DNA of 64,000 nt, from NCBI RefSeq assembly GCF_029643425.1, contig NZ_CP119106.1:1550001-1614000 (forward strand), given 5' to 3'. Position 1 is the first letter of the stretch; each line of letters begins with the position of its first letter. Shown piece after piece: positions 1-64,000 of this stretch. The translations under genes were made by a program, and so were the position numbers. Source of the stretch: Isoptericola sp. AK164. Lineage in GTDB: Bacteria; Actinomycetota; Actinomycetes; Actinomycetales; Cellulomonadaceae. Under the pieces are notes generated by a model that saw only the letters and a list, made by a program, of their open reading frames with translations, was not told the origin of the DNA and ran no database searches.

Positions 1-371
1 AGCAGCTCGCGATCGTCGGCGGCGACGGCGACCTGGGCGGCACGATGCGCCTCGGTGCCTACCCCGCCACCCTCGCCGAGGGCTCCGTGGTCGCCAAGAC
101 CTACGGCGCCACGGACGTCTCCGAGCGTCACCGCCACCGCTACGAGGTGAACAACCTCTACCGCGACCGCCTCGAGGAGGCCGGCCTGCGGATCAGCGGC
201 ACCTCGCCGGACGGCGACCTCGTCGAGTTCGTCGAGCTGCCCGCCGACGTCCACCCGTACTACGTGAGCACCCAGGCGCACCCGGAGTTCAAGTCCCGTC
301 CCACGGGCTCGCACCCCCTGTTCTCGGGTCTCGTCGCCGCGGCGCTGGTCCGCCAGGGCGCGACCGCGTGA
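1..371 (+). CDS. pyrG: CTP synthase, C-terminal fragment (5' end outside window)
   Basis: This is the end of the glutamine amidotransferase domain of CTP synthase, which converts UTP to CTP with glutamine as ammonia donor. The frame is open from base 3. Visible family landmarks are [10 protein letters not shown], the RHRHRYEVN segment with its conserved Arg/His cluster, and [12 protein letters not shown] near the C-terminus, which supplies the catalytic His-x-Glu of class I amidotransferases. The stop codon overlaps the GTG start of the NUDIX gene, so the two are probably cotranscribed. Only the last 120 or so residues are present; the rest lies left of the window. Confidence 0.95.
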
Positions 372-1027
372 GCGACCGCGGGACCGCCGGCCCCGGCACG
401 GGGGTGGACCAGGTCGCGCCGCGGCCCGTGGTCGGGCGCTCCGCTCTGCACGCCGGGCGCATCTTCGACGTCGTCCGGGACGACGTCGATCTCGGTGACG
501 CCGGGGTCGTGACGCGGGAGTACCTGGACCACCCCGGCGCCGTCGCGATCGTCGTGCTCGACGCCGACGACCGCGTCCTGCTGCTGCGCCAGTACCGGCA
601 CCCGGTGCGCACGATGATGTGGGAGGTCCCGGCCGGACTCCTGGACGTCCCGGCGGAGCCGGCCGTGGAGGCGGCCGCTCGCGAGCTGGCGGAGGAGGCG
701 GACCTCGTCGCCGACCGCTGGGACGTCCTCGTCGACTACGCCACGACGCCCGGGGCGAGCAACGAGTCGGTGCGGGTGTTCCTCGCCCGGGACGTGCGTG
801 AGGTGGCTCCGGAGGACCGCCACGAGCGTCACGGCGAGGAGGCGGAGATCGTCACCGCCTGGGTCCCGCTGGACGACGCCGTCGCGCGGGCGCTCGCCGG
901 CGACCTGCACAACCCCTCGGCGGTGGTCGGGATCCTGGCCGCGGCCGCGAGCCGCGCCGGCGGGTGGGCGTCGCTGCGACCCGTCGACGTGGAGTGGCCG
1001 TACCGCCGGGGCGTGCTGCCCGACTGA
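368..1027 (+). CDS. NUDIX hydrolase, ADP-ribose pyrophosphatase-like
   Basis: A 219-residue NUDIX hydrolase. The Nudix box spans about residues 90-112, beginning GLLDVPAEP and carrying the metal-binding RELAEEAD core. The upstream WEVPAG segment and overall length fit ADP-ribose pyrophosphatases, which cleave nucleoside diphosphate sugars in the cytoplasm, but the substrate cannot be fixed from sequence. The GTG start overlaps the pyrG stop (GTGA), which supports this start and translational coupling. A pyrG-NUDIX arrangement is common in actinobacteria. Confidence 0.9.
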
Positions 1028-1073
1028 GCCCGGGCGTCGGCTCGCCTCACCCACCGGTGTCCCCCGGCGTCCA

Positions 1074-1138
1074 CCGCTGTGGGCGTGAAATCTGCAGCCC
1101 TCCGTCGAGGAGAACTGCAGATTTCACGCCCACAGCGG
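1074..1138. repeat. Long perfect palindrome between convergent genes
   Basis: Two 24-base arms (1074-1097 and 1115-1138) are perfectly complementary and enclose a 17-base loop. Each arm contains a PstI-like CTGCAG next to GAAAT. The hairpin lies between the convergent ends of the NUDIX gene and ctaA, so it may act as a bidirectional terminator, but there is no U tract. Arm length, AT-rich core and loop resemble a dispersed palindromic element more than a plain terminator; compare 18796-18868 and 42823-42910. Confidence 0.75.
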
Positions 1139-1190
1139 CGGGGCGGCGCGGTGGGGTGGCGCGGGGAGGTGCGTGCGGGTCGGGCCGCGG

Positions 1191-2144
1191 TCAGGCCCGG
1201 GCGCGGAGCCGCAGGACGGCGCTCGCGGTCGCCCAGGTGAGCAGCCCGGCCCCGAGCATGTGCAGGCCGACCAGCAGCTCGGGAAGCCCGGTGAAGTACT
1301 GGGCGTACCCGATCGCTCCCTGGGCCAGGGTGACCACGAGCAGGACCCGGGCGCCCCGACGCGCCCGCTGCACGAGCCGGTCGTCGGCGCTCGTCGGCGT
1401 CCGGTGCAGCAGGACCAGCAGCAGCACCAGGACGCCCGTGAACAGCCACACCGAGGCCGAGTGCGCGCGAGTCATCAGCAGCGGGTCCACCGCGAGGCGG
1501 TAGCCGACCTCCGCGTCGCCGGAGTGCGGTCCGGCGGCGGTCACCACGACGCCCAGCACGACGACGGGGACCACCAGCAGGCCGAGGGCGCGGCCCGCGA
1601 CCGTCGCCCCGCGCGACGCGACCGGCGTCGGGGTCCCGTCGCCCTCGCCGTGCCGGTGCAGCAGGTACGCCGAGAGCCAGACCAGCGCGGCCGAGACGAC
1701 GAAGTGCAGCGACACCCAGGCCGGGTGCAGGTCGAGCAGCACCACCACGCCGCCGATGATCGCCTGGGCGGCGACGCCGGCCAGCGGGACGACGCCGAGC
1801 GCGCGGTAGGCGCGCGTGCGCCGGCGGTCCGTCACCACGAGCACCAGCACCGCGATGGCGATCGCGGCCAGCACGAACGTCAGCAGGCGGTTGCCGAACT
1901 CCACGTAGGGGTGGATGCCGGCCTCGGCGTGGAAGACGGGGGTGAAGCTGCCCGGTTCGCACTGCGGCCACGTCGAGCAGCCGAGCCCGGAGCCGGTGAG
2001 CCGCACGGCACCGCCGGTGACGATGATGCCGATCTGGGCGACCACGTTGGCGACGAGCACGCCCCGGGTCGCGCCACGCAGACGGGCGAGCCGGTCACGG
2101 CGTGCGGGGGTGCGGGAGGCCTCGGCGGGCGCGGTCGAACTCAC
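1191..2144 (-). CDS. ctaA: Heme A synthase, COX15/CtaA family
   Basis: A 317-residue polytopic membrane protein of the CtaA family, which oxidises the heme O methyl group to make heme A for cytochrome aa3 oxidase. The first helix carries the family motif GGAVRLTGSGLGCSTWPQC, followed by HPYVEFGNRLL with a heme-ligand His. Further His residues lie in later helices (LHPAWVSLHF, RAHSASVW, GLHMLGA), consistent with eight transmembrane segments and two heme sites. It lies downstream of the ABC exporter genes on the same strand, a neighbourhood that recurs beside actinobacterial suf clusters. Confidence 0.93.
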   Translation of the reverse strand: MSSTAPAEASRTPARRDRLARLRGATRGVLVANVVAQIGIIVTGGAVRLTGSGLGCSTWPQCEPGSFTPVFHAEAGIHPYVEFGNRLLTFVLAAIAIAVLVLVVTDRRRTRAYRALGVVPLAGVAAQAIIGGVVVLLDLHPAWVSLHFVVSAALVWLSAYLLHRHGEGDGTPTPVASRGATVAGRALGLLVVPVVVLGVVVTAAGPHSGDAEVGYRLAVDPLLMTRAHSASVWLFTGVLVLLLVLLHRTPTSADDRLVQRARRGARVLLVVTLAQGAIGYAQYFTGLPELLVGLHMLGAGLLTWATASAVLRLRARA

Positions 2145-2210
2145 GTCACCACGGTAGCCGGTGCTGCGGACCGTTCCCGCGCCCGCGGGGGTCGGCGGGT
2201 GTGAGATCGG

Positions 2211-2987
2211 TCAGTGCCAGCGGAAGAGCCGCCCGGCGCCGGCCCCGAAGGCCGCCGTCCAGGCCACGAGGACCACGACGCTGAGCGCCGGCACACCCGT
2301 CCCGAGCAGCGCGCCGCGCAGGCCCTCGCCGAGCGCGCCGGACGGCAGGAACGCCGCCAGGTGGGCGAGCGCCCCGGGCAGCTCGGACGGCGGCACGATG
2401 AGCCCGCCGCCGACGACGAGGAGCACGAGCACGAGGTTGGCCACGGCGAGGACCCCCTCGGCGCGCAGCGTGCCCGCCAGCAGCAGGGCCAGTGCGGTGA
2501 ACGCGGCGGTGCCGAGCAGCAGGAGCCCGGCGGCGGGCAGCAGTCCCGCGAGGACCGGCTGCCACCCGAGCGCGAGAGCCACGCCGCCGATGACGACGAC
2601 CTGCACCACCTCCACGGCGAGCACACCGAGGATCTTGCCCGCCAGCAGCCCGCCGCGGCCCAGGGGAGTGGTGGCGAGCAGCCGCAGCACGCCGTTGCGG
2701 CGGTCGAAGGCGGTAGCGATGGACTGCGAGGTGAAGGCCGTGGTGACGCAGGCCAGGGCGAGCACGCCGGGGGTGACGAAGTCGATGCGCGTCGCGCCGG
2801 CGGTGTCGAGCTCGACCAGCGAGGTGCGCACCAGGCCGACGAGCAGCAGCACCGGGACGACGATCGTCACGAGGAGCTGTTCGCCGTTGCGCAGGATCGC
2901 GCGGGTCTCGAACGAGGCCTGCGCCGCCACGCGGCGGGCGGGTGAGGCCGCGCCGGGGTGGGCCGCCGTCGGGTTCGCGGTGCTCAT
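2211..2987 (-). CDS. ABC transporter permease (ABC-2 type)
   Basis: A 258-residue integral membrane protein of the ABC-2 export permease type, with about six hydrophobic segments and the conserved region [22 protein letters not shown] between helices. The ATG start is chosen because it overlaps the stop of the upstream ATPase gene (ATGA). The open frame continues further upstream only as a shadow of the ATPase gene. It pairs with the ATPase at 2984-3940 as a two-gene exporter. The substrate is unknown; a link to cytochrome oxidase or cofactor export is only suggested by ctaA next door. Confidence 0.85.
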
Positions 2988-3940
2988 CGCAGGTGCCGTC
3001 CCGTCAGGTCGAGGAAGACGTCTTCGAGGGTGCGCCGGCCGACGGCGATCCGACGGGCCAGGACGTCGTGGTCGGCGAGCCAGGCGGTGAGCGCCGCGAG
3101 CGTGGCGGGTCCGGTCCTGCCTGCCACGGTGTACTCCCCGGGGGACGGCTCGGCGACCGTCCAGGTGCCGCCGTCGAGCGCGCCGAGGTGCTCCTGCAGG
3201 GCGTCGACGTCCAGGCCGGGCCGCGCGTCCAGCCGGATCGTGGGGGAGGTGCCGGGACCGCTCGCGACGAGCTCGGGCACGCTGCCGGAGGCGATGACGC
3301 GCCCGTGGTCGACGACGTGGACCCGGTCGGCGAGGTCCTCGGCCTCGGCCATCAGGTGCGTGGTCAGCACGACGGCGACGCCCTCGGCGCGCAGCTCGCG
3401 CACCAGGTCCCACACGGCGTGCCGCGACTGCGGGTCCAGGCCGGCGCTGGGTTCGTCGAGGAACACGACCTCGGGACGCCCGACGACGGCGGCCGCCAGG
3501 GCGAGCCGCTGACGCTGCCCGCCGGAGAGACGGCGCACCGTGGTCCGGGCGAAGGCGTCGAGGCCCAGCCGGGCGGAGAGCTCGCCGAGGTCGCGCGGTG
3601 CGGCGTACATCGCCGCCACGTGCCGTAGCATCTCCCCGGCCCGCACGCCGGTGGGCAGCCCGCCGTCCTGCAGCATGACGCCCACGCGAGGCCGCAGGCG
3701 CACGGCGTCGGCCACCGGGTCGAGGCCGAGCACGCGCACCGTGCCGCCGTCGGGGGTCCGCAGACCTTCGCAGCACTCGACGGTGGTGGTCTTGCCGGCG
3801 CCGTTGGGCCCGAGCACCGCGGTCACCGCTCCGGCGGTAGCCTGCAGATCGAGCCCGTCGACGACGTCACGGCCGCCGTACGTCTTGCGCAGGCCGCGCG
3901 CGACGACGGCGGCGCCGGATGGCGCATCGGTGGTGGGCAC
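2984..3940 (-). CDS. ABC transporter ATP-binding protein
   Basis: A 318-residue ABC ATPase with Walker [10 protein letters not shown], signature LSGGQRQR, Walker [13 protein letters not shown] and the switch His in [11 protein letters not shown]. The C-terminal extension of about 90 residues ends in [16 protein letters not shown], typical of DrrA/CcmA-like exporter ATPases. Start codon is GTG. It energises the permease encoded immediately downstream with a 4-base overlap. Only 38 bases separate its start from the divergent HdeD-like gene, so the two share a compact divergent promoter region. Confidence 0.9.
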
Positions 3941-3978
3941 CCGAGGATTCTACGAGTCGACGGAACGCAGGAGAGACG

Positions 3979-4614
3979 ATGAGCTTCTACACCTTCGCCC
4001 AGCCCGCCGATCTGGCGCAGCTCGCACGCCGCATCTGGTACTGGCCCGTGGTCCGCGGCGTGCTCGCCGTGGCCTTCGGGCTGCTGGCGATGTTCCTGCC
4101 GCGTGACGTGCCCGGTCTGCTCGTGCAGGTCTTCGGCGCCTTCGTGCTGGTGGACGGCATCGTCTCCCTCGTGGACGGGCTGCGGCGCCGCGGGACGCAG
4201 GCCGGCTCGGCGAACCTGGGCATCGGTGTCGTCGCGATGGCTTTCGGCGCGGCGCTGCTGTTCCTGCCCGAGGTGTTCCTGACGATCGCAGTGGTGCTGA
4301 TCGGCATCTGGGCGATGATCTTCGGTCTGCTGCAGATCGTCGGGGCGTTCGCCGTGCGGGGCCGCGGAGGTGCGTCGTGGGTGCTCAGCCTGCTCTCGGG
4401 ACTGCTCTTCGTGGCGCTGGCGCTGGTCTGCTTCGCCAACCCGGGGACGGCGATCACCGCGATGGCCTTCGTGGTCGGGGCGTTCGCCGTCGTGATCGGG
4501 GTCGCCCTGGTCGCGCTGGGCCTCAAGCTGCGCTCGCTGGGGCAGCAGGGCGGCACCGGTGGCTCCGGTGGCTCCCGCCCGGACGTCATCGAGGGCGAGA
4601 TCGTCGACGAGTGA
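3979..4614 (+). CDS. HdeD-family membrane protein
   Basis: A 211-residue protein with six predicted transmembrane helices arranged as repeated two-helix units, matching the HdeD/DUF308 family first linked to acid resistance in E. coli. Typical blocks are RGVLAVAFGLLAMFLP, LIGIWAMIFGLLQIVGAF and GLLFVALALVCFANPG. The ATG start is preceded by AGGAGAGA and starts MSFYTF; an upstream in-frame GTG has no comparable ribosome binding site. The C-terminus is a short Gly/Ser-rich acidic tail. Its role here is unknown. Confidence 0.85.
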   Translation: MSFYTFAQPADLAQLARRIWYWPVVRGVLAVAFGLLAMFLPRDVPGLLVQVFGAFVLVDGIVSLVDGLRRRGTQAGSANLGIGVVAMAFGAALLFLPEVFLTIAVVLIGIWAMIFGLLQIVGAFAVRGRGGASWVLSLLSGLLFVALALVCFANPGTAITAMAFVVGAFAVVIGVALVALGLKLRSLGQQGGTGGSGGSRPDVIEGEIVDE

Positions 4615-4674
4615 TCCTCCCGAGGCCCTGCGACGTGAACCGTCGGTGAAACCTCTGTGACGTCGGTCCCGCCG

Positions 4675-4701
4675 CCCGCGTGACGCTGCCGGTCACGCGG
4701 G
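4675..4701. terminator. Hairpin downstream of the HdeD gene
   Basis: Perfect 10-base arms (4675-4684 and 4692-4701) with a 7-base loop lie about 60 bases after the HdeD-like stop and just upstream of the suf promoter region. No U tract follows. It may separate the two transcription units. Confidence 0.5.
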
Positions 4702-4708
4702 TGTGGTG

Positions 4709-4760
4709 AGGCATGCCTTGCTTGACATTCGCAATTTCGCAACAAGGATGTTCTTTATAT
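4709..4760 (+). promoter_or_regulatory. Putative suf operon promoter/operator region
   Basis: This is an unusually AT-rich patch for the window. It holds a perfect 10-base palindrome AGGCATGCCT (4709-4718), a consensus -35 TTGACA (4722-4727), a direct repeat of TTCGCAA (4728-4734 and 4736-4742) and the AT stretch TTTATAT (4754-4760). No -10 box sits at ideal spacing, so the exact promoter is unclear. The position, 55-106 bases before sufR, fits the site where SufR autoregulates. The palindrome could instead be a half-match to a DtxR/IdeR box. Confidence 0.5.
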
Positions 4761-4814
4761 CGACGTCGCATCCGGGCTGCAGGACGCCCCGGACGGACCC
4801 CGGGAGGTGAGCAC

Positions 4815-5561
4815 GTGACGACGAACCCGACACCCGTCGGCACCGTGACCCACGTGACCCACGCCGGGGCGGACACCGACGGCACGCGCCGCCGGGTCCT
4901 CGAGCTGGTCGCCACCGAGGGCCCCGTCACCGCCGGTGACCTGGCCCGCACGCTCCGGCTGACCTCGGCGGCCGTGCGCCGGCATCTGGCCTGCCTCGAG
5001 CAGGACGGCACGATCGCGGTGCACGAGACCGCTCCGGCGGCCCGCCAGGCACGTCGTGGCCGCCCCGCGCGGCGCTACGTGGTCAGCACGGCGGGGCAGG
5101 CCGAGCTCGGGGGCGAGGACGTCGAGCTCGCGACGCAGGCGATGCGCTACCTGCGCCGCACGGCCGGGGACGCGGCGGTGGCGGAGTTCGCCGCCGAGCG
5201 CAACGACGCCGTCGTCCGCCGCTACGCCCCGCGCCTGACCGGCGCCGACCCGCACGAGCGGGCCGCCCAGCTGGCGGACCTGCTCGCCGCCGACGGCTAC
5301 GCCGCCTCGGTACGGCCCGTGGCCGGGCCCCAGATCCCCACCGTCCAGCTGTGCCAGGGCCACTGCCCGGTCCAGCACGCGGCGGAGGACTTCCCCGAGC
5401 TGTGCGAGGCGGAGGCCGACGCCTTCGCCCGGCTGCTCGGTACGCACGTCCAACGGTTGGCCACCCTCGCAGGCGGCGCGCACGCCTGCGTGACCAACGT
5501 CCCGCTTGCTCCCCCCACCCCCGCCGGCCGCTCCCGCGGTACGCAGGAAGGAACACGATGA
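4815..5561 (+). CDS. sufR: SufR, Fe-S cluster-sensing repressor of the suf operon
   Basis: A 248-residue regulator with an N-terminal winged helix (about residues 25-85, LELVATEG...[13 protein letters not shown]). The C-terminus has four cysteines, C180, C184, C197 and C225, spaced as in SufR proteins that bind a [4Fe-4S] cluster. In known cases the cluster-loaded protein represses suf and release under iron or oxidative stress derepresses it. The GTG start is chosen for the GGGAGGTGAG ribosome binding site just upstream. Its stop overlaps the sufB ATG (ATGA), so it is the first gene of the operon. Confidence 0.92.
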
Positions 5562-7009
5562 GCGTCCCCACCCAGGCCGCCGCCCAGGCGGCGCAGGAGC
5601 AGCGCACCGACGAGGAGATCATCGCCTCGATCGGTGCCTACGAGTACGGCTGGCACGACGAGGACTCCGCCGGCCAGACCGCCGAGCGCGGGCTGAGCGA
5701 GGCCGTCGTGCGCAACATCTCGGACATGAAGGACGAGCCGGAGTGGATGCGCAAGCGTCGGCTCAAGGCGCTGCGCCTGTTCGACAAGAAGCCGATGCCG
5801 AGCTGGGGTGCCGACCTGACCGGCATCGACTTCGACCGCATCAAGTACTTCGTGCGCTCCACCGAGAAGCAGGCCACCAGCTGGGAGGACCTGCCCGACG
5901 ACATCAAGGCGACGTACGACAAGCTCGGCATCCCCGAGGCGGAGAAGCAGCGCCTCGTGGCCGGCGTCGCGGCGCAGTACGAGTCCGAGGTCGTCTACCA
6001 CCAGATCCGCGAGGACCTGGAGGCCCAGGGCGTCATCTTCGTCGACACCGACACCGGTCTGCGCGAGCACCCCGAGCTGTTCGAGGAGTACTTCGGCACG
6101 GTCATCCCGGCCGGCGACAACAAGTTCTCCGCGCTGAACTCCGCGGTGTGGTCGGGCGGCTCGTTCATCTACGTGCCGCCGGGCGTGCACGTCGACATCC
6201 CGCTGCAGGCCTACTTCCGGATCAACACCGAGAACATGGGCCAGTTCGAGCGGACGCTGATCATCGCCGACGAGGGCTCCTACGTGCACTACGTCGAGGG
6301 CTGCACGGCGCCGATCTACTCCACCGACTCGCTGCACAGTGCCGTCGTGGAGATCGTCGTCAAGAAGAACGCCCGCGTGCGGTACACGACCATCCAGAAC
6401 TGGTCGAACAACGTCTACAACCTGGTGACCAAGCGCGCCACGGCCGAGGCCGGCGCCACCATGGAGTGGGTCGACGGCAACATCGGCTCCAAGGTCACCA
6501 TGAAGTACCCGGCGATCTACCTGCTGGGCGAGCGCGCCCGCGGCGAGACGCTGTCCATCGCCTTCGCCGGCGAGGGTCAGCACCAGGACGCCGGCGCCAA
6601 GATGGTGCACGCCGCCCCGCACACCTCGAGCTCGATCGTCTCGAAGTCGGTGGCCCGTGGCGGCGGCCGCACCTCCTACCGCGGTCTGGTGCAGGTGCTC
6701 GAGGGCGCCGAGGCGTCCGCGTCGAACGTCCTGTGCGACGCGCTGCTCGTCGACCAGATCTCCCGGTCCGACACCTACCCGTACGTCGACGTCCGCGAGG
6801 ACGACGTGTCCATGGGGCACGAGGCGACGGTGTCCAAGGTGAGCGAGGACCAGCTGTTCTACCTCATGTCCCGAGGCATGGAGGAGACCGAGGCCATGGC
6901 CATGATCGTGCGCGGGTTCGTCGAGCCCATCGCGCGCGAGCTGCCCATGGAGTACGCCCTCGAGCTCAACCGCCTCATCGAGCTGCAGATGGAAGGGTCC
7001 GTCGGCTGA
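5558..7009 (+). CDS. sufB: SufB, Fe-S scaffold subunit
   Basis: A 483-residue SufB, the main scaffold on which clusters are built by SufBC2D. Landmarks include the N-terminal EYGWHDEDS and [13 protein letters not shown] motifs, [19 protein letters not shown], the VEGCTAPIY segment bearing a conserved Cys, and the C-terminal [13 protein letters not shown]...[21 protein letters not shown]. The ATG start is preceded by AGGAAGGA and overlaps the sufR stop. Full length and well conserved. Confidence 0.97.
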
Positions 7010-7010
7010 A

Positions 7011-8210
7011 ATGACTCTCACTACCGATCACTCCCGCGCGACCGCCGACGGCGCCCACACGCACGGCACCGTGCCGGCCGGTTCGCGCGCCGAGCGCAAG
7101 ACCTCCTTCGACCTGGCGGACATCCCCGTGCCGTCGGGCCGCGAGGAGGAGTGGCGCTTCTCGCCGGTGGCGCGCCTGCAGCCGCTGTTCGCGGACGACC
7201 TCACGGGTGACGGCGTCGCCGTCACCGTCGACGCGGCCCCCGAGGTCGTCGTCGAGACCGTGGGCCGCGACGACGAGCGTCTGGGCCGTGCCGGCAAGCC
7301 GGGCGACCGGGCCGCCGTCACCGCCTGGAACGCCGTGCGCGAGGCCACCGTCGTGACGGTCCCGGCCGAGGCGGTCGCCACCGGTGCGACGTCGGTGCGC
7401 ATCGACGGCACCTCGAAGGACGCCACGGCCTCGCACCTGCTGGTGCGCGCCGAGCGGCACTCCGAGGCCGTCGTGGTCATCGACCACCGTGGCGACGCGC
7501 TGCTGAACCAGACCGTCGAGATCCTCGTCGAGGACGGCGCCCACCTGACCGTCGTCTCCGTCCAGGACTGGGCCGACGGCGCCGTGCACGCCTCCTCGCA
7601 CCGCGCGAGCATCGGCCGCGACGCCAAGCTCAAGCACGTCGTGGTGACCTTCGGCGGCGACGTCGTGCGGGTGACCCCCGACGCGACCTTCACCGCCGAG
7701 GGCGGCGAGGTCGAGATGGTCGGGCTGTACTTCGCCGACGCCGACCAGCACCAGGAGCACCGGCTCTTCGTGGACCACGCGGTCCCGCAGTGCAAGTCGC
7801 GCGTGACCTACAAGGGAGCGCTCCAGGGCGCCTCCGCGCACACGGTGTGGGTGGGTGACGTGCTCATCCAGGCCGACGCCGAGGGCACCGACACCTACGA
7901 GCTCAACCGCAACCTGGTGCTCACCGACGGCGCCCGCGCCGACTCGGTGCCGAACCTCGAGATCGAGACCGGAGAGATCGCGGGGGCGGGGCACGCCTCG
8001 GCCACCGGCCGGTTCGACGACGAGCAGCTCTTCTACCTCATGGCGCGCGGCATCCCCGAGATCGACGCCCGCCGTCTCGTGGTGCGCGGCTTCTTCGCCG
8101 AGCTGATCGACGAGATCGGCGTCGAGTCCGTCGAGGAGCGCCTGCTCGCCTCCATCGAGGCCGAGCTGGAGAAGTCGATGAGCGTCATCACCGGCGCTCC
8201 GGCGCAGTGA
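7011..8210 (+). CDS. sufD: SufD, Fe-S scaffold partner
   Basis: A 399-residue SufD, paralogous to SufB, with which it forms the SufBC2D complex. The N-terminal half is variable; the C-terminal half has the family core, including HQEHRLFVDHAVPQCKSRVTYKG (here conserved His and Cys), the helical end DEQLFYLMARGIPEIDARRLVVRGFFAELI and a short tail. It starts one base after the sufB stop, so translation is coupled. Confidence 0.96.
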   Translation: MTLTTDHSRATADGAHTHGTVPAGSRAERKTSFDLADIPVPSGREEEWRFSPVARLQPLFADDLTGDGVAVTVDAAPEVVVETVGRDDERLGRAGKPGDRAAVTAWNAVREATVVTVPAEAVATGATSVRIDGTSKDATASHLLVRAERHSEAVVVIDHRGDALLNQTVEILVEDGAHLTVVSVQDWADGAVHASSHRASIGRDAKLKHVVVTFGGDVVRVTPDATFTAEGGEVEMVGLYFADADQHQEHRLFVDHAVPQCKSRVTYKGALQGASAHTVWVGDVLIQADAEGTDTYELNRNLVLTDGARADSVPNLEIETGEIAGAGHASATGRFDDEQLFYLMARGIPEIDARRLVVRGFFAELIDEIGVESVEERLLASIEAELEKSMSVITGAPAQ

Positions 8211-8217
8211 GCCCGTC

Positions 8218-8565
8218 GTGACCGCACAGATCGCCTGCGCGACCGACGACCTCGGCCCCGAGGAGACGCTGCTCGTCGAGCTCACGTCCGCCGACGGCGC
8301 CTCCGTGGCCGTCGCGGTCGTGCGGGACGAGGACGGCGAGTTCCACGCCATCAGCGACGTCTGCTCCCACGGGGCGGTGTCGCTGTCCGACGGCGAGGTC
8401 GAGGGCTGCCGCGTGGAGTGCTGGTTGCACGGTTCGCAGTTCGACCTGCGCACCGGCCGGCCCCTGCAGCTGCCCGCGACCCGGCCCGTACCCGTCTACC
8501 CGGTGACGGTGGACGGCGACAAGGTGCTCGTCGACATCGACGCACCGCTCGCCGCCGCGTCCTGA
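8218..8565 (+). CDS. Rieske-type [2Fe-2S] ferredoxin within the suf operon
   Basis: A 115-residue small Rieske protein of the dioxygenase-ferredoxin type. Ligands are C49-x-H51 (CSH) and C68-x2-H71 (CWLH), with the expected 16-residue gap. It lies between sufD and sufC, seven bases after sufD, with a GTG start. A Rieske ferredoxin here recurs in actinobacterial suf operons; it could supply electrons for cluster assembly or repair, but this role is an inference from position. Confidence 0.9.
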   Translation: MTAQIACATDDLGPEETLLVELTSADGASVAVAVVRDEDGEFHAISDVCSHGAVSLSDGEVEGCRVECWLHGSQFDLRTGRPLQLPATRPVPVYPVTVDGDKVLVDIDAPLAAAS

Positions 8566-8602
8566 CCCCGCCTTTTCGAGAACAGACCTGGAGAACCACC
8601 TG

Positions 8603-10689
<2,087 letters not shown>

Positions 10690-10699
10690 GGAAGCCGGC

Positions 10700-11200
10700 A
10701 TGAGCTCGCTGCAGAACCTGTACCAGCAGGTCATCCTGGACCACGCCAAGCATCCGCACGGACACGGCCTGGTCGACGTCCCCAGCGGTCATCTGGCGGG
10801 GGAGTCCCACCAGGTCAACACCACCTGCGGGGACGAGGTCACCCTGCGCGTGGACGTGCGGAGCACCGACGACGGCGCCACGCTCGAGCGCGTGTCCTGG
10901 GAGGGACAGGGCTGCTCGATCTCGCAGGCGTCGGCCTCAGTGATGACCGAGCTGGTCACCGGCCAGGACCTGAGGGAGGTCGAGCGGCTGGACGCCGCCT
11001 TCCACGCCCTGATGGGCTCGCGGGGCAAGGGGCTCGACGACGAGGAGGTGCTGGACGCCCTGGGCGACGGCACGGCCTTCACCGGCGTCTCGCAGTACCC
11101 CGCCCGCATCAAGTGCGCGCTGCTCGGCTGGGCAGCGTTGAAGGACTCGCTGGCGCGCAGCGGCGCGCTGGCCGACCGACCCGGAGGATCGGATGACTGA
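10700..11200 (+). CDS. sufU: SufU, zinc-dependent sulfur transfer protein
   Basis: A 166-residue SufU that accepts sulfur from SufS. Zinc ligands are C43 and D45 in the CGDE motif, C72 in GQGCSIS and C139 in IKCALLGW, the arrangement of SufU rather than of IscU. The ATG start fits the family N-terminus MSSLQNLYQQVILDHAKHP and lies 10 bases after sufS. The 3' end overlaps sufT by eight bases. Confidence 0.95.
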   Translation: MSSLQNLYQQVILDHAKHPHGHGLVDVPSGHLAGESHQVNTTCGDEVTLRVDVRSTDDGATLERVSWEGQGCSISQASASVMTELVTGQDLREVERLDAAFHALMGSRGKGLDDEEVLDALGDGTAFTGVSQYPARIKCALLGWAALKDSLARSGALADRPGGSDD

Positions 11201-11555
11201 CAACCCGACCGACACCGCCCCCGAGCAGGCGCCGGCGGCGCCGGGCGCGACCACCGCGGCCGACGTCGAGGAGGCGCTGCGCGACGTCATCGACCCCGAG
11301 CTCGGCATCAACGTCGTCGACCTCGGCCTCGTCTACGGCGTCGAGGTGGACCAGAACAACCACGCCACCATCGACATGACGCTCACGTCCGCGGCCTGCC
11401 CGCTGACCGACGTCATCGAGGACCAGTCCGCCCAGGCACTGGAGGGCATCGTCACCGGGCACCGGATCAACTGGGTCTGGATGCCGCCGTGGGGCCCGGA
11501 GAAGATCACGGACGACGGTCGCGAGCAGCTGCGCATGCTCGGCTTCAACGTCTGA
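11193..11555 (+). CDS. sufT: SufT-like MIP18/DUF59 Fe-S carrier protein
   Basis: A 120-residue protein of the MIP18 (DUF59) family, last gene of the operon. It carries the DVIDPELGINVVDLGLVY signature near residue 30 and TSAACPLTDVI with the conserved Cys, then WVWMPPWGPEKI. Family members help transfer or mature Fe-S clusters. The start lies inside the end of sufU, and a strong hairpin follows the stop. Confidence 0.93.
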   Translation: MTDNPTDTAPEQAPAAPGATTAADVEEALRDVIDPELGINVVDLGLVYGVEVDQNNHATIDMTLTSAACPLTDVIEDQSAQALEGIVTGHRINWVWMPPWGPEKITDDGREQLRMLGFNV

Positions 11556-11565
11556 GAGCCGTCCG

Positions 11566-11612
11566 ACGACGCGGGCCGGGTGCACCGATCGGGTGCACCC
11601 GGCCCGCGTCGT
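11566..11612. terminator. Terminator of the suf operon (bidirectional)
   Basis: Perfect 21-base arms (11566-11586 and 11592-11612) with a 5-base GATCG loop start 11 bases after the sufT stop. The next gene converges from the other strand and ends at 11634, so the hairpin can stop both transcripts. Confidence 0.85.
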
Positions 11613-11633
11613 TCCCGGGGGCGGGCGCCCCGG

Positions 11634-13340
11634 TCAGTCCCGGTCGCGAAGCGTGGCGGCCGGCTCGGGACGGTGCACGCCCCGCGGACGGTAGCCCAGC
11701 GCGTCGGAGACGCCGGCCAGGTCGGCCAGGAGCCACACGATGGCCAGCCACATCTCCGTGCCCTGCAGACCCGGCCGTGCCTGCGGCAGCGACGCCGTCG
11801 AGGCGTCCGACGCCCGGAAGGCGAAGCCCTGGTCCGGCTCCCAGCGGCCGAGCGCCTGGCCCAGGAGCGTCCGGGCGACGTCGACGACCTCGTCCGACCG
11901 GTGGCCCGTGGCGCGCGTGAGCCACAGCGGGTGGGCCACGTCGAGGACGTTGCAGGCGTTCTGCCGTCCGGGATGGAAGTAACGCGCGTCGCGCACGTGC
12001 GCCAGGACGGTGTCGACGACGCGCTCCGGGTACGGGACGGGCACGCCGTGCTGGGCGAAGGTGCCGCGCGTGGTGCGGTAGTAGCCGTTCACCGTCAGCA
12101 GCAGGTCGCCGTCCGGGCCGGGCCGGCCCCACATGCCGGTCCGCGGGTCGGCCTGTGACAGCAGTCGGCCGAGCAGGGCCTCGGTGGCGCCCGGCGGCGT
12201 GTCGACGCCGAGCTCCCGGTTGCGGTGCAGCGCCGTGCCGAGCACGTCGACCCAGTGACCCGTCGCCCAGGGGTCGGCGAGCCGGTCCTGCTCCCGCAGC
12301 CCGTGCAGGACGTCCTCCAGCGACGCGTCGGACACGACGGCGACCGGGTGCGCGAAGCGCGAGCCGAGCAGCTCCAGGGCGTACCCGACGCTGAGCACGT
12401 GGTAGGCGGCCTCCGGGTCGAACAGGCCGGTCCCGGGGCGGCGCGGGACGCCGTCGGGACCCAGCTCGCCCACCATCCCGGTGCCGGCGTCCTGCCACGA
12501 CCGCAGGCGGTCCACCTGTTCGGTGGCGGGGAGCTGCGGGGGTGGCCCGTCGAGCAGGAGGTCGGCCACCTCGACGGCGTCGCACTGCGCGCGGACCGTC
12601 GCCGAGACGCCCGGAGCGTCGAGGAAGAGTCCCGTCGCGGGGTCCCAGCACCGGTCCAGCACCGCACGGGCCTGCGCGCGGGCGGCGTCCGCGAACCGCG
12701 CCACGGCGGCCGCGAGGTCGTCGCGCGGCGCGGCCTCCGGCGTGGGCGGTGCCGTGCGCCACTTGAGGACGCGCGCGGGGTTCCCCCCGACGACGGCGCC
12801 CGGCGGGACGTCCTTGGTCACCACGGCCCCGGCCGCCAGCACGGCCTTGTCGCCGACGCGGACGCCGTCCAGCACCACCACGTGGGAGCCGATCCAGACG
12901 TCGTCGCCGATCGTGATGCCCTGCACCCGCAGCGGCTGGCGGTGGATCTCGGTGTCCGGGTCGTCCATCGTGTGGTTGAAGCCGAGCAGGGAGGTGTGTG
13001 CACCGATCCGGACGGCGTCGCCGATCCGGACCTCGCCACGCACCACGGTGTACGGGTTGACCGAGCAGTCGCGGCCGGCCCGGACGTCGCCGGAGAGCAC
13101 GGCGCCGGCGGCGACGTAGGTGCGGTCGCCGAGCTCCAGGACGTCGGTGGTGACCGACGCCAGCGCGGAGACGAAGCAGCGCTCGCCGCACCGGACGCCG
13201 CGCCCCGCGAGCTCCGCCTGGAGAGCCTGCTGCCGGTCTCGCTGCGCGGCGTCGGCCTCGGACCAGAACCGCCAGGGCTCGTAGTCCAGGTCGTGGCGGC
13301 CGGACGTCGTCGTCGGCTGCGTGGTGGTCGTCGGGCTCAT
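11634..13340 (-). CDS. Hexapeptide-repeat acyltransferase fused to an alpha/alpha-barrel domain
   Basis: A 568-residue two-domain protein. Residues about 55-190 form a left-handed beta-helix acyltransferase of the maltose/galactoside acetyltransferase type, with [19 protein letters not shown], the active-site-like [30 protein letters not shown] and [15 protein letters not shown]. Residues about 205-560 are helical with repeats such as [27 protein letters not shown] and [20 protein letters not shown], like a six-hairpin glycosidase fold. No catalytic acids can be assigned. The ATG start follows GGGAGAGCG. It is divergent from a sugar-type regulator, suggesting a carbohydrate role. Confidence 0.75.
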
Positions 13341-13417
13341 CGCTCTCCCTCGTGCGTGGTGTCGTCGTCCGAGTCTCGGACCGGGCATGCTGGGACGACC
13401 AGCAGATCGCCCAGGAA

Positions 13418-13439
13418 CGAACAGACTCGAACAGCGAGT
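13418..13439. promoter_or_regulatory. Candidate operator upstream of the DeoR/LacI hybrid regulator
   Basis: Two copies of CGAACAG (13418-13424 and 13428-13434) are spaced 10 bases apart, one helical turn, and the second copy lies within a dyad ACTCG-N5-CGAGT (13425-13439). The site is 14 bases before the regulator's ATG, in the divergent intergenic region. Autoregulation is an inference. Confidence 0.45.
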
Positions 13440-13452
13440 GAACGGGGAACCC

Positions 13453-14601
13453 ATGCCGACCGGCCCGTCCCAGCCCGGTGCGCCGCCCGCCCAGCTCGGC
13501 GCGCGGCGCCGGGAGCACGTCCTGCGCCGGTTGCGGACCGACGGCACCGTCCGGGTGAACGACCTCGCCGCCGAGCTCGGTGTGTCGGCCATGACCGTCC
13601 GGCGCGACCTCAACGCGCTCGCGACGCGCGGGCTGCTCGACCGCGTCCACGGGGGCGCCACGCTCCCGGACCCCTTCGTCCCGGCGTCCGAGCGGGGGAC
13701 GCCGGACGGGCGGTCACGCTTCACCGTCGGGCTGGTCGTGCCGCAGCTCGACTACTACTTCCCGCCCCTGGTGGCCGGGGCCCGGGCGGCCGCCGCGGCG
13801 GCGGGGGTCCGCCTCGTCATCCGCACGACCGCCTACGACCCGGACGAGGAGCGGCACCAGGTCCGGCGTCTGGCCGAGACGCCGGGCATCGACGGTCTCG
13901 TCGTGGCTCCCGACGTCCGCGGTGCCGCCGGGGCCGAGCTGCTCCGCCGGCTGGACCGCCTGCCGCTGCCCGTGGTGCTGGCCGAGCGGCAGCCGCCCGG
14001 CCCGATGCCGCTCGCCCGCCTGGAGTGGGTGGCGGCGGACCACGTGGCGGGCGCGGCGACCGCGGTGTGGCACCTGCACGCCCAGGGCCACCGGAGCATC
14101 GGGCTGCTCACGCTGGCCGCGTCGACGACGTCGGACCTGCTGCACCACGGGTGGTCCGACGCCCTGCGGTCGCTCGACGTCGATCCCGCGCAGCAGCTCA
14201 CCGGTCCGACGGACGGGTTCGGGGCGCCCGGCCGGGCCGAGGTCCTGGCCGGCGTCCTCGACGACGTCGTCGCGTCCGGGACGACGGCGGTGGTGGTCCA
14301 GGGCGACCCGGCCGCCGTGAACCTCGCCCAGTACTGCGCCGAGGCCGGTGTCGTGGTGCCGGACGACCTGGCGATCGTGGCCTACGACGACCAGGTGGCC
14401 GAGCTGGCCGACCCGCCGTTGACCGCCGTCCGCCCGCCGCTGCCGGAGGTGGGGCGCCTGGCCGTGGAGACCGTCGTCGCGCGGCTGGTCGAGGGTGCGG
14501 AGCGGTCGGTCCACCGGTCGCTCATCGCGCCCGCGCTGGTGGTGCGGGCGTCCAGCACGGCCGTCGCCCGGTCGTCCGATGCCGTAGAGTCCTGCCCGTG
14601 A
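13453..14601 (+). CDS. Hybrid regulator: DeoR-type HTH with LacI-type sugar sensor domain
   Basis: A 382-residue regulator. The N-terminal winged HTH (about residues 18-70, [24 protein letters not shown], then RVHGGATL) is DeoR-type. The remainder is a LacI/periplasmic-binding fold, starting [22 protein letters not shown], with the usual [10 protein letters not shown] and [23 protein letters not shown] blocks. Ligand is probably a sugar. The ATG start is used; an in-frame GTG lies five codons upstream. The likely target is the divergent acyltransferase-fusion gene and itself. Confidence 0.85.
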
Positions 14602-14723
14602 CCTGCACCGATGCGCCGCCGCTCCGGGCGGACGTCGCGACCCGTCGTCCTGCGCCACGGTGACGGCCCACGCCCCCCCGGGTCTCCCGAGCGATCTCGG
14701 CCGCCCTCGCCGCCACGACGATC

Positions 14724-16157
14724 GTGGTCGGCCTGGCCGGGCGCACCGTCCTCCCCGAGGCGGTCGGCGGCCCGCTCGGCGACGCGCTCTCCGCGGTGCT
14801 GGTCGTCTGGCTCGTGGTGCTGCTGGCTCCCCGGACGCCCCCGGCGGTCGCGGCCTCGGTGGCGCTCGCGGTCTGCGCGGTGATCGAGGCGTCCCACCTC
14901 ACCCCGCTCGCCCCCGCGCTCCTCGACCGGTGGCCCACGGCCCGGTTCGTCGTCGGCACGACCTTCGCGGTGCAGGACCTGGCCTGGTACGCGCTGGGGG
15001 CGGCCCTGGCCGGGACGCTCGTCGCCGCCGTGACGCCCCGCCGGGGTGGGACCGGCCAGACGCTGCGGCACGCGCCCACCGCCGCCGCGGTGCGGGGCCG
15101 CCGTGCCGCCTCGGTGGTCGCCCCGCTGACGGTCCTCGGTCTTCTCGTGGCGGGCGGTCTCGTCCTCGGCCGGATCGTCGAGGCCGAGGCCGTCGAGCTG
15201 ACCGCCGAGGTCACCACCGCGCAGCGGGAGCTGGGCACGTCCGCGGACAAGGTGGCCGACGACGCCGTCCGGGAGCGGCTCGCCGCGGCCCTCGACAGCG
15301 CGGGGTCGGTGCTCGAGGCCACCCCTGTGCTGCACCGGTTGCCGGGCGACGCCCGGGCGGCGGCCGCCGGCCTCGAGGACGCGATCGAGGCCGTGCAGGC
15401 GTCCCGTCGGGAGCACGCGACCGACCGGGCGACGACCGCCCGCGAGGAGGCGGCCCCCGTGCGCCGCCGTGCCGAACGCGTGCTGGATGCGGCCGACGCG
15501 CTCGCCGAGTCGGGGCAGGACGCCGGTGAGGCGACCCGGGCAGCGGTCCGTGACGCGCTGGGAGCCGTCGACGACACGGTCGCCCTCGCCGACCCGGACC
15601 GCCTCGCCCAGATGCCGCTCGCCGACCTCGAGGAGGTCGCCCCCGTGCTCCGGGCGCGTCAGGACGCCGTCGGCACGGCGACCGCGAGGCTGATGTCGGC
15701 CCAGGACGACGTCGTCTGCCCGTTCCCCGACCAGGTCTGGTTCCCCGAGGGCGGCCGGATACCCGCCGACGACCTCGCGCCGATCCCGTGGGCACCGCAG
15801 CACTCGGTGCGGGCCGACCTCCTCGACGGCCTCGTCGCGCTCGACGAGGCCTACCTCGCGCAGTTCGGGGCGCACCTCGTCGTGAACTCCGCGTACCGGA
15901 GCATGGACGAGCAGCGCGAGGTCTACCGTCCCGAGAACCCGAACCCGCTGGCGGCGCCGCCCGGATGCTCGAACCACGGTCTGGGCACCGCCGTCGACCT
16001 CAGCGTGGGACCTGAAGGGTTCGACGGCGCGCGGTTCGCGTGGCTGGCGGAGCACGCCGAGCAGTACGGCTGGACCCACCCGGACTGGGCCGGACCGACC
16101 GGCCGCCTCCCGGAGCCCTGGCACTGGGAGGCGGTGGCGACCCCGGACGCCTACTGA
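14724..16157 (+). CDS. DUF2809 membrane domain fused to VanY-type D-Ala-D-Ala carboxypeptidase
   Basis: At least 477 residues. The N-terminal 120 residues form a membrane domain like DUF2809 (FVVGTTFAVQDLAWYALGAAL), then a helix at about 130-150, a long alpha-helical coiled region (about 155-330) and a C-terminal M15B peptidase. Peptidase landmarks are R392 in AYRSMDEQ, H418 and D425 in HGLGTAVD, and E464 and H467 in EPWHWE, the zinc site of VanY enzymes that trim peptidoglycan stem peptides. The annotated GTG at 14724 cuts the first helix. The matching upstream residues lie in frame but follow a stop at 14661, and a run of seven C at 14673-14679 is a likely single-base indel. Confidence 0.8.
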   Translation: MVGLAGRTVLPEAVGGPLGDALSAVLVVWLVVLLAPRTPPAVAASVALAVCAVIEASHLTPLAPALLDRWPTARFVVGTTFAVQDLAWYALGAALAGTLVAAVTPRRGGTGQTLRHAPTAAAVRGRRAASVVAPLTVLGLLVAGGLVLGRIVEAEAVELTAEVTTAQRELGTSADKVADDAVRERLAAALDSAGSVLEATPVLHRLPGDARAAAAGLEDAIEAVQASRREHATDRATTAREEAAPVRRRAERVLDAADALAESGQDAGEATRAAVRDALGAVDDTVALADPDRLAQMPLADLEEVAPVLRARQDAVGTATARLMSAQDDVVCPFPDQVWFPEGGRIPADDLAPIPWAPQHSVRADLLDGLVALDEAYLAQFGAHLVVNSAYRSMDEQREVYRPENPNPLAAPPGCSNHGLGTAVDLSVGPEGFDGARFAWLAEHAEQYGWTHPDWAGPTGRLPEPWHWEAVATPDAY

Positions 16158-16178
16158 CCGCCGCGGCCCGAGGGGGCG

Positions 16179-17051
16179 TCAGACCTCGGTGTCCGCCTCG
16201 GTCCCGGTGCGGGCGCCCTGCTTGCGCAGGTATCGCCGGTCGTCGTTGGCGAACGAGTAGTAGTAGCCGATGAGCAGCCCGCCGCCGATGAAGTTCCCCG
16301 CCAGCACGACGGCGAGGTTGCCGAGCGCGAGTCCGACGTCGATGCCGTCGTGGAGACCGACCATGAGGAACAGCGCGGTGTTCGCCACGGAGTGCTCGAA
16401 GCCGACGAACGCGAAGACGAACACGCTCATGATCATCATGAGCGCCTTGGTGCCGTCGTTCTTCACGAAGCCGTTGTAGACGAGCAGCATGCCGAGGTTG
16501 ATCATGAAGTTGCACAGCACCGCACGGACGAACAGGTCCGACCATCCCGCCAGACCCTCGGTGAGGTAGCCGAGCTTGTGGTCCACGGAGTGCTGCATCT
16601 GCTCGCCCACCGCGCCGTCGCCGAGCGTGGAGCCGAGCACGGCCAGCGCGACGGCGAGGCCGCCGAGGATGTTGCCCAGGTAGCACAGGAGCAGGACGTG
16701 CAGCCCGCGCCAGGCGGAGATCTTCTTGTAGTACCGACCGACCGACACGATCATCATGTTCGACGTCAGCAGCTCGGACTTGCTGAAGTAGATGAACACG
16801 AGCGCGAAGCCGAACACGAGCGCGCCGACCATGCTGCCGAGGCCGGCCAGGTCGCCGTCCCCGATCCCGGCGAACGTCGCGATCACCGTGTAGTAGGTGA
16901 TGTACATGATCCCGATGAGTGCACCGGCCATCGCGGCACGCATGAGGTAGATGTGTGCCAGCCCGCCGCTCATCGTCGACTTGGTCCGCAGCGCGTCCAG
17001 CACCGTGGAGATGAACTGCTTGCCAGGGAAGAGCCTGCCCTGATCATCCAT
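16179..17051 (-). CDS. Formate/nitrite channel family protein (FNT)
   Basis: A 290-residue FocA/NirC-like membrane channel with six helices. The pore-lining central histidine occurs in VGFEHSVANTALF, and the paired half-helix motif GLGSMVGALVFGFALVFIYFSKSELLTSN is typical. Family members carry formate, nitrite or hydrosulfide across the membrane. No formate lyase, nitrite reductase or sulfite gene lies nearby, so the substrate is open. It converges on the VanY gene and diverges from the ABC-F gene, with about 140 bases in between. Confidence 0.9.
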   Translation of the reverse strand: MDDQGRLFPGKQFISTVLDALRTKSTMSGGLAHIYLMRAAMAGALIGIMYITYYTVIATFAGIGDGDLAGLGSMVGALVFGFALVFIYFSKSELLTSNMMIVSVGRYYKKISAWRGLHVLLLCYLGNILGGLAVALAVLGSTLGDGAVGEQMQHSVDHKLGYLTEGLAGWSDLFVRAVLCNFMINLGMLLVYNGFVKNDGTKALMMIMSVFVFAFVGFEHSVANTALFLMVGLHDGIDVGLALGNLAVVLAGNFIGGGLLIGYYYSFANDDRRYLRKQGARTGTEADTEV

Positions 17052-17189
17052 GGTCTTACCTTAGACGTCGCACCGTGACGACGTCGGCCGACCACGGGGT
17101 CCGGTGACGTGACATGGGTCGCTGCCGGAGCGGGCGCCGGGCCGTAGACTGGCGCGCGACCCCGCACTCTTTCGAAGGACACCCCTGCC

Positions 17190-18788
<1,599 letters not shown>

Positions 18789-18795
18789 CGCCGGT

Positions 18796-18868
18796 CGCGA
18801 GATCGACCCGTCCGTCCCGGGACCGACGCACCGTCCGTCGGTCTCAGTCCGGGTACGTCGATCTCGCG
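18796..18868. repeat. Nested palindrome covering the SURF1 stop codon
   Basis: Outer arms of 12 bases (18796-18807 CGCGAGATCGAC and 18857-18868) enclose inner 7-base arms (18822-18828 and 18836-18842). The element lies between the ABC-F stop and the SURF1 stop and encodes the last SURF1 residues. Nested design and a GAGAT core resemble 42823-42910. It may serve as a bidirectional terminator. Confidence 0.6.
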
Positions 18869-19743
18869 GGGGCCTGGTGGGCGGCGTCCAGGACGGCGTC
18901 CTCGTAGTCCTCGTCGACGTGCCGACGGCGCGGTCGCCGCGGTCGTGAGGTGCCCTCGGGGTCGTCGGCGGCCAGCAGCTCGCCGGCCGTGACCGTGGCC
19001 GCCCGGGTCTCGCGGCGCCACAGCAGCACGTAGCCGCCGACGGCCCCGAGCGCGAAGATCGCCCACTGGAACGTGTAGCTCAGGTGCGATCCGGGGTCGG
19101 TGTCGGGGCGGGGGAGCGCCACGGGCGTCTCGGCCGCCGCCGGGTCCTCGCTGCGCATCTGGCCGTAGGCCCCGACCGTCGCCGCCGCCGTCGTCGCCGC
19201 GCCGTCGGCGGCACCCTGGGCCAGCACCTGCTCGGTGTTGATCCGCACGACCGTGCCCGACGGCGCGCCCCGGTCGGACGCCGGCTCGTCGGCCCGCAGC
19301 GTCATGGTCACGGTCACCTCGCCGTCGGGCGGGTCGGGCACGAACGCCGGCTCGCCGGCGTCGGCGCCGAGCGGGACGAACCCCCGGTCGACGACGAGGA
19401 CGACCTCCTCGCCCCCGAGCTCCGTGCGCAGCGGCACCAGGAGGTGGAAGCCGGGCGTGCCGCCGACGGGGCGGTTGCGCAGCAGCACCGTGCCGGCGGG
19501 GTCGTACTCGCCGGTGACGACGGCGGGGCGCCACACGTCCCGCGGCGCCAGCTCCTCGTCCGGTCCGCCCACGAACGTCGCCAGGGGCTCCGGGTCAGCG
19601 GTGTAGTTGGCCTCGACGAGGTCGATCTGCGCCTGCCGGTCGGTGTAGCGGTGCCACTGCCACAGGGCCGCCAGGACGCACAGGGCGGCAAGCAGCACGG
19701 CGGCCAGACCGAGCGTGACCCACTGCCGGCGGGTCCGCCTCAC
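18844..19743 (-). CDS. SURF1 family cytochrome oxidase assembly protein
   Basis: A 299-residue membrane protein with one N-terminal helix (about residues 8-28), a large extracytoplasmic domain and a second helix at about 228-248 (FQWAIFALGAVGGYVLLWRR). The family blocks LWQWHRYTDR, RPAVVTGEYDP, LLRNRPVGGTPGFHLLVPL and VVDRGFVPLG are present. SURF1 helps mature heme-copper oxidase, consistent with ctaA elsewhere in the window. The last codons lie in a palindromic element. It overlaps the upstream small gene. Confidence 0.9.
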   Translation of the reverse strand: MRRTRRQWVTLGLAAVLLAALCVLAALWQWHRYTDRQAQIDLVEANYTADPEPLATFVGGPDEELAPRDVWRPAVVTGEYDPAGTVLLRNRPVGGTPGFHLLVPLRTELGGEEVVLVVDRGFVPLGADAGEPAFVPDPPDGEVTVTMTLRADEPASDRGAPSGTVVRINTEQVLAQGAADGAATTAAATVGAYGQMRSEDPAAAETPVALPRPDTDPGSHLSYTFQWAIFALGAVGGYVLLWRRETRAATVTAGELLAADDPEGTSRPRRPRRRHVDEDYEDAVLDAAHQAPARSTYPD

Positions 19744-19979
19744 GCACGCTCCAGCTCGTCGACGCCGACGGTCTGCTTCCAGAAGCCTCGGGCGCCGAGG
19801 AACCGCTCGAGGTGGTCACGGTGGTCGGAGCAGGCGAGCCACACCTTGCGCCGCTCCGGCGTGTGCAGCTTGGGGTTGTTCCACAGCAGGCCCCAGCGCG
19901 CCTCGTCACGGCACCCCTTGGCCGAGCAGACCAGGGCGTCGTCGGCGACGGGGTCGGCCCCCAGGCCGAGCACGTCCAT
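19740..19979 (-). CDS. Small conserved protein with possible zinc-binding Cys/His
   Basis: A 79-residue protein lying between the DUF3099 and SURF1 genes, with overlaps at both ends (start overlaps the DUF3099 stop as ATGA). It has C-x4-C in VCSAKGC and C-x2-H in ACSDHRDHL, which could form a small zinc site. Homologues in actinobacteria sit in the same place but the function is unknown. It ends ARGFWKQTVGVDELERA. Confidence 0.75.
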   Translation of the reverse strand: MDVLGLGADPVADDALVCSAKGCRDEARWGLLWNNPKLHTPERRKVWLACSDHRDHLERFLGARGFWKQTVGVDELERA

Positions 19980-20344
19980 CAGTGGTCCTTCCGGTCGGAG
20001 TCGTCGGTGTCGTCGGTGTGCTCCACGATGCGCACGTCGTCCGGTGGCGCCGCGGGCGTCGTCGGCAGCTCGCGCGGCATCTCCGGCGGCAGCGACTCGA
20101 CGTCGCGCGCGCTGCGGTCGCGGCCCGCGTTGGCGAACAGCACGGCCGTGTACGGCAGGATGACGGCGCCGGCGATGCAGGCCCACAGCAGCCAGCCGTC
20201 GACGAGCAGCACCGCCGTCAGGATGAGGACCACGCGCAGGCCCATCTGGATGAGGTACGCCCGCATGCGTCGGTGCTGGTCGTCCGACAGGTTCGTCGGG
20301 ACGGCCGTGATCGAGTGCACCTCGGACGGGCTGGACGTACTCAC
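19979..20344 (-). CDS. DUF3099 family small membrane protein
   Basis: A 121-residue protein with two predicted helices (about residues 33-75, MGLRVVLILTAVLLVDGWLLWACIAGAVILPY) and acidic tail. The N-terminal ITAVPTNLSDDQHRRMRAYLIQMG fits DUF3099. Function unknown. It heads the small operon DUF3099 - small Cys protein - SURF1 with overlapping stop and start codons. Confidence 0.85.
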   Translation of the reverse strand: MSTSSPSEVHSITAVPTNLSDDQHRRMRAYLIQMGLRVVLILTAVLLVDGWLLWACIAGAVILPYTAVLFANAGRDRSARDVESLPPEMPRELPTTPAAPPDDVRIVEHTDDTDDSDRKDH

Positions 20345-20467
20345 CTCGTCAGTCTACGGCGGCTCGGCGATGGTCCGGTCTTTGGAGGTTTCCCACAACG
20401 CGGACGCGCGACATGTGCCACGGCGTCAGCGCGGCGCACCACGTCCGACCAGGTACCGTCGCAGCGG

Positions 20468-20480
20468 CGTACGTCGTACG
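20468..20480. promoter_or_regulatory. Candidate operator upstream of fabG
   Basis: Two CGTACG palindromes separated by one base form a 13-base near-perfect dyad 35 bases before the fabG GTG. TetR-type regulators of fatty-acid genes bind similar dyads, but no regulator is identified here. Confidence 0.35.
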
Positions 20481-20514
20481 TCCGGGCCCGGCCCGTCGTC
20501 GAGAGGAGCATCCC

Positions 20515-21240
20515 GTGGCAGAGCAGGCAGCAACCGGTGGCCGCACCGTGGTCGTGACCGGGGCCGCGCGCGGCATCGGGCGGGCGATCGCGGAGCGTTT
20601 CGTCGCCGCCGGCGACACCGTCGCGACGATCTACCGCGGGGGAGACCTGCCCGAGGGGGTGCACGGGTTCGTCGCCGACGTCACCGACAGTGCGGCCGTC
20701 GACGCGGCGTTCACCGAACTCGAGCAGCAGCTCGGCGCACCGACGGTGCTCGTGGCCAACGCCGGCGTCACCCGCGACCAGCTCCTGATGCGGATGAGCG
20801 ACGAGGAGTTCGACCAGGTCGTCGACGTCAACCTCACCGGGACGTTCCGCTGCGTGCGGCGCGCCTCGAAGGGCATGATCCGCGCCCGGTCCGGCCGCAT
20901 CGTCCTCATCGGCTCCGTCGTCGGGCTCTACGGCGGCCCGGGCCAGGTCAACTACTCCTCGACCAAGGCCGCCCTGGTGGGCATGGCCCGGTCGATCACG
21001 CGCGAGCTCGGCGGGCGCGGGATCACCGCGAACGTCGTCGCGCCCGGCTTCGTGGAGACCGACATGACTGCCGCGCTGCCCGAGGACACCCAGAAGAAGT
21101 ACAAGTCCTCGATCCCCGCCGGGCGGTTCGCCGACCCGGCCGAGGTGGCCGGCGTGGTCGAGTTCCTCGCCTCCGACGCCGCCGCCTACGTCTCCGGCGC
21201 CGTCGTGCCCGTCGACGGCGGGCTCGGCATGGGGCACTGA
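20515..21240 (+). CDS. fabG: FabG-like beta-ketoacyl-ACP reductase
   Basis: A 241-residue short-chain reductase of type II fatty acid synthesis. It has the NADPH motif TGAARGIGRAIAE, NAG in VLVANAGVTRD, and the catalytic Ser-Tyr-Lys in LIGSVVGLYGGPGQVNYSSTK, ending in PVDGGLGMGH. The GTG start follows GAGAGGAG. It precedes fabI by 59 bases, the same pairing as mabA-inhA in mycobacteria. Confidence 0.93.
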   Translation: MAEQAATGGRTVVVTGAARGIGRAIAERFVAAGDTVATIYRGGDLPEGVHGFVADVTDSAAVDAAFTELEQQLGAPTVLVANAGVTRDQLLMRMSDEEFDQVVDVNLTGTFRCVRRASKGMIRARSGRIVLIGSVVGLYGGPGQVNYSSTKAALVGMARSITRELGGRGITANVVAPGFVETDMTAALPEDTQKKYKSSIPAGRFADPAEVAGVVEFLASDAAAYVSGAVVPVDGGLGMGH

Positions 21241-21299
21241 CTGTCCCTCGGGCCCCGACTCCCAGTACGCTCCGGAAAGAACTTCACCGAAAGGTCACC

Positions 21300-22067
21300 A
21301 TGGCTCTGCTCGACGGCAAGAAGCTGCTCATCACGGGCGTCCTCACGGACAGCTCCATCGCCTTCCACGCCGCACGCCTCGCCCAGGAAGAGGGCGCCGA
21401 GGTCGTCCTGACGTCCTTCGGGCGCCAGATGAAGCTCACGCAGGCCTTCGCCAAGCGCCTGCCCGTCACCGCCCCCGTCGTCGAGCTGGACGTCACCAGC
21501 GCCGAGGACCTCGGGGCGCTCGCGGAGCGCGTCGGGGAGCACACCGACCGCATCGACGGCGTCGTGCACTCGATCGGTTTCGCCCCCCAGAGCGTCATGG
21601 GCGGCAACTTCCTCACCGCCGAGTGGGACGACGTCGCCACCGCGATGCAGATCTCGACGTTCTCCTACAAGTCGCTCATCACGGCGGCGCAGCCGCTGAT
21701 GACCGACGGCGGCTCCTACGTGGGCCTGACCTTCGACGCCCAGTTCGCCTGGCCGGTCTACGACTGGATGGGCGTGGCCAAGGCCGGCCTGGAGTCCGCG
21801 AACCGCTACGTCGCCCGCGACCTGGGCCCCGAGGGCATCCGCGCGAACCTCGTGTCCGCCGGACCGATCCGCACCACCGCCGCGAAGTCCATCCCGGGCT
21901 TCGAGACGATGGAGGACGCCTGGCCGCAGCGCGCCCCGCTCGGCTGGGACCAGACGACCGCCGAGCCGGCCGCCCGCGCCGTCGTCGCGCTGCTGTCCGA
22001 CTGGTTCCCGGCCACGACCGGCGAGATCGTGCACGTCGACGGTGGCCTGCACGCGATGGGGCAGTGA
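21300..22067 (+). CDS. fabI: Enoyl-ACP reductase FabI/InhA-like
   Basis: A 255-residue enoyl-ACP reductase, the last step of each elongation cycle. It begins MALLDGKKLLITGVLTDSSIAF with the FabI-type nucleotide loop, has HSIGFAPQ and the catalytic Y154-x6-K161 in YDWMGVAKAGLE, and ends VDGGLHAMGQ. Enzymes of this type are the target of triclosan and isoniazid adducts. The ATG is preceded by GAAAGG. Confidence 0.95.
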   Translation: MALLDGKKLLITGVLTDSSIAFHAARLAQEEGAEVVLTSFGRQMKLTQAFAKRLPVTAPVVELDVTSAEDLGALAERVGEHTDRIDGVVHSIGFAPQSVMGGNFLTAEWDDVATAMQISTFSYKSLITAAQPLMTDGGSYVGLTFDAQFAWPVYDWMGVAKAGLESANRYVARDLGPEGIRANLVSAGPIRTTAAKSIPGFETMEDAWPQRAPLGWDQTTAEPAARAVVALLSDWFPATTGEIVHVDGGLHAMGQ

Positions 22068-22077
22068 TCCCGAGCCG

Positions 22078-22635
22078 ATGAACGTGTCGTCGACGCACTC
22101 GCCGGACGTCCCGCGTCAGGGGCGCCGTCTCGTGCTGCTGCGGCACGCCAAGGCCGAACCGGCCCGCGACCCGCTCCCGGACGCCGACCGGCCGCTCGCG
22201 CTCAAGGGGCGCAAGCAGGCCGGTCGGGTCGGGATGGCGCTCACGGCGGCCCACCTCGTCCCCGACCTCGCGCTCGTCTCGTCGTCGCTGCGCACCCGCC
22301 AGACCTGGGACCTGGCCGCCGCGCACCTCGCGGGCCGCGACGCGATCACCGTGGACGTGCGCGACGAGCTGTACGCGGCCAGCATCCGCGACGTGCTCGA
22401 GCTCGTGCGCGGGGCCGGCAGCGACGCGACGACGGTGCTCGTCGTCGGTCACGAGCCCACGATGGCGGCCACGGCCGCCTACCTGGCCGACCGGGACTCC
22501 GACGACGCCGCGCTCGCGCAGGTGCGCGTCGGCGTGCCGACGGCGACCTACTCGGTGCTGCACGCCGAGGACCTGCCCTGGTCGCAGTGGGGCAAGAAGT
22601 CCGCGACCCTGCTGCGGGTCGGCCGGCCGTCCTGA
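22078..22635 (+). CDS. SixA-type histidine phosphatase
   Basis: A 185-residue member of the histidine phosphatase superfamily, SixA branch. The phosphate-accepting histidine is in LVLLRHAKAEP, the second catalytic His in VVGHEPTMAATA, and SSLRTRQTW fits the conserved third block. SixA removes phosphate from histidine in phosphorelay proteins, although actinobacterial substrates are unknown. It starts 11 bases after fabI and converges on serB. Confidence 0.88.
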   Translation: MNVSSTHSPDVPRQGRRLVLLRHAKAEPARDPLPDADRPLALKGRKQAGRVGMALTAAHLVPDLALVSSSLRTRQTWDLAAAHLAGRDAITVDVRDELYAASIRDVLELVRGAGSDATTVLVVGHEPTMAATAAYLADRDSDDAALAQVRVGVPTATYSVLHAEDLPWSQWGKKSATLLRVGRPS

Positions 22636-22681
22636 GCCGGTCCGGGCCCCGTGGCGCCGCGTCGGGCGGCCCCGCGCCGCG

Positions 22682-23404
22682 TCAGGAGGGCCGGGCGTCC
22701 GCGACGGGCCGACGCCCGGCGTCGACCTCGTCCACGATCTCCAGCACCGCGTCCAGCCGGGGACCGTCGAGGCAGTAGGGCGCCTGCTCCCGCACGGCCG
22801 GCTTGGCCGCGAAGGCGACCCCAATGCCCGCGGCACCGATCATGTCCAGGTCGTTGGCGCCGTCGCCCACGGCCACGGTGTCGGCCATCGACAGGCCCAG
22901 GTCGGCGGCCCACTCGCGCAGCGTCGACTCCTTCAGGGCGCGGTCCACGACCGGGCCCGTCGTGCGGCCCGTCAGCACGCCGTCGACCGCCTCGAGCCGG
23001 TTGGCGCGCCACCGGGTGATGCCCAGCGAGTCCGCCAGCGGCTCGAGGATCTCGGCGAACCCGCCCGAGACGAGCCCGAACTCCCATCCGCGCCGCTGCA
23101 CCTCGGCGACCAGCTCCGCGGCGCCCGGCGTGAGCACGACGGCGTCGCGGACGGCGGCCAGGGCGCTCACGGGGACACCGGCCAGGGTGGCCACGCGCTC
23201 GCGCAGCGAGTCGGCGAAGTCGAGCTCGCCGCGCATCGCGCGCTCGGTGACCTCGGCGACCTGCTCGCGGGTGCCGGCGTGCTCGGCGATGAGCTCGATG
23301 ACCTCCTGCGTCAGGAACGTCGAGTCGACGTCGGTGACGACCAGGCGGCGGTGCGGTGCGTCGGACGGGTCGGGCAGGGGCGTGTCGGGGGCGCGGTCAG
23401 GCAA
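22682..23404 (-). CDS. serB: Phosphoserine phosphatase
   Basis: A 240-residue HAD phosphatase making serine from phosphoserine. Motif I is D25-V-D27-S-T, motif II is SGG in [11 protein letters not shown], and motif III is [22 protein letters not shown]. It lacks the ACT-like N-terminal extension of longer SerB proteins. The start is TTG and overlaps the end of glgC by eight bases; a start further in would remove little before motif I. Confidence 0.9.
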
Positions 23405-24641
23405 CGTGGGAACCCTTCGGGACGACGGTGATCCCCGAGTCGGTGACGGTGAACCCGCGGGCGCGGTCCTCCTCGTGGTCGACGCCGATCCGTGCCCGCT
23501 CGTCCACCACCACGTTCTTGTCGAGGATGGCGCGGTGGACCTGGGCGTGCCGGTGCACCTGGACGCCGTCCATCACGACCGAGTCGGTCAGCGTCGCCCA
23601 GGAGTGCAGGTGCACGCCCGGGGACAGGATGGACCCTGCGACCGTCGCGCCGGAGACGAGGACACCAGGTGAGACGATCGAGTCGGCCGCGTGGCCGAGC
23701 CGGCCCGGGCCGGCGTGCACGAACTTCGCCGGCGGCAGCCCCGTGTACCCCGTGTACAGCGGCCAGTCCTCGTTGTAGAGGTTGAAGACCGGCTGGACGG
23801 CGATGAGGTCCTTGTTGGCGTCGAAGTAGGCGTCGATGGTCCCGACGTCGCGCCAGTAGTAGCGGTCGCGGTCCGTCGCGCCGGGCACCTCGTTGCGGAT
23901 CATGTCGTACACGCCGGCCGTCCCCTCGTCGACGAACGCGGGGATGATGTCGCCCCCCATGTCGTGACGGGAGTCCGGGTTGGCCGCGTCCTTGGTCACG
24001 GCCTCGACCAGGGCGTCGGTGTCGAAGACGTAGTTGCCCATCGAGGCGAGCACCTCGGTGGGGGAGTCGGGCAGGCCGACGGGGTTGACGGGCTTCTCGA
24101 GGAACTCGCGGATGCGCGTGGGGTCCTGCGGGTCGACGTCGATGACGCCGAACTGGTCCGCCAGGGCGATGGGCTGGCGGATCGCGGACACGGTGGCCCG
24201 GGCGCCGGACTCGATGTGCGCGTCGACCATCTGCGAGAAGTCCATGCGGTACACGTGGTCGGCGCCCACGACGACGACGATGTCGGGGCGTTCGTCCTCG
24301 ATGATGTTGAGGGACTGGTGGATGGCGTCGGCCGAGCCGAGGTACCAGTGCTTGCCGACCCGCTGCTGGGCGGGCACCGAGGAGACGTAGTTGCCCAGCA
24401 GGGCCGACATGCGCCACGTCTTGGAGATGTGCCGGTCCAGCGAGTGCGACTTGTACTGCGTCAGCACGATGACGTGCAGGTAGTGGGAGTTGATGATGTT
24501 CGACAGGGCGAAGTCGACGAGCCGGTAGATCCCCCCGAACGGCACGGCGGGTTTCGCCCGCTGTGCCGTCAACGGCATCAGTCGCTTGCCCTCGCCGCCG
24601 GCGAGGACGATGGCCAGGACCCGGGGGTGTGACGATGCCAT
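23397..24641 (-). CDS. glgC: Glucose-1-phosphate adenylyltransferase
   Basis: A 414-residue ADP-glucose pyrophosphorylase that activates glucose for glycogen. It has the nucleotide motif [34 protein letters not shown], the sugar-phosphate site YEDWPLYTG-like [14 protein letters not shown] and a C-terminal left-handed helix (hexapeptide-like turns ending KGSHVA). It is divergent from glgA, so precursor and polymer synthesis genes share one regulatory gap of 67 bases. Confidence 0.96.
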
Positions 24642-24696
24642 GGGTCGACCCTAGGACCTCGCGGGCGCGCATGCCGCACGACGCGGCGGGCGACGA

Positions 24697-24702
24697 TATG
24701 TT
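24697..24702 (+). promoter_or_regulatory. -10 box of a probably leaderless glgA transcript
   Basis: TATGTT stands six bases upstream of the GTG start codon, which would place transcription initiation on the start codon itself. No Shine-Dalgarno sequence precedes the GTG. Confidence 0.5.
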
Positions 24703-24708
24703 GAGGGT

Positions 24709-25935
24709 GTGAGCACCCGACCCGTCATCGACCTGCTGACCCGCGAGTACCCGCCGCACGTCTACGGCGGAGCCGGGGTGCACGTGGCCGAGCTCTCCCG
24801 CGTCCTGCGCGCCCACGCCGACGTGCGCGTACGCTGCTTCGACGGTCCGCGCCCCGACGCCGAGGACGTGACCGGCTACGACGTGCCCGGCACGCTCACC
24901 GGCGCCAACGCCTCCCTGCGCACGCTCGGGGTGGACCTGGCGATGGCCGAGGACGTCGCCGGTGCCGACGTCGTGCACTCCCACACCTGGTACGCGAACA
25001 TGGCGGGCCACCTGGGCGGCCTGCTGCACGACGTCCCGCACGTGGTGACCGCGCACTCCCTGGAGCCGCTGCGGCCCTGGAAGGCCGAGCAGCTCGGCGG
25101 CGGGTACGCGGTCTCGAGCTGGGCCGAGCGCACCGCCTACCTCGGGGCCGCGGGGATCGTCGCCGTCTCGGCCGGCATGCGCGCCGACATCCTGCGCTGC
25201 TACCCCGAGCTCGACCCGGACCGCGTCCACGTCGTGCACAACGGGATCGACCTGGACGGCTGGGTCCGTCCGCACGAGGACTCCGTGGCCCGCGTCGCCG
25301 CGGAGCGCGGCATCGACACCGACCGGCCGGCCGTGGTGTTCGTCGGGCGCATCACCCGCCAGAAGGGGCTGCCGCACTTCCTGCGGGCGGCCGCCCAGCT
25401 GCCGCCCGAGGTGCAGGTGATCCTCTGCGCGGGCGCCCCGGACACCGACGAGATCATGGCCGAGGTGCGCGGGCTGGTCGACGACCTGCGCGCGGCCCGC
25501 GGCGGCGGGGCCGAGGCCGGCGTGGTGTGGATCGAGGAGATGCTGCCCCGTCCTGAGCTGTGCGCCGTGCTGGCCGCCTCGACGGTGTTCGTGTGCCCCT
25601 CGGTCTACGAGCCGCTGGGCATCGTCAACCTCGAGGCGATGGCGGTCGGGCTGCCCGTGGTGGGCTCCGCGACCGGAGGTATCCCCGAGGTCGTCGACGA
25701 CGGCGTGACGGGCACGCTGGTCCCGATCGAGCAGTCCGACGACGGCACCGGGACGCCGCTCGACCCCGACCGTTTCGAGGCCGACCTGGCCGCCGCGCTG
25801 ACGGACCTGGCCGGGGACCCCGTCCGGGCGGCCGCCTGGGGCGCGGCGGGCCGTCGTCGTGCGGAGGAGCACTTCGCGTGGTCCGCCATCGCCGAGCGCA
25901 CGATGGACGTGTACCGCGGCGTGCTCGGCGCGTGA
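24709..25935 (+). CDS. glgA: Glycogen synthase, actinobacterial GT4 type
   Basis: A 408-residue GT4 glycosyltransferase. The N-terminus LLTREYPPHVYGGAGVHVAEL, the HSHTWYANMAGHL block, VVFVGRITRQKGL and the acidic E-x7-E motif in VYEPLGIVNLEAMA fit the actinobacterial GlgA/GlgM family. That family uses ADP-glucose, either to extend glycogen or, in mycobacteria, to make maltose-1-phosphate. The GTG is used; its stop overlaps the next gene's GTG. Confidence 0.93.
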   Translation: MSTRPVIDLLTREYPPHVYGGAGVHVAELSRVLRAHADVRVRCFDGPRPDAEDVTGYDVPGTLTGANASLRTLGVDLAMAEDVAGADVVHSHTWYANMAGHLGGLLHDVPHVVTAHSLEPLRPWKAEQLGGGYAVSSWAERTAYLGAAGIVAVSAGMRADILRCYPELDPDRVHVVHNGIDLDGWVRPHEDSVARVAAERGIDTDRPAVVFVGRITRQKGLPHFLRAAAQLPPEVQVILCAGAPDTDEIMAEVRGLVDDLRAARGGGAEAGVVWIEEMLPRPELCAVLAASTVFVCPSVYEPLGIVNLEAMAVGLPVVGSATGGIPEVVDDGVTGTLVPIEQSDDGTGTPLDPDRFEADLAAALTDLAGDPVRAAAWGAAGRRRAEEHFAWSAIAERTMDVYRGVLGA

Positions 25936-26552
25936 GCCGGCAGGGCCGCCGACGGCGGCAGGGGCTGTGGGACGACGTGCGGGTCCGTGGGCTGAGCCCC
26001 GAGGAGCAGGTCCGTCCGGCGGCGTTCCTGCGCGCGGGCACGGTGGACGCGGCGACGCTGCTGGTGCTGCGCGCGCTGCGCCGGGCGGTGTGGCCCCTGG
26101 TGGTGATCGGCCTCGCGGTGGCGTGGGTGAGCGGTGACCTCACGAACGGGGCGATGAGCTGGCTGACCGACCCGACCCAGCTGGCCGACCCGGCGGCGCT
26201 GATCGGTCTGATCCTGTCCCCGCTGGTCGTCTTCGCGGCGGGAGTGGCGCTGCGGATCATCGTCAACCTGACAGCGCTCGCGGTCGCCGCACCGCTGGCG
26301 CAGGGAGCCTGGGTGGCCGGGACGGAGGCCGTCTCCCGGGGGCGGCGGCTGATCGACCTGGCCTACCTCTCGGCGGGCTACCGGTCGGTGCGCTGGTCCT
26401 ACGCGGTCCAGCGCGAGGCGGTCGCCCGGTGCGGGATGCTGGGGCGACAGCTCGCGTTCGTCGAGACGCTGGGGCGCATCGCGCTGCCCGTGTCGATCGT
26501 CGTCTTCGTCTGGATCGTCTACGACAGCGTGTCGACGGGCACCGCGGGCTGA
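25932..26552 (+). CDS. Membrane protein of unknown function
   Basis: A 206-residue protein that I do not recognise. The N-terminal 40 residues are basic and soluble, followed by hydrophobic helices at about 50-70, 82-110 and 180-200. The GTG start overlaps the glgA stop, so it is the second gene of a glgA operon. It converges on the next gene with only 15 bases between stops. Confidence 0.7.
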   Translation: MSRQGRRRRQGLWDDVRVRGLSPEEQVRPAAFLRAGTVDAATLLVLRALRRAVWPLVVIGLAVAWVSGDLTNGAMSWLTDPTQLADPAALIGLILSPLVVFAAGVALRIIVNLTALAVAAPLAQGAWVAGTEAVSRGRRLIDLAYLSAGYRSVRWSYAVQREAVARCGMLGRQLAFVETLGRIALPVSIVVFVWIVYDSVSTGTAG

Positions 26553-26567
26553 GCGCCCGTCGGGCGG

Positions 26568-27335
26568 CTACCGCACCGCGGCGTAGGTCGCCGCGCCCAG
26601 CGCCCGCCGGGCCGTGCGGTCGACCTCGCGCAGCGCGGTGGAGCGCTGGTCGGCCTGCCAGAGGTTCACCGCGCCGCCGTCGTCCGCGGTGGCCAGGTCG
26701 ACGATCTGCAGCAGGCGCCAGGCGAGCTGGAGCACGCGGGCACGCCGCCCCTCGAGCTCGGGGACGGGCCAGCCGGCCGTCGTCGAGGAGCGCAGCCGCT
26801 CGATGGCGTCGGCCGCGTCGTCGCGCCAGCGCGCCACGTCGAGGGAGTCCAGGGCGTCGGTGGCGACGATCAGGCTGCTGCGCAGCTCGCGCTCGGCGTC
26901 GGCGAGCGAGCCCACGGTGCCGGCCACCAGGGTCGACCACGGGGGCACGGCGATGATCTCCCAGGACACCAGGTGACCCGGTTCGAGCGCGCTGCCGAAG
27001 GCGGTCACGTGCGGCACCGCGGCCCAGGACCCCTCGGCGGTCGAGACGAGCACGCACTCGCCGGCCTCGACGGCGTCGTGGGCGGCGGGTGCGGGCACCC
27101 CGGACGGGTCGCCCGGGGCGGGCAGCAGGGCGCACACCTCGCGCGGACCCGTCGAGAACGCGGCGACGAGGTCGGCCAGGGTGCCGGACGTGTCCGCGGA
27201 CCCGGGCAGCCCGACGACGGTGTGCGGCTCGTCGTCGTCGGTCACCGACCGCACGGCCACGCCGTGCGAGGCGCCGACGGCCTGGAGCCACAGCGCCAGG
27301 ACGACGCTGCGGGGCAGGAGGTTGCTCGCTTCCAC
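26568..27335 (-). CDS. Unrecognised soluble protein
   Basis: A protein of about 255 residues with no motif that I can name. It has an N-terminal NLLPRSVVLALWLQAVGASHG and a long helical C-terminal half rich in Arg and Ala (RWRDDAADAIERLR, RRARVLQLAWRLLQIVDLA). The start is uncertain: GTG at 27335 (VEASN) is used, with another GTG three codons earlier. It is divergent from the orphan ABC ATPase, 87 bases apart. Confidence 0.65.
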   Translation of the reverse strand: MEASNLLPRSVVLALWLQAVGASHGVAVRSVTDDDEPHTVVGLPGSADTSGTLADLVAAFSTGPREVCALLPAPGDPSGVPAPAAHDAVEAGECVLVSTAEGSWAAVPHVTAFGSALEPGHLVSWEIIAVPPWSTLVAGTVGSLADAERELRSSLIVATDALDSLDVARWRDDAADAIERLRSSTTAGWPVPELEGRRARVLQLAWRLLQIVDLATADDGGAVNLWQADQRSTALREVDRTARRALGAATYAAVR

Positions 27336-27422
27336 CCCATGCACGATAGACGGCGGCGCCCGCCGTGACACGTCGCGGTCGGCGGTCCGACGGCGAGGCA
27401 GGCTCCGGTAGGGTCGGGCACC

Positions 27423-28220
27423 ATGAGCGCGGTACTCGACCTGCAGGGCGTCACCGTCCGACGCGGCACCTCGACCATCGTCGACACCATCGACTGGACC
27501 GTCTCCGAGGGGGAGCGGTGGATCGTGCTCGGGCCCAACGGCGCCGGCAAGACCACCCTGCTGCAGATCCTCGCCGCCCGGTCGCACCCGACCGCGGGCA
27601 CTGCGACGCTGCTGGGAGAGCAGCTCGGGAAGACCGACGTGTTCGAGCTGCGTCCGCGGATCGGGTTCTCCTCGGCGGCTCTGGCCGACAAGATCCCGGC
27701 GGGGGAGACGGTGCGCGACGTCGTCCTGACGGCGGCGTACGGCGTCACCGGTCGCTGGCGCGAGGAGTACGAGGAGCTCGACGAGAAGCAGGCGCAGGAC
27801 CTGCTCGCCGCCTTCGACGTCGGCGACCTGATCGACCGCCACTACGGCACCCTGTCCGAGGGGGAGCGCAAGCGGGTCCAGATCGCCCGCGCGCTGATGA
27901 CCGACCCCGAGGTGCTGCTGCTCGACGAGCCCGCCGCCGGCCTGGACCTGGCCGGTCGCGAGGAGCTCGTCGGGGCGCTGGCCGAGCTGGCCGGGGACCC
28001 GGCCTCGCCGGTCCTGGTCGTGGTCACCCACCACGTGGAGGAGATCCCCCCGGGGTTCACCCACCTGCTGCTGCTCGGCGACGGCCACGTGCAGGCGTCC
28101 GGACCCATCGAGGAGGTCCTCACCGCCGAGAACCTGTCGAAGGCGTTCGGCATGGACCTGCTGGTCGCGCACGGGGGCGGGCGCTGGCTGGCGCGCGCCG
28201 CACGCCCCGCCGGCCGCTGA
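27423..28220 (+). CDS. Orphan ABC-type ATPase
   Basis: A 265-residue ABC ATPase with Walker [10 protein letters not shown], signature LSEGERKRVQIARAL (a serine-glutamate variant of LSGGQ), Walker B VLLLDEPAAGLDLAGR and a switch His in VVTHHVEEIP. It resembles the ModF/YlmA group of ATPases found without a permease. No membrane partner is adjacent. A TAGGGT box at 27409-27414, eight bases before the ATG, suggests a leaderless transcript. Confidence 0.85.
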   Translation: MSAVLDLQGVTVRRGTSTIVDTIDWTVSEGERWIVLGPNGAGKTTLLQILAARSHPTAGTATLLGEQLGKTDVFELRPRIGFSSAALADKIPAGETVRDVVLTAAYGVTGRWREEYEELDEKQAQDLLAAFDVGDLIDRHYGTLSEGERKRVQIARALMTDPEVLLLDEPAAGLDLAGREELVGALAELAGDPASPVLVVVTHHVEEIPPGFTHLLLLGDGHVQASGPIEEVLTAENLSKAFGMDLLVAHGGGRWLARAARPAGR

Positions 28221-28312
28221 GGCGACCGCCGGCGACACACCCGGTGACCCCCTGCACGTCGCGGCCTCGGCTTTGGTAAATTCGGAGCAAAGCAGACGGC
28301 GAGGTCGGAGGC

Positions 28313-28807
28313 GTGATGGACGGCTGGTTGTGGTGGATCGCCGGGGCGTTCGTCCTGGCGATCGTCGAGATGATCTCCCTCGACCTGGTGTTCATCATGC
28401 TCGCGGGCGGCGCGGTCGCCGGTGGCCTCACGGCGGCGGGAGGTGGACCCGTGTGGCTCCAGATCATCGTGGCGTGCGTCGTGGCGGTGCTGCTCCTGGC
28501 GGTGCTGCGTCCCTGGCTGCTGCAGAACCTGCGCCAGCGCACCGACCTGGTCGAGACCAACGCCGCGGCCCAGGTCGGACGGCTCGCGATCGTGCTCGCC
28601 GAGGTCACCGAGACCGGCGGCCGGGTCAAGCTCTCCGGTGAGGTGTGGTCGGCCCGCCTGCCCGACGACGGCGTCCCCGACAGCAGCGACCGGATCCCCG
28701 AGGGCGTGGAGGTCCGGGTCGTCGCCATCGACGGCGCGACCGCGGTCGTGACACCCGCGTCCTCCCCGAGCTCACCGACCACCGACGACGGCGGTCGGCT
28801 CGTCTGA
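28313..28807 (+). CDS. NfeD-like membrane protein
   Basis: A 164-residue protein with transmembrane helices at about residues 5-60 (WLWWIAGAFVLAIVEMI, IIVACVVAVLLLAVLRPWLL) and a C-terminal OB-fold-like domain (GRVKLSGEVWSARLPDD). This is the short NfeD form that pairs with SPFH proteins. GTG at 28313 or the ATG three bases on may start it. A TAAATT box lies at 28277-28282. It is followed by its SPFH partner after 36 bases. Confidence 0.88.
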   Translation: MMDGWLWWIAGAFVLAIVEMISLDLVFIMLAGGAVAGGLTAAGGGPVWLQIIVACVVAVLLLAVLRPWLLQNLRQRTDLVETNAAAQVGRLAIVLAEVTETGGRVKLSGEVWSARLPDDGVPDSSDRIPEGVEVRVVAIDGATAVVTPASSPSSPTTDDGGRLV

Positions 28808-28843
28808 TCCTCCCCGCACCACCCACAACGGAAAGAGTGCTTC

Positions 28844-30031
28844 GTGGAACTCGCCACCATCATCGGCTGGGTCGTCCTGCTCGCGTTCGTGATCTTCGTG
28901 ATCACGGCGCTGTTCAAGATGGTCCGCGTCGTGCCCCAGGCCACCGCGCTGATCATCGAGCGCCTCGGCCGCTACCAGAAGACCTTCGACCCCGGCCTGC
29001 ACTGGCTGGTGCCGTTCATCGACAAGGTGCGGGCCGGCGTCGACCTGCGCGAGCAGGTCGTCTCGTTCCCGCCGCAGCCGGTGATCACCTCGGACAACCT
29101 CGTGGTCGAGATCGACACCGTCATCTACTTCCAGGTCACCGAGCCCAAGTCCGCGGTCTACGAGATCTCGAACTACATCACCGGTATCGAGCAGCTCACC
29201 GTCACCACGCTGCGCAACGTCGTCGGGTCCATGGACCTCGAGCAGACGCTGACCAGCCGTGACCAGATCAACGGCCAGCTCCGCGGGGTCCTCGACGAGG
29301 CGACGGGCCGCTGGGGCGTCCGCGTCAACCGTGTCGAGCTGAAGTCCATCGAGCCGCCGGCCTCCGTGCAGGGCGCGATGGAGCAGCAGATGCGCGCCGA
29401 GCGCGACCGCCGCGCCGCCATCCTCACCGCCGAGGGTGTCAAGCAGTCGCAGATCCTCACGGCCGAGGGTGAGAAGCAGTCCCAGATCCTGCGGGCCGAG
29501 GGTGACGCGCAGTCGGCGATCCTGCAGGCCGAGGGTGAGGCGCGGGCCATCCTCCAGGTCTTCGAGGCGATCCACCAGGGCAACCCCGACCCGAAGCTGC
29601 TGGCCTACCAGTACCTGCAGATGCTCCCCGAGATCGCCAACGGCAGCTCGTCCAAGCTGTGGGTCGTGCCGACCGAGTTCACCGCCGCCCTGGGCTCCAT
29701 CGCCAAGGGCTTCGGCGGGACGCCGGGCACCCCGGGCATCCCCACCGAGCCCGGCGACGACGAGGACGACGGCGGCGCCGGAGCGGCGCTGTCCTCCGCG
29801 CTGGGGCAGTCGGGGCTGCAGGACCCGGGCGAGGCGCTCGCCGAGGCGCGCCGCCAGGCCGAGGCGGCCACGGCCGACGCCACGAGCTCCGGCACCCGTT
29901 CCGGGTCGCCGTTCGACCCGTCGGTCGAGCGCGGGCAGCGTCCCGCCGGCGAGCAGCCGCCGACGGCGCCCCCGTCGCCGCGGCCGCGGACGGTCGGCGA
30001 CGACGAGCCGCCGGCCCCGCCCCAGCAGTGA
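28844..30031 (+). CDS. SPFH/stomatin-like membrane protein
   Basis: A 395-residue SPFH (band 7) protein with an N-terminal helix (residues 4-25), the SPFH domain to about 190 (VPQATALIIERLGRYQKTFDPGLHWLVPF, then RDQINGQLRGVLDEATGRWG) and a coiled helix at about 192-230. In that helix an 11-residue unit built on AEGxKQSQIL repeats about four times. The C-terminal 110 residues are low-complexity, rich in Gly, Pro and acids. SPFH-NfeD pairs form oligomers in ordered membrane microdomains. Confidence 0.9.
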   Translation: MELATIIGWVVLLAFVIFVITALFKMVRVVPQATALIIERLGRYQKTFDPGLHWLVPFIDKVRAGVDLREQVVSFPPQPVITSDNLVVEIDTVIYFQVTEPKSAVYEISNYITGIEQLTVTTLRNVVGSMDLEQTLTSRDQINGQLRGVLDEATGRWGVRVNRVELKSIEPPASVQGAMEQQMRAERDRRAAILTAEGVKQSQILTAEGEKQSQILRAEGDAQSAILQAEGEARAILQVFEAIHQGNPDPKLLAYQYLQMLPEIANGSSSKLWVVPTEFTAALGSIAKGFGGTPGTPGIPTEPGDDEDDGGAGAALSSALGQSGLQDPGEALAEARRQAEAATADATSSGTRSGSPFDPSVERGQRPAGEQPPTAPPSPRPRTVGDDEPPAPPQQ

Positions 30032-30082
30032 CCTGACGGCGCCGACCTCGCCGTGGTCCCGCCCGAGCCCCGTCGTCCTGCG

Positions 30083-30109
30083 GTGGACGGCGGGGCTCGC
30101 GCCGTCCAC
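30083..30109. terminator. Hairpin after the SPFH gene
   Basis: Nine-base arms GTGGACGGC (30083-30091) and GCCGTCCAC (30101-30109) with a 9-base loop lie between the SPFH stop and the ABC exporter start. No U tract is present, so termination strength is uncertain. Confidence 0.45.
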
Positions 30110-30147
30110 GCTGAGGGAGCACCGCCGACCCGGACCCAGGAGTCCTG

Positions 30148-31899
30148 ATGCTCGTCACGCTCGTCCGGCGCTACCTGCGCCCCTACCTCGGTGCCGTCGT
30201 CGTGCTGCTGGTGCTGCAGCTCGCGCAGACCCTGGCGACGCTGTACCTGCCGTCGCTCAACGCCGACATCGTCGACCAGGGCGTCGTCCAGGGGGACACC
30301 GGCTACATCCTCGAGGTCGGGGGAGTGATGCTCCTCGTCTCGCTGGGACAGGTGGTCTGCGCGATCGGGGCGATCGGCCTCGGGGCGCGGGCGGCGACGG
30401 CGTTCGGCCGTGACCTGCGGCGCGACCTGTTCGACGCGGTCCAGGGTTTCTCGGCCCGCGAGCTCGGGCAGTTCGGGGCGCCGTCGCTGATCACCCGGAC
30501 GACCAACGACGTCCAGCAGGTCATGATGATGGTGCTGATGACCTTCACCATCATGGTCGTGGCGCCGATCATGATGGTCGGCGGCGTCGTCATGGCGCTG
30601 CGCGAGGACGGCAGCCTGTCGCTGCTCCTGCTCGTCGTGGTCCCGGTGCTCGGCGGTGTGCTCGGCGTGCTGCTGTGGCGGATGGTGCCCTACTTCCGGG
30701 CGATGCAGACGCGCATCGACGCGATCAACGGCGTCCTGCGCGAGCAGATCACCGGCCTGCGCGTGGTGCGGGCCTTCGTGCGTGAGCGTGCCGAGGCGGA
30801 ACGTTTCGCCGCGGCGAACACGCGGCTGTACGACGTCTCGCTCGGCGCCGGCAAGCTGATGGCGCTGGCCTTCCCGGTGGTCATGCTCATCATGAACCTG
30901 TCGCAGGTGGCGGTGCTCTGGTTCGGCGCCGGAGAGGTCGCCGACGGGTCGCTGCAGGTCGGGTCCCTCATCGCCTTCCTCAGCTACATCATGTTCATCC
31001 TCATGGCGGTGATGATGTCGACGATGATGGTGATGATGGTGCCGCGGGCCTCCGTCGCCGCGGGCCGCATCGGCGAGGTGCTGGCCACCGAGACCTCCGT
31101 CGTCGAGCCCGCCGCACCGGTCGGTCTCGCGCAGCTGTCCGACGGCGCCGGGCCGCGGGGGCGCGTCGCGTTCGAGGGGGTGCGGTTCGGCTACCCGGGG
31201 GCCGACGACCCGGTGCTGCAGGACGTCGACCTCGTCGCGGAGCCGGGACGGACCACCGCGATCATCGGCTCGACCGGGTCCGGCAAGACGACGCTGCTGA
31301 ACCTCGTGCCCCGGCTGTACGACGTCACCGCCGGGCGGGTCACGATCGACGGCGTCGACGTGCGGGACCTGTCCACGGCCGACCTGGGGTCCGTGCTGGG
31401 GCTCGTGCCGCAGCAGGCCTACCTGTTCTCCGGGACGATCGCCGACAACCTGCGGTACGGCAAGGCCGACGCCACCGAGGCGGAGATGTGGGACGCGCTC
31501 GAGGTGGCCCAGGCCCGCGGCTTCGTCGAGGCCCTGCCCGACGGCCTGGAGGCGTCGGTGGCCCAGGGCGGCACGACGTTCTCCGGCGGTCAGCGCCAGC
31601 GCCTGGCGATCGCCCGGGCCGTGATCCGCCGTCCGCTCGTCTACCTCTTCGACGACTCGTTCTCCGCCCTGGACTACGCGACCGACGCCCGGCTCCGGGC
31701 CGCGCTGCGCCCGCGCACCGCCCGCGCGACGGTGCTCGTCGTCGCCCAGCGGGTCGCCACCATCCGCGACGCCGACCAGATCCTGGTGCTCGACCACGGC
31801 CGGGTCGTCGGGCGGGGCACCCACGCCGAGCTGCTCGCCGAGAACGCCACGTACGCCGAGATCGTCACCTCCCAGATGTCGAGGGAGGAGGCGGCATGA
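30148..31899 (+). CDS. ABC exporter half-subunit with degenerate Walker B
   Basis: A 583-residue half-transporter: six helices in residues about 1-310 and an ABC domain. Walker A is GSTGSGKTT (from residue 374) and the signature is canonical FSGGQRQR (about 478). Walker B reads YLFDDSFSALD, so the catalytic Glu is replaced by Asp at residue 503. That is the hallmark of the degenerate subunit of heterodimeric exporters of the TM287/288 type. Its stop overlaps the ATG of the partner gene. Confidence 0.92.
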   Translation: MLVTLVRRYLRPYLGAVVVLLVLQLAQTLATLYLPSLNADIVDQGVVQGDTGYILEVGGVMLLVSLGQVVCAIGAIGLGARAATAFGRDLRRDLFDAVQGFSARELGQFGAPSLITRTTNDVQQVMMMVLMTFTIMVVAPIMMVGGVVMALREDGSLSLLLLVVVPVLGGVLGVLLWRMVPYFRAMQTRIDAINGVLREQITGLRVVRAFVRERAEAERFAAANTRLYDVSLGAGKLMALAFPVVMLIMNLSQVAVLWFGAGEVADGSLQVGSLIAFLSYIMFILMAVMMSTMMVMMVPRASVAAGRIGEVLATETSVVEPAAPVGLAQLSDGAGPRGRVAFEGVRFGYPGADDPVLQDVDLVAEPGRTTAIIGSTGSGKTTLLNLVPRLYDVTAGRVTIDGVDVRDLSTADLGSVLGLVPQQAYLFSGTIADNLRYGKADATEAEMWDALEVAQARGFVEALPDGLEASVAQGGTTFSGGQRQRLAIARAVIRRPLVYLFDDSFSALDYATDARLRAALRPRTARATVLVVAQRVATIRDADQILVLDHGRVVGRGTHAELLAENATYAEIVTSQMSREEAA

Positions 31900-33899
31900 G
31901 CCAGCAGACCTCCCACCGGCCGCCGCCCGGACCCCCGGCCGGCGGCCACGGGCCGCGCGCCGCGGCGGGCGTGCCCACCGCCAAGCCGCTGGACTTCGGC
32001 GGGTCGCTGCGGCGGTTCGCCGGCGTCATGCGCCCCGAACGGGTGCGGGTGGCCGTGCTGCTCGCGTGCGGGACGGTCTCGGTCGTGCTCACGGTGCTGG
32101 GCCCCAAGATCCTCGGCGACGCGACGGACGTCATCTTCACCGGGGTGGTCGGCCGGCTCCTCGGCAGCACGATGCCGCCGGGCACCACCACCGCGGAGGC
32201 GGTCGCGGCGCTCCGGGCCGCCGGCGACGAGAACCAGGCCGACATGATCGCGGCGATGAGCGGCGTCGTGCCGGGCGAGGGGATCGACGTCGAGCGGCTC
32301 GCGCAGATCCTCGCCACGGTCGTCGCGGTCTACGTCGGGGCGTTCGTGTTCGGCTGGTGGCAGTCGCGCCTGATGACGGTGGCGGTGCAGAACACGGTGC
32401 GCCGGCTGCGCGACGACGTCGAGGCGAAGCTGCACCGCATCCCGCTGAGCTATGTCGACCGGCAGGCCAAGGGCGACATCCTCTCCCGGGTCACCAACGA
32501 CATCGACAACGTCGCCCAGACGACCACGCAGACGCTGGCCCAGCTCGTCACCGCGCTGCTGACCGTCGTGGGCGTGCTGTCGATGATGTTCTGGATCTCG
32601 TGGGTGCTGGCCCTGGTCGCCCTCGTCACGGTGCCGCTGTCGATCCTGCTGACCATGGCGATCGCCAAGCGGTCGCAGCCGCAGTTCATCGAGCAGTGGG
32701 CCGCCACCGGGCGGCTCAACGCGCACGTCGAGGAGATGTTCACCGGCCACGCCCTGGTCAAGGTGTACGGCCGTCAGGCCGACGCGGCCGCGACCTTCGC
32801 CCGGGAGAACGAGGCCGTCCACGACGCCACCCGGCGCTCGCAGTTCATCTCGGGCACGATCCAGCCGACCATGGGCTTCCTCGCGAACCTCAACTACGTG
32901 CTGGTGGCCGTCATCGGTGGGCTGCGGGTCGCCTCCGGCCAGCTCTCCATCGGCGACGTGCAGGCCTTCATCCAGTACTCGCGCCAGTTCACCCAGCCGC
33001 TGAGCCAGATCGCCTCGATGATGAACCTGCTGCAGTCGGGCGTCGCCTCGGCCGAGCGCGTCTTCACGCTGCTCGACGCCCCCGAGCAGGATCCCGACCC
33101 GGTCCCGGCCCGCGACCCGGAGCGCGTGCGCGGCCGGGTCGAGTTCGACGACGTGTCGTTCTCCTACACCCCCGACGAGGAGCTCATCGAGCACCTCGAC
33201 CTGGTGGCCGAGCCCGGCCAGACGATCGCGATCGTCGGGCCGACCGGTGCCGGCAAGACCACGCTGGTCAACCTGCTCATGCGGTTCTACGAGATCGACG
33301 GGGGCCGGATCCTGCTCGACGGCGTCGACACCCGCGCGATGACGCGCGACGGGCTGCGGTCCCGCGTCGGGATGGTGCTGCAGGACGCCTGGCTGTTCGG
33401 CGGCACCATCGCCGAGAACATCCGCTACGGGGTGCGCGACGGACGCGAGGTGTCGGAGGAGGAGTTCCTGGCGGCCGCCCGGGCCACCTCCGTCGACCCG
33501 TTCGTGCGGACGCTGCCCGACGGGTACGACACCGTCCTCGACGACGGCGGCGCGTCGCTCTCCGCCGGCGAGAAGCAGCTGCTGACGATCGCGCGGGCGT
33601 TCCTCGCCGACCCCGACATCCTCGTCCTGGACGAGGCGACGAGCTCGGTGGACACCCGGACCGAGGTGCTGGTGCAGGAGGCGATGAACGCGCTGCGGTC
33701 GGGGCGGACCTCGTTCGTCATCGCCCACCGGCTCTCCACGATCCGTGAGGCCGACCTCATCGTGGTGATGGAGCACGGGCGGATCGTCGAGCAGGGCGAC
33801 CACGACGGGCTGCTCGCTGCCGACGGTGCCTACGCCCGGCTCTACGCGAGCCAGTTCGCCGCGCCGATGACCGAGGACCCGGCCGGGTCCGGTGCGTGA
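31896..33899 (+). CDS. ABC exporter half-subunit, catalytic partner
   Basis: A 667-residue half-transporter with a Pro-rich N-terminal tail, six helices and an ABC domain. Walker A is GPTGAGKTT (from residue 448) and Walker B VLDEATSSVD has the catalytic Glu at 580. The signature is noncanonical LSAGEKQ (about 555). Its weak signature pairs with the partner's Asp site, and its Glu pairs with the partner's FSGGQ, giving one dead and one live site. The loop between helices 1 and 2 is long (about 60 residues). The ATG overlaps the previous stop. Confidence 0.92.
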   Translation: MSQQTSHRPPPGPPAGGHGPRAAAGVPTAKPLDFGGSLRRFAGVMRPERVRVAVLLACGTVSVVLTVLGPKILGDATDVIFTGVVGRLLGSTMPPGTTTAEAVAALRAAGDENQADMIAAMSGVVPGEGIDVERLAQILATVVAVYVGAFVFGWWQSRLMTVAVQNTVRRLRDDVEAKLHRIPLSYVDRQAKGDILSRVTNDIDNVAQTTTQTLAQLVTALLTVVGVLSMMFWISWVLALVALVTVPLSILLTMAIAKRSQPQFIEQWAATGRLNAHVEEMFTGHALVKVYGRQADAAATFARENEAVHDATRRSQFISGTIQPTMGFLANLNYVLVAVIGGLRVASGQLSIGDVQAFIQYSRQFTQPLSQIASMMNLLQSGVASAERVFTLLDAPEQDPDPVPARDPERVRGRVEFDDVSFSYTPDEELIEHLDLVAEPGQTIAIVGPTGAGKTTLVNLLMRFYEIDGGRILLDGVDTRAMTRDGLRSRVGMVLQDAWLFGGTIAENIRYGVRDGREVSEEEFLAAARATSVDPFVRTLPDGYDTVLDDGGASLSAGEKQLLTIARAFLADPDILVLDEATSSVDTRTEVLVQEAMNALRSGRTSFVIAHRLSTIREADLIVVMEHGRIVEQGDHDGLLAADGAYARLYASQFAAPMTEDPAGSGA

Positions 33900-35158
33900 G
33901 CACCGCACGGCGTGCCACAGTGGTGCGCGTGACCGCACCCGACACCCGGCCGGCCGCCGAGCCGGCATCCGCGGCTCGCCCGGATCCCGGCGCCCGGCCG
34001 CGGCGCAGCGTCCTCGTCGGCGTGCTGCTCGCCGTGGCCCTGCCGCTCGCCGTGCTCTCGGTCGGCGCCCTCGTACCGCAGGTGCCCTGGCTCGGGCACA
34101 CCGGCGTCGCCGTCTCGCCCTGGGCGGTCTGGCTCGTGGCGGCCGGCATCGTCGTGCTCGTCCTCGGCACCGTCGCGCTGCTGCGCCGGCCGTCCGTGCC
34201 ACGTGTGATCGCGCTCGTCGCCGGGGCCACGACGGCCGTCTGCTCCTTCACCGTCGTCACCCAGCAGCTGCTCGTCGCCCAGGACCACGGCGTCGCCGTG
34301 CGGATCGGTGAGCTGTTCACCCTCGTCCGGGGCGACGTCTCGGCCGACCTCGACGCCGAGTACGCGCAGCTCGACGGGGAGCCGCAGGAGCTGTCCGTCT
34401 GGCTGCCCCGCACGGGACAGGACGGGGCGCCGGCACCCGTCGTGGTCCTCGTGCACGGCGGCGGGTGGACCTCCGAGGACCGGCTGCAGCCGACCACTGC
34501 CTCGCACGCCGCCTGGTTCGCCGATCAGGGTTTTCTGGCGATCAGCGTCGACTACCCCCTGTCGGACGACGAGGACCACCGGTGGGACGTCGTGGAGCCG
34601 CAGGTCGCCTGCGCCCTGGTCTGGGCGGGTGAGCACGCCGCCGAGCACGGGGGCGACCCGGCCGAGGTCCACCTCGTCGGCGACTCCGCCGGCGGGAACG
34701 TCGCCCTCGACGTGGCCTACCGCGCCGAGGCCGGGGAGCTGGAGCCCGCCTGCTCCGGCGAGCTGCCGCGCGTCGCCGCGGTGAGCACGCTGTACCCCGT
34801 GGCGGACCCGGTCGCGTTCCACGACAACGACGACCCGGTCGTCGGGGACGCCGCCCGGTCGATGGCCGAGCGGTACACCGGTGGAGCCCCCGGCGAGGTG
34901 CCCGAGCGCTACGCCGCCGTGTGGCCGGCCGAGCACGTCCGGGACGGGGCGCCCCCGACGCTGATGGTGCTCGGTGCCGCGGACCACCTCGTCCCGCCGG
35001 CCGGCGCGCAGGACCTGGCGGGCGTGCTGGCCCGCCACGACGTGGAGCACGAGCTCGTCGAGCTGCCGGCGGCGGGGCACGTGTTCGACGCCGCACCCGG
35101 GGGTGTGGGGACCCAGACCTGGCGCGAGCTGACGCTGCGGTGGTTCTCCGGGGGCTGA
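33896..35158 (+). CDS. Membrane-anchored alpha/beta hydrolase (HSL/esterase type)
   Basis: A 420-residue protein with three N-terminal helices (about residues 38-115) and a C-terminal alpha/beta hydrolase. The oxyanion-hole motif is LVHGGGWTSED, the nucleophile elbow is GDSAGGN, and the acid and His lie in GAADHLVPPAG and PAAGHVFD. The GTG overlaps the exporter stop (GTGA), so it is cotranscribed with the ABC pair. The substrate is unknown; it may process the exported compound or a lipid. Confidence 0.85.
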   Translation: MSTARRATVVRVTAPDTRPAAEPASAARPDPGARPRRSVLVGVLLAVALPLAVLSVGALVPQVPWLGHTGVAVSPWAVWLVAAGIVVLVLGTVALLRRPSVPRVIALVAGATTAVCSFTVVTQQLLVAQDHGVAVRIGELFTLVRGDVSADLDAEYAQLDGEPQELSVWLPRTGQDGAPAPVVVLVHGGGWTSEDRLQPTTASHAAWFADQGFLAISVDYPLSDDEDHRWDVVEPQVACALVWAGEHAAEHGGDPAEVHLVGDSAGGNVALDVAYRAEAGELEPACSGELPRVAAVSTLYPVADPVAFHDNDDPVVGDAARSMAERYTGGAPGEVPERYAAVWPAEHVRDGAPPTLMVLGAADHLVPPAGAQDLAGVLARHDVEHELVELPAAGHVFDAAPGGVGTQTWRELTLRWFSGG

Positions 35159-35206
35159 CCCCCCGTGGCGTCCGGGCGCCGGGGCGAGGGCTGAGAGAAT
35201 CGCCGG

Positions 35207-36055
35207 GTGAACCTGCCTGCCGAGCTCGCCGCCGCCGTGGTGCCCGTGACCGATCCGGCCGACCCGCGGCTGCGGGACTACACCGACCTGACCGACGTCA
35301 AGCTGCGCACGGCCCGCGAGCCCGTCGAGGGCCTGTTCATGGCCGAGTCGTCGAACGTCATCCGCCGGGCGCTGGCCGCCGGGCACCGGCCGCGGTCCTT
35401 CCTCATGGCCGACAAGTGGCTCGACTCGATGGCCGACGTGCTCGCCGCCCACCCGGACGTGCCGGTCTTCGTCGCGGACGAGGTCGTCCTGCGCGAGATC
35501 ACCGGGTTCCACCTGCACCGCGGGGCGCTCGCGGCGATGCACCGCCCAGCGCTGGCCGACGTCGGCGAGCTGCTGTCCCGCCGCGGGGCCGGTGGCGGAG
35601 CGCGGCGGGTCGCCGTCCTGGAGGACATCGTCGACCACACGAACGTCGGGGCGATCTTCCGCTCCGCCGCGGGCCTGGGCGTGGATGCCGTGCTGGTCAC
35701 CCCGCGCTGCGCCGACCCCCTGTACCGGCGGTCGGTGCGGGTCTCGATGGGCACGGTGTTCCAGGTGCCGTGGACGCGGCTGCCGGCCTGGCCGGCCGGT
35801 GTGGGCGAGCTGCAGGACCTGGGGTTCACGGTCGCCGCGCTGGCGCTGAGCGACGACGCCGTCACGCTCGACGAGCTGGCGGACGAGGCGCCCGATCGCC
35901 TGGCCCTGGTGCTCGGGACCGAGGGCGACGGGCTCTCCCGCGGCGCCGTGGCCGCCGCCGACCGCGTGGTCCGCATCCCCATGGCCGGGGCGGTGGACTC
36001 GCTCAACGTGGCGGCGGCCTCGGCGGTCGCCTTCTGGGCGACCCGCACGCGCTGA
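35207..36055 (+). CDS. SpoU/TrmH family RNA 2'-O-methyltransferase
   Basis: A 282-residue SPOUT methyltransferase with an N-terminal substrate-binding domain. Motif 1 is LEDIVDHTNVGAIFRSAAGLG, motif 2 is LALVLGTEGDGLS and motif 3 is VRIPMAGAVDSLNVAAASAVAFW, forming the knotted SAM site. The target, rRNA or tRNA, is not clear. A GAGAAT box six bases before the GTG start suggests leaderless expression. Confidence 0.92.
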   Translation: MNLPAELAAAVVPVTDPADPRLRDYTDLTDVKLRTAREPVEGLFMAESSNVIRRALAAGHRPRSFLMADKWLDSMADVLAAHPDVPVFVADEVVLREITGFHLHRGALAAMHRPALADVGELLSRRGAGGGARRVAVLEDIVDHTNVGAIFRSAAGLGVDAVLVTPRCADPLYRRSVRVSMGTVFQVPWTRLPAWPAGVGELQDLGFTVAALALSDDAVTLDELADEAPDRLALVLGTEGDGLSRGAVAAADRVVRIPMAGAVDSLNVAAASAVAFWATRTR

Positions 36056-36059
36056 CCGT

Positions 36060-36548
36060 TCAGGAGCCGTCCTGCGCCCCGGTGCTGTGCAGCCGCTCCC
36101 GCGCGGTCCGGCCACGGCGGGCGGCCGGGACCGCTCCGGTCGCGGCGGCGAGGCCGAAGAGCGCCGGCTGGCCGGCGTAGAGGCTCTCGTGGCCGCCCGC
36201 CGGGACACGGAACGTCTCGTGCCACACGGTGACCGCGCCGGGCACGCGGCGCGCCCGGCGGTAGAACTCGACCCACGCCGGCCGGTGCCGGCGGGCGTCG
36301 TCGCCGGCGTAGGCGTAGATGTCCTCGACGCTGCGCCAGTACTGCACGGACGTCGGCCCGCGGGCGCCGACCAGCGTCGTGGCGCCCAGGAACCCGGAGC
36401 CGGGGTCGCGGGCGAGCTCGGTGAGCATCGGCCGCATCGCCGCGAGGGCGGGCCACCACCCGTCGGGACGCCACGGTCGCTCGATCCGTGCGCCGATGAG
36501 GAAGACGGCGAGCTCGCCGTCGTGGTCGTGCGTCGTCAGGGTGACCAT
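36060..36548 (-). CDS. DUF4188 family protein
   Basis: A 162-residue protein of the DUF4188 family, a dimeric alpha-beta barrel-like group related to monooxygenases. It includes VFLIGARIERPWRPDGWWPALAAMRPML, QYWRSVEDIYAYA and WVEFYRRARRVPGAVTVWHETF. Function unknown. It is divergent from a MerR-type regulator with two dyads between, so it is the likely regulated gene. Confidence 0.85.
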   Translation of the reverse strand: MVTLTTHDHDGELAVFLIGARIERPWRPDGWWPALAAMRPMLTELARDPGSGFLGATTLVGARGPTSVQYWRSVEDIYAYAGDDARRHRPAWVEFYRRARRVPGAVTVWHETFRVPAGGHESLYAGQPALFGLAAATGAVPAARRGRTARERLHSTGAQDGS

Positions 36549-36560
36549 GGCTTCTCCCGA

Positions 36561-36606
36561 AATGGATAGTAGGGCTATCCATTATTGGAGAGTGCTACTC
36601 TCCAAT
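36561..36606. promoter_or_regulatory. Two adjacent dyads, probable MerR-family operators
   Basis: Dyad 1 has perfect 9-base arms AATGGATAG (36561-36569) and CTATCCATT (36575-36583). Dyad 2 has perfect 10-base arms ATTGGAGAGT (36584-36593) and ACTCTCCAAT (36597-36606) with a 3-base centre. They are contiguous and fill most of the 79-base gap between the divergent DUF4188 and MerR genes. Confidence 0.75.
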
Positions 36607-36627
36607 GTCAAGAACGGGAGGGAACGG

Positions 36628-37257
36628 ATGCGGATCTCCGCGCTGGCCGACCGCACCGGGGTGCCGGTGGCCACGATCAAGTACTACCTGCGCGAGGGGC
36701 TGCTGCCGCCGGGTGAGCCGACGTCGCGCACGCAGGCCACCTACGGCGACGAGCACGTCGACCGGGTCCGGCTGGTCCGCGCGATGACGGAGTCGGCCGG
36801 GCTGTCGCTGGCCGCCGTCCGCGACGTCCTGTCCGCCCTGGACGACCCGCCGCGGTCCCGCCACGACCTGCTCGGCGCGGCGCAGCACGCCCTGGTCGCC
36901 GATGAGGCGCGGTCCGACGGCGAGGTCGACGACGCCGTCCGTCGGCGCGTGGACGCTCTCGTCGCGGCGCGGGGGTGGTACGACGACGCCGCCCTGGCCG
37001 GCCGTCTGGCGGCCCTGCTGCGCGACGCCGAGCGGGCCGGGGTGCCGGTGGGTGACGAGCATCTGGCCGTCCTCGCCGACGCCGCCGAGCTGGTGGCCCG
37101 CGCGGACCTCGCCACGGTGCCCGACGCTCCCGCCGACGCGGCCCGCCAGGTCGTGGTCGGCACCCTCCTCACGGATCCGGTGCTCGTCGTCCTGCGCCGG
37201 TTCGCCCAGCAGCAGGCGAGCGCCCGGCGGGCCGGCGGCGGTCAGGGCGCGGTCTGA
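36628..37257 (+). CDS. MerR family transcriptional regulator
   Basis: A 209-residue MerR-type activator/repressor. The N-terminal HTH is MRISALADRTGVPVATIKYYLREGLLPPG, followed by the wing and dimerisation helix (VRLVRAMTESAGLSLAAVRDVLSAL). The C-terminal 110 residues are helical with no Cys pair, so it probably senses an organic ligand rather than a metal. The ATG follows GGGAGGGA. The divergent DUF4188 gene and itself are the likely targets. Confidence 0.9.
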   Translation: MRISALADRTGVPVATIKYYLREGLLPPGEPTSRTQATYGDEHVDRVRLVRAMTESAGLSLAAVRDVLSALDDPPRSRHDLLGAAQHALVADEARSDGEVDDAVRRRVDALVAARGWYDDAALAGRLAALLRDAERAGVPVGDEHLAVLADAAELVARADLATVPDAPADAARQVVVGTLLTDPVLVVLRRFAQQQASARRAGGGQGAV

Positions 37258-37313
37258 GCCCGCCATGGCGGCCGGTGTGTGGCGCGGATCACCATTGCCT
37301 CGCACGGGTGATG

Positions 37314-37332
37314 TGAGGTTAGGCTGACCTAC
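37314..37332 (+). promoter_or_regulatory. DtxR/IdeR-type iron box
   Basis: A 19-base site matches the consensus TTAGGTTAGGCTAACCTAA at 16 positions (TGAGGTTAGGCTGACCTAC). It ends exactly at the base before the GTG start of the siderophore-interacting protein gene, so iron-loaded repressor would block initiation there. Confidence 0.88.
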
Positions 37333-38331
37333 GTGACTGAAGCCGTGACCGACACTCGGACCGAGACCGCCGTCGCACCCCGCCCCTGGCGCATGTTCGA
37401 CGTCGAGGTCCTGCGGGTCACGCGCCTGTGCCCGTCCTTCGTGCGGATCACCTTCACCGGCGAGGACCTGCACGAGTTCGCCGACAACGGTCGCGACCAG
37501 CGCATCAAGTTCCTGCTCCCGGCCCCGTGCGGCGGCTGGGAGTACCTGGACCGGCAGAACCCGGACTGGTTCACCTCCTGGCGCGAGCTGCCCGACGAGC
37601 GCCGCAACCCCCTGCGGACCTACACCGTGCGCGCCGTCCGTCCCGCGCAGCGCGAGGTGGACGTCGACATCGTCCTGCACGGCGACACCGGCCCGGCGTC
37701 CCGCTGGGCGAACGGCGCCCGGCCCGGTTCCCCGCTCGTGATCCTCGGGCCGAACGCGGCCTACGACGGCGGTCCGCACGGCGGGCGCGACTTCGCGCCA
37801 CCGCCGTCCAGCCACGCGCTGCTGCTCGCCGGCGACGAGACGGCCGTCCCGGCCATCGCCTCGATCTGCGAGTCCCTGCCCGCCGACGCCGTCGGTGAGG
37901 TCTTCCTCGAGGTGCCGCACGCGGAGGACCGCTGGACGCTCGCCGCGCCGGCGGGCGTGCGGGTCACCTGGCTGCCGCGCGACGGTGCCGAGCACGGGGA
38001 CGTCCTGGTCCCGGCGGTGCAGGACGCCGCCGACCGCATGCTCGCCATGGGCGTCCGGCCGTCGGCCGACGGCGGCCCCGCGACGACGGCCACGGGTGTC
38101 GACCTGGACGCCGAGCTCGTCGACGTCGACGTCGACACCGACCTCCTCTGGGAGGTCCCGACGGACGCCGAGGGGCGCCCGCTCGTGCAGGACACCGTGC
38201 TCTACGCCTGGCTGGCCGGGGAGGCCGGCGTCATCAAGACGCTGCGTCGCTACCTCGTGCGCACCAAGGGCGTCGACCGCAAGTCCGTGGCCTTCATGGG
38301 CTACTGGCGCCGCGGCCGCTCGGAGTGCTGA
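37333..38331 (+). CDS. Siderophore-interacting protein (FAD-binding ferric reductase)
   Basis: A 332-residue SIP-type ferric-siderophore reductase. The FAD motif is [11 protein letters not shown] (R-x-Y-T/S), followed by [13 protein letters not shown], the NAD(P)-binding half starting [16 protein letters not shown] and the C-terminal [23 protein letters not shown]. It releases iron from siderophores in the cytoplasm. The GTG start abuts the iron box; an in-frame ATG at 37393 is an alternative. Confidence 0.92.
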
Positions 38332-38346
38332 CCGGCCGCGAGCCGG

Positions 38347-38934
38347 TCACCCCCGCACCACGCCCAGGTCCGCCACGACCTCCACGCCCGGGGCGCTGCA
38401 CAGCAGGTCGCCGGGCATGAGCAGCTTGGACACCCGCAGGCCGCTGCCCAGGAGCGCCGGCGCCGCGCCGTCGTCGAAGCGGCTGTCCACCAGGACCCGC
38501 CAGCTCGACGGCACGCCGATCGGCGTGATCCCGCCGTAGGCCATCCCCGACTCCTCGGTGGCGCGGTCCATCGGCAGGAACGACGCCTTGCGGGCGTCGA
38601 GCAGCTTGCGCACCCGGGTGTTGACGTCCGCGAACGTCGAGGCGGGCACCACGCAGGCCGCGACCCGCTCGACGTCGCCGCGCCGTCCGGCTACCACGAC
38701 GCAGTTCGCCGACGCCTCCGGCGGCAGCCCGTGCACCTCGTTGAGCGTGGCCGTGTCCGCGTGGTCGGGGTCGATCTCGGCGACCGCCACCTGGCCGGCG
38801 ACCCGCTCGTCCGCCTCCGCCCAGGCGCGCAGCGCCTCGGCGACCGGGTCGGCCAGCAGGTCCGGACGCTCGAGCGCGGGCACCCAGTCCAGGTCGCCCA
38901 GCGACGGCAGGCCCGTCCCAGACGCGTCGCTCAT
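38347..38934 (-). CDS. YbaK/EbsC-type aminoacyl-tRNA deacylase
   Basis: A 195-residue protein of the YbaK/ProX editing family, which hydrolyses misacylated tRNA. The core includes NCVVVAGRRGDVERVAACVVP, ADVNTRVRKLLDARKASFLPMDRATEESGMAYGGITPIG and the invariant lysine in that DARKASF block. Its start overlaps the stop of the upstream PEBP gene. Confidence 0.85.
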   Translation of the reverse strand: MSDASGTGLPSLGDLDWVPALERPDLLADPVAEALRAWAEADERVAGQVAVAEIDPDHADTATLNEVHGLPPEASANCVVVAGRRGDVERVAACVVPASTFADVNTRVRKLLDARKASFLPMDRATEESGMAYGGITPIGVPSSWRVLVDSRFDDGAAPALLGSGLRVSKLLMPGDLLCSAPGVEVVADLGVVRG

Positions 38935-39461
38935 CGGCGGTAGGTCCCGGTCAGCGTCGCGCGGGCGATGACGTGGAAGTAGACGTTGAACGCCGCGTGC
39001 ACGTTGGTGTTCTCCGTGGTCAGCCCGAGCGAGTCGACGTCCAGGGCGTGCACGGCGAAGACGTAGCGGTGGGCGTGGTCGCCCGGGGGCGGGCCCGCCC
39101 CCTCGAAGCCGACCTGACCGCCGTCCGAGAGGAGCTGGAAGGCTCCGGCGGGCAGCCCGCTGCCGTCGGCCGCCCCCGCGCCGCGCGGCAGCGACGTGAC
39201 CGGGGCCGGGACGTCGAGCACGTGCCAGTGCCAGTAGCCGGACGGCGTCGGCGCGTCGGGGTCGAAGCAGCTCACGACGAACGACCGGGTCTCGGCGGGG
39301 AAGCCCGACCAGGCCAGCGCCGGCGAGGTGTTGCCGCCGTCGGCCGCGTGGTCCGCCGGCATCGGGTCGCCCGCGGTGATGTCGGCGCTCGTCAGCTCGA
39401 ACGTCGCCGGGACGGGGAGCAGGGAGTAGGGGTCCGGTGGGGTCGGCCGTGTGAAGTCCAT
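38931..39461 (-). CDS. YbhB/YbcL family PEBP-like protein
   Basis: A 176-residue phosphatidylethanolamine-binding-like protein, without signal peptide. Landmarks are GGNTSPALAWSGFPAETRSFVVSCFDPDAPT, the ligand-pocket His in GYWHWHVLDVP and GDHAHRYVFAVHALD. Bacterial members have uncertain function. It is cotranscribed with the YbaK-like gene. Confidence 0.9.
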   Translation of the reverse strand: MDFTRPTPPDPYSLLPVPATFELTSADITAGDPMPADHAADGGNTSPALAWSGFPAETRSFVVSCFDPDAPTPSGYWHWHVLDVPAPVTSLPRGAGAADGSGLPAGAFQLLSDGGQVGFEGAGPPPGDHAHRYVFAVHALDVDSLGLTTENTNVHAAFNVYFHVIARATLTGTYRR

Positions 39462-39473
39462 CCCCCCACCCTG

Positions 39474-39518
39474 GTACGCACCGCCACGGGTGGCAACGGC
39501 ACCCGTGGCGGTGCGTAC
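39474..39518. terminator. Strong hairpin between the SDR and PEBP genes
   Basis: Perfect 18-base arms (39474-39491 and 39501-39518) with a 9-base loop lie just after the SDR stop, reading on the minus strand, and before the PEBP start. It should end the SDR transcript. Confidence 0.8.
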
Positions 39519-39521
39519 GCC

Positions 39522-40283
39522 TCAGTCTTGCGGTCCTCCGGCGACGTAGAGCACCTGGCCGTTGGTGAACGAGGCCTCGGTGGAGCAGAAGAACGCCACC
39601 GCGGCGGCGATGTCCTCGGGCCGGCCGACGCGGCCGGCCGGCACGTCCTGGGCGATGCCGGCCAGGAAGTCCTCCAGCGGGACGCCGACCCGCTCGGCGG
39701 TCTCGGCGATCATGTCGGTCGCGACGACCCCGGGCGCCACGGCGTTGGCCGTGACCCCGAACTTGCCGAGCTCGATGGCGAGGCTCTTGGTGAAGCCCTG
39801 CATGCCGGCCTTGGCGGCGGAGTAGTTGACCTGGCCGCGGTGGCCCAGGGCCGAGGTGCTGGACAGGTTGACGATGCGGCCCCACCGGGCGGAGACCATG
39901 TGCTGCTGCACGGCCCGGGTCATGAGGAACGCCCCGCGCAGGTGGACCCCGAGCACGGCGTCCCAGTCGTCGGTCGACATCTTGAACAGCAGGTTGTCGC
40001 GCAGGATCCCGGCGTTGTTGACGAGCACCGTCGGGGCGCCGAGCTCGGCGACCACGCGCTCGACGGCGTCGGTCACGGACTGCTCGTCGGCGACGTCCAC
40101 GCCGACGCCGATCGCGCGGTGGCCGTCGGCCGCCAGGGCGGCGGCGGTCTCGGCGGCGGCCTCCTCGCGCAGGTCGAGCAGCGCCACGGCGTGGCCGTCG
40201 GCGGCCAGGCGGGCGGCGGTGGCGGCGCCGATGCCGCGGGCGGCGCCGGTGACGATCGCGACGCGGTCGGTGGTGGGGGTCAT
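39522..40283 (-). CDS. FabG-like short-chain dehydrogenase/reductase
   Basis: A 253-residue SDR with the cofactor motif TGAARGIGAATAARL, NNAG in VLVNNAGILRD, and catalytic Ser-Tyr-Lys in VNLSSTSALGHRGQVNYSAAKAG. It resembles beta-ketoacyl-ACP reductases and is a second copy beside the fabG at 20515, but lies alone and not next to fatty-acid genes. Start ATG at 40283 gives MTPTTDRVAIVTG. Confidence 0.88.
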   Translation of the reverse strand: MTPTTDRVAIVTGAARGIGAATAARLAADGHAVALLDLREEAAAETAAALAADGHRAIGVGVDVADEQSVTDAVERVVAELGAPTVLVNNAGILRDNLLFKMSTDDWDAVLGVHLRGAFLMTRAVQQHMVSARWGRIVNLSSTSALGHRGQVNYSAAKAGMQGFTKSLAIELGKFGVTANAVAPGVVATDMIAETAERVGVPLEDFLAGIAQDVPAGRVGRPEDIAAAVAFFCSTEASFTNGQVLYVAGGPQD

Positions 40284-40369
40284 CGAGGGTCCTCTCGTCG
40301 ACGGTGACGGTCGGTGGGCGGGGGTCTCCCGCGCGCCCGGTCCAGTGTGCCAGCACCTCGTCGGCCCGG

Positions 40370-40424
40370 TTGACACCCGGGTCTGCGGCACGTGTACTAG
40401 AGACATGTTCGAACAAACGTTCGA
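40370..40424 (+). promoter_or_regulatory. SOS promoter with perfect LexA box
   Basis: A -35 TTGACA (40370-40375) is followed at 17 bases by a -10-like TGTACT (40393-40398). Just downstream lies a perfect actinobacterial LexA box, TCGAACAAACGTTCGA (40409-40424), matching TCGAAC-N4-GTTCGA. It precedes the imuA'-imuB-dnaE2 operon by 50 bases. Confidence 0.92.
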
Positions 40425-40473
40425 ACAGGCGTCGGTCGCCCACCGGCGTGTCCGACCTGGGGGAGGAGTCGTC

Positions 40474-41370
40474 GTGACCGTCGTCCCCGAGGCCCCGCCC
40501 CGCACCGACCGTGCCGCACGGCACTCCCGGGCGCTGGCCGCCCTGCGTGCCGCCGAGCACGGGACGACGGCGCCGCGGCGGGCGGCCCCGGTCGACGAGC
40601 GCTCGGTCGAGGAACGCCCGGACGAGGAGCGCCCGGACGACGACGGCCCGCTCGGCGAGATCCCCTACGAGGCGAGGGCGTCCGCCCTCGGCGCGGCTCC
40701 CCGGGTGCCGGTCCGCGCCGGCCGGGCCGTGCATCCCGACCTCGCAGCGCTGCTGCCCGGCGGCGTGCTGCCGACCGGCGGCGTCCTGGCGGTCCAGGGG
40801 TCGACCAGCCTGCTGCTCGGGCTGCTCGCCGCCCCCTCGCGCGACGGCGCCTGGACCGTCCTGGTCGGGGCGCCCGCCGTCGGGCTGCTGGCCGCCGCCG
40901 ACGCCGGGATCGACCTGGCGCGCACCGTCGTCGTCCCCGCCCCCGGCCCGGACGCCCCCGCGGTGCTGGCCGCGCTGCTGGACGGCATGGACGTCGTCGT
41001 GGTCGGGCCGCAGGCGGCGCTGACCGACGCCGACCGGCGCCGCCTGGCCGCCCGGGCCCGGCAGCGTGACGCCGTCCTGGTCGCGACCGGCCGCTGGGCG
41101 GGGGCCCACGTCACCCTCGACGCCCGCGGCGGGGCCTGGACCGGCGTGGACGCCGGTGCCGGCTGGCTGCGCCGCCGCACCCTGCGCGTGCTGCGCACCG
41201 GGCGCGGGGCCGCGGCCCGTCCGGTGGAGATCGACGTCGAGGTGCCGCTCGGCGGCGAGGAGCCCGTCCTCGCGCCCGCGGCGGCCCGGCCCGACGTCGC
41301 AGCCCCTGCCGGGCCGACGTCCGCCGCCACGGACGACTCGCCCCAGGCCCGGCACCTGAGGGTCGCATGA
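40474..41370 (+). CDS. imuA': ImuA'-like mutasome accessory protein
   Basis: A 298-residue RecA-fold-like protein with a degenerate nucleotide loop (VLAVQGSTSLLLGLLAAP, no GK[ST]), as in ImuA'. It supports mutagenic repair with ImuB and DnaE2. The GTG at 40474 is chosen because it follows GGGAGGAG; an in-frame ATG at 40405 would lie across the LexA box. The stop overlaps the imuB ATG. Confidence 0.88.
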   Translation: MTVVPEAPPRTDRAARHSRALAALRAAEHGTTAPRRAAPVDERSVEERPDEERPDDDGPLGEIPYEARASALGAAPRVPVRAGRAVHPDLAALLPGGVLPTGGVLAVQGSTSLLLGLLAAPSRDGAWTVLVGAPAVGLLAAADAGIDLARTVVVPAPGPDAPAVLAALLDGMDVVVVGPQAALTDADRRRLAARARQRDAVLVATGRWAGAHVTLDARGGAWTGVDAGAGWLRRRTLRVLRTGRGAAARPVEIDVEVPLGGEEPVLAPAAARPDVAAPAGPTSAATDDSPQARHLRVA

Positions 41371-43076
41371 GCACGGGCAGCGCAGGCGTCACCCGCACCG
41401 CGGTGCTCTGGGTCCCGGACTGGCCGGTGGTGGCCGCCCTGGCCGCCGCCGGGCTGGACGCGCACGTGCCCGCCGCCGTCCTCGGCGCGCCCTCGGGCGG
41501 CGGGACCCGGGCCGGACGCAGCGTCGTGGCGACCTCCGCCGTCGCCCGCACCGCCGGGGTGCGACGCGGCATGCGGCGCCGCCAGGCCCAGGAGGCCTGC
41601 CCCGACCTGGTGCTGCTGGAGGCCGACGACGACCGGGACGCCCGCACCTTCGAACCCGTGGCGGCCGCCGCGGAGACCGTCGTGGCCGGCCTCGAGATCG
41701 CCCGCCCCGGCCTGCTGCTCCTGCCCGCCGACGGCGCCGCGCGCTACCACGGCTCCGATCGGGCCCTGGCCGAGGCGCTCGTGACCGCCGTCGCCGGCAC
41801 CGGCCACGAGTGCCAGGTCGGGGTCGCCGACGGTCTGCTCGCCGCGGTCCTCGCCGCCCGGGAGGACGCCGTCGTCCCGCCCGACGGGTCGCCGTCGGCC
41901 CTCGCCGGACGGCCGGTGGGCGAGCTCGTGCACGCCGTGTGCGACCCGGGTGTCGTGGCCGCCGTGCGCGACGCCGTCGGCCTGTGGTGGCGGCTCGGCC
42001 TGCACACCCTCGGCGACCTGGCCGCCCTGCCCGCGGCGAGCGTGTCCGCCCGGTTCGGCGAGCTCGGCACCTGGGCGCACCGGCTGGCCCGCGGCGAGGA
42101 CGAACGCCCGCCCGCGCGCCGGCGCATCGAGGCCGACCTGGTCGTGGACACCGCGCTCGACCCGCCCGCCGACCGCGTCGACGTCGCCGCGTTCGCCGCC
42201 CGCCGTCTCGCCGAGGAGCTGCACGTACTGCTCGTGGCCCACGGCGTGGCCTGCGGGCGGCTGCGCATCACCGCCCGGACCACCGAGGGCGAGCTCGAGC
42301 GACTCTGGCGCACCGACACCGTCGCCGGCGGGCTGTCCGCCGCCCGGATCACCGACCGGGTGCGCTGGCAGCTCGAGGGGTGGCTGACCGACGCCGCCCG
42401 CCGGCGCACCGGCACCGAGGACTCGCCCGAGGTCGCCCCCGTGGTCCACCTCGCGCTCGCCGCCGAGGACGTCGCCCCCGCCGGGACGCACCAGCCGAGC
42501 CTGTGGGGCGCCGACGCCGGGCAGGACGAACGCGCCCGCCAGGTGCTGGACCGGGTGCAGGGGCTGCTCGGCGGCGACGGCGTGCTCACCGTCCGGCGGG
42601 CCGGCGGGCGCCACCCGCGCCACCGCGTCCGGCTCGTGCCCTACGGCGAGGAGGCCGTCGTCGACCGGCCCCCGGACCGCCCCTGGCCCGGGGCGCTGCC
42701 CAGCCCGGCCCCTGCGACCCTGCTGCCCGAGCCCGCGGCCGTCCGGGTGCTCGACACCGCCGGGGCCGACGTCGTCGTCGATGCCCGGCTGACGATGAGC
42801 GGCGTGCCCGCCCGTCTCCTCGTCCCCCGAGATACCGGCTCGTCGACCGAGAAACCGGTCGGTCGCGGCGACGATCCGGTTTCTCGGCGACCGGCCGGTA
42901 TCTCGGGGGACGCGCGGGTCGTCGGCTGGGCCGGGCCGTGGCCGCTCGCCGAACGCTGGTGGGCGCCCGACGGCGGCACCCGGCGGGTGCACCTGCAGGC
43001 GGTGCTCGACGACGGCCGCGGGCTGCTGCTCGCCCAGGTCGGCGGCCGGTGGCAGGTGGAGGCGCTGTATGACTGA
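41367..43076 (+). CDS. imuB: ImuB, inactive Y-family polymerase of the SOS mutasome
   Basis: A 569-residue Y-family-like protein. The catalytic acids of the palm are missing: the usual Asp-Glu motif reads ARPGLLLLPADGAARYHG. A beta-clamp binding motif QPSLWG lies at 376-381. ImuB bridges ImuA', DnaE2 and the clamp. Residues about 486-514 are encoded by an 88-base palindromic insertion (42823-42910) that keeps the frame open. The family C-terminus, ending GGRWQVEALYD, follows intact. Confidence 0.93.
   Translation: MSTGSAGVTRTAVLWVPDWPVVAALAAAGLDAHVPAAVLGAPSGGGTRAGRSVVATSAVARTAGVRRGMRRRQAQEACPDLVLLEADDDRDARTFEPVAAAAETVVAGLEIARPGLLLLPADGAARYHGSDRALAEALVTAVAGTGHECQVGVADGLLAAVLAAREDAVVPPDGSPSALAGRPVGELVHAVCDPGVVAAVRDAVGLWWRLGLHTLGDLAALPAASVSARFGELGTWAHRLARGEDERPPARRRIEADLVVDTALDPPADRVDVAAFAARRLAEELHVLLVAHGVACGRLRITARTTEGELERLWRTDTVAGGLSAARITDRVRWQLEGWLTDAARRRTGTEDSPEVAPVVHLALAAEDVAPAGTHQPSLWGADAGQDERARQVLDRVQGLLGGDGVLTVRRAGGRHPRHRVRLVPYGEEAVVDRPPDRPWPGALPSPAPATLLPEPAAVRVLDTAGADVVVDARLTMSGVPARLLVPRDTGSSTEKPVGRGDDPVSRRPAGISGDARVVGWAGPWPLAERWWAPDGGTRRVHLQAVLDDGRGLLLAQVGGRWQVEALYD
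42823..42910. repeat. Nested palindromic element inside imuB
   Basis: Outer arms of 17 bases (42823-42839 and 42894-42910) are perfectly complementary. Inner 12-base arms CCGAGAAACCGG (42847-42858) and CCGGTTTCTCGG (42876-42887) are also perfect. The motifs CGAGATACCGG and CGAGAAACCGG recur within it. The element lies in a coding region yet leaves the frame open, adding about 28 residues. Confidence 0.85.
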
Positions 43077-46000
43077 GCCCCACCCGGCACCCCGGTACGC
43101 CGAGCTGCACGCCCACTCGGCCTTCAGCTTCCTCGACGGCGCCAGCCACCCCGCCGAGCTCGCCGCCGAGGCCGACCGGCTCGGGCTCGAGGCCCTGGCC
43201 CTGACCGACCACGACGGGCTGTACGGCGTGGTCCGGTTCGCCGAGGCCGCCCGCGCCGTCGGGCTGCCCACGGTGTTCGGCGCCGAGCTGCACCTGCCCG
43301 TCCCGGTGCCGGGCGCCGCGCCGGTCCTCGACGATCCCACCGGCGTCCCCGACCCGCGGGCCACGCACCTGCTCGTGCTGGCCCGCGGGCCGGACGGCTA
43401 CCGGAACCTGTCGCGCGCGATCGCCACCGCCCACCTCGAGGCCGGGGTCAAGGGCAAGGCCCGCTACGACCTCGACCGGCTGGGCGCCGAGGCCGACGGC
43501 CAGTGGCTGGTGCTCACCGGGTGCCGCAAGGGCGCCGTCCGGCGCGCGCTCGAGGCCCAGGGGCTCGACGGCGCGCGCCGCGAGCTCGACCGGCTCACCG
43601 CCGTCTTCGGCCGGGACAACGTCGCCGTGGAGATCACCGCCACCGGCGACCCCCGCGACGCCGACCTGCACGCAGCGCTCGCCGCGCTGTCGCAGGACGC
43701 GGGGCTGCCCCTGGTCGCCACCACCGCCGCCCACTACGCCCGCCCGCGCGACGCCGACCTGGCCGGGGCGCTCGCGGCCGTGCGCGCCCGCTCCTCCCTG
43801 GACGACCAGGACGGCTGGCTGCCCGGCGCCCCGACGGCGCACCTGCGCTCGGGCGCCGAGATGGCCCGGCTGCACCACCGGCACCCGCAGGCCGTGCCGA
43901 CGGCCGCCGACCTGGCCGCCGAGTGCGCGTTCGACCTGCACCTGGTGGCGCCGCAGCTGCCGCCCTACCCGGTGCCCGCCGGCCACGACGAGGCGAGCTG
44001 GCTGCACGAGCTCGTCCTCCGGGGCGCCGAGGACCGGTACGGGCCGCGGGAGGCCGAGCGGGAGCCCGGCGCGTGGGCGCAGATCGACCACGAGCTGCGC
44101 GTCATCACCGACCTGAACTTCCCGGGGTACTTCCTCGTCGTCTACGACCTGGTCGAGTTCTGCCGCCGGGAGGGCATCCTGTGCCAGGGCCGGGGGAGCG
44201 CCGCCAACTCGGCGGTCTGCTACGCGCTGGGGATCACCGCCGTCGACGCCGTGCACCACGGCCTGCTGTTCGAGCGGTTCCTGGCGCCGGAGCGGGACGG
44301 GCCGCCCGACATCGACGTCGACATCGAGTCGGGCCGCCGCGAGGAGGTCATCCAGCACGTCTACGCCCGGTTCGGGCGCACGCACGCCGCCCAGGTCGCC
44401 AACGTCATCTCCTACCGGCCGCGCTCGGCGGTGCGCGACGCCGCCCGCGCGCTCGGGTACGACGTCGGTCAGCAGGACGCCTGGAGCAAGTCCATCGAGC
44501 GCTGGGGGTCGCTGCGCGGCCCCGACCCGACCAGCCCCGCGGCGGACCGGACGGCGGGTGCCGCGCGGGCGTCCGACGGCGCGCCGGTCACCGGTCGCGA
44601 CCGGCGCCGGGCCGAGGTCGCCGCCCGCTGGCAGCACGGCGCCCCGGCGCGACCGGACGCCCCCGTGGTCGACCCGCTCGCCGTCGACGGCGGCCTGCGG
44701 CGGTCCGACGACCCGCACGACGTCGTGCCCGCGCAGCCGCCGCCGTCGGCCGAGCAGGAGGGGCAGATCCCCGACCCCGTGCTCGACCTCGCCGAACGGT
44801 TCCTCCGCCTGCCCCGGCACCTCGGCATCCACTCCGGGGGCATGGTGATGTGCGACCGGCCCGTCATCGAGGTCTGCCCGGTCGAGTGGGCCCGGATGGA
44901 GGGGCGCACCGTGCTGCAGTGGGACAAGGAGGACTGCGCCGACGCCGGGCTGGTGAAGTTCGACCTGCTGGGTCTGGGCATGCTCACCGCGATCCGGTAC
45001 GCGTTCGCCTCGGTGCACGAGGCCACCGGCGAGCGGCTCGCGCTGCACACGCTGCCGGCCGAGGACCCGCGCGTGTACGACCTGCTGTGCGCCGCCGACA
45101 CCGTCGGGGTGTTCCAGGTCGAGTCCCGCGCCCAGATGGCCACCCTGCCGCGGCTGCAGCCCCGGACGTTCTACGACATCGTCGTCGAGGTCGCCCTCAT
45201 CCGCCCCGGCCCGATCCAGGGGCGGTCCGTGCACCCGTACATCGAGCGCTCCCGGGGCCGCGAGGAGGTCACCTACCTGCACCCGCTGCTGGAGCCGTCC
45301 CTGCGGCGCACCCTCGGCGTACCGCTGTTCCAGGAGCAGCTCATGCAGATGGCGATCGACGTCGCCGGGTTCACGCCCGCCGAGTCCGACCGGCTGCGCC
45401 GGGCCATGGGCTCCAAGCGCTCCGTGGAACGCATGGAGGCGCTGCGGGGGCGCCTGTTCGCCGGGATGACCGAGCGCGGGATCCCGGACGACGTGCAGGA
45501 GGAGATCTACGACAAGCTCAAGGCGTTCGCCGACTTCGGCTTCCCCGAGTCGCACGCCTACTCCTTCGCGTTCCTCGTCTACGCCAGCTCGTGGCTCAAG
45601 GTGCACGCCCCCGAGGCCTTCTACGCCGGCCTGCTCGCCGCGCAGCCGATGGGGTTCTACTCCCCGGCGTCCCTCGTCGCCGACGCCCGCCGGCACGGGG
45701 TGCGGGTGCTGCGCCCGGACGTCAACGCCTCGGCGGCGCTCGCGGGGGTCGAGGCGCAGCCGGACGGGTCCGTCGCCGGTCCGGCCGACGCTGTGGCCGG
45801 TCCGGCCGACCCCGTCGCCGAGGGCATGGTCGGCAGCGGGGGAGTGCCGCTCGACGTCGACGACGCGCTGGCCGTCCGGCTCGGGCTCTCCGCCGTGCGC
45901 GGGCTCGGCACCGACGTCGCCGAGCGGATGGTCGCCGAGCGCGACGCCCACGGCGAGTTCGCCGACCTGCGCGACCTCGTGCGCCGCGTCGAGCTGTCCA

Positions 46001-46572
46001 CCGCCCGCCTGGAGGCCCTGGCCACCGCCGGGGCGCTGGCCTCGCTCGGTGTGACCCGGCGCGAGGGGCTGTGGGCCGCCGGTGCGCTCGGGCAGGAGGG
46101 GCCGGAGACGCTCGCGGGCGTCAGCGTCGGGGTGTCTGCGCCGCCGCTGCCGGACATGGACCCGCTCGAGATCGACGTCGCCGACACCTGGGCCACCGGC
46201 ATCACCCCGGACTCCACCTCCCCGCTGGAGCACCTGCGCGACGGGCTGGAGCGCCAGGGCGTGGTGACCGTGGCCGCCGCGACGACGACGGAGCCCGGCC
46301 GCCGCATCGCCGTCGGCGGGGTGGTCACCCACCGGCAGCGGCCGGGCACCGCCGGGGGCGTCACCTTCCTGTCCCTGGAGGACGAGACCGGCCTGCTCAA
46401 CGTCATCTGCACCCCCGGGCTGTGGCGGCGCTTCCGGACCGTGGCGCGCGGTGCCCCGGCACTCGTCGTGCGCGGTCAGGTGGAGCGGGCCGACGGCGCG
46501 GTCAACCTGCTCGCCGAGCACCTCGCCCCGCTGCGCCTGCCGGTGGCGACCCGGTCGCGGGACTTCCGCTGA
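43069..46572 (+). CDS. dnaE2: DnaE2, error-prone DNA polymerase III alpha subunit
   Basis: A 1167-residue C-family polymerase of the mutasome. It has an N-terminal PHP domain (ELHAHSAFSFLDGAS, ALTDHDGLYG) and palm with catalytic Asp in PDIDVDIESGRR (D414, D416, D418). The tail has an OB-like region (VTFLSLEDETGLLNVIC) near the C-terminus. The replicative DnaE C-terminal clamp and tau sites are missing. A Pro/Ala/Arg-rich stretch at about 478-570 looks like a long insertion compared with usual DnaE2. It overlaps imuB by eight bases. Confidence 0.95.
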   Translation: MTEPHPAPRYAELHAHSAFSFLDGASHPAELAAEADRLGLEALALTDHDGLYGVVRFAEAARAVGLPTVFGAELHLPVPVPGAAPVLDDPTGVPDPRATHLLVLARGPDGYRNLSRAIATAHLEAGVKGKARYDLDRLGAEADGQWLVLTGCRKGAVRRALEAQGLDGARRELDRLTAVFGRDNVAVEITATGDPRDADLHAALAALSQDAGLPLVATTAAHYARPRDADLAGALAAVRARSSLDDQDGWLPGAPTAHLRSGAEMARLHHRHPQAVPTAADLAAECAFDLHLVAPQLPPYPVPAGHDEASWLHELVLRGAEDRYGPREAEREPGAWAQIDHELRVITDLNFPGYFLVVYDLVEFCRREGILCQGRGSAANSAVCYALGITAVDAVHHGLLFERFLAPERDGPPDIDVDIESGRREEVIQHVYARFGRTHAAQVANVISYRPRSAVRDAARALGYDVGQQDAWSKSIERWGSLRGPDPTSPAADRTAGAARASDGAPVTGRDRRRAEVAARWQHGAPARPDAPVVDPLAVDGGLRRSDDPHDVVPAQPPPSAEQEGQIPDPVLDLAERFLRLPRHLGIHSGGMVMCDRPVIEVCPVEWARMEGRTVLQWDKEDCADAGLVKFDLLGLGMLTAIRYAFASVHEATGERLALHTLPAEDPRVYDLLCAADTVGVFQVESRAQMATLPRLQPRTFYDIVVEVALIRPGPIQGRSVHPYIERSRGREEVTYLHPLLEPSLRRTLGVPLFQEQLMQMAIDVAGFTPAESDRLRRAMGSKRSVERMEALRGRLFAGMTERGIPDDVQEEIYDKLKAFADFGFPESHAYSFAFLVYASSWLKVHAPEAFYAGLLAAQPMGFYSPASLVADARRHGVRVLRPDVNASAALAGVEAQPDGSVAGPADAVAGPADPVAEGMVGSGGVPLDVDDALAVRLGLSAVRGLGTDVAERMVAERDAHGEFADLRDLVRRVELSTARLEALATAGALASLGVTRREGLWAAGALGQEGPETLAGVSVGVSAPPLPDMDPLEIDVADTWATGITPDSTSPLEHLRDGLERQGVVTVAAATTTEPGRRIAVGGVVTHRQRPGTAGGVTFLSLEDETGLLNVICTPGLWRRFRTVARGAPALVVRGQVERADGAVNLLAEHLAPLRLPVATRSRDFR

Positions 46573-46595
46573 CCGTGCCGGACTACCGTGGGGCC

Positions 46596-47192
46596 ATGGG
46601 CTACCGGATCGAGCCGGCCACGGCCGACAGGTTCGACGACGTCACCACGATCCTCAACCCGCGCGGGCACGAGCGGGCGTGCTGGTGCCTGGCCTGGCGC
46701 CGCCCCCGCGGGCTGCCGTCGGGTGGTGGCGGCGCGCACCTGCGCGAGCTCTGCGCGCACGACCCGCGCCCGGGACTGCTGGCCTACCTCGACGAGGACG
46801 GCGCGGAGGAGGTCGTGGGCTGGGTCGGTCTCGCCCCGCGGTCGGCGGCGCCCTCCCTGCAGCGGTCCCGCGTGCTGCCGCGGAGCGACCCGGAGACGGC
46901 GGAGACGACCTGGGTCGTGATGTGCTTCGTCGTGCGCCCCGGCTACCGGCGCCGCGGGGTCGCCCGGGCGCTGCTGCACGGCGCGGTCGAGCACGCCCGG
47001 GCACACGGCGGCCGGGTGATCGAGGGATTCCCGGTCGAGCCCGAGCCGGGCCGCCGCGTCCCCGTCGGCGCGGCGTACGTCGGCACCGTGCCGCTGTTCG
47101 AGTCGGCGGGGTTCGACCGCGTCGGCGAGACGGCCGCGACGAGCGGGCGGCTGCCGCGGTGGGTGCTGCGCCGGGTGCTGGCCGACGACTGA
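46596..47192 (+). CDS. GNAT family N-acetyltransferase
   Basis: A 198-residue GNAT acyltransferase with the acetyl-CoA motif RPGYRRRGVARALL and a following helix and strand. The substrate is unknown. A TACCGT box lies seven bases before the ATG, suggesting a leaderless transcript separate from dnaE2. It converges on the next gene. Confidence 0.85.
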   Translation: MGYRIEPATADRFDDVTTILNPRGHERACWCLAWRRPRGLPSGGGGAHLRELCAHDPRPGLLAYLDEDGAEEVVGWVGLAPRSAAPSLQRSRVLPRSDPETAETTWVVMCFVVRPGYRRRGVARALLHGAVEHARAHGGRVIEGFPVEPEPGRRVPVGAAYVGTVPLFESAGFDRVGETAATSGRLPRWVLRRVLADD

Positions 47193-47218
47193 CGGCGGTG
47201 CCGACGAGACGGGCGGCG

Positions 47219-47617
47219 TCAGGGCAGCGGCACGACGACGCAGACCTCGAAGGTGCCGCGGGCGCGTCGCAGCAGATAGCGCACGTGCCGGCTGGCCCTC
47301 TCCGCGGCGAGCTCGTCCCGCAGGCTCCAGCGCACCTCGACCCACAGCAGCGCCCAGCCCAGCTCGGCGCTGTCGGTCACCTCCGGCACGAGGGCGACGG
47401 CGTCGCCCGGGTCGGGGGCGTTGGCGTGCTCGCGCAGCAGGTCGTGGACCTGCTCGGGGCTCTGCAGCGCCACGGTCTCCTCGGCGAGGACCAGCACCGC
47501 GGCAGCGTCGAACCGGTCGGCCACCGCCTCGAGGTCGCCGGAGCCGAGCGCCAGACCCTGCTCGACGAAGTACGTGCGCAGCGCCTCGTGGTCGTAGTCC
47601 TCGAAGTCCGTGCCCAT
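47219..47617 (-). CDS. SnoaL/NTF2-like small protein
   Basis: A 132-residue protein with the look of an NTF2-like cone fold (RTYFVEQGLALGSGDLEAVADRFDAAAVLVLAEET, then WALLWVEVRW). No catalytic residues can be assigned. The ATG is used; a longer form starting 33 bases upstream is possible. Function unknown. It is divergent from ectD by about 180 bases. Confidence 0.65.
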   Translation of the reverse strand: MGTDFEDYDHEALRTYFVEQGLALGSGDLEAVADRFDAAAVLVLAEETVALQSPEQVHDLLREHANAPDPGDAVALVPEVTDSAELGWALLWVEVRWSLRDELAAERASRHVRYLLRRARGTFEVCVVVPLP

Positions 47618-47665
47618 CTGTTCACGGTAGGCCGGGTCCCCGCCACACACGAGCCGTGTCGGGCT

Positions 47666-47694
47666 TTGACATCCCCGGTCGGGTCACGTACTGA
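47666..47694 (+). promoter_or_regulatory. Candidate promoter of ectD
   Basis: TTGACA (47666-47671) and TACTGA (47689-47694) with 17-base spacing lie 101 bases before the ectD ATG. Confidence 0.45.
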
Positions 47695-47794
47695 CTGGAG
47701 GGTGCGCGTGCTCGCGCCGTCGGGTCCGACGGGGCGGGCACGCCGCGTGCATGAGACGCCACGATCCCGGGACGATCCGGGAGAAGGGAGACCC

Positions 47795-48694
47795 ATGACC
47801 GCCACGGTCGAGACCACGACCGACCTCTACCCGAGCCGTCTGGCCCAGCCCGGCGAGTTCATCGAGCGCGAGCACCCCACGGTGTGGGGCACGGCCGAGG
47901 ACGGCCCGTTCGACGCCGACGCCCTCGACGCGCACGCGCAGCGGGGCTTCACCGTCCTCGAGGACTTCATCACCCCCGACGAGGTGACCCGCTACAGCGC
48001 GGAGCTGAGCCGGCTGTCCTCGGACGAGTCGCTGCAGGGCGACCCGCGCGTCGTGACCGAGAAGAGCTCCGGCGAGGTCCGGTCGATCTTCGAGGTGACG
48101 AAGCTCAGCGAGCGGATCGACGCGCTCGCCCGGGACCCGCGGCTGCTGGACCGCGCCCGCCAGCTGCTCGGCTCGGAGGTGTACCTGCACCAGACGCGCG
48201 TCAACTACATGCCCGGCTACAAGGGCGCCGGCTTCTACTGGCACTCGGACTTCGAGACCTGGCACGCCGAGGACGGCATGCCGGCCCCGCGTGCCGTGAG
48301 CTGCTCGATCGCGCTGACGCCCAACTACCCGTACAACGGCGGCCTGATGGTCATGCCGGGCTCGCACCGCACGTACGTGCCGTGCGTGGGCGAGACCCCG
48401 GAGAACTACCACCAGGACTCCCTCAAGGAGCAGAAGATCGGCGTGCCGTCGGAGGACGCCATCACCGAGCTCGCCTGGAGGTACGGCATCGACCAGTTCA
48501 CCGGTGCGGCCGGCTCGGCGCTCTGGTTCGACGCGAACATCATGCACGGGTCCGGCAACAACATCACGCCGTTCCCGCGGTCGAACATCTTCCTGGTGTT
48601 CAACAGCGTCGAGAACGCGCTCACCGAGCCGTACAGCGCGCCCGCGCCGCGGCCCGAGCACATCGGCAGCCGCGACACCACGCCGCTGCGGTAG
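47795..48694 (+). CDS. ectD: Ectoine hydroxylase
   Basis: A 299-residue Fe(II)/2-oxoglutarate dioxygenase converting ectoine to 5-hydroxyectoine, an osmo- and thermoprotectant. The iron ligands are H150, D152 (FYWHSDFETWH) and H251 (ANIMHGSGNN), within the EctD consensus stretch from about 145 to 160. The ATG follows GAAGGGAG. The ectABC genes are not in the window, so ectoine is either made elsewhere in the genome or imported. Confidence 0.93.
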   Translation: MTATVETTTDLYPSRLAQPGEFIEREHPTVWGTAEDGPFDADALDAHAQRGFTVLEDFITPDEVTRYSAELSRLSSDESLQGDPRVVTEKSSGEVRSIFEVTKLSERIDALARDPRLLDRARQLLGSEVYLHQTRVNYMPGYKGAGFYWHSDFETWHAEDGMPAPRAVSCSIALTPNYPYNGGLMVMPGSHRTYVPCVGETPENYHQDSLKEQKIGVPSEDAITELAWRYGIDQFTGAAGSALWFDANIMHGSGNNITPFPRSNIFLVFNSVENALTEPYSAPAPRPEHIGSRDTTPLR

Positions 48695-48758
48695 TCCGGG
48701 AGCCGGGCTGGTCCGGGCACGGGGTGCCCGGCTCAGGTCGGCCGCCGGTCTGTCGGTC

Positions 48759-48794
48759 CTGGCGCCGGTGCGCTCTCTCGCGCACCGGCGCCAG
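48759..48794. terminator. Terminator between convergent ectD and RIO kinase
   Basis: Perfect 15-base arms (48759-48773 and 48780-48794) with a 6-base TCTCTC loop lie five bases before the RIO kinase stop. A weaker 7-base hairpin stands at 48713-48731. Confidence 0.8.
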
Positions 48795-48799
48795 TGCTG

Positions 48800-49642
48800 T
48801 CACCAGGCCTGGGCCAGCAGGTCGGCGAAGACCTCGTCGGCGTCGATCTCCAGGCCGCGAGCGGCGAACCACCGGCACACGGTGCGGCAGTCGCGGTGCA
48901 GCAGCTCCGGGCCGGCGGGGTTCGCGACCAGGTCGACGACCTGGGGCAGGTCGATGACGACCAGCCGGCCGTCGTCGACGAGCACGTTGTACGGCGACAG
49001 GTCGCCGTGCGCCCAGCCGAGCCGTGCCAGCACGCTCATCGCGGCGTAGAGCTGGTCGAACCAGTCGGACAGCTCCGCCGCGTCCGGCCGGCTGCGGTCC
49101 AGCCGCGGGGCGGCCACGGCGACGCCGTCGTCGTCGACGCTGCCGACGAACTCCATGAGCAGCTCGGTGCCGTCGACCTGCACCGGGTAGGGCACCGGTG
49201 CGCCGGCGTCCCACAGGGTGCCCAGGGTCGTGAACTCGGCGTCGGCCCACTGGGTGGCGCGCACGGCCCGTCCCCAGGCGGAGCGGCGGTCCTCGACCGC
49301 ACGCTGGTCGCGCGTACGGCGCACCCGGCGTCCGTCGGTATAGGTGCTGTCGCGGTGGAACTGCCGGTGATCGGGCGAGCGGTAGCGCTTGGCCGCCAGG
49401 AGCGAGCTCTGCGCGGGGTCGTCGGGCACGGCGCGCTCGACGAGGAAGACGTCGGCCTCCTTGCCGGTCTTGAGCACGCCGAGCTCGGTGTCCAGGGCAG
49501 CGGCGGCCGTGACGACCCAGTCGGGTCGTGGCATCGGGCCGCGCTGGCCCTTGGTGACCGTCGTCCAGGTCGACCAGCGCTGGTCGGGTCCGGGACCGTC
49601 GTCGTCGGAGGTGGTCAGGGTCAGGGAGAGTTTCTGGGGCAC
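48800..49642 (-). CDS. RIO1-like atypical protein kinase
   Basis: A 280-residue RIO-family kinase. It has the P-loop-like VLKTGKEADVFLVE, the catalytic Asp in GWAHGDLSPYNVLV and the metal-binding Asp in LVVIDLPQVVDL. In archaea and eukaryotes RIO1 acts in ribosome maturation; the bacterial role is unknown. The GTG start is chosen for AAGGA nine bases upstream. It is divergent from the MBL gene. Confidence 0.9.
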   Translation of the reverse strand: MPQKLSLTLTTSDDDGPGPDQRWSTWTTVTKGQRGPMPRPDWVVTAAAALDTELGVLKTGKEADVFLVERAVPDDPAQSSLLAAKRYRSPDHRQFHRDSTYTDGRRVRRTRDQRAVEDRRSAWGRAVRATQWADAEFTTLGTLWDAGAPVPYPVQVDGTELLMEFVGSVDDDGVAVAAPRLDRSRPDAAELSDWFDQLYAAMSVLARLGWAHGDLSPYNVLVDDGRLVVIDLPQVVDLVANPAGPELLHRDCRTVCRWFAARGLEIDADEVFADLLAQAW

Positions 49643-49813
49643 GGAAGGGTCCTTCGGGTGGTGACGGCTCGAACGGTCCGATGGGTCAGGGTCATCGCTC
49701 GGCCTCCTTCCGTGCCGGCCCGCGCACGTCGCGGGTCCGTGGTCTCGCGTGCGGTGCCAGTCTGGCCCGCCCGACGCCGCGGGCGCACGGCTTTTTCGCG
49801 CTAGCGTGCCGCC

Positions 49814-50563
49814 ATGGCCTTCCACCCCGTGGCCGACGACGTGCTGGTCCGTTCCAGCCGGCGCGACGCGACGACGTCCGTGCTGGCGCTCGGGCCCGGT
49901 CGGCGCGGGGGTCGTCGACCCGCCCTGCTCGTGGACCCGGCGTGGGACGACGACGAGCTCGCCTCGATCGCCGACGAGCTCGACGCGCGGGCGGTGGGGG
50001 TCGCCGCCGGGCTGTCGACGCACGCCCACCACGACCACCTGCTGTGGCATCCCCGGTTCGGCGACGTGCCGCGGTGGGCCTCGGTGCGGGCGGCCCGCGC
50101 CGTGCGGCAGCACCGCGGCGCCCTGGACGCCGCCCTGACGCCCGAGCACCGCGCCCCGGACGTGCGGGCGCTCTTCGCGGCCGTCCGTCCGGTCGAGGGC
50201 GATGCCGTGCCCGATCCCCACGGCGAGCTGCCGGCGACCGAGCTGGTCGTGCACGACGCGCACGCGCCGGGGCACACCGCGCTGTGGCTGCCCGAGGCCG
50301 GGGTGCTGGTGGCCGGTGACATGCTCTCCGACGTCGAGCCGCCCCTGCCGTGGGACGAGATCTCCGGTGCCACGGACCTGGCCGGCTACCGGGAGGGGCT
50401 GGAACGGCTGGCGCCGTTCGTGGCCCGGGCGGCCGTCGTCGTCCCCGGTCACGGGACGCCGTCGTGGCGCCCGCAGGAAAGGCTCGACGCCGACCGGCGC
50501 TACGTCGACGCGTTGCTCGCCGGGCGCGTCCCGGACGACCCGCGCGGAGCGGTCCCGGGCTGA
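49814..50563 (+). CDS. MBL-fold metallo-hydrolase
   Basis: A 249-residue metallo-beta-lactamase-fold hydrolase with the zinc motif HAHHDH at residues 70-75, the His in HAPGHTALWL, Asp in VAGDMLSD and the last His in VVPGHGTPSW. Family members include glyoxalase II and RNases; the substrate is unknown. A TAGCGT box seven bases before the ATG suggests leaderless expression. It converges on the next gene. Confidence 0.88.
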   Translation: MAFHPVADDVLVRSSRRDATTSVLALGPGRRGGRRPALLVDPAWDDDELASIADELDARAVGVAAGLSTHAHHDHLLWHPRFGDVPRWASVRAARAVRQHRGALDAALTPEHRAPDVRALFAAVRPVEGDAVPDPHGELPATELVVHDAHAPGHTALWLPEAGVLVAGDMLSDVEPPLPWDEISGATDLAGYREGLERLAPFVARAAVVVPGHGTPSWRPQERLDADRRYVDALLAGRVPDDPRGAVPG

Positions 50564-50567
50564 GGGT

Positions 50568-51401
50568 TCAGCCGAGCGACCCGGCGGCGGTCGCGACGAG
50601 AGCCGTCGCGTCGTCCCAGGCGCCCACGGTGTCGAAACCCATCTGGTCCAGGACCGCCCAGGCGACGCCGACGAGGGCGTAGAGGCTGACGGGAGTCATG
50701 ACGAGCCACTCGCGCCACGACCCGGCGTCGCCGAGCAGCGGCACCGAGATGTTGCCGCGCGGGCTCCACATGTCGTCGAACGGCAGCCAGCGGTGCCGCC
50801 GCACCCAGCGGGGCGACCGGAAGCGGATCGGCCAGAGCAGCGGCACACCGCGGGTGGTCAGCATGTCGCCGAGGATGTGCACCGCGCAGCCCAGCCCGAC
50901 GCAGAACGGCATCCAGTACCACTCCTCGGGCGCGAACACCGCGACGAACGCCGCCAGGGAGACCGACAGGGTCCAGGTCCACCACCGTCGCTGCCCGGTC
51001 AGCTTCAGGGCCCGGACGGCGAAGGCGATGAGCACGACCGCCATGACGCCCGGTCCGATCAGCACCTGGCCGAACGTCTCGGTGCTGATCGTCAGGAAGC
51101 TCATCGCCCAGGCGACGAGCGTGAAGACGGCGATGCCGAGGATCGAGTGGGTGGCGTTGCGGTGCCCGCCGGCGACGGTCGAGACGGCCTTGGTCATCGC
51201 CTCCGACAGCGGCGGCAGGGAGTGGGAGATCGTGCCGTTGTGGTGGTCGGCGTCGGGCAGCAGCGCGGCACCCGCGCAGACGAGGGCTCCGGTCATCACG
51301 CCCACGTCGGAGACCGGGTACCAGCCGAACGCGATCGGGGTCGTGGCGGTGACCGCCACCCAGGCGGCCGCTCCCGAGGCGGCGTGGTGCCCACCCATCA
51401 T
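50568..51401 (-). CDS. Membrane metal-dependent hydrolase (YdjM/DUF457-like)
   Basis: A 277-residue integral membrane protein of the LexA-regulated YdjM-type hydrolase family. Conserved acidic and His residues occur in GAALLPDADHHNGTISHSL and GGHRNATHSILG, and near HILGDMLTTRGVPLLWPI, with helices between. The function is unknown. The start is the first of two ATGs (MMGGHHAASG). Confidence 0.85.
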   Translation of the reverse strand: MMGGHHAASGAAAWVAVTATTPIAFGWYPVSDVGVMTGALVCAGAALLPDADHHNGTISHSLPPLSEAMTKAVSTVAGGHRNATHSILGIAVFTLVAWAMSFLTISTETFGQVLIGPGVMAVVLIAFAVRALKLTGQRRWWTWTLSVSLAAFVAVFAPEEWYWMPFCVGLGCAVHILGDMLTTRGVPLLWPIRFRSPRWVRRHRWLPFDDMWSPRGNISVPLLGDAGSWREWLVMTPVSLYALVGVAWAVLDQMGFDTVGAWDDATALVATAAGSLG

Positions 51402-51465
51402 GGCGCGTGTGCTCCTTCGTCCGGTGTGACCCCGGATGACCGTTTGGTCCGGGACCGGACGAACG

Positions 51466-51939
51466 CTACACGTCGCCGCCGACGCGGCGGAAACCTGCCG
51501 CGTCCAGCACGCCCGCCACGTCGGGCGGCCGCCACCCGGCGGGCTTGAGGACCTTGCCGTCGGCGCGGCGCACGGCCGTCCCGTCCGGGCCGAGCTTGGC
51601 CAGGTTGGAGGCGTGGATCTCGGCGAACACGGACTCGGGGATGCCGCACTCGAGCTCGAGCCCGTGCAGCACGTAGCGCAGGTCGCCCGTGGCGTCGGCG
51701 GTGGCCACGGCGTCGGCCTTCGTCGTCGAACCCTCGACGACGCGCTCCACGGCGGCTTCGACGACGGCGCGGGCTTCCGCACCGAGGATCGCCCCGGTCA
51801 GCTCGGCGAACTCCTCGGCCACCAGCCGGTACCGCAGCCGCAGCCGGTCGTCGGGCAGGTCGAGGTCCGGGGCGCCGTCGTTCACCGGGACCTCGAAGGC
51901 GGCGTGGAACTGACGGACCATCTCGCGTTCGGTCGGCAT
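51466..51939 (-). CDS. MazG-like nucleotide pyrophosphohydrolase
   Basis: A 157-residue all-alpha protein. VREFHAAFEVP-like start (MVRQFHAAFEVPVN) and the E-E-x-x-E metal motif in LVAEEFAELTGAI with a downstream D (ATADATGDLRYVLHG) fit MazG/HisE-like NTP pyrophosphohydrolases that sanitise nucleotide pools. The substrate is unknown. It ends the cluster below glucose dehydrogenase. Confidence 0.8.
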   Translation of the reverse strand: MPTEREMVRQFHAAFEVPVNDGAPDLDLPDDRLRLRYRLVAEEFAELTGAILGAEARAVVEAAVERVVEGSTTKADAVATADATGDLRYVLHGLELECGIPESVFAEIHASNLAKLGPDGTAVRRADGKVLKPAGWRPPDVAGVLDAAGFRRVGGDV

Positions 51940-51948
51940 GACGCGACG

Positions 51949-53010
51949 CTAGCCGCGGGGTCGGCCGAGGTCGAGCACGACCTTGACGTCGTCCTGGTGC
52001 GGCTCGAACGCCTCGGTCGCCCGGTCCAGCGGCACGCGACGGGTGACGAGGCCCGCCAACCACTCGCGGTCCGCGCGGGCGAGCACCTCGGCGCCGGCGC
52101 GGTAGTGGGCCAGGTTGGCGTTCACCGAGCCCACGATGACGTCGTTCTCCAGCACGACCGAGCGGTTGGCGGCGCCGGCGTCCACGGGGACGTGCCGACC
52201 GGCCGACGACACCCCGGTCAGGACGGTGATGCCGTACGGCCTCGTCGAGGTGAACGTGTCCACGACGACGGAGGGCGCGCCGGTGCACTCGACGATGACG
52301 TCGGGCTCGATCCGGTCGGCGACCGTCGGCAGGTCCTGCTGGTGGTAGGTGGCACCCAGCGCCCGCACCAGGTCGGGCTTGGGGCCGTCGGAGACCTGGT
52401 CCAGGACGTGCACGTCCAGTCCGCGCTGGACCCCGACGAGGGCGGCGAGCAGACCGATCGGTCCGGCACCGGTGACGAGCACGCGCTGCGGGTCGAACCA
52501 CGCGCGCCCGCCGATCCGGTCGACCTGGTCCCACGCCTTGGTCACGATGCTCGTCGGCTCCAGCAGCACGCCGAGGTCGCCCAGCGACGGGTCGAGACGG
52601 ACGGCGTGGTCGGCGGCGACGGTCCACTGCTCGGCGGCGAAGCCGTCGACCTCCTTGATCCCGTGCTCGGTGAAGAGCCCGTTGCGGCACATGTCCCACT
52701 CGCCGTGGGCGCAGGCGCCGCACGGGACGGGGTCGGGTCGGCGCACGACGCCGACGACGAGGTCGCCGGGCTCGAACCCGCAGCCGGCCGGAGCCTCGCG
52801 GACCCGGCCGAGCGACTCGTGGCCGAGCACGAGGCGCTCGTGACCGGGCGGCGGCGCCCCGTGCTCGCCCCGCACGATCTCGTGGTCGGTGCCGCAGACG
52901 CCGACGGCGACGCCGTCGACGAGGAGCTCGTCCGCGCCGGCGGTGCGGTCGGCGACCTCGGTGACGTCCAGCGACCCGGCGCGTCCGGGGACGACGGTCA
53001 GCGCTCTCAC
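51949..53010 (-). CDS. Zinc-dependent glucose 1-dehydrogenase
   Basis: A 353-residue medium-chain dehydrogenase of the archaeal-type glucose dehydrogenase group. The catalytic zinc site includes GVCGTDHEIV and GHE; a structural zinc motif is suggested by PCGACAHGEWDMC. The nucleotide-binding motif is VTGAGPIGLLAAL. It oxidises glucose to gluconolactone with NAD(P). The GTG start lies 10 bases from the GH15 stop, so the two form an operon: glucan or trehalose to glucose to gluconate. Confidence 0.88.
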   Translation of the reverse strand: MRALTVVPGRAGSLDVTEVADRTAGADELLVDGVAVGVCGTDHEIVRGEHGAPPPGHERLVLGHESLGRVREAPAGCGFEPGDLVVGVVRRPDPVPCGACAHGEWDMCRNGLFTEHGIKEVDGFAAEQWTVAADHAVRLDPSLGDLGVLLEPTSIVTKAWDQVDRIGGRAWFDPQRVLVTGAGPIGLLAALVGVQRGLDVHVLDQVSDGPKPDLVRALGATYHQQDLPTVADRIEPDVIVECTGAPSVVVDTFTSTRPYGITVLTGVSSAGRHVPVDAGAANRSVVLENDVIVGSVNANLAHYRAGAEVLARADREWLAGLVTRRVPLDRATEAFEPHQDDVKVVLDLGRPRG

Positions 53011-53020
53011 GGTGTTCTCC

Positions 53021-54856
53021 TCAGGCGGTGGGGTGCTCGGGCATGCCCGTCATGTCGGTGCCGGCGCCACGGATGCCGGACAGGATGCGCGCGGAGTTCA
53101 CGACGCCCAGGTGGCTGAACGCCTGGGGGACGTTGCCGAGCTGACGCCCGGAGGTGACGTCATACTCCTCCGACAGCAGCCCGAGGTCGTTGCGCAGGCC
53201 GAGCAGGCGGTCGAACAGCGCGTGCGACTCGGCGTCGCGGCCGATCGCGTGCAGGGCGTCGACGAGCCAGAAGCTGCAGATCAGGAACGTGCCCTCGCTG
53301 CCCTCCAGGCCGTCGACGTCGTCGGCGTCCTGGCGGTAGCGCAGGAGCAGGCCGTCCCGGCTGAGCTCGCGCTGGACGGCGTCGACCGTGCCGACCACCC
53401 GGTGGTCCGACCACGGTAGGAAGCCCACCCGGGGGATGAGCAGCAGGGAGGCGTCGAGTCCGCGCGACCCGTAGAACTGGGTGAAGGTGTTGCGCTCGGC
53501 GTCGTAACCGTGGGTCAGCACGTCGGTGCGGATCGACTCGCGCAGCATCCGCCACCGGTCGATCGGTCCGTCCAAGCCGTAGCGCTCGACGCCGCGGATC
53601 ATCGCGGAGACGCCCGCCCAGGCCATCACCCGGGAGTGCACGAACGGGCGCTGGGGCCCGCGCACCTCCCACAGGCCGTTGTCGACGTCGTCCCAGTGGC
53701 CCTCCAGGTGGTCCAGCAGGGACCTCTGCAACCGCCACGTGTCGTCGTCCTCGGCGATGCCGTTCGACCGGGTCAGGCTGAGGCCCACCAGGGACTCGCC
53801 CCACACGTCCAGCTGGAGCTGGTCGGCGACGCCGTTGCCGACGCGCACCGGGGTGCTGCCTTCGTACCCGGGCAGCCAGTCCAGCGTCGCCTCGGGGAGG
53901 CGACGGCGGCCGTCGAGGCCGTACATGATCCGCAGGTCGGCCGGGTCTCCGGCGACGGAGCGCAGCAGCCACTCCCGCCAGGCCTTGGCCTCGTCCCGGT
54001 GCCCCGTGCTCAGCAGTGCGAGGAGGGTGAAGGCAGCGTCACGCAGCCAGCAGTAGCGGTAGTCCCAGTTGCGGGTGCCCCCGATCTGCTCGGGCAGCGA
54101 GGTCGTGGCCGCCGCGGCGATCGCCCCCGTCGGGGCGTAGGTGAGCGACTTGAGCGTGATCAGCGATCGCCGCACCGCGTCGCCCCAGCGACCCTCGTAC
54201 CGAGTCTTGCCGACCCACTCCTGCCAGAACTCCAGGGTGTCGGCCAGCGCGTCCTCGGCGTCCACCGGCTCGGGCACCGGGTCGTAGGAGCGGTGGTAGC
54301 TGAGCACGAAGGCGACGCGGTCGCCGGCCGCCACCTCGAAGCGCGAGCTGATCGTCTCGCCCGACACAGCGTGGGGCACGGTCGCCGCGAGGTTCAGTGC
54401 GTCGGGACCCGCCACCGCGCAGACGGTCCCGCTGCGCTCGGTCCCCAGGATGCTCGGCGACTCGGTGACCCACGGGACCACGGCCCCGTAGTCGAACCGG
54501 GGGCGCAGGGTGCTCTCGACCGGAACGCGGCCGCTCACCCCCTCGACGATCCGGACCAGGTCGGGGGTGCGACCGCGCGGCGGCATGAGGTCCGTCACCC
54601 GGACGTGGCCGTCGGGCGTCTCCCACTCCGTCTCCAGCACCAGGGTCTCGCCGCGGTAGCGGCGCCGCGTGCACGTCCCGGCGCCGGCGGGAGCGATGCG
54701 CCACGACCCGTGCGAGTCGTCCCCGAGCAGGGCCGCGAGGCAGGCGGGGGAGTCGATGTCGGGCAGGCAGAGCCAGTCGATCGAGCCGTCGCGCCCCACG
54801 AGGGCGACCGTCTGCAGGTCGCCGATCAGGCCGTAGTCCTCGATCCGGAGCGTCAT
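53021..54856 (-). CDS. Glycoside hydrolase family 15 protein (glucoamylase/trehalase-like)
   Basis: A 611-residue GH15 enzyme without signal peptide. It has an N-terminal beta-sandwich (IEDYGLIGDLQTVALVGRDGSIDWLCLPDIDSP) and an alpha/alpha barrel with GTRNWDYRYCWLRDAAF, RRLPEATLDWLPGYEGSTPVRVGN and the acidic CSFWLVDALHAIGR region near the C-terminus. Cytoplasmic GH15 members hydrolyse trehalose or maltodextrins. It is followed by glucose dehydrogenase. Confidence 0.93.
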   Translation of the reverse strand: MTLRIEDYGLIGDLQTVALVGRDGSIDWLCLPDIDSPACLAALLGDDSHGSWRIAPAGAGTCTRRRYRGETLVLETEWETPDGHVRVTDLMPPRGRTPDLVRIVEGVSGRVPVESTLRPRFDYGAVVPWVTESPSILGTERSGTVCAVAGPDALNLAATVPHAVSGETISSRFEVAAGDRVAFVLSYHRSYDPVPEPVDAEDALADTLEFWQEWVGKTRYEGRWGDAVRRSLITLKSLTYAPTGAIAAAATTSLPEQIGGTRNWDYRYCWLRDAAFTLLALLSTGHRDEAKAWREWLLRSVAGDPADLRIMYGLDGRRRLPEATLDWLPGYEGSTPVRVGNGVADQLQLDVWGESLVGLSLTRSNGIAEDDDTWRLQRSLLDHLEGHWDDVDNGLWEVRGPQRPFVHSRVMAWAGVSAMIRGVERYGLDGPIDRWRMLRESIRTDVLTHGYDAERNTFTQFYGSRGLDASLLLIPRVGFLPWSDHRVVGTVDAVQRELSRDGLLLRYRQDADDVDGLEGSEGTFLICSFWLVDALHAIGRDAESHALFDRLLGLRNDLGLLSEEYDVTSGRQLGNVPQAFSHLGVVNSARILSGIRGAGTDMTGMPEHPTA

Positions 54857-54905
54857 CCTCCGTCACGCTAGGGCAGGGGCGTGACCTGCGCCACGGCTGG
54901 GCGGT

Positions 54906-54936
54906 TTGCAGGTCAGGGCCCTCACCGTGCTATCTT
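54906..54936 (+). promoter_or_regulatory. Candidate promoter of tRNA-Leu
   Basis: TTGCAG (54906-54911) and TATCTT (54931-54936) are spaced 19 bases apart and lie 45 bases before the tRNA. Confidence 0.45.
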
Positions 54937-54981
54937 TCTTACCGCGCCGGAACGAGGCAGACGCCTCGGGAAGGTCCACTC

Positions 54982-55066
54982 GTCCGGGTGGCGGAATGGC
55001 AGACGCGCTAGCTTGAGGTGCTAGTGCCCGTTATAGGGCGTGGGGGTTCAAGTCCCCCTCCGGACA
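54982..55066 (+). tRNA. tRNA-Leu(GAG)
   Basis: An 85-base cloverleaf. The acceptor stem pairs GTCCGGG with TCCGGAC plus discriminator A. The anticodon stem CTAGC/GCTAG holds loop TTGAGGT with anticodon GAG (55015-55017). A long variable arm follows, as usual for leucine, and the T arm is GGGGG-TTCAAGT-CCCCC. CCA is not encoded. The 3' end doubles as the attachment site of a genomic island. Confidence 0.97.
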
Positions 55067-55093
55067 CTCGTTGAGACAGCGACGACGAAGGCC
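55047..55093 (+). repeat. Left attachment core (attL) in the tRNA 3' end
   Basis: The T-arm, acceptor end and the following 20 bases recur at 61298-61345. The first 24 bases are identical, then the copies differ by one inserted T and one substitution. The intact tRNA lies on this side. Confidence 0.85.
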
Positions 55094-55833
55094 TCCTGGG
55101 TCCACAACCAGGGGGTCTTCTGTCGTATCCGGCCACTTCCTAGGCTCGGGATGCTCCCGTGGGTGTTCCCGCGGGGAGCGCTTCCTGTTCCCGTGTGTGT
55201 TCCCACGGCGCCCCCGCTGGCCGCGTTCTCCCAGGTGGGGGTGGTGCCCGGAGGGGGACGCGTGCCCCGAGGCGGATGCCTGGCGCAGATGCTCGGCACC
55301 TGGCACACCGCAGCGTCGAGCAGTCCGGTCATCGTCAACCTCGCGGATGAGCCGGGTGGTCCTTGCGGCAGCAGGTTCTCGTGACCCGGGTGCGTCGCGA
55401 AATGTCCAAGGTCTCGCTCTCGATCACCAGCGCCTGAGTGCGGCGACAAACTTCGACGGATTCCTTGGTCACCCTCTTCGGGTCGGGCGGACGCCGGCCA
55501 TGCAAGGGTGTGCCACCGCGGCCGTATACGTCAGTCGTGCTTGCCGCCGTGGGCGGGTTCTCGCCCTGGCCAACGCCGAGAACCTGACACCAGTGGACAC
55601 CCGGGACGACGGCCGCGTGACGATCGGGGCGTGCACACGATTGCGTCGTGGGGACTCCTCACAGGTCAGGCCCGCAAGCAACGAGCCCTACCACTAAGTC
55701 TGACGCGCGACACCCCGCCCGCCCGTTCGTCCCCGAACCGTCGGCCGCCCCCGGTAGGGTCATCTGTGCGGGGAAGCAGGTGTTGTGTCATCCTTCTCGG
55801 CTTTTCTCTGTCACATCTCAGGAGGACACAGGC
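55089..55833. other. Noncoding left end of the island with tRNA terminator and GTTCCC repeats
   Basis: This 745-base stretch has no supported gene. It starts with an imperfect hairpin after the tRNA (GAAGGCCTCCTGG and CCAGGGGGTCTTC). Three GTTCCC repeats follow at 55165, 55187 and 55199, spaced 22 and 12 bases, exactly as in the segment at 61460. A related sequence (GGAGGGGGAC, TGCCCCGAGG) lies further right in both. A TAGGGT box at 55754-55759 might be the -10 of the defence operon. Confidence 0.6.
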
Positions 55834-55881
55834 ATGACCACGCAGACGACCGCGCTCGTGACGGCGGGGGTGTGGCTCTGA
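55834..55881 (+). CDS. Tiny ORF 1 (15 residues) upstream of SIR2
   Basis: ATG follows a strong ribosome binding site, AGGAGGACAC. The frame encodes MTTQTTALVTAGVWL and stops at a TGA that overlaps the next ATG (TGATG). It may be a leader peptide. Removing two bases in the GTGTGG run near 55871 would join it to the next ORF as a 45-residue protein. Confidence 0.4.
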   Translation: MTTQTTALVTAGVWL

Positions 55882-55973
55882 TGGCGCGCGCAGCCAAGAT
55901 GGCTGCGCAGGCCAAAACCTTGGATGAGCAAGCAGAGCTCTGCGCCTCCGTCGACGGGGGAGTGTCCGCATGA
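55881..55973 (+). CDS. Tiny ORF 2 (30 residues) overlapping the SIR2 start
   Basis: The frame begins at the ATG overlapping ORF 1's stop and ends at a TGA that overlaps the SIR2 ATG (ATGA). It encodes an amphipathic Ala/Lys/Glu-rich helix, MARAAKMAAQAKTLDEQAEL, then CASVDGGVSA. Chained overlaps imply translational coupling into the SIR2 gene. I do not recognise it. Confidence 0.45.
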   Translation: MARAAKMAAQAKTLDEQAELCASVDGGVSA

Positions 55974-57190
55974 CCCTCGTCGCCAAGGAGTTGACGACAG
56001 AGCGTCTGCGCGATCTGGTGCAGGACGCCCATCTCTCATTCCTGTTCGGGGCCGGCGCTTCGGCTCCCATGTTCCGCTTGCTCGGCGACATCGAGAACCT
56101 GCTAACGAGCCTGGACTCCTCCGACGCCGCGGAGGATGCGAAGGCCTTCGCCCGAGGTTCCATCTACTCGGGCTTCTTCCGCAGCGTGGTACTAAAGAAC
56201 AATGACCTGCTCAACCGGAGCGGGACTGAGGCGCCCCGACTCTTGGAGCGGTACGAGGCGTTCCTCCAGACGATCAACCGGCTGCTTCTGGAGCGCCGCA
56301 GTTCGCTGCTCAACAAGCAGGTCAACCTGTTCACGACGAACGTCGACCTGGCGACGGAGATCGCCGCCGAGAGCCTCCAGGTCCACCTCAACGATGGCTT
56401 CGCAGGACGGCTGCAGCCGCGCTTCAGCACGTCGAACTTTGGCTCGGTCGTCTCGCGGCGCAGCCTCCAGTACGACAACCTGTCCGAGGTTCCGGCCTTC
56501 AACCTGCTCAAGCTCCACGGCTCGGTCGGCTGGTCAGCCACAGGGGAGGAGGCGAGCCGCCCCGAGATTGGTCTCGACACCCGTCTGCGACAGGTTGCCG
56601 CGGTCGCCAAAGAACTGGACAAGGTCGACGCGATCTTGGCCGAGGTTGCCGCCGAGACGACCTTGGAGACCTTGCTCGAAGGCCCGGTTCCCCCGGACGC
56701 TGCCGCCTTGCTGTCGCCGTTCTTGGACGCGTACAGCGAGTTGGCCATCGTCAATCCGACGAAGGCGAAGTTCCAGCAGACCGTGCTGAACCAGAACTAC
56801 TATGACCTGCTTCGGCTCTTCTCGAACGAGCTCGAGAAGGAGAATGGCGCTCTCTTCGTCATCGGCTTCTCATGCCGCGACGAGCACATCCGGGAACTCA
56901 TGATACGCGCCGCCCGCACCAACCCGACGCTCCAGATCGTCATCTTCGCCTACGACCCGCACGCGGCCACGGAGATCGAGCGAGCCTTCGACGGCTATCC
57001 GATCACCAACAGCAACATCTGGCTGATCGCGCCGACCGCGGATGCGGAGGGCGAAGAGCCTCTGCGCTACGACCTGCCCACCGTCACATCCGAGTTCTTC
57101 GCGAAGGTCGCGCCATCCTCGTCGGCTCCCAGGCAGACGGTCGAAGTAAAGGTCTCAGTGCAAGAGCCTCTGGTCGACCTCGATGATTGA
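55970..57190 (+). CDS. SIR2-family NADase subunit of a SIR2-HerA defence system
   Basis: A 406-residue SIR2-domain protein. Motifs: FLFGAGASAP (GAGAS at 27-31), FTTNVD at 121-126, KLHGS with catalytic His183, and VIGFSCRDEHI (299-307). In anti-phage SIR2 systems the domain degrades NAD+ to abort infection. It is followed by a HerA gene overlapping its stop codon by eight bases. Codons and GC are markedly lower than in the core genes, indicating transfer. The C-terminal 60 residues are of unknown role. Confidence 0.9.
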   Translation: MTLVAKELTTERLRDLVQDAHLSFLFGAGASAPMFRLLGDIENLLTSLDSSDAAEDAKAFARGSIYSGFFRSVVLKNNDLLNRSGTEAPRLLERYEAFLQTINRLLLERRSSLLNKQVNLFTTNVDLATEIAAESLQVHLNDGFAGRLQPRFSTSNFGSVVSRRSLQYDNLSEVPAFNLLKLHGSVGWSATGEEASRPEIGLDTRLRQVAAVAKELDKVDAILAEVAAETTLETLLEGPVPPDAAALLSPFLDAYSELAIVNPTKAKFQQTVLNQNYYDLLRLFSNELEKENGALFVIGFSCRDEHIRELMIRAARTNPTLQIVIFAYDPHAATEIERAFDGYPITNSNIWLIAPTADAEGEEPLRYDLPTVTSEFFAKVAPSSSAPRQTVEVKVSVQEPLVDLDD

Positions 57191-59204
57191 CCACGAGCTG
57201 CTTACGCGCGATGCCGTCTTTCGCGTCGGCGAGGTTGTCGGCATCCAGGGCCGGACGGTTCGCATTCGCGTTGACAAGGCCAAGAACGGTGCGCACCTGA
57301 TCTACCAAGGTCGGCTGCTGCGCAACGTTGGTGTCGGTGGCTTCCTCAAGATCAGCAAGGGCTTCGCCGAGCTGGTCGGCAAGGTGGATGGCGAAGAGGT
57401 TGCTGAAGCGCGCGGCGACGACATCTACCGCAGTTCCCGAGACCGAGTCGAACGAATCCTGACTGTCAGTCTCATTGGCTTCATGTCGGGCGGCCAGTTT
57501 CGCCGCGGTGTACGCGAGCTGCCGCTCGTTGGCAACGAGTGCTTCTTGCTCGACGAGCACGAGTTCGATCGCATCCATAGCTTCGTCGACCCCAAGGACC
57601 GCGCGCTCACGATCGGCCGCCTTGCGATGGAGAAGGGGCAGGACGTTCGGGTTGGCGTCAACAGCCTTTTTGCCAGCCACATCGGCATCTTCGGCAACAC
57701 CGGCAGCGGCAAGTCCTACTCATTGACCAAGCTCTACCACGAACTCTTCGCGGCCTACGGCGACTCCGAAGCGTTCAACAAGCGGGCGCGAGTACTCGTC
57801 ATCGACTTCAACGGCGAGTACATCAACCGGGTTGGTGCCGCTTCCGGAGAGCAGAGCAGTTCGGTACTCACCGATAACGACCTGAAGGCCGAGTTCGTGC
57901 TTTCGACTCGGACCGACACAGGCGACCGTCTTCCTCTGAGTAAGGATGCGATGGAGGACCCGGTCATCTGGACGGTGCTCCTTGACGCAACGGAGAAGAC
58001 CCAAGCGCCGTTCGTGCAGCGCACGCTCCAGCGCGACTACTGGGAGTCTCGGTTGGAGACGGGCGATGATCTCGCCGCCGCAGTCGCCGGCATCGTCTAC
58101 GCCGCAATTCGCAGCTCCGACCCATCGCTCGACAAGGGCCTGGTCGTTAAGTTCCTCGAGGAGGTCGAAGGCTGCATGGGCGGGGAGGCACCTGATGCCC
58201 TGGGCGACTACATTCGCGACATCCAGTCAAACCTCGGATACCACGGGCAGAACAAGTGCTTCTACTACCGTCAAGCCAACGGCACCAACATCTACGCCAA
58301 TGACCCGTCGTGCGACTACAAATTCCAAGAGCTGATCTACACCCGCATCGGCGAGCTTGGCATCGATCCGAGCGCCCTGCAGAGCGTTGACCGCATCCGG
58401 TTCAAGCTCGTGCTGCAGTACTACTCCGACATCTTCAACGGCTACGCGAACCGCGAACACCTCGGCCCGCTTATCAAGCGGCTGGAGTCGCGCATGCCGC
58501 GAGTGAAGCGCCTGATCGAAGTCTCGGACGACACGCTGTTGGACAAGCCGCTGACCGTGATCTCGCTGCGCGACGTCAATGTCGAGATGCGCAAGGTCAT
58601 CCCGCTCCTAATCTGCCGCCAGCTCTACGACGAGAAGAAGCGCGATGGCGATCCTTCGCGTTATCTCAACATCGTCGTCGACGAGGCGCACAACATTCTG
58701 TCGAATGTGTCGTCCCGCGAGAGCGAGGCATGGAAGGACTACCGGCTGGAGACCTTCGAGGAGATCATCAAGGAGGGTCGGAAGTTCGGCGTCTTCTTGA
58801 CCATCGCGAGCCAGCGGCCGCACGACATTTCCGAGACGATCATTTCCCAGCTGCACAACTACTTCCTGCACCGCCTGGTCAACAACCTCGACATTATGGC
58901 TATCGAGCGAGCTGTAGCGTACCTGGACCGCGTGTCGTTTGAGTCCCTGCCGATCCTTCCGACAGGCTCGTGCGTCCTCTCCGGGCTGTCGACCCAGGTG
59001 CCGGTCGTCGTCGACATCGAGAAGCTGCCGGCTGAGTACGAGCCGAACAACAAGACGATGACCTTGGCAGACGGCTGGATCCCAGGCACCGACCCAGATG
59101 ACGGTGGCTCGGGCGCGGCGGCGGACGACCCGACCGACCCCTCGGAGGCCTGGCAGGATTTCGCTGGCAGCGACGAGCGGACCGGCGAGGAGCCTCCGTT
59201 CTGA
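57183..59204 (+). CDS. HerA-like DNA translocase ATPase of a SIR2-HerA defence system
   Basis: A 673-residue hexameric ATPase with a HAS-barrel-like N-terminus (about 1-110), Walker A GNTGSGKS (171-178), Walker B NIVVDEAHN (D500, E501) and a SQRPHD segment at 543 with a likely arginine finger. HerA partners of SIR2 proteins form a large complex that couples DNA or nucleotide sensing to NAD+ depletion. The ATG overlaps the SIR2 stop. Its stop overlaps the ATG of a decayed third gene (TGATG). The last 50 residues are acidic and disordered. Confidence 0.9.
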   Translation: MIDHELLTRDAVFRVGEVVGIQGRTVRIRVDKAKNGAHLIYQGRLLRNVGVGGFLKISKGFAELVGKVDGEEVAEARGDDIYRSSRDRVERILTVSLIGFMSGGQFRRGVRELPLVGNECFLLDEHEFDRIHSFVDPKDRALTIGRLAMEKGQDVRVGVNSLFASHIGIFGNTGSGKSYSLTKLYHELFAAYGDSEAFNKRARVLVIDFNGEYINRVGAASGEQSSSVLTDNDLKAEFVLSTRTDTGDRLPLSKDAMEDPVIWTVLLDATEKTQAPFVQRTLQRDYWESRLETGDDLAAAVAGIVYAAIRSSDPSLDKGLVVKFLEEVEGCMGGEAPDALGDYIRDIQSNLGYHGQNKCFYYRQANGTNIYANDPSCDYKFQELIYTRIGELGIDPSALQSVDRIRFKLVLQYYSDIFNGYANREHLGPLIKRLESRMPRVKRLIEVSDDTLLDKPLTVISLRDVNVEMRKVIPLLICRQLYDEKKRDGDPSRYLNIVVDEAHNILSNVSSRESEAWKDYRLETFEEIIKEGRKFGVFLTIASQRPHDISETIISQLHNYFLHRLVNNLDIMAIERAVAYLDRVSFESLPILPTGSCVLSGLSTQVPVVVDIEKLPAEYEPNNKTMTLADGWIPGTDPDDGGSGAAADDPTDPSEAWQDFAGSDERTGEEPPF

Positions 59205-59681
59205 TGAGCACCGAGCGCGTGTCTTTCACCTGGGCCGGCAGGTCATTTGACCTGACAGCTGACGACGTATGACGTCGGCTGCAACAGCACTATCCCGAGT
59301 CGGTCGATCAGTACTGGGTCGACATCGCCGGCGTCCGCTGGCCGGTCAAGCAGGTCTTGGCGCTCGCGAAGAGGTTGGCGCGCACGAGTTCCCAATCTCA
59401 GAACAGCCGACGTCTGTTGGCAGAGCTGGGTTCACCGTCGGCACGGGATCGAAGGCGGGTCAGCCAGGCACTCGTCGCCCGGCGGCATCGCGGTCGGCGA
59501 GTGTCGACGTAGCCGACCTCCCGAACTTCGAGACGCTGACCGTGTCGGTTGCCCTGACCTGGCGCCAAGCGGGGGCCGTCATGCTCGACAACCAGGGCCT
59601 CCCACTGTTTCCGCGGCTGCGTCGGAACCGGGTTGGTACTGCTACGACCTAGGCCCGGACGAAGGCGGCACGCCCACCTGA
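59204..59681 (+). pseudogene. Decayed third operon gene, probable GIY-YIG-like protein N-terminal part
   Basis: The ATG lies in the herA stop (TGATG). Reading gives MSTERVSFTWAGRSFDLTAD, then a TGA at 59270-59272, where CGA (Arg) would fit. The same frame then continues with VDQYWVDIAGVRWPVKQV and SQNSRRLLAELG. A one-base loss at about 59430 shifts to FTVGTGSKAG and ALTWRQAGAVMLDNQGLPLF. A second one-base loss at about 59620 shifts to SEPGWYCYDLGPDEGGTPT. The WRQAG...PGxY pattern matches the start of GIY-YIG-type domains; the rest is lost after 59681. Confidence 0.6.
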
Positions 59682-59701
59682 ACCGCCTGTGAGTCTTCGG
59701 G

Positions 59702-59764
59702 TGAATCGGCCTGGGTTCCGTTGCTATCGAAGTTCTGAGCCGGCGAGGTGTTCCCGTCGGGAAC
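59702..59764. repeat. Solo IS3-like end and GTTCCC palindrome before the right att core
   Basis: At 59702-59723 a sequence starting TGAATCGGCCTGGGTT closely matches the end of the IS3-family element at 62161, with no transposase attached. At 59750-59764 lies the palindrome GTTCCC-GTC-GGGAAC, the same hexamer as the island-end repeats. Confidence 0.5.
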
Positions 59765-59868
59765 GGTGGCGTACCACTGAGAGCCTTCGGAAAGCCGGTG
59801 AGCACGGGGCCGATGCAGGTCAGCGGCTGTTCCTGCTGGTCAAGGGGATATCGGGGCGGGTTTCAAGT

Positions 59869-61296
59869 GGCTCAACGCAGACGAGGGTGTAGCAGCGGCC
59901 TGAAGCCGCCAGCCTCGAGCAATGATCGGGCGATGTAGTGGGTCAGGTTGCGGAAGCCGAGGGCGGAGCCGCGCAGGTGCTCGAGCCGGCCGTTGATCGC
60001 CTCCGTCGGTCCGTTGCTGGTGCCGGGCAGGTCGAAGAACGCCAGCACGTCGGCGGCGCGCTTCGTCAGGGTGCGGCCGAGGGTGATCAGCTCGGTGAGA
60101 ACGGCCGGGACGCCGCGAGTCAGGGAGTCGATCACGGCTGTCATCAGTGCTCGTCCCTGTGCCCGGTCGGGGTGACGGTAGGCGGTGATCATGCGCTGGT
60201 AGATGCCCCAGGTCGCCTCGACCTCGACGTGCTCCTCGGCGGCGAACAGCGCCTCGATCCTGGCGGCCTGCTTGTCGGTGAGCAGGTCGGCGCCGGTATG
60301 CAGAGTCCGTCGAGCACGGTAGAGCGGATCCTTCGCGCGGCCGCGGTGGCCGTGCAGGTCTTGCTGGACTCGGCGGCGGCAGCGGTCCAGCGCGTCGCCG
60401 GCGAGGCGGACCACGTGGAAGGGGTCCATGACTGCGACGGCGTCGGGCAGTTCCTCGGCAGCAGCGGTCTTGAAGCCGGTGAACCCGTCCATCGCGACGA
60501 CCTCGACGCCATTACGCCAGGTCTTCGGCCGGGCGGCGAGCCAGGTCTTGAACGCGCTCTTGGATCGGCCCTCGACGATGTCGAGCAGACGGGCGGGTCC
60601 GGTGCCGTCGCGGATCGGGGTCAGGTCGATCACCACGGTCACGTACTTCTCGCCGCGGCGGGTGTGCCGCCACACGTGTTCATCCACCCCGATCGTGGTG
60701 ACGCCGTCGAACCGGGTCAGATCGTCGATCAGCACCCGTCGGCCCTCCGCGAGTACGCCGTCGTTCGCGGTGTGCCACGCCACCGCGAGAGCCTCGGCCA
60801 CCCGCGCCACTGTCAGGTGCTGAACGACCAGGCCGACCAGCGCCCAGCGCACCGCTGCGCGCGAGAGCTTCGCCCGCGGCTCCGCAGCCGCCGTGGTGTC
60901 CTGGCGCCACACCCGCCGGCAGCCCTCGCAGCGGTAGCGACGCACCCGGACCAGCAGAGTCGTCGGCCGCCACCCGAACGGCTCGTGCGCCAGCCACCGG
61001 ATCACGGTCCCTCGCGGCGTGCCCTCGGCGCCGCACCCTCGGCAGAACGCGTCGTCATCGCGCGCGACGACGCGGCACTCCAGCACCGCCCGGCCCGGCT
61101 CCAGTCGCTGTCCGACCACGACGAGGCCGAGCTCGTCCAGCCGCGCGAAGGGCGTCAGATCAGGAGGATCGAAGGTAGCGTCAGGCACGTCGAGGTCTTC
61201 CGGATGGGCAGTGTGAGAACTTCCATCCTGGGGGACCTCGACCCATCCCCCGGCCAGCTCAGCCAACTACCGCTACACCCTCGTCTGCGTTGAGCC
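59869..61296 (-). mobile_element. ISL3-family insertion sequence, inserted in the right att core
   Basis: A complete 1428-base IS. Ends are inverted repeats starting GGCTCAACGCAGACGAGGGT, identical for at least 25 bases. An 8-base direct repeat TTTCAAGT flanks it at 59861-59868 and 61297-61304, the target duplication size of ISL3 elements. The target is the T-arm part of the tRNA-derived att repeat. Confidence 0.95.
59872..61266 (-). CDS. ISL3-family transposase
   Basis: A 464-residue DDE transposase with an N-terminal zinc-ribbon-like domain (FCRGCGAEG, RYRCEGCRRVWRQ), DDE residues in GVDEHVWRH, VAMDGFTGF and SNGPTEAINGRLE, and the family C-terminus. The last residues and stop codon are encoded by the terminal repeat. 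The frame is intact, so the element may be active. Confidence 0.93.
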   Translation of the reverse strand: MAELAGGWVEVPQDGSSHTAHPEDLDVPDATFDPPDLTPFARLDELGLVVVGQRLEPGRAVLECRVVARDDDAFCRGCGAEGTPRGTVIRWLAHEPFGWRPTTLLVRVRRYRCEGCRRVWRQDTTAAAEPRAKLSRAAVRWALVGLVVQHLTVARVAEALAVAWHTANDGVLAEGRRVLIDDLTRFDGVTTIGVDEHVWRHTRRGEKYVTVVIDLTPIRDGTGPARLLDIVEGRSKSAFKTWLAARPKTWRNGVEVVAMDGFTGFKTAAAEELPDAVAVMDPFHVVRLAGDALDRCRRRVQQDLHGHRGRAKDPLYRARRTLHTGADLLTDKQAARIEALFAAEEHVEVEATWGIYQRMITAYRHPDRAQGRALMTAVIDSLTRGVPAVLTELITLGRTLTKRAADVLAFFDLPGTSNGPTEAINGRLEHLRGSALGFRNLTHYIARSLLEAGGFRPLLHPRLR

Positions 61297-61297
61297 T

Positions 61298-61345
61298 TTC
61301 AAGTCCCCCTCCGGACACTCGTTTGAGACAGCGACGTCGAAGGCC
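61298..61345 (+). repeat. Right attachment core (attR) copy of the tRNA-Leu 3' end
   Basis: This repeats 55047-55093. The first 24 bases are identical. Its upstream flank was separated by the ISL3 insertion. The core is followed by a hairpin as at the left copy. Confidence 0.85.
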
Positions 61346-61374
61346 CCCGGTTCCACGACCGGGGGCCTTCGACG
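61335..61374. terminator. Perfect hairpin after the right att core (original tRNA terminator)
   Basis: Arms of 17 bases (61335-61351 and 61358-61374) with a 6-base TCCACG loop, followed by TTCTGG. It probably was the native terminator of tRNA-Leu before island insertion. Confidence 0.75.
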
Positions 61375-62160
61375 TTCTGGCCTGCGAAGAGACCCTCCCA
61401 GCGGACACACGTTCTGACCGCTTGGCCGTTCGCACACCGGGTCGGAGATGTCCCGAGGTGTTCCCGCGGGGCACGTTGTTCGTTCCCGTGGGCGTTCCCA
61501 TGGGTTTTCGCCGTGACCCCGGCGGGCGGCGTTCCTGCTGGTTGGAGTGGTGTCCGGAGGGGGACTGGTGCCCCGAGGGTCGGATCTCGTTGGAGCTGAT
61601 GCTCGCAGCCGGCTTCAGCATCGGTGAGCACGCGGTCTTCGGGGCGCCCTCATGTGCTCTGCACGGTCATTGAGGAGCAGACTTCTGCAGCCCGATGCGC
61701 CGCGACCATCTGCAGCGCCTGGGAGCGGCGACGAAGCCTGACGAACTCGTTCCTGTCGACGGGCGGTACCAGGATCCGCGAGGGCGGCTGAGTCGAATGC
61801 TGGTGGGCAACGGCTACGAGGCGGCAGGCCCTGTCGAGAAATCCGCGCCGTCCAGCACCACTGCGAGCATGACGACGAGGACCCCGACCCCGCTTCCTTC
61901 CGTGCCGGCGATGACCGCGATCGGTCCACGCCGTCGTCAGGCTGTGTGGCCTGAGGGGACGTGGCCCGACGGCGTGATGGGGTCAAGGCGGGCCGTCGCC
62001 CTTGAGGGGGGCGTTCCAGGACGCCCGCCCAGCCAGGTGACTTTGCAGGTGGACCTGGCTCGACCAAGCCGGATCCGGCGACGCTCGTCGGCTCCGAGAC
62101 CACGGTGCTGCAGCACCGGGACGATCCATGACATGACCAGACGGTGAACGGAGCCCGTCC
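61375..62160. other. Noncoding region with GTTCCC repeats, left end of a second island
   Basis: About 790 bases without a supported gene. GTTCCC repeats lie at 61460, 61482 and 61494, with the 22/12 spacing of 55165-55204. Further blocks similar to the left island end follow, such as GGAGGGGGACTGGTGCCCCG. The stretch 61695-62147 has an open frame but no recognisable protein. It stops where the IS3 element begins. Confidence 0.6.
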
Positions 62161-62228
62161 TGAATCGCCCTGGGTTTGTTGGAGGCTCGTGGTGTGCCCC
62201 GGCTTCCGTGGAGTCGGGTTGCTGGAAT

Positions 62229-63075
62229 CTAGGCCACGGTGATCGTTGCTGTGTTCTCGAACTCTACGGGTGTCAGCCAGCCGAGGGCGGAGTGCCGACG
62301 TTGGCGGTTGTGGAAGATCTCGAGGTACTCGAAGATCGCGTTCGCCAGTTCCAGGCGGGTGCGCCATCGACGTCGGTCCAGGAGCTCGACCTGCATGCGG
62401 GACCAGAAGCTCTCGATGACGGCGTTGTCGTAGCAGTCGCCGATTGATCCCATCGAGGGCACCAGGCCGGACTCCTTGGCCCGGGTGGTGAAGGCCCAGG
62501 ATCCGAACTGGACTCCGTGATCGGAGTGGATGATCGTCCCGGCCGGTGGCCGGCGGTTCTCGATGGCCATGCCGAGTGCGTTGGTTACCAGGGCCGCGGT
62601 GGGCGAGGAATCGATCGACCACCCGACTACCCGCCGGGAGCACACGTCGAGCACGACGGTGCAGTACACCTTGCCCTCCCGGGTCGGGTGCACGGCGGGC
62701 GTCGGTGACCCACAGCTCGTTCACGCCATCGCGGGCGAACTGCCGATCGACGAGGTCGCTCGAGATCAGGTCCGGGCGGGCGCGACGCCACTTCGGTCGC
62801 CCACCGACGCCCTTGAGGCCAGCACGCGCCATGAGCATCTCCACGGTGCCGTGCCACACCTGGACGCCGTGGCCCTTGGTCAGCTCGGCATGCACCCGCC
62901 GGGCGCCGTAGACGCCCCGAGACGCGGTGTGGATGGTGCGGATGGTCTCGGTCAGCAGGGCGTGCCGCATGTGGCGGGCCGAAGGTGCCCGGACCCGCGA
63001 GGCGTAGTAGCCGGACTCCGAGCAGCGCAGCACCCGCGCCGCGGGCTGGACCGGCAGCCCCTCGCCGGCCATCAC
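62229..63075 (-). pseudogene. IS3 orfB transposase, split by a single-base insertion
   Basis: The rve integrase domain is intact in two frames. The upstream part runs from MAGEGLPVQPAARVL through VYGARRVHAELTKGHG to NELWVTDA. The downstream part starts HPTREGKVYCTVVLD and contains HSDHGVQFGS, CYDNAVIESFWSR and HSALGWLTPVEFE. The joint near 62695-62704 has ten bases where nine (ITE) are expected, so one base is inserted. Programmed frameshifting from orfA would lie further up. Confidence 0.85.
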
Positions 63076-63377
63076 CGCGATTGCCTCGAACCGCCTTTTG
63101 GGGGCACCACCTTGCCCAGCAGCTCGCTCGCACGCCGGTGGATCGCCAGCTCGGTCTCCAGTTCGGCGATCCGCTTCCTGGCCGCGGTCAACTCGGCCTT
63201 CTCCGTACTGGTCAGGCCCGGCTCGAGGCCCTTGTCGATGCGGTCCTGGCGCCGCCAGACATAGATCGTCTGCTCGCTGATCTCCAGATCGCGTGCCACG
63301 TCCGCGACCTTGCGGCCCGACTCGAGCAGGTCCAACACCTTGCGCCGGAACTCCGGCGGGTACCCACGACGTCCCAC
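63072..63377 (-). CDS. IS3-family orfA (HTH)
   Basis: A 101-residue HTH protein: RRKVLDLLESGRKVADVARDLEISEQTIYVWRRQ, then a leucine-zipper-like helix (AELTAARKRIAELETELAIHRR). Its stop overlaps the orfB start (GTGATG), and a CCAAAAGG run near it suits the -1 frameshift of IS3 elements. Confidence 0.9.
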   Translation of the reverse strand: MGRRGYPPEFRRKVLDLLESGRKVADVARDLEISEQTIYVWRRQDRIDKGLEPGLTSTEKAELTAARKRIAELETELAIHRRASELLGKVVPPKGGSRQSR

Positions 63378-63482
63378 GAGGCCCCTCCTACAGGGTCAGG
63401 TGGCACAAGAATCCAGTAATCCGACTCCACCGAACGCGGGACACACCACCTCCATCAGACCCAGGGCGATTCACCCCGATCG

Positions 63483-64000
63483 TCAACCAAACCGGGGGCA
63501 GACCCCGTCGGTCAACAGCCCGATCTGGATCAGCGGCTCGACCCTGCGTTCCTTGGAGAACCCCGGGATGCGGAACTCGTCCTCGGTGCCGGTCTCGAAC
63601 CACAGGTTCGTGACGTCGAACATGACCAAGCTCGCCGGCCCCAACCGTGCGGCCCGCGCGCACGCCGCGGCGAGCGAGTCGCGGAACCCCTCGGCGGAGT
63701 ACAGGCGCAGGCGCCTGGCCACGGTCCGATGCGAGGCATGCGGCACGCCGATCTCGGGCAGCACCCGCTCGATCGCGGCCCGCTTGGACGTCGGCTCGAT
63801 GATCCGCGCCAGGACAAGGTCACGGAACACGTCGTCGTCGGCGGCCTCGTCGAACCCGAGCGCCCGGAACGCCGTATCGAGCGCGTCCCACAGCACCTGC
63901 ATCTGCGAGCCGACCTCCTCCAACGGCTCACCCGCCCGGCGCTCCTCGCTCAGCCCGAGCTCGAGAGCGCCCTGGCCGGCGTTGATGCGTTCACGCGCCT
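63483..64000 (-). pseudogene. IS1634-like transposase fragment, truncated at its C-terminal side and running off the window
   Basis: The frame is open from beyond 64000. It has the N-terminal and first DDE region of IS1634 transposases: FRDLVLARIIEPTSKRAAIERVLPEIG, then VMFDVTNLWFETGTEDEFRIPGFSKERRVEPLIQIGLLTD. After about residue IGLLTDG it ends at a stop 10 bases from the IS3 end, missing the remaining two catalytic residues. Confidence 0.8.

Follow-up and report, generated by a model that had tools for sequence, protein, structure and literature searches.

Behind the SIR2 and herA genes of Isoptericola sp. AK164 lies a third gene that is real, decayed, and broken into pieces that belong together. 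Judged from sequence, it was probably a passenger of a small tRNA-Leu island, a nuclease gene that was coupled to herA in translation and could be dispensed with. It seems to have been broken independently in its two carriers, and does not look like a regular third member of the SIR2-HerA system. All coordinates are positions within the window, the 64,000-nucleotide stretch of contig NZ_CP119106.1 that was analysed (Table 1).

Table 1. Features of the SIR2-HerA island and its borders
Feature	Position	Strand	Basis
tRNA-Leu (anticodon gag)	54982..55067	+	ARAGORN
26-bp perfect direct repeat, left copy (attL-like), covers the tRNA 3' end	55047..55072	+	repeat search
SIR2 gene, 406 aa, open	55970..57190	+	PADLOC SIR2 E 2.3e-58; Pfam SIR2_2 E 1.8e-7
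herA gene, 673 aa, open, overlaps SIR2 end	57183..59204	+	PADLOC HerA PDLC04097 E 3.2e-166; Pfam DUF87
Third gene, N-terminal SCO5918-like domain, broken by in-frame TGA	59204..59437	+	
Third gene, linker and leader of GIY-YIG domain, other frame	59419..59625	+	
Third gene, last piece kept (PGWY at the GIY position), third frame, ends at stop codon	59611..59681	+	
ISL3-family insertion sequence (transposase 59872-61266)	59869..61296	-	Pfam DDE_Tnp_ISL3 E 2.6e-57
26-bp tRNA repeat, right copy (attR-like)	61298..61323	+	repeat search

A decayed gene overlaps the end of herA

SIR2-HerA is described as a two-gene antiphage system (Garb et al. as cited in PMC10952713; Tang, Zhen and Liao et al. as cited in PMC12198126). 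As in that system, a SIR2-domain gene and a HerA ATPase gene are adjacent in the window, which is what defines a SIR2-HerA pair; the two genes also overlap and are matched by PADLOC. The difference is a third, broken GIY-YIG gene behind herA, whereas PMC12198126 tables the system as two-component. The herA stop codon (TGA 59202-59204) shares its A with the ATG of this gene (59204-59206), and the coordinates given for the overlap in the preliminary description are correct. Because stop and start overlap, in the arrangement TGATG, translation of the downstream gene could have been coupled to that of herA.

The first frame of the third gene runs for 22 codons (MSTERVSFTWAGRSFDLTADDV), meets an in-frame TGA (59270-59272), and continues as RRLQQHYPESVDQYWVDIAGVRWPVKQVLALAKRLARTSSQSQNSRRLLAELG (59273-59431). 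Near 59431 the frame changes, into TVGTGSK...LTWRQAGAVMLDNQGLPLFP. A second change, near 59611-59625, leads into EPGWYCYDLGPDEGGTPT, which ends at the TGA of 59679-59681. This pattern fits the one TGA and two one-base losses proposed earlier. Beyond what was then described, the gene is also truncated. It is cut off at 59681, upstream of the catalytic YIG motif, and both YIG and the remaining domain are missing. Since the leader and PGWY are present without YIG, the product should not be active.

When the pieces were joined and used as a query, matches were found in 11 genomes beyond its own in a phylum sample (n = 396). The best, which included the N part, had E 1.1e-11 and 42% identity. Of the 11, that in G774 looks spurious; it contains four stops, and a further search of its region (L049) gave no hit. 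In its own genome the joined query matched its own locus alone, and no paralogue was seen. Separately, GIY-YIG matches were found in two open frames of this genome, of 703 and 610 codons.

The C-terminal part resembles GIY-YIG nucleases

With the C-terminal piece as query, four genomes beyond its own were matched in a class sample (n = 246). The sole strong match was in G887, an actinobacterial genome (E 3.9e-10). Weak matches in G876, G974, and G754 (E 0.0045 to 0.032) were set aside; the G876 and G974 regions have no such domain. In G887 the N-terminal and GIY-YIG halves are both present, in different frames, with 50% identity to the window gene over shared columns and a continuation GLYGFDFG...LYIGESTNLARRGSNYR. 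In a second actinobacterial genome, G1036, both halves share one reading frame, interrupted once by a TAG (profile E 1.4e-83, positions 1-248 of 251). Hence, the fragments do join into one protein, as the preliminary description proposed. For a chance reading of non-coding DNA, nothing speaks apart from the broken frames. The independent matches (E 1.1e-11 and 3.9e-10) refute this explanation, to which we assign next to no probability.

Both relatives continue past the end of the window copy into GLY...YIGES..LARRGSN. The GIY and YIG motifs, with the following Arg, are seen in relatives, and the window copy retains the GIY position alone (PGWY). A profile of the C part, made from two relatives and containing no window row, matches the window piece with E 3e-10. 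Note that the N profile does contain a window row, which makes its match to the window circular; that match was not used. No family match was obtained for the window C piece itself, nor any Pfam match for the G887 C part at E 0.1. The Pfam GIY-YIG family (PF01541) matches two relatives at E 0.033 and 0.11, below the gathering score, and an intact relative from a Paracoccus plasmid at E 0.0077 (positions 3-69 of 78), also sub-threshold. Scores for the three are 14.9, 13.3, and 16.9 bits, all under the curated cutoff of 22.6 bits. A three-member profile, comprising the two relatives and the Paracoccus protein, was compared with 177,635 distinct sequences of solved structures. Its best match was endonuclease II of phage T4 (2wsh; E 0.0019). 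UvrC chains followed (E 0.11 to 0.7), and FimX ranked among these (E 0.64).

Relatives of the window gene thus have the motif order of GIY-YIG endonucleases such as 2wsh and the UvrC N-domain (GLY...YIGES...R). They differ in that proteins of the window type have a WR.AG leader and score below the Pfam threshold, and the window copy is without the YIG part. We conclude that the first reading of the C part, as the beginning of a GIY-YIG nuclease domain, is well supported by these sequence comparisons.

The Paracoccus protein (WP_272835915.1, Paracoccus aestuarii plasmid p9146) has the same GIY-YIG type behind DUF7662. By eye, the type is also found behind an HTH-like start. A distant match to the Paracoccus protein is WP_237353294.1 from a Rhizobium phaseoli plasmid (26.5% identity, E 7e-4), annotated as a GIY-YIG nuclease, and its gene adjoins Shedu and AbiGi genes. 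Both plasmid proteins resemble the window gene in that a small N-terminal part precedes the GIY-YIG domain. They differ in that their N-terminal parts are other ones, and the regions compared have no SIR2 or HerA match. GIY-YIG examples of defence proteins given in PMC10952713 are PD-T4-3 and PD-lambda-1; PADLOC 2.0.0 matched none of six modular nuclease-like proteins tested.

Among plasmids, the joined protein and the G1036 C part each matched one record, and the Paracoccus protein matched 15, most via its DUF7662 part. The window C piece and the G887 C part matched no plasmid. No match was found in phages, and no relative in viral contigs, where single-protein scans are sensitive to close relatives only. 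An intact copy of the exact SCO5918 plus GIY-YIG architecture was not found in the samples searched. The two SCO5918-GIY-YIG relatives described above (regions L140 7904-8658 and L164 8960-9712) are interrupted once each. In L164, a divergent DUF3427 helicase gene adjoins the relative.

The N-terminal domain is SCO5918-like and keeps varied company

The N-terminal domain, previously called unnamed, is SCO5918-like. It matches NCBIfam NF038312 (SCO5918_fam) with E 8.4e-5. Like that family, it spans some 75 residues with PVKQ and RR.L..LG; it differs in preceding a nuclease-type domain, and in scoring 22.6 bits against a cutoff of 60 bits. Five proteins with the domain were scanned against NF038312; two scored above 60 bits (62.2 and 184.3) and three below (59.4, 48.1, and 17.3). 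A comparison with solved structures gave eight matches, which were taken as chance; the best (E 0.005) covered 24 residues of a designed barrel protein. No papers on SCO5918 or DUF7662 were found in the literature collection searched.

Leaving out the GIY-YIG carriers, 19 loci with the N-domain were read for downstream architecture. The domain is followed by an Mrr-like region in three (L158, L159, and L165), by DUF6308 in one (L157), and in another (L050) by an unnamed region, with an Mrr_cat gene about 1 kb away. Eight loci have a DUF5678-like tail (two Pfam-scanned, of which one was above cutoff, and the others assigned by eye). In five more the protein ends shortly past the domain, and one locus (L043) is ambiguous. 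The Mrr-like region of L158 has a sub-threshold Pfam Mrr_cat match; that of L165 has no Pfam match but is 41% identical to L158. The company of nuclease-type domains suggests that the N-domain may be a DNA-recognition part. As a separate observation, the SCO5918-like domain is fused to the conserved Mrr-like region, RE[HR]G[VI]DV...EVKG, in three actinobacterial genomes (L158 7684-8403, L159 7336-8043, and L165 8249-8938, all on the minus strand). PADLOC has no match for the L165 protein.

The island is bounded by a tRNA repeat, and a second carrier is broken differently

The two copies of the 26-bp repeat enclose a 6.25-kb island that contains SIR2, herA, the dead third gene, and an insertion sequence. 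The repeat has two matches in the window, compared with none in shuffles, and the tRNA-Leu (gag) gene is the probable site of integration. Outside the 26-bp repeats, about 200-250 bp are also partly alike (repeats D1, D3, and D6). On reading the open frames of the window, no integrase was seen between the two repeats. The ISL3 element, which has perfect terminal inverted repeats of 25 bp and has duplicated 8 bp of its target (TTTCAAGT), is inserted at the right copy. It is the sole full-length match in its own genome (40 of 500 candidates scored).

A second carrier of the third gene is Cellulosimicrobium sp. CUA-896, in which HerA is 94% identical. No tRNA was found in the stretch of that genome examined. 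Between the two genomes, dN for SIR2 is 0.039 and dS 0.332 (dN/dS about 0.12); for the first 622 codons of HerA, dN is 0.024 and dS 0.335 (dN/dS about 0.07). Hence, both genes, which are open, look to be under purifying selection. The Cellulosimicrobium third gene overlaps herA in the same way (TGATG), and its first 36 codons are all that is left; these are 80.6% identical to those of the window. Over 35 comparable codons dN is 0.079 and dS 0.42, a comparison too short for much weight. The window's TGA corresponds to a sense codon in Cellulosimicrobium. Since the lesions differ, the third gene was probably lost independently in the two genomes.

One-base shifts are a common sequencing error. 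Furthermore, the relatives in G887 and G1036 carry single interruptions too. Even so, it is very unlikely that the gene is intact in the cell and was damaged by sequencing or assembly. Within 480 bp there are three separate lesions, and the final two fifths of the gene are missing, yet SIR2, herA, and the nearby transposase are open. Moreover, the closest relative, that of Cellulosimicrobium, is truncated as well. Programmed frameshifting or stop read-through might produce a functional protein from a recoded gene, and all four copies of the architecture or its start (window, Cellulosimicrobium, G887, and G1036) are interrupted. However, the interruptions are unlike in kind and place, and the window copy is entirely without the YIG part. 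We consider recoding extremely improbable.

The third gene is rarely found with SIR2-HerA

HerA used as bait was found in 5 of 396 genomes of the order, its own included, and in its own alone among 396 of the phylum. For a wider comparison, the best 80 of 152 relatives in a HerA-alignment scan were combined with seven loci from other searches, giving 86 distinct loci after one duplicate (L018 = L067). All 86 have both HerA and SIR2 matches. By tblastn and profile, the N-domain lies behind herA in one, Cellulosimicrobium sp. CUA-896, and the GIY-YIG domain in none. The third gene was not found in the other 85, including those with HerA at 85% and 65% identity. The N profile recovers all 22 positive-control loci; 14 of them were represented by a row in the profile, and eight (two overlapping) were not. 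Of the 80 scan loci, 73 extend at least 500 bp past herA, 69 at least 1,000 bp, and seven less than 500 bp. Conversely, none of the 23 loci that carry an N-domain or GIY-YIG relative has SIR2 or HerA, whereas all seven control loci do.

These counts bear on a proposal of the preliminary description, a three-gene variant of SIR2-HerA. In such a variant, the GIY-YIG protein would be a working third component in one actinobacterial sublineage, for example providing DNA ends for HerA loading or acting as a second effector. In its favour, two genomes 94% alike in HerA have the same gene with the same TGATG overlap, and the dN and dS of the 35 codons are as expected of coding sequence. Moreover, the gene has had the same operon position in both carriers since before they diverged (dS about 0.33), which may point to selection for the association and against a passenger. 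However, the gene was not found in 85 of 86 SIR2-HerA loci, its relatives occur without SIR2-HerA, and it is broken in both carriers, where SIR2-HerA is retained. A true variant is thus unlikely, and a short-lived one is possible; no intact case was found. A more detailed version seems to us somewhat less probable again. In this, a self-recognising GIY-YIG nuclease, coupled to herA in one actinobacterial sublineage, would have cut invading DNA and given ends for HerA loading, and then, being costly, would have been lost repeatedly to leave two-gene systems.

What stands of the original reading is a decayed gene overlapping herA, with an N-domain and a GIY-YIG start; the three-gene variant is not supported. 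The preliminary description had itself named three outcomes as counting against it: no intact homologue, homologues never adjacent to SIR2 or HerA, and no GIY-YIG similarity in intact proteins. The first two are close to what we found, since no intact copy with both domains turned up in the samples searched. The third is contrary to the similarity seen in the relatives.

We favour the passenger explanation, because one of 86 SIR2-HerA loci has the third gene and varied other genes lie behind herA elsewhere. The fragment would be the pseudogene of a modular endonuclease, in which an SCO5918-like domain, probably for DNA recognition, preceded a GIY-YIG cutting domain. Modularity is indicated by the occurrence of the GIY-YIG type behind DUF7662 or an HTH-like start, and of the N-domain with an Mrr-like region or DUF6308. 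An ancestor of the island probably carried the nuclease gene as a third cistron, presumably coupled to herA translation. Its product was most likely a self-contained, restriction-like DNA cutter that rode with SIR2-HerA and would not have been needed by the pair. The gene would then have broken independently in the two known carriers, with SIR2-HerA apparently staying under purifying selection.

If so, an accessory gene can be gained and lost at the position behind herA in SIR2-HerA loci, and a neighbour translated together with the pair need not be a component. Small nuclease-like proteins also appear to form a modular group, in which GIY-YIG or Mrr-like regions are joined to exchangeable N-terminal domains.

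In 45 of the 80 scan loci, an open frame of 80 codons or more begins close to the herA stop. These frames are mostly dissimilar, and a few small groups recur. Plasmid records with HerA relatives number 143, of which three regions were examined. Finally, on a 6-kb contig of Nocardioides oceani (L056), the ends (1-1857 and 5529-5990) begin, by eye, with the same protein sequence, inverted, around SIR2-HerA.
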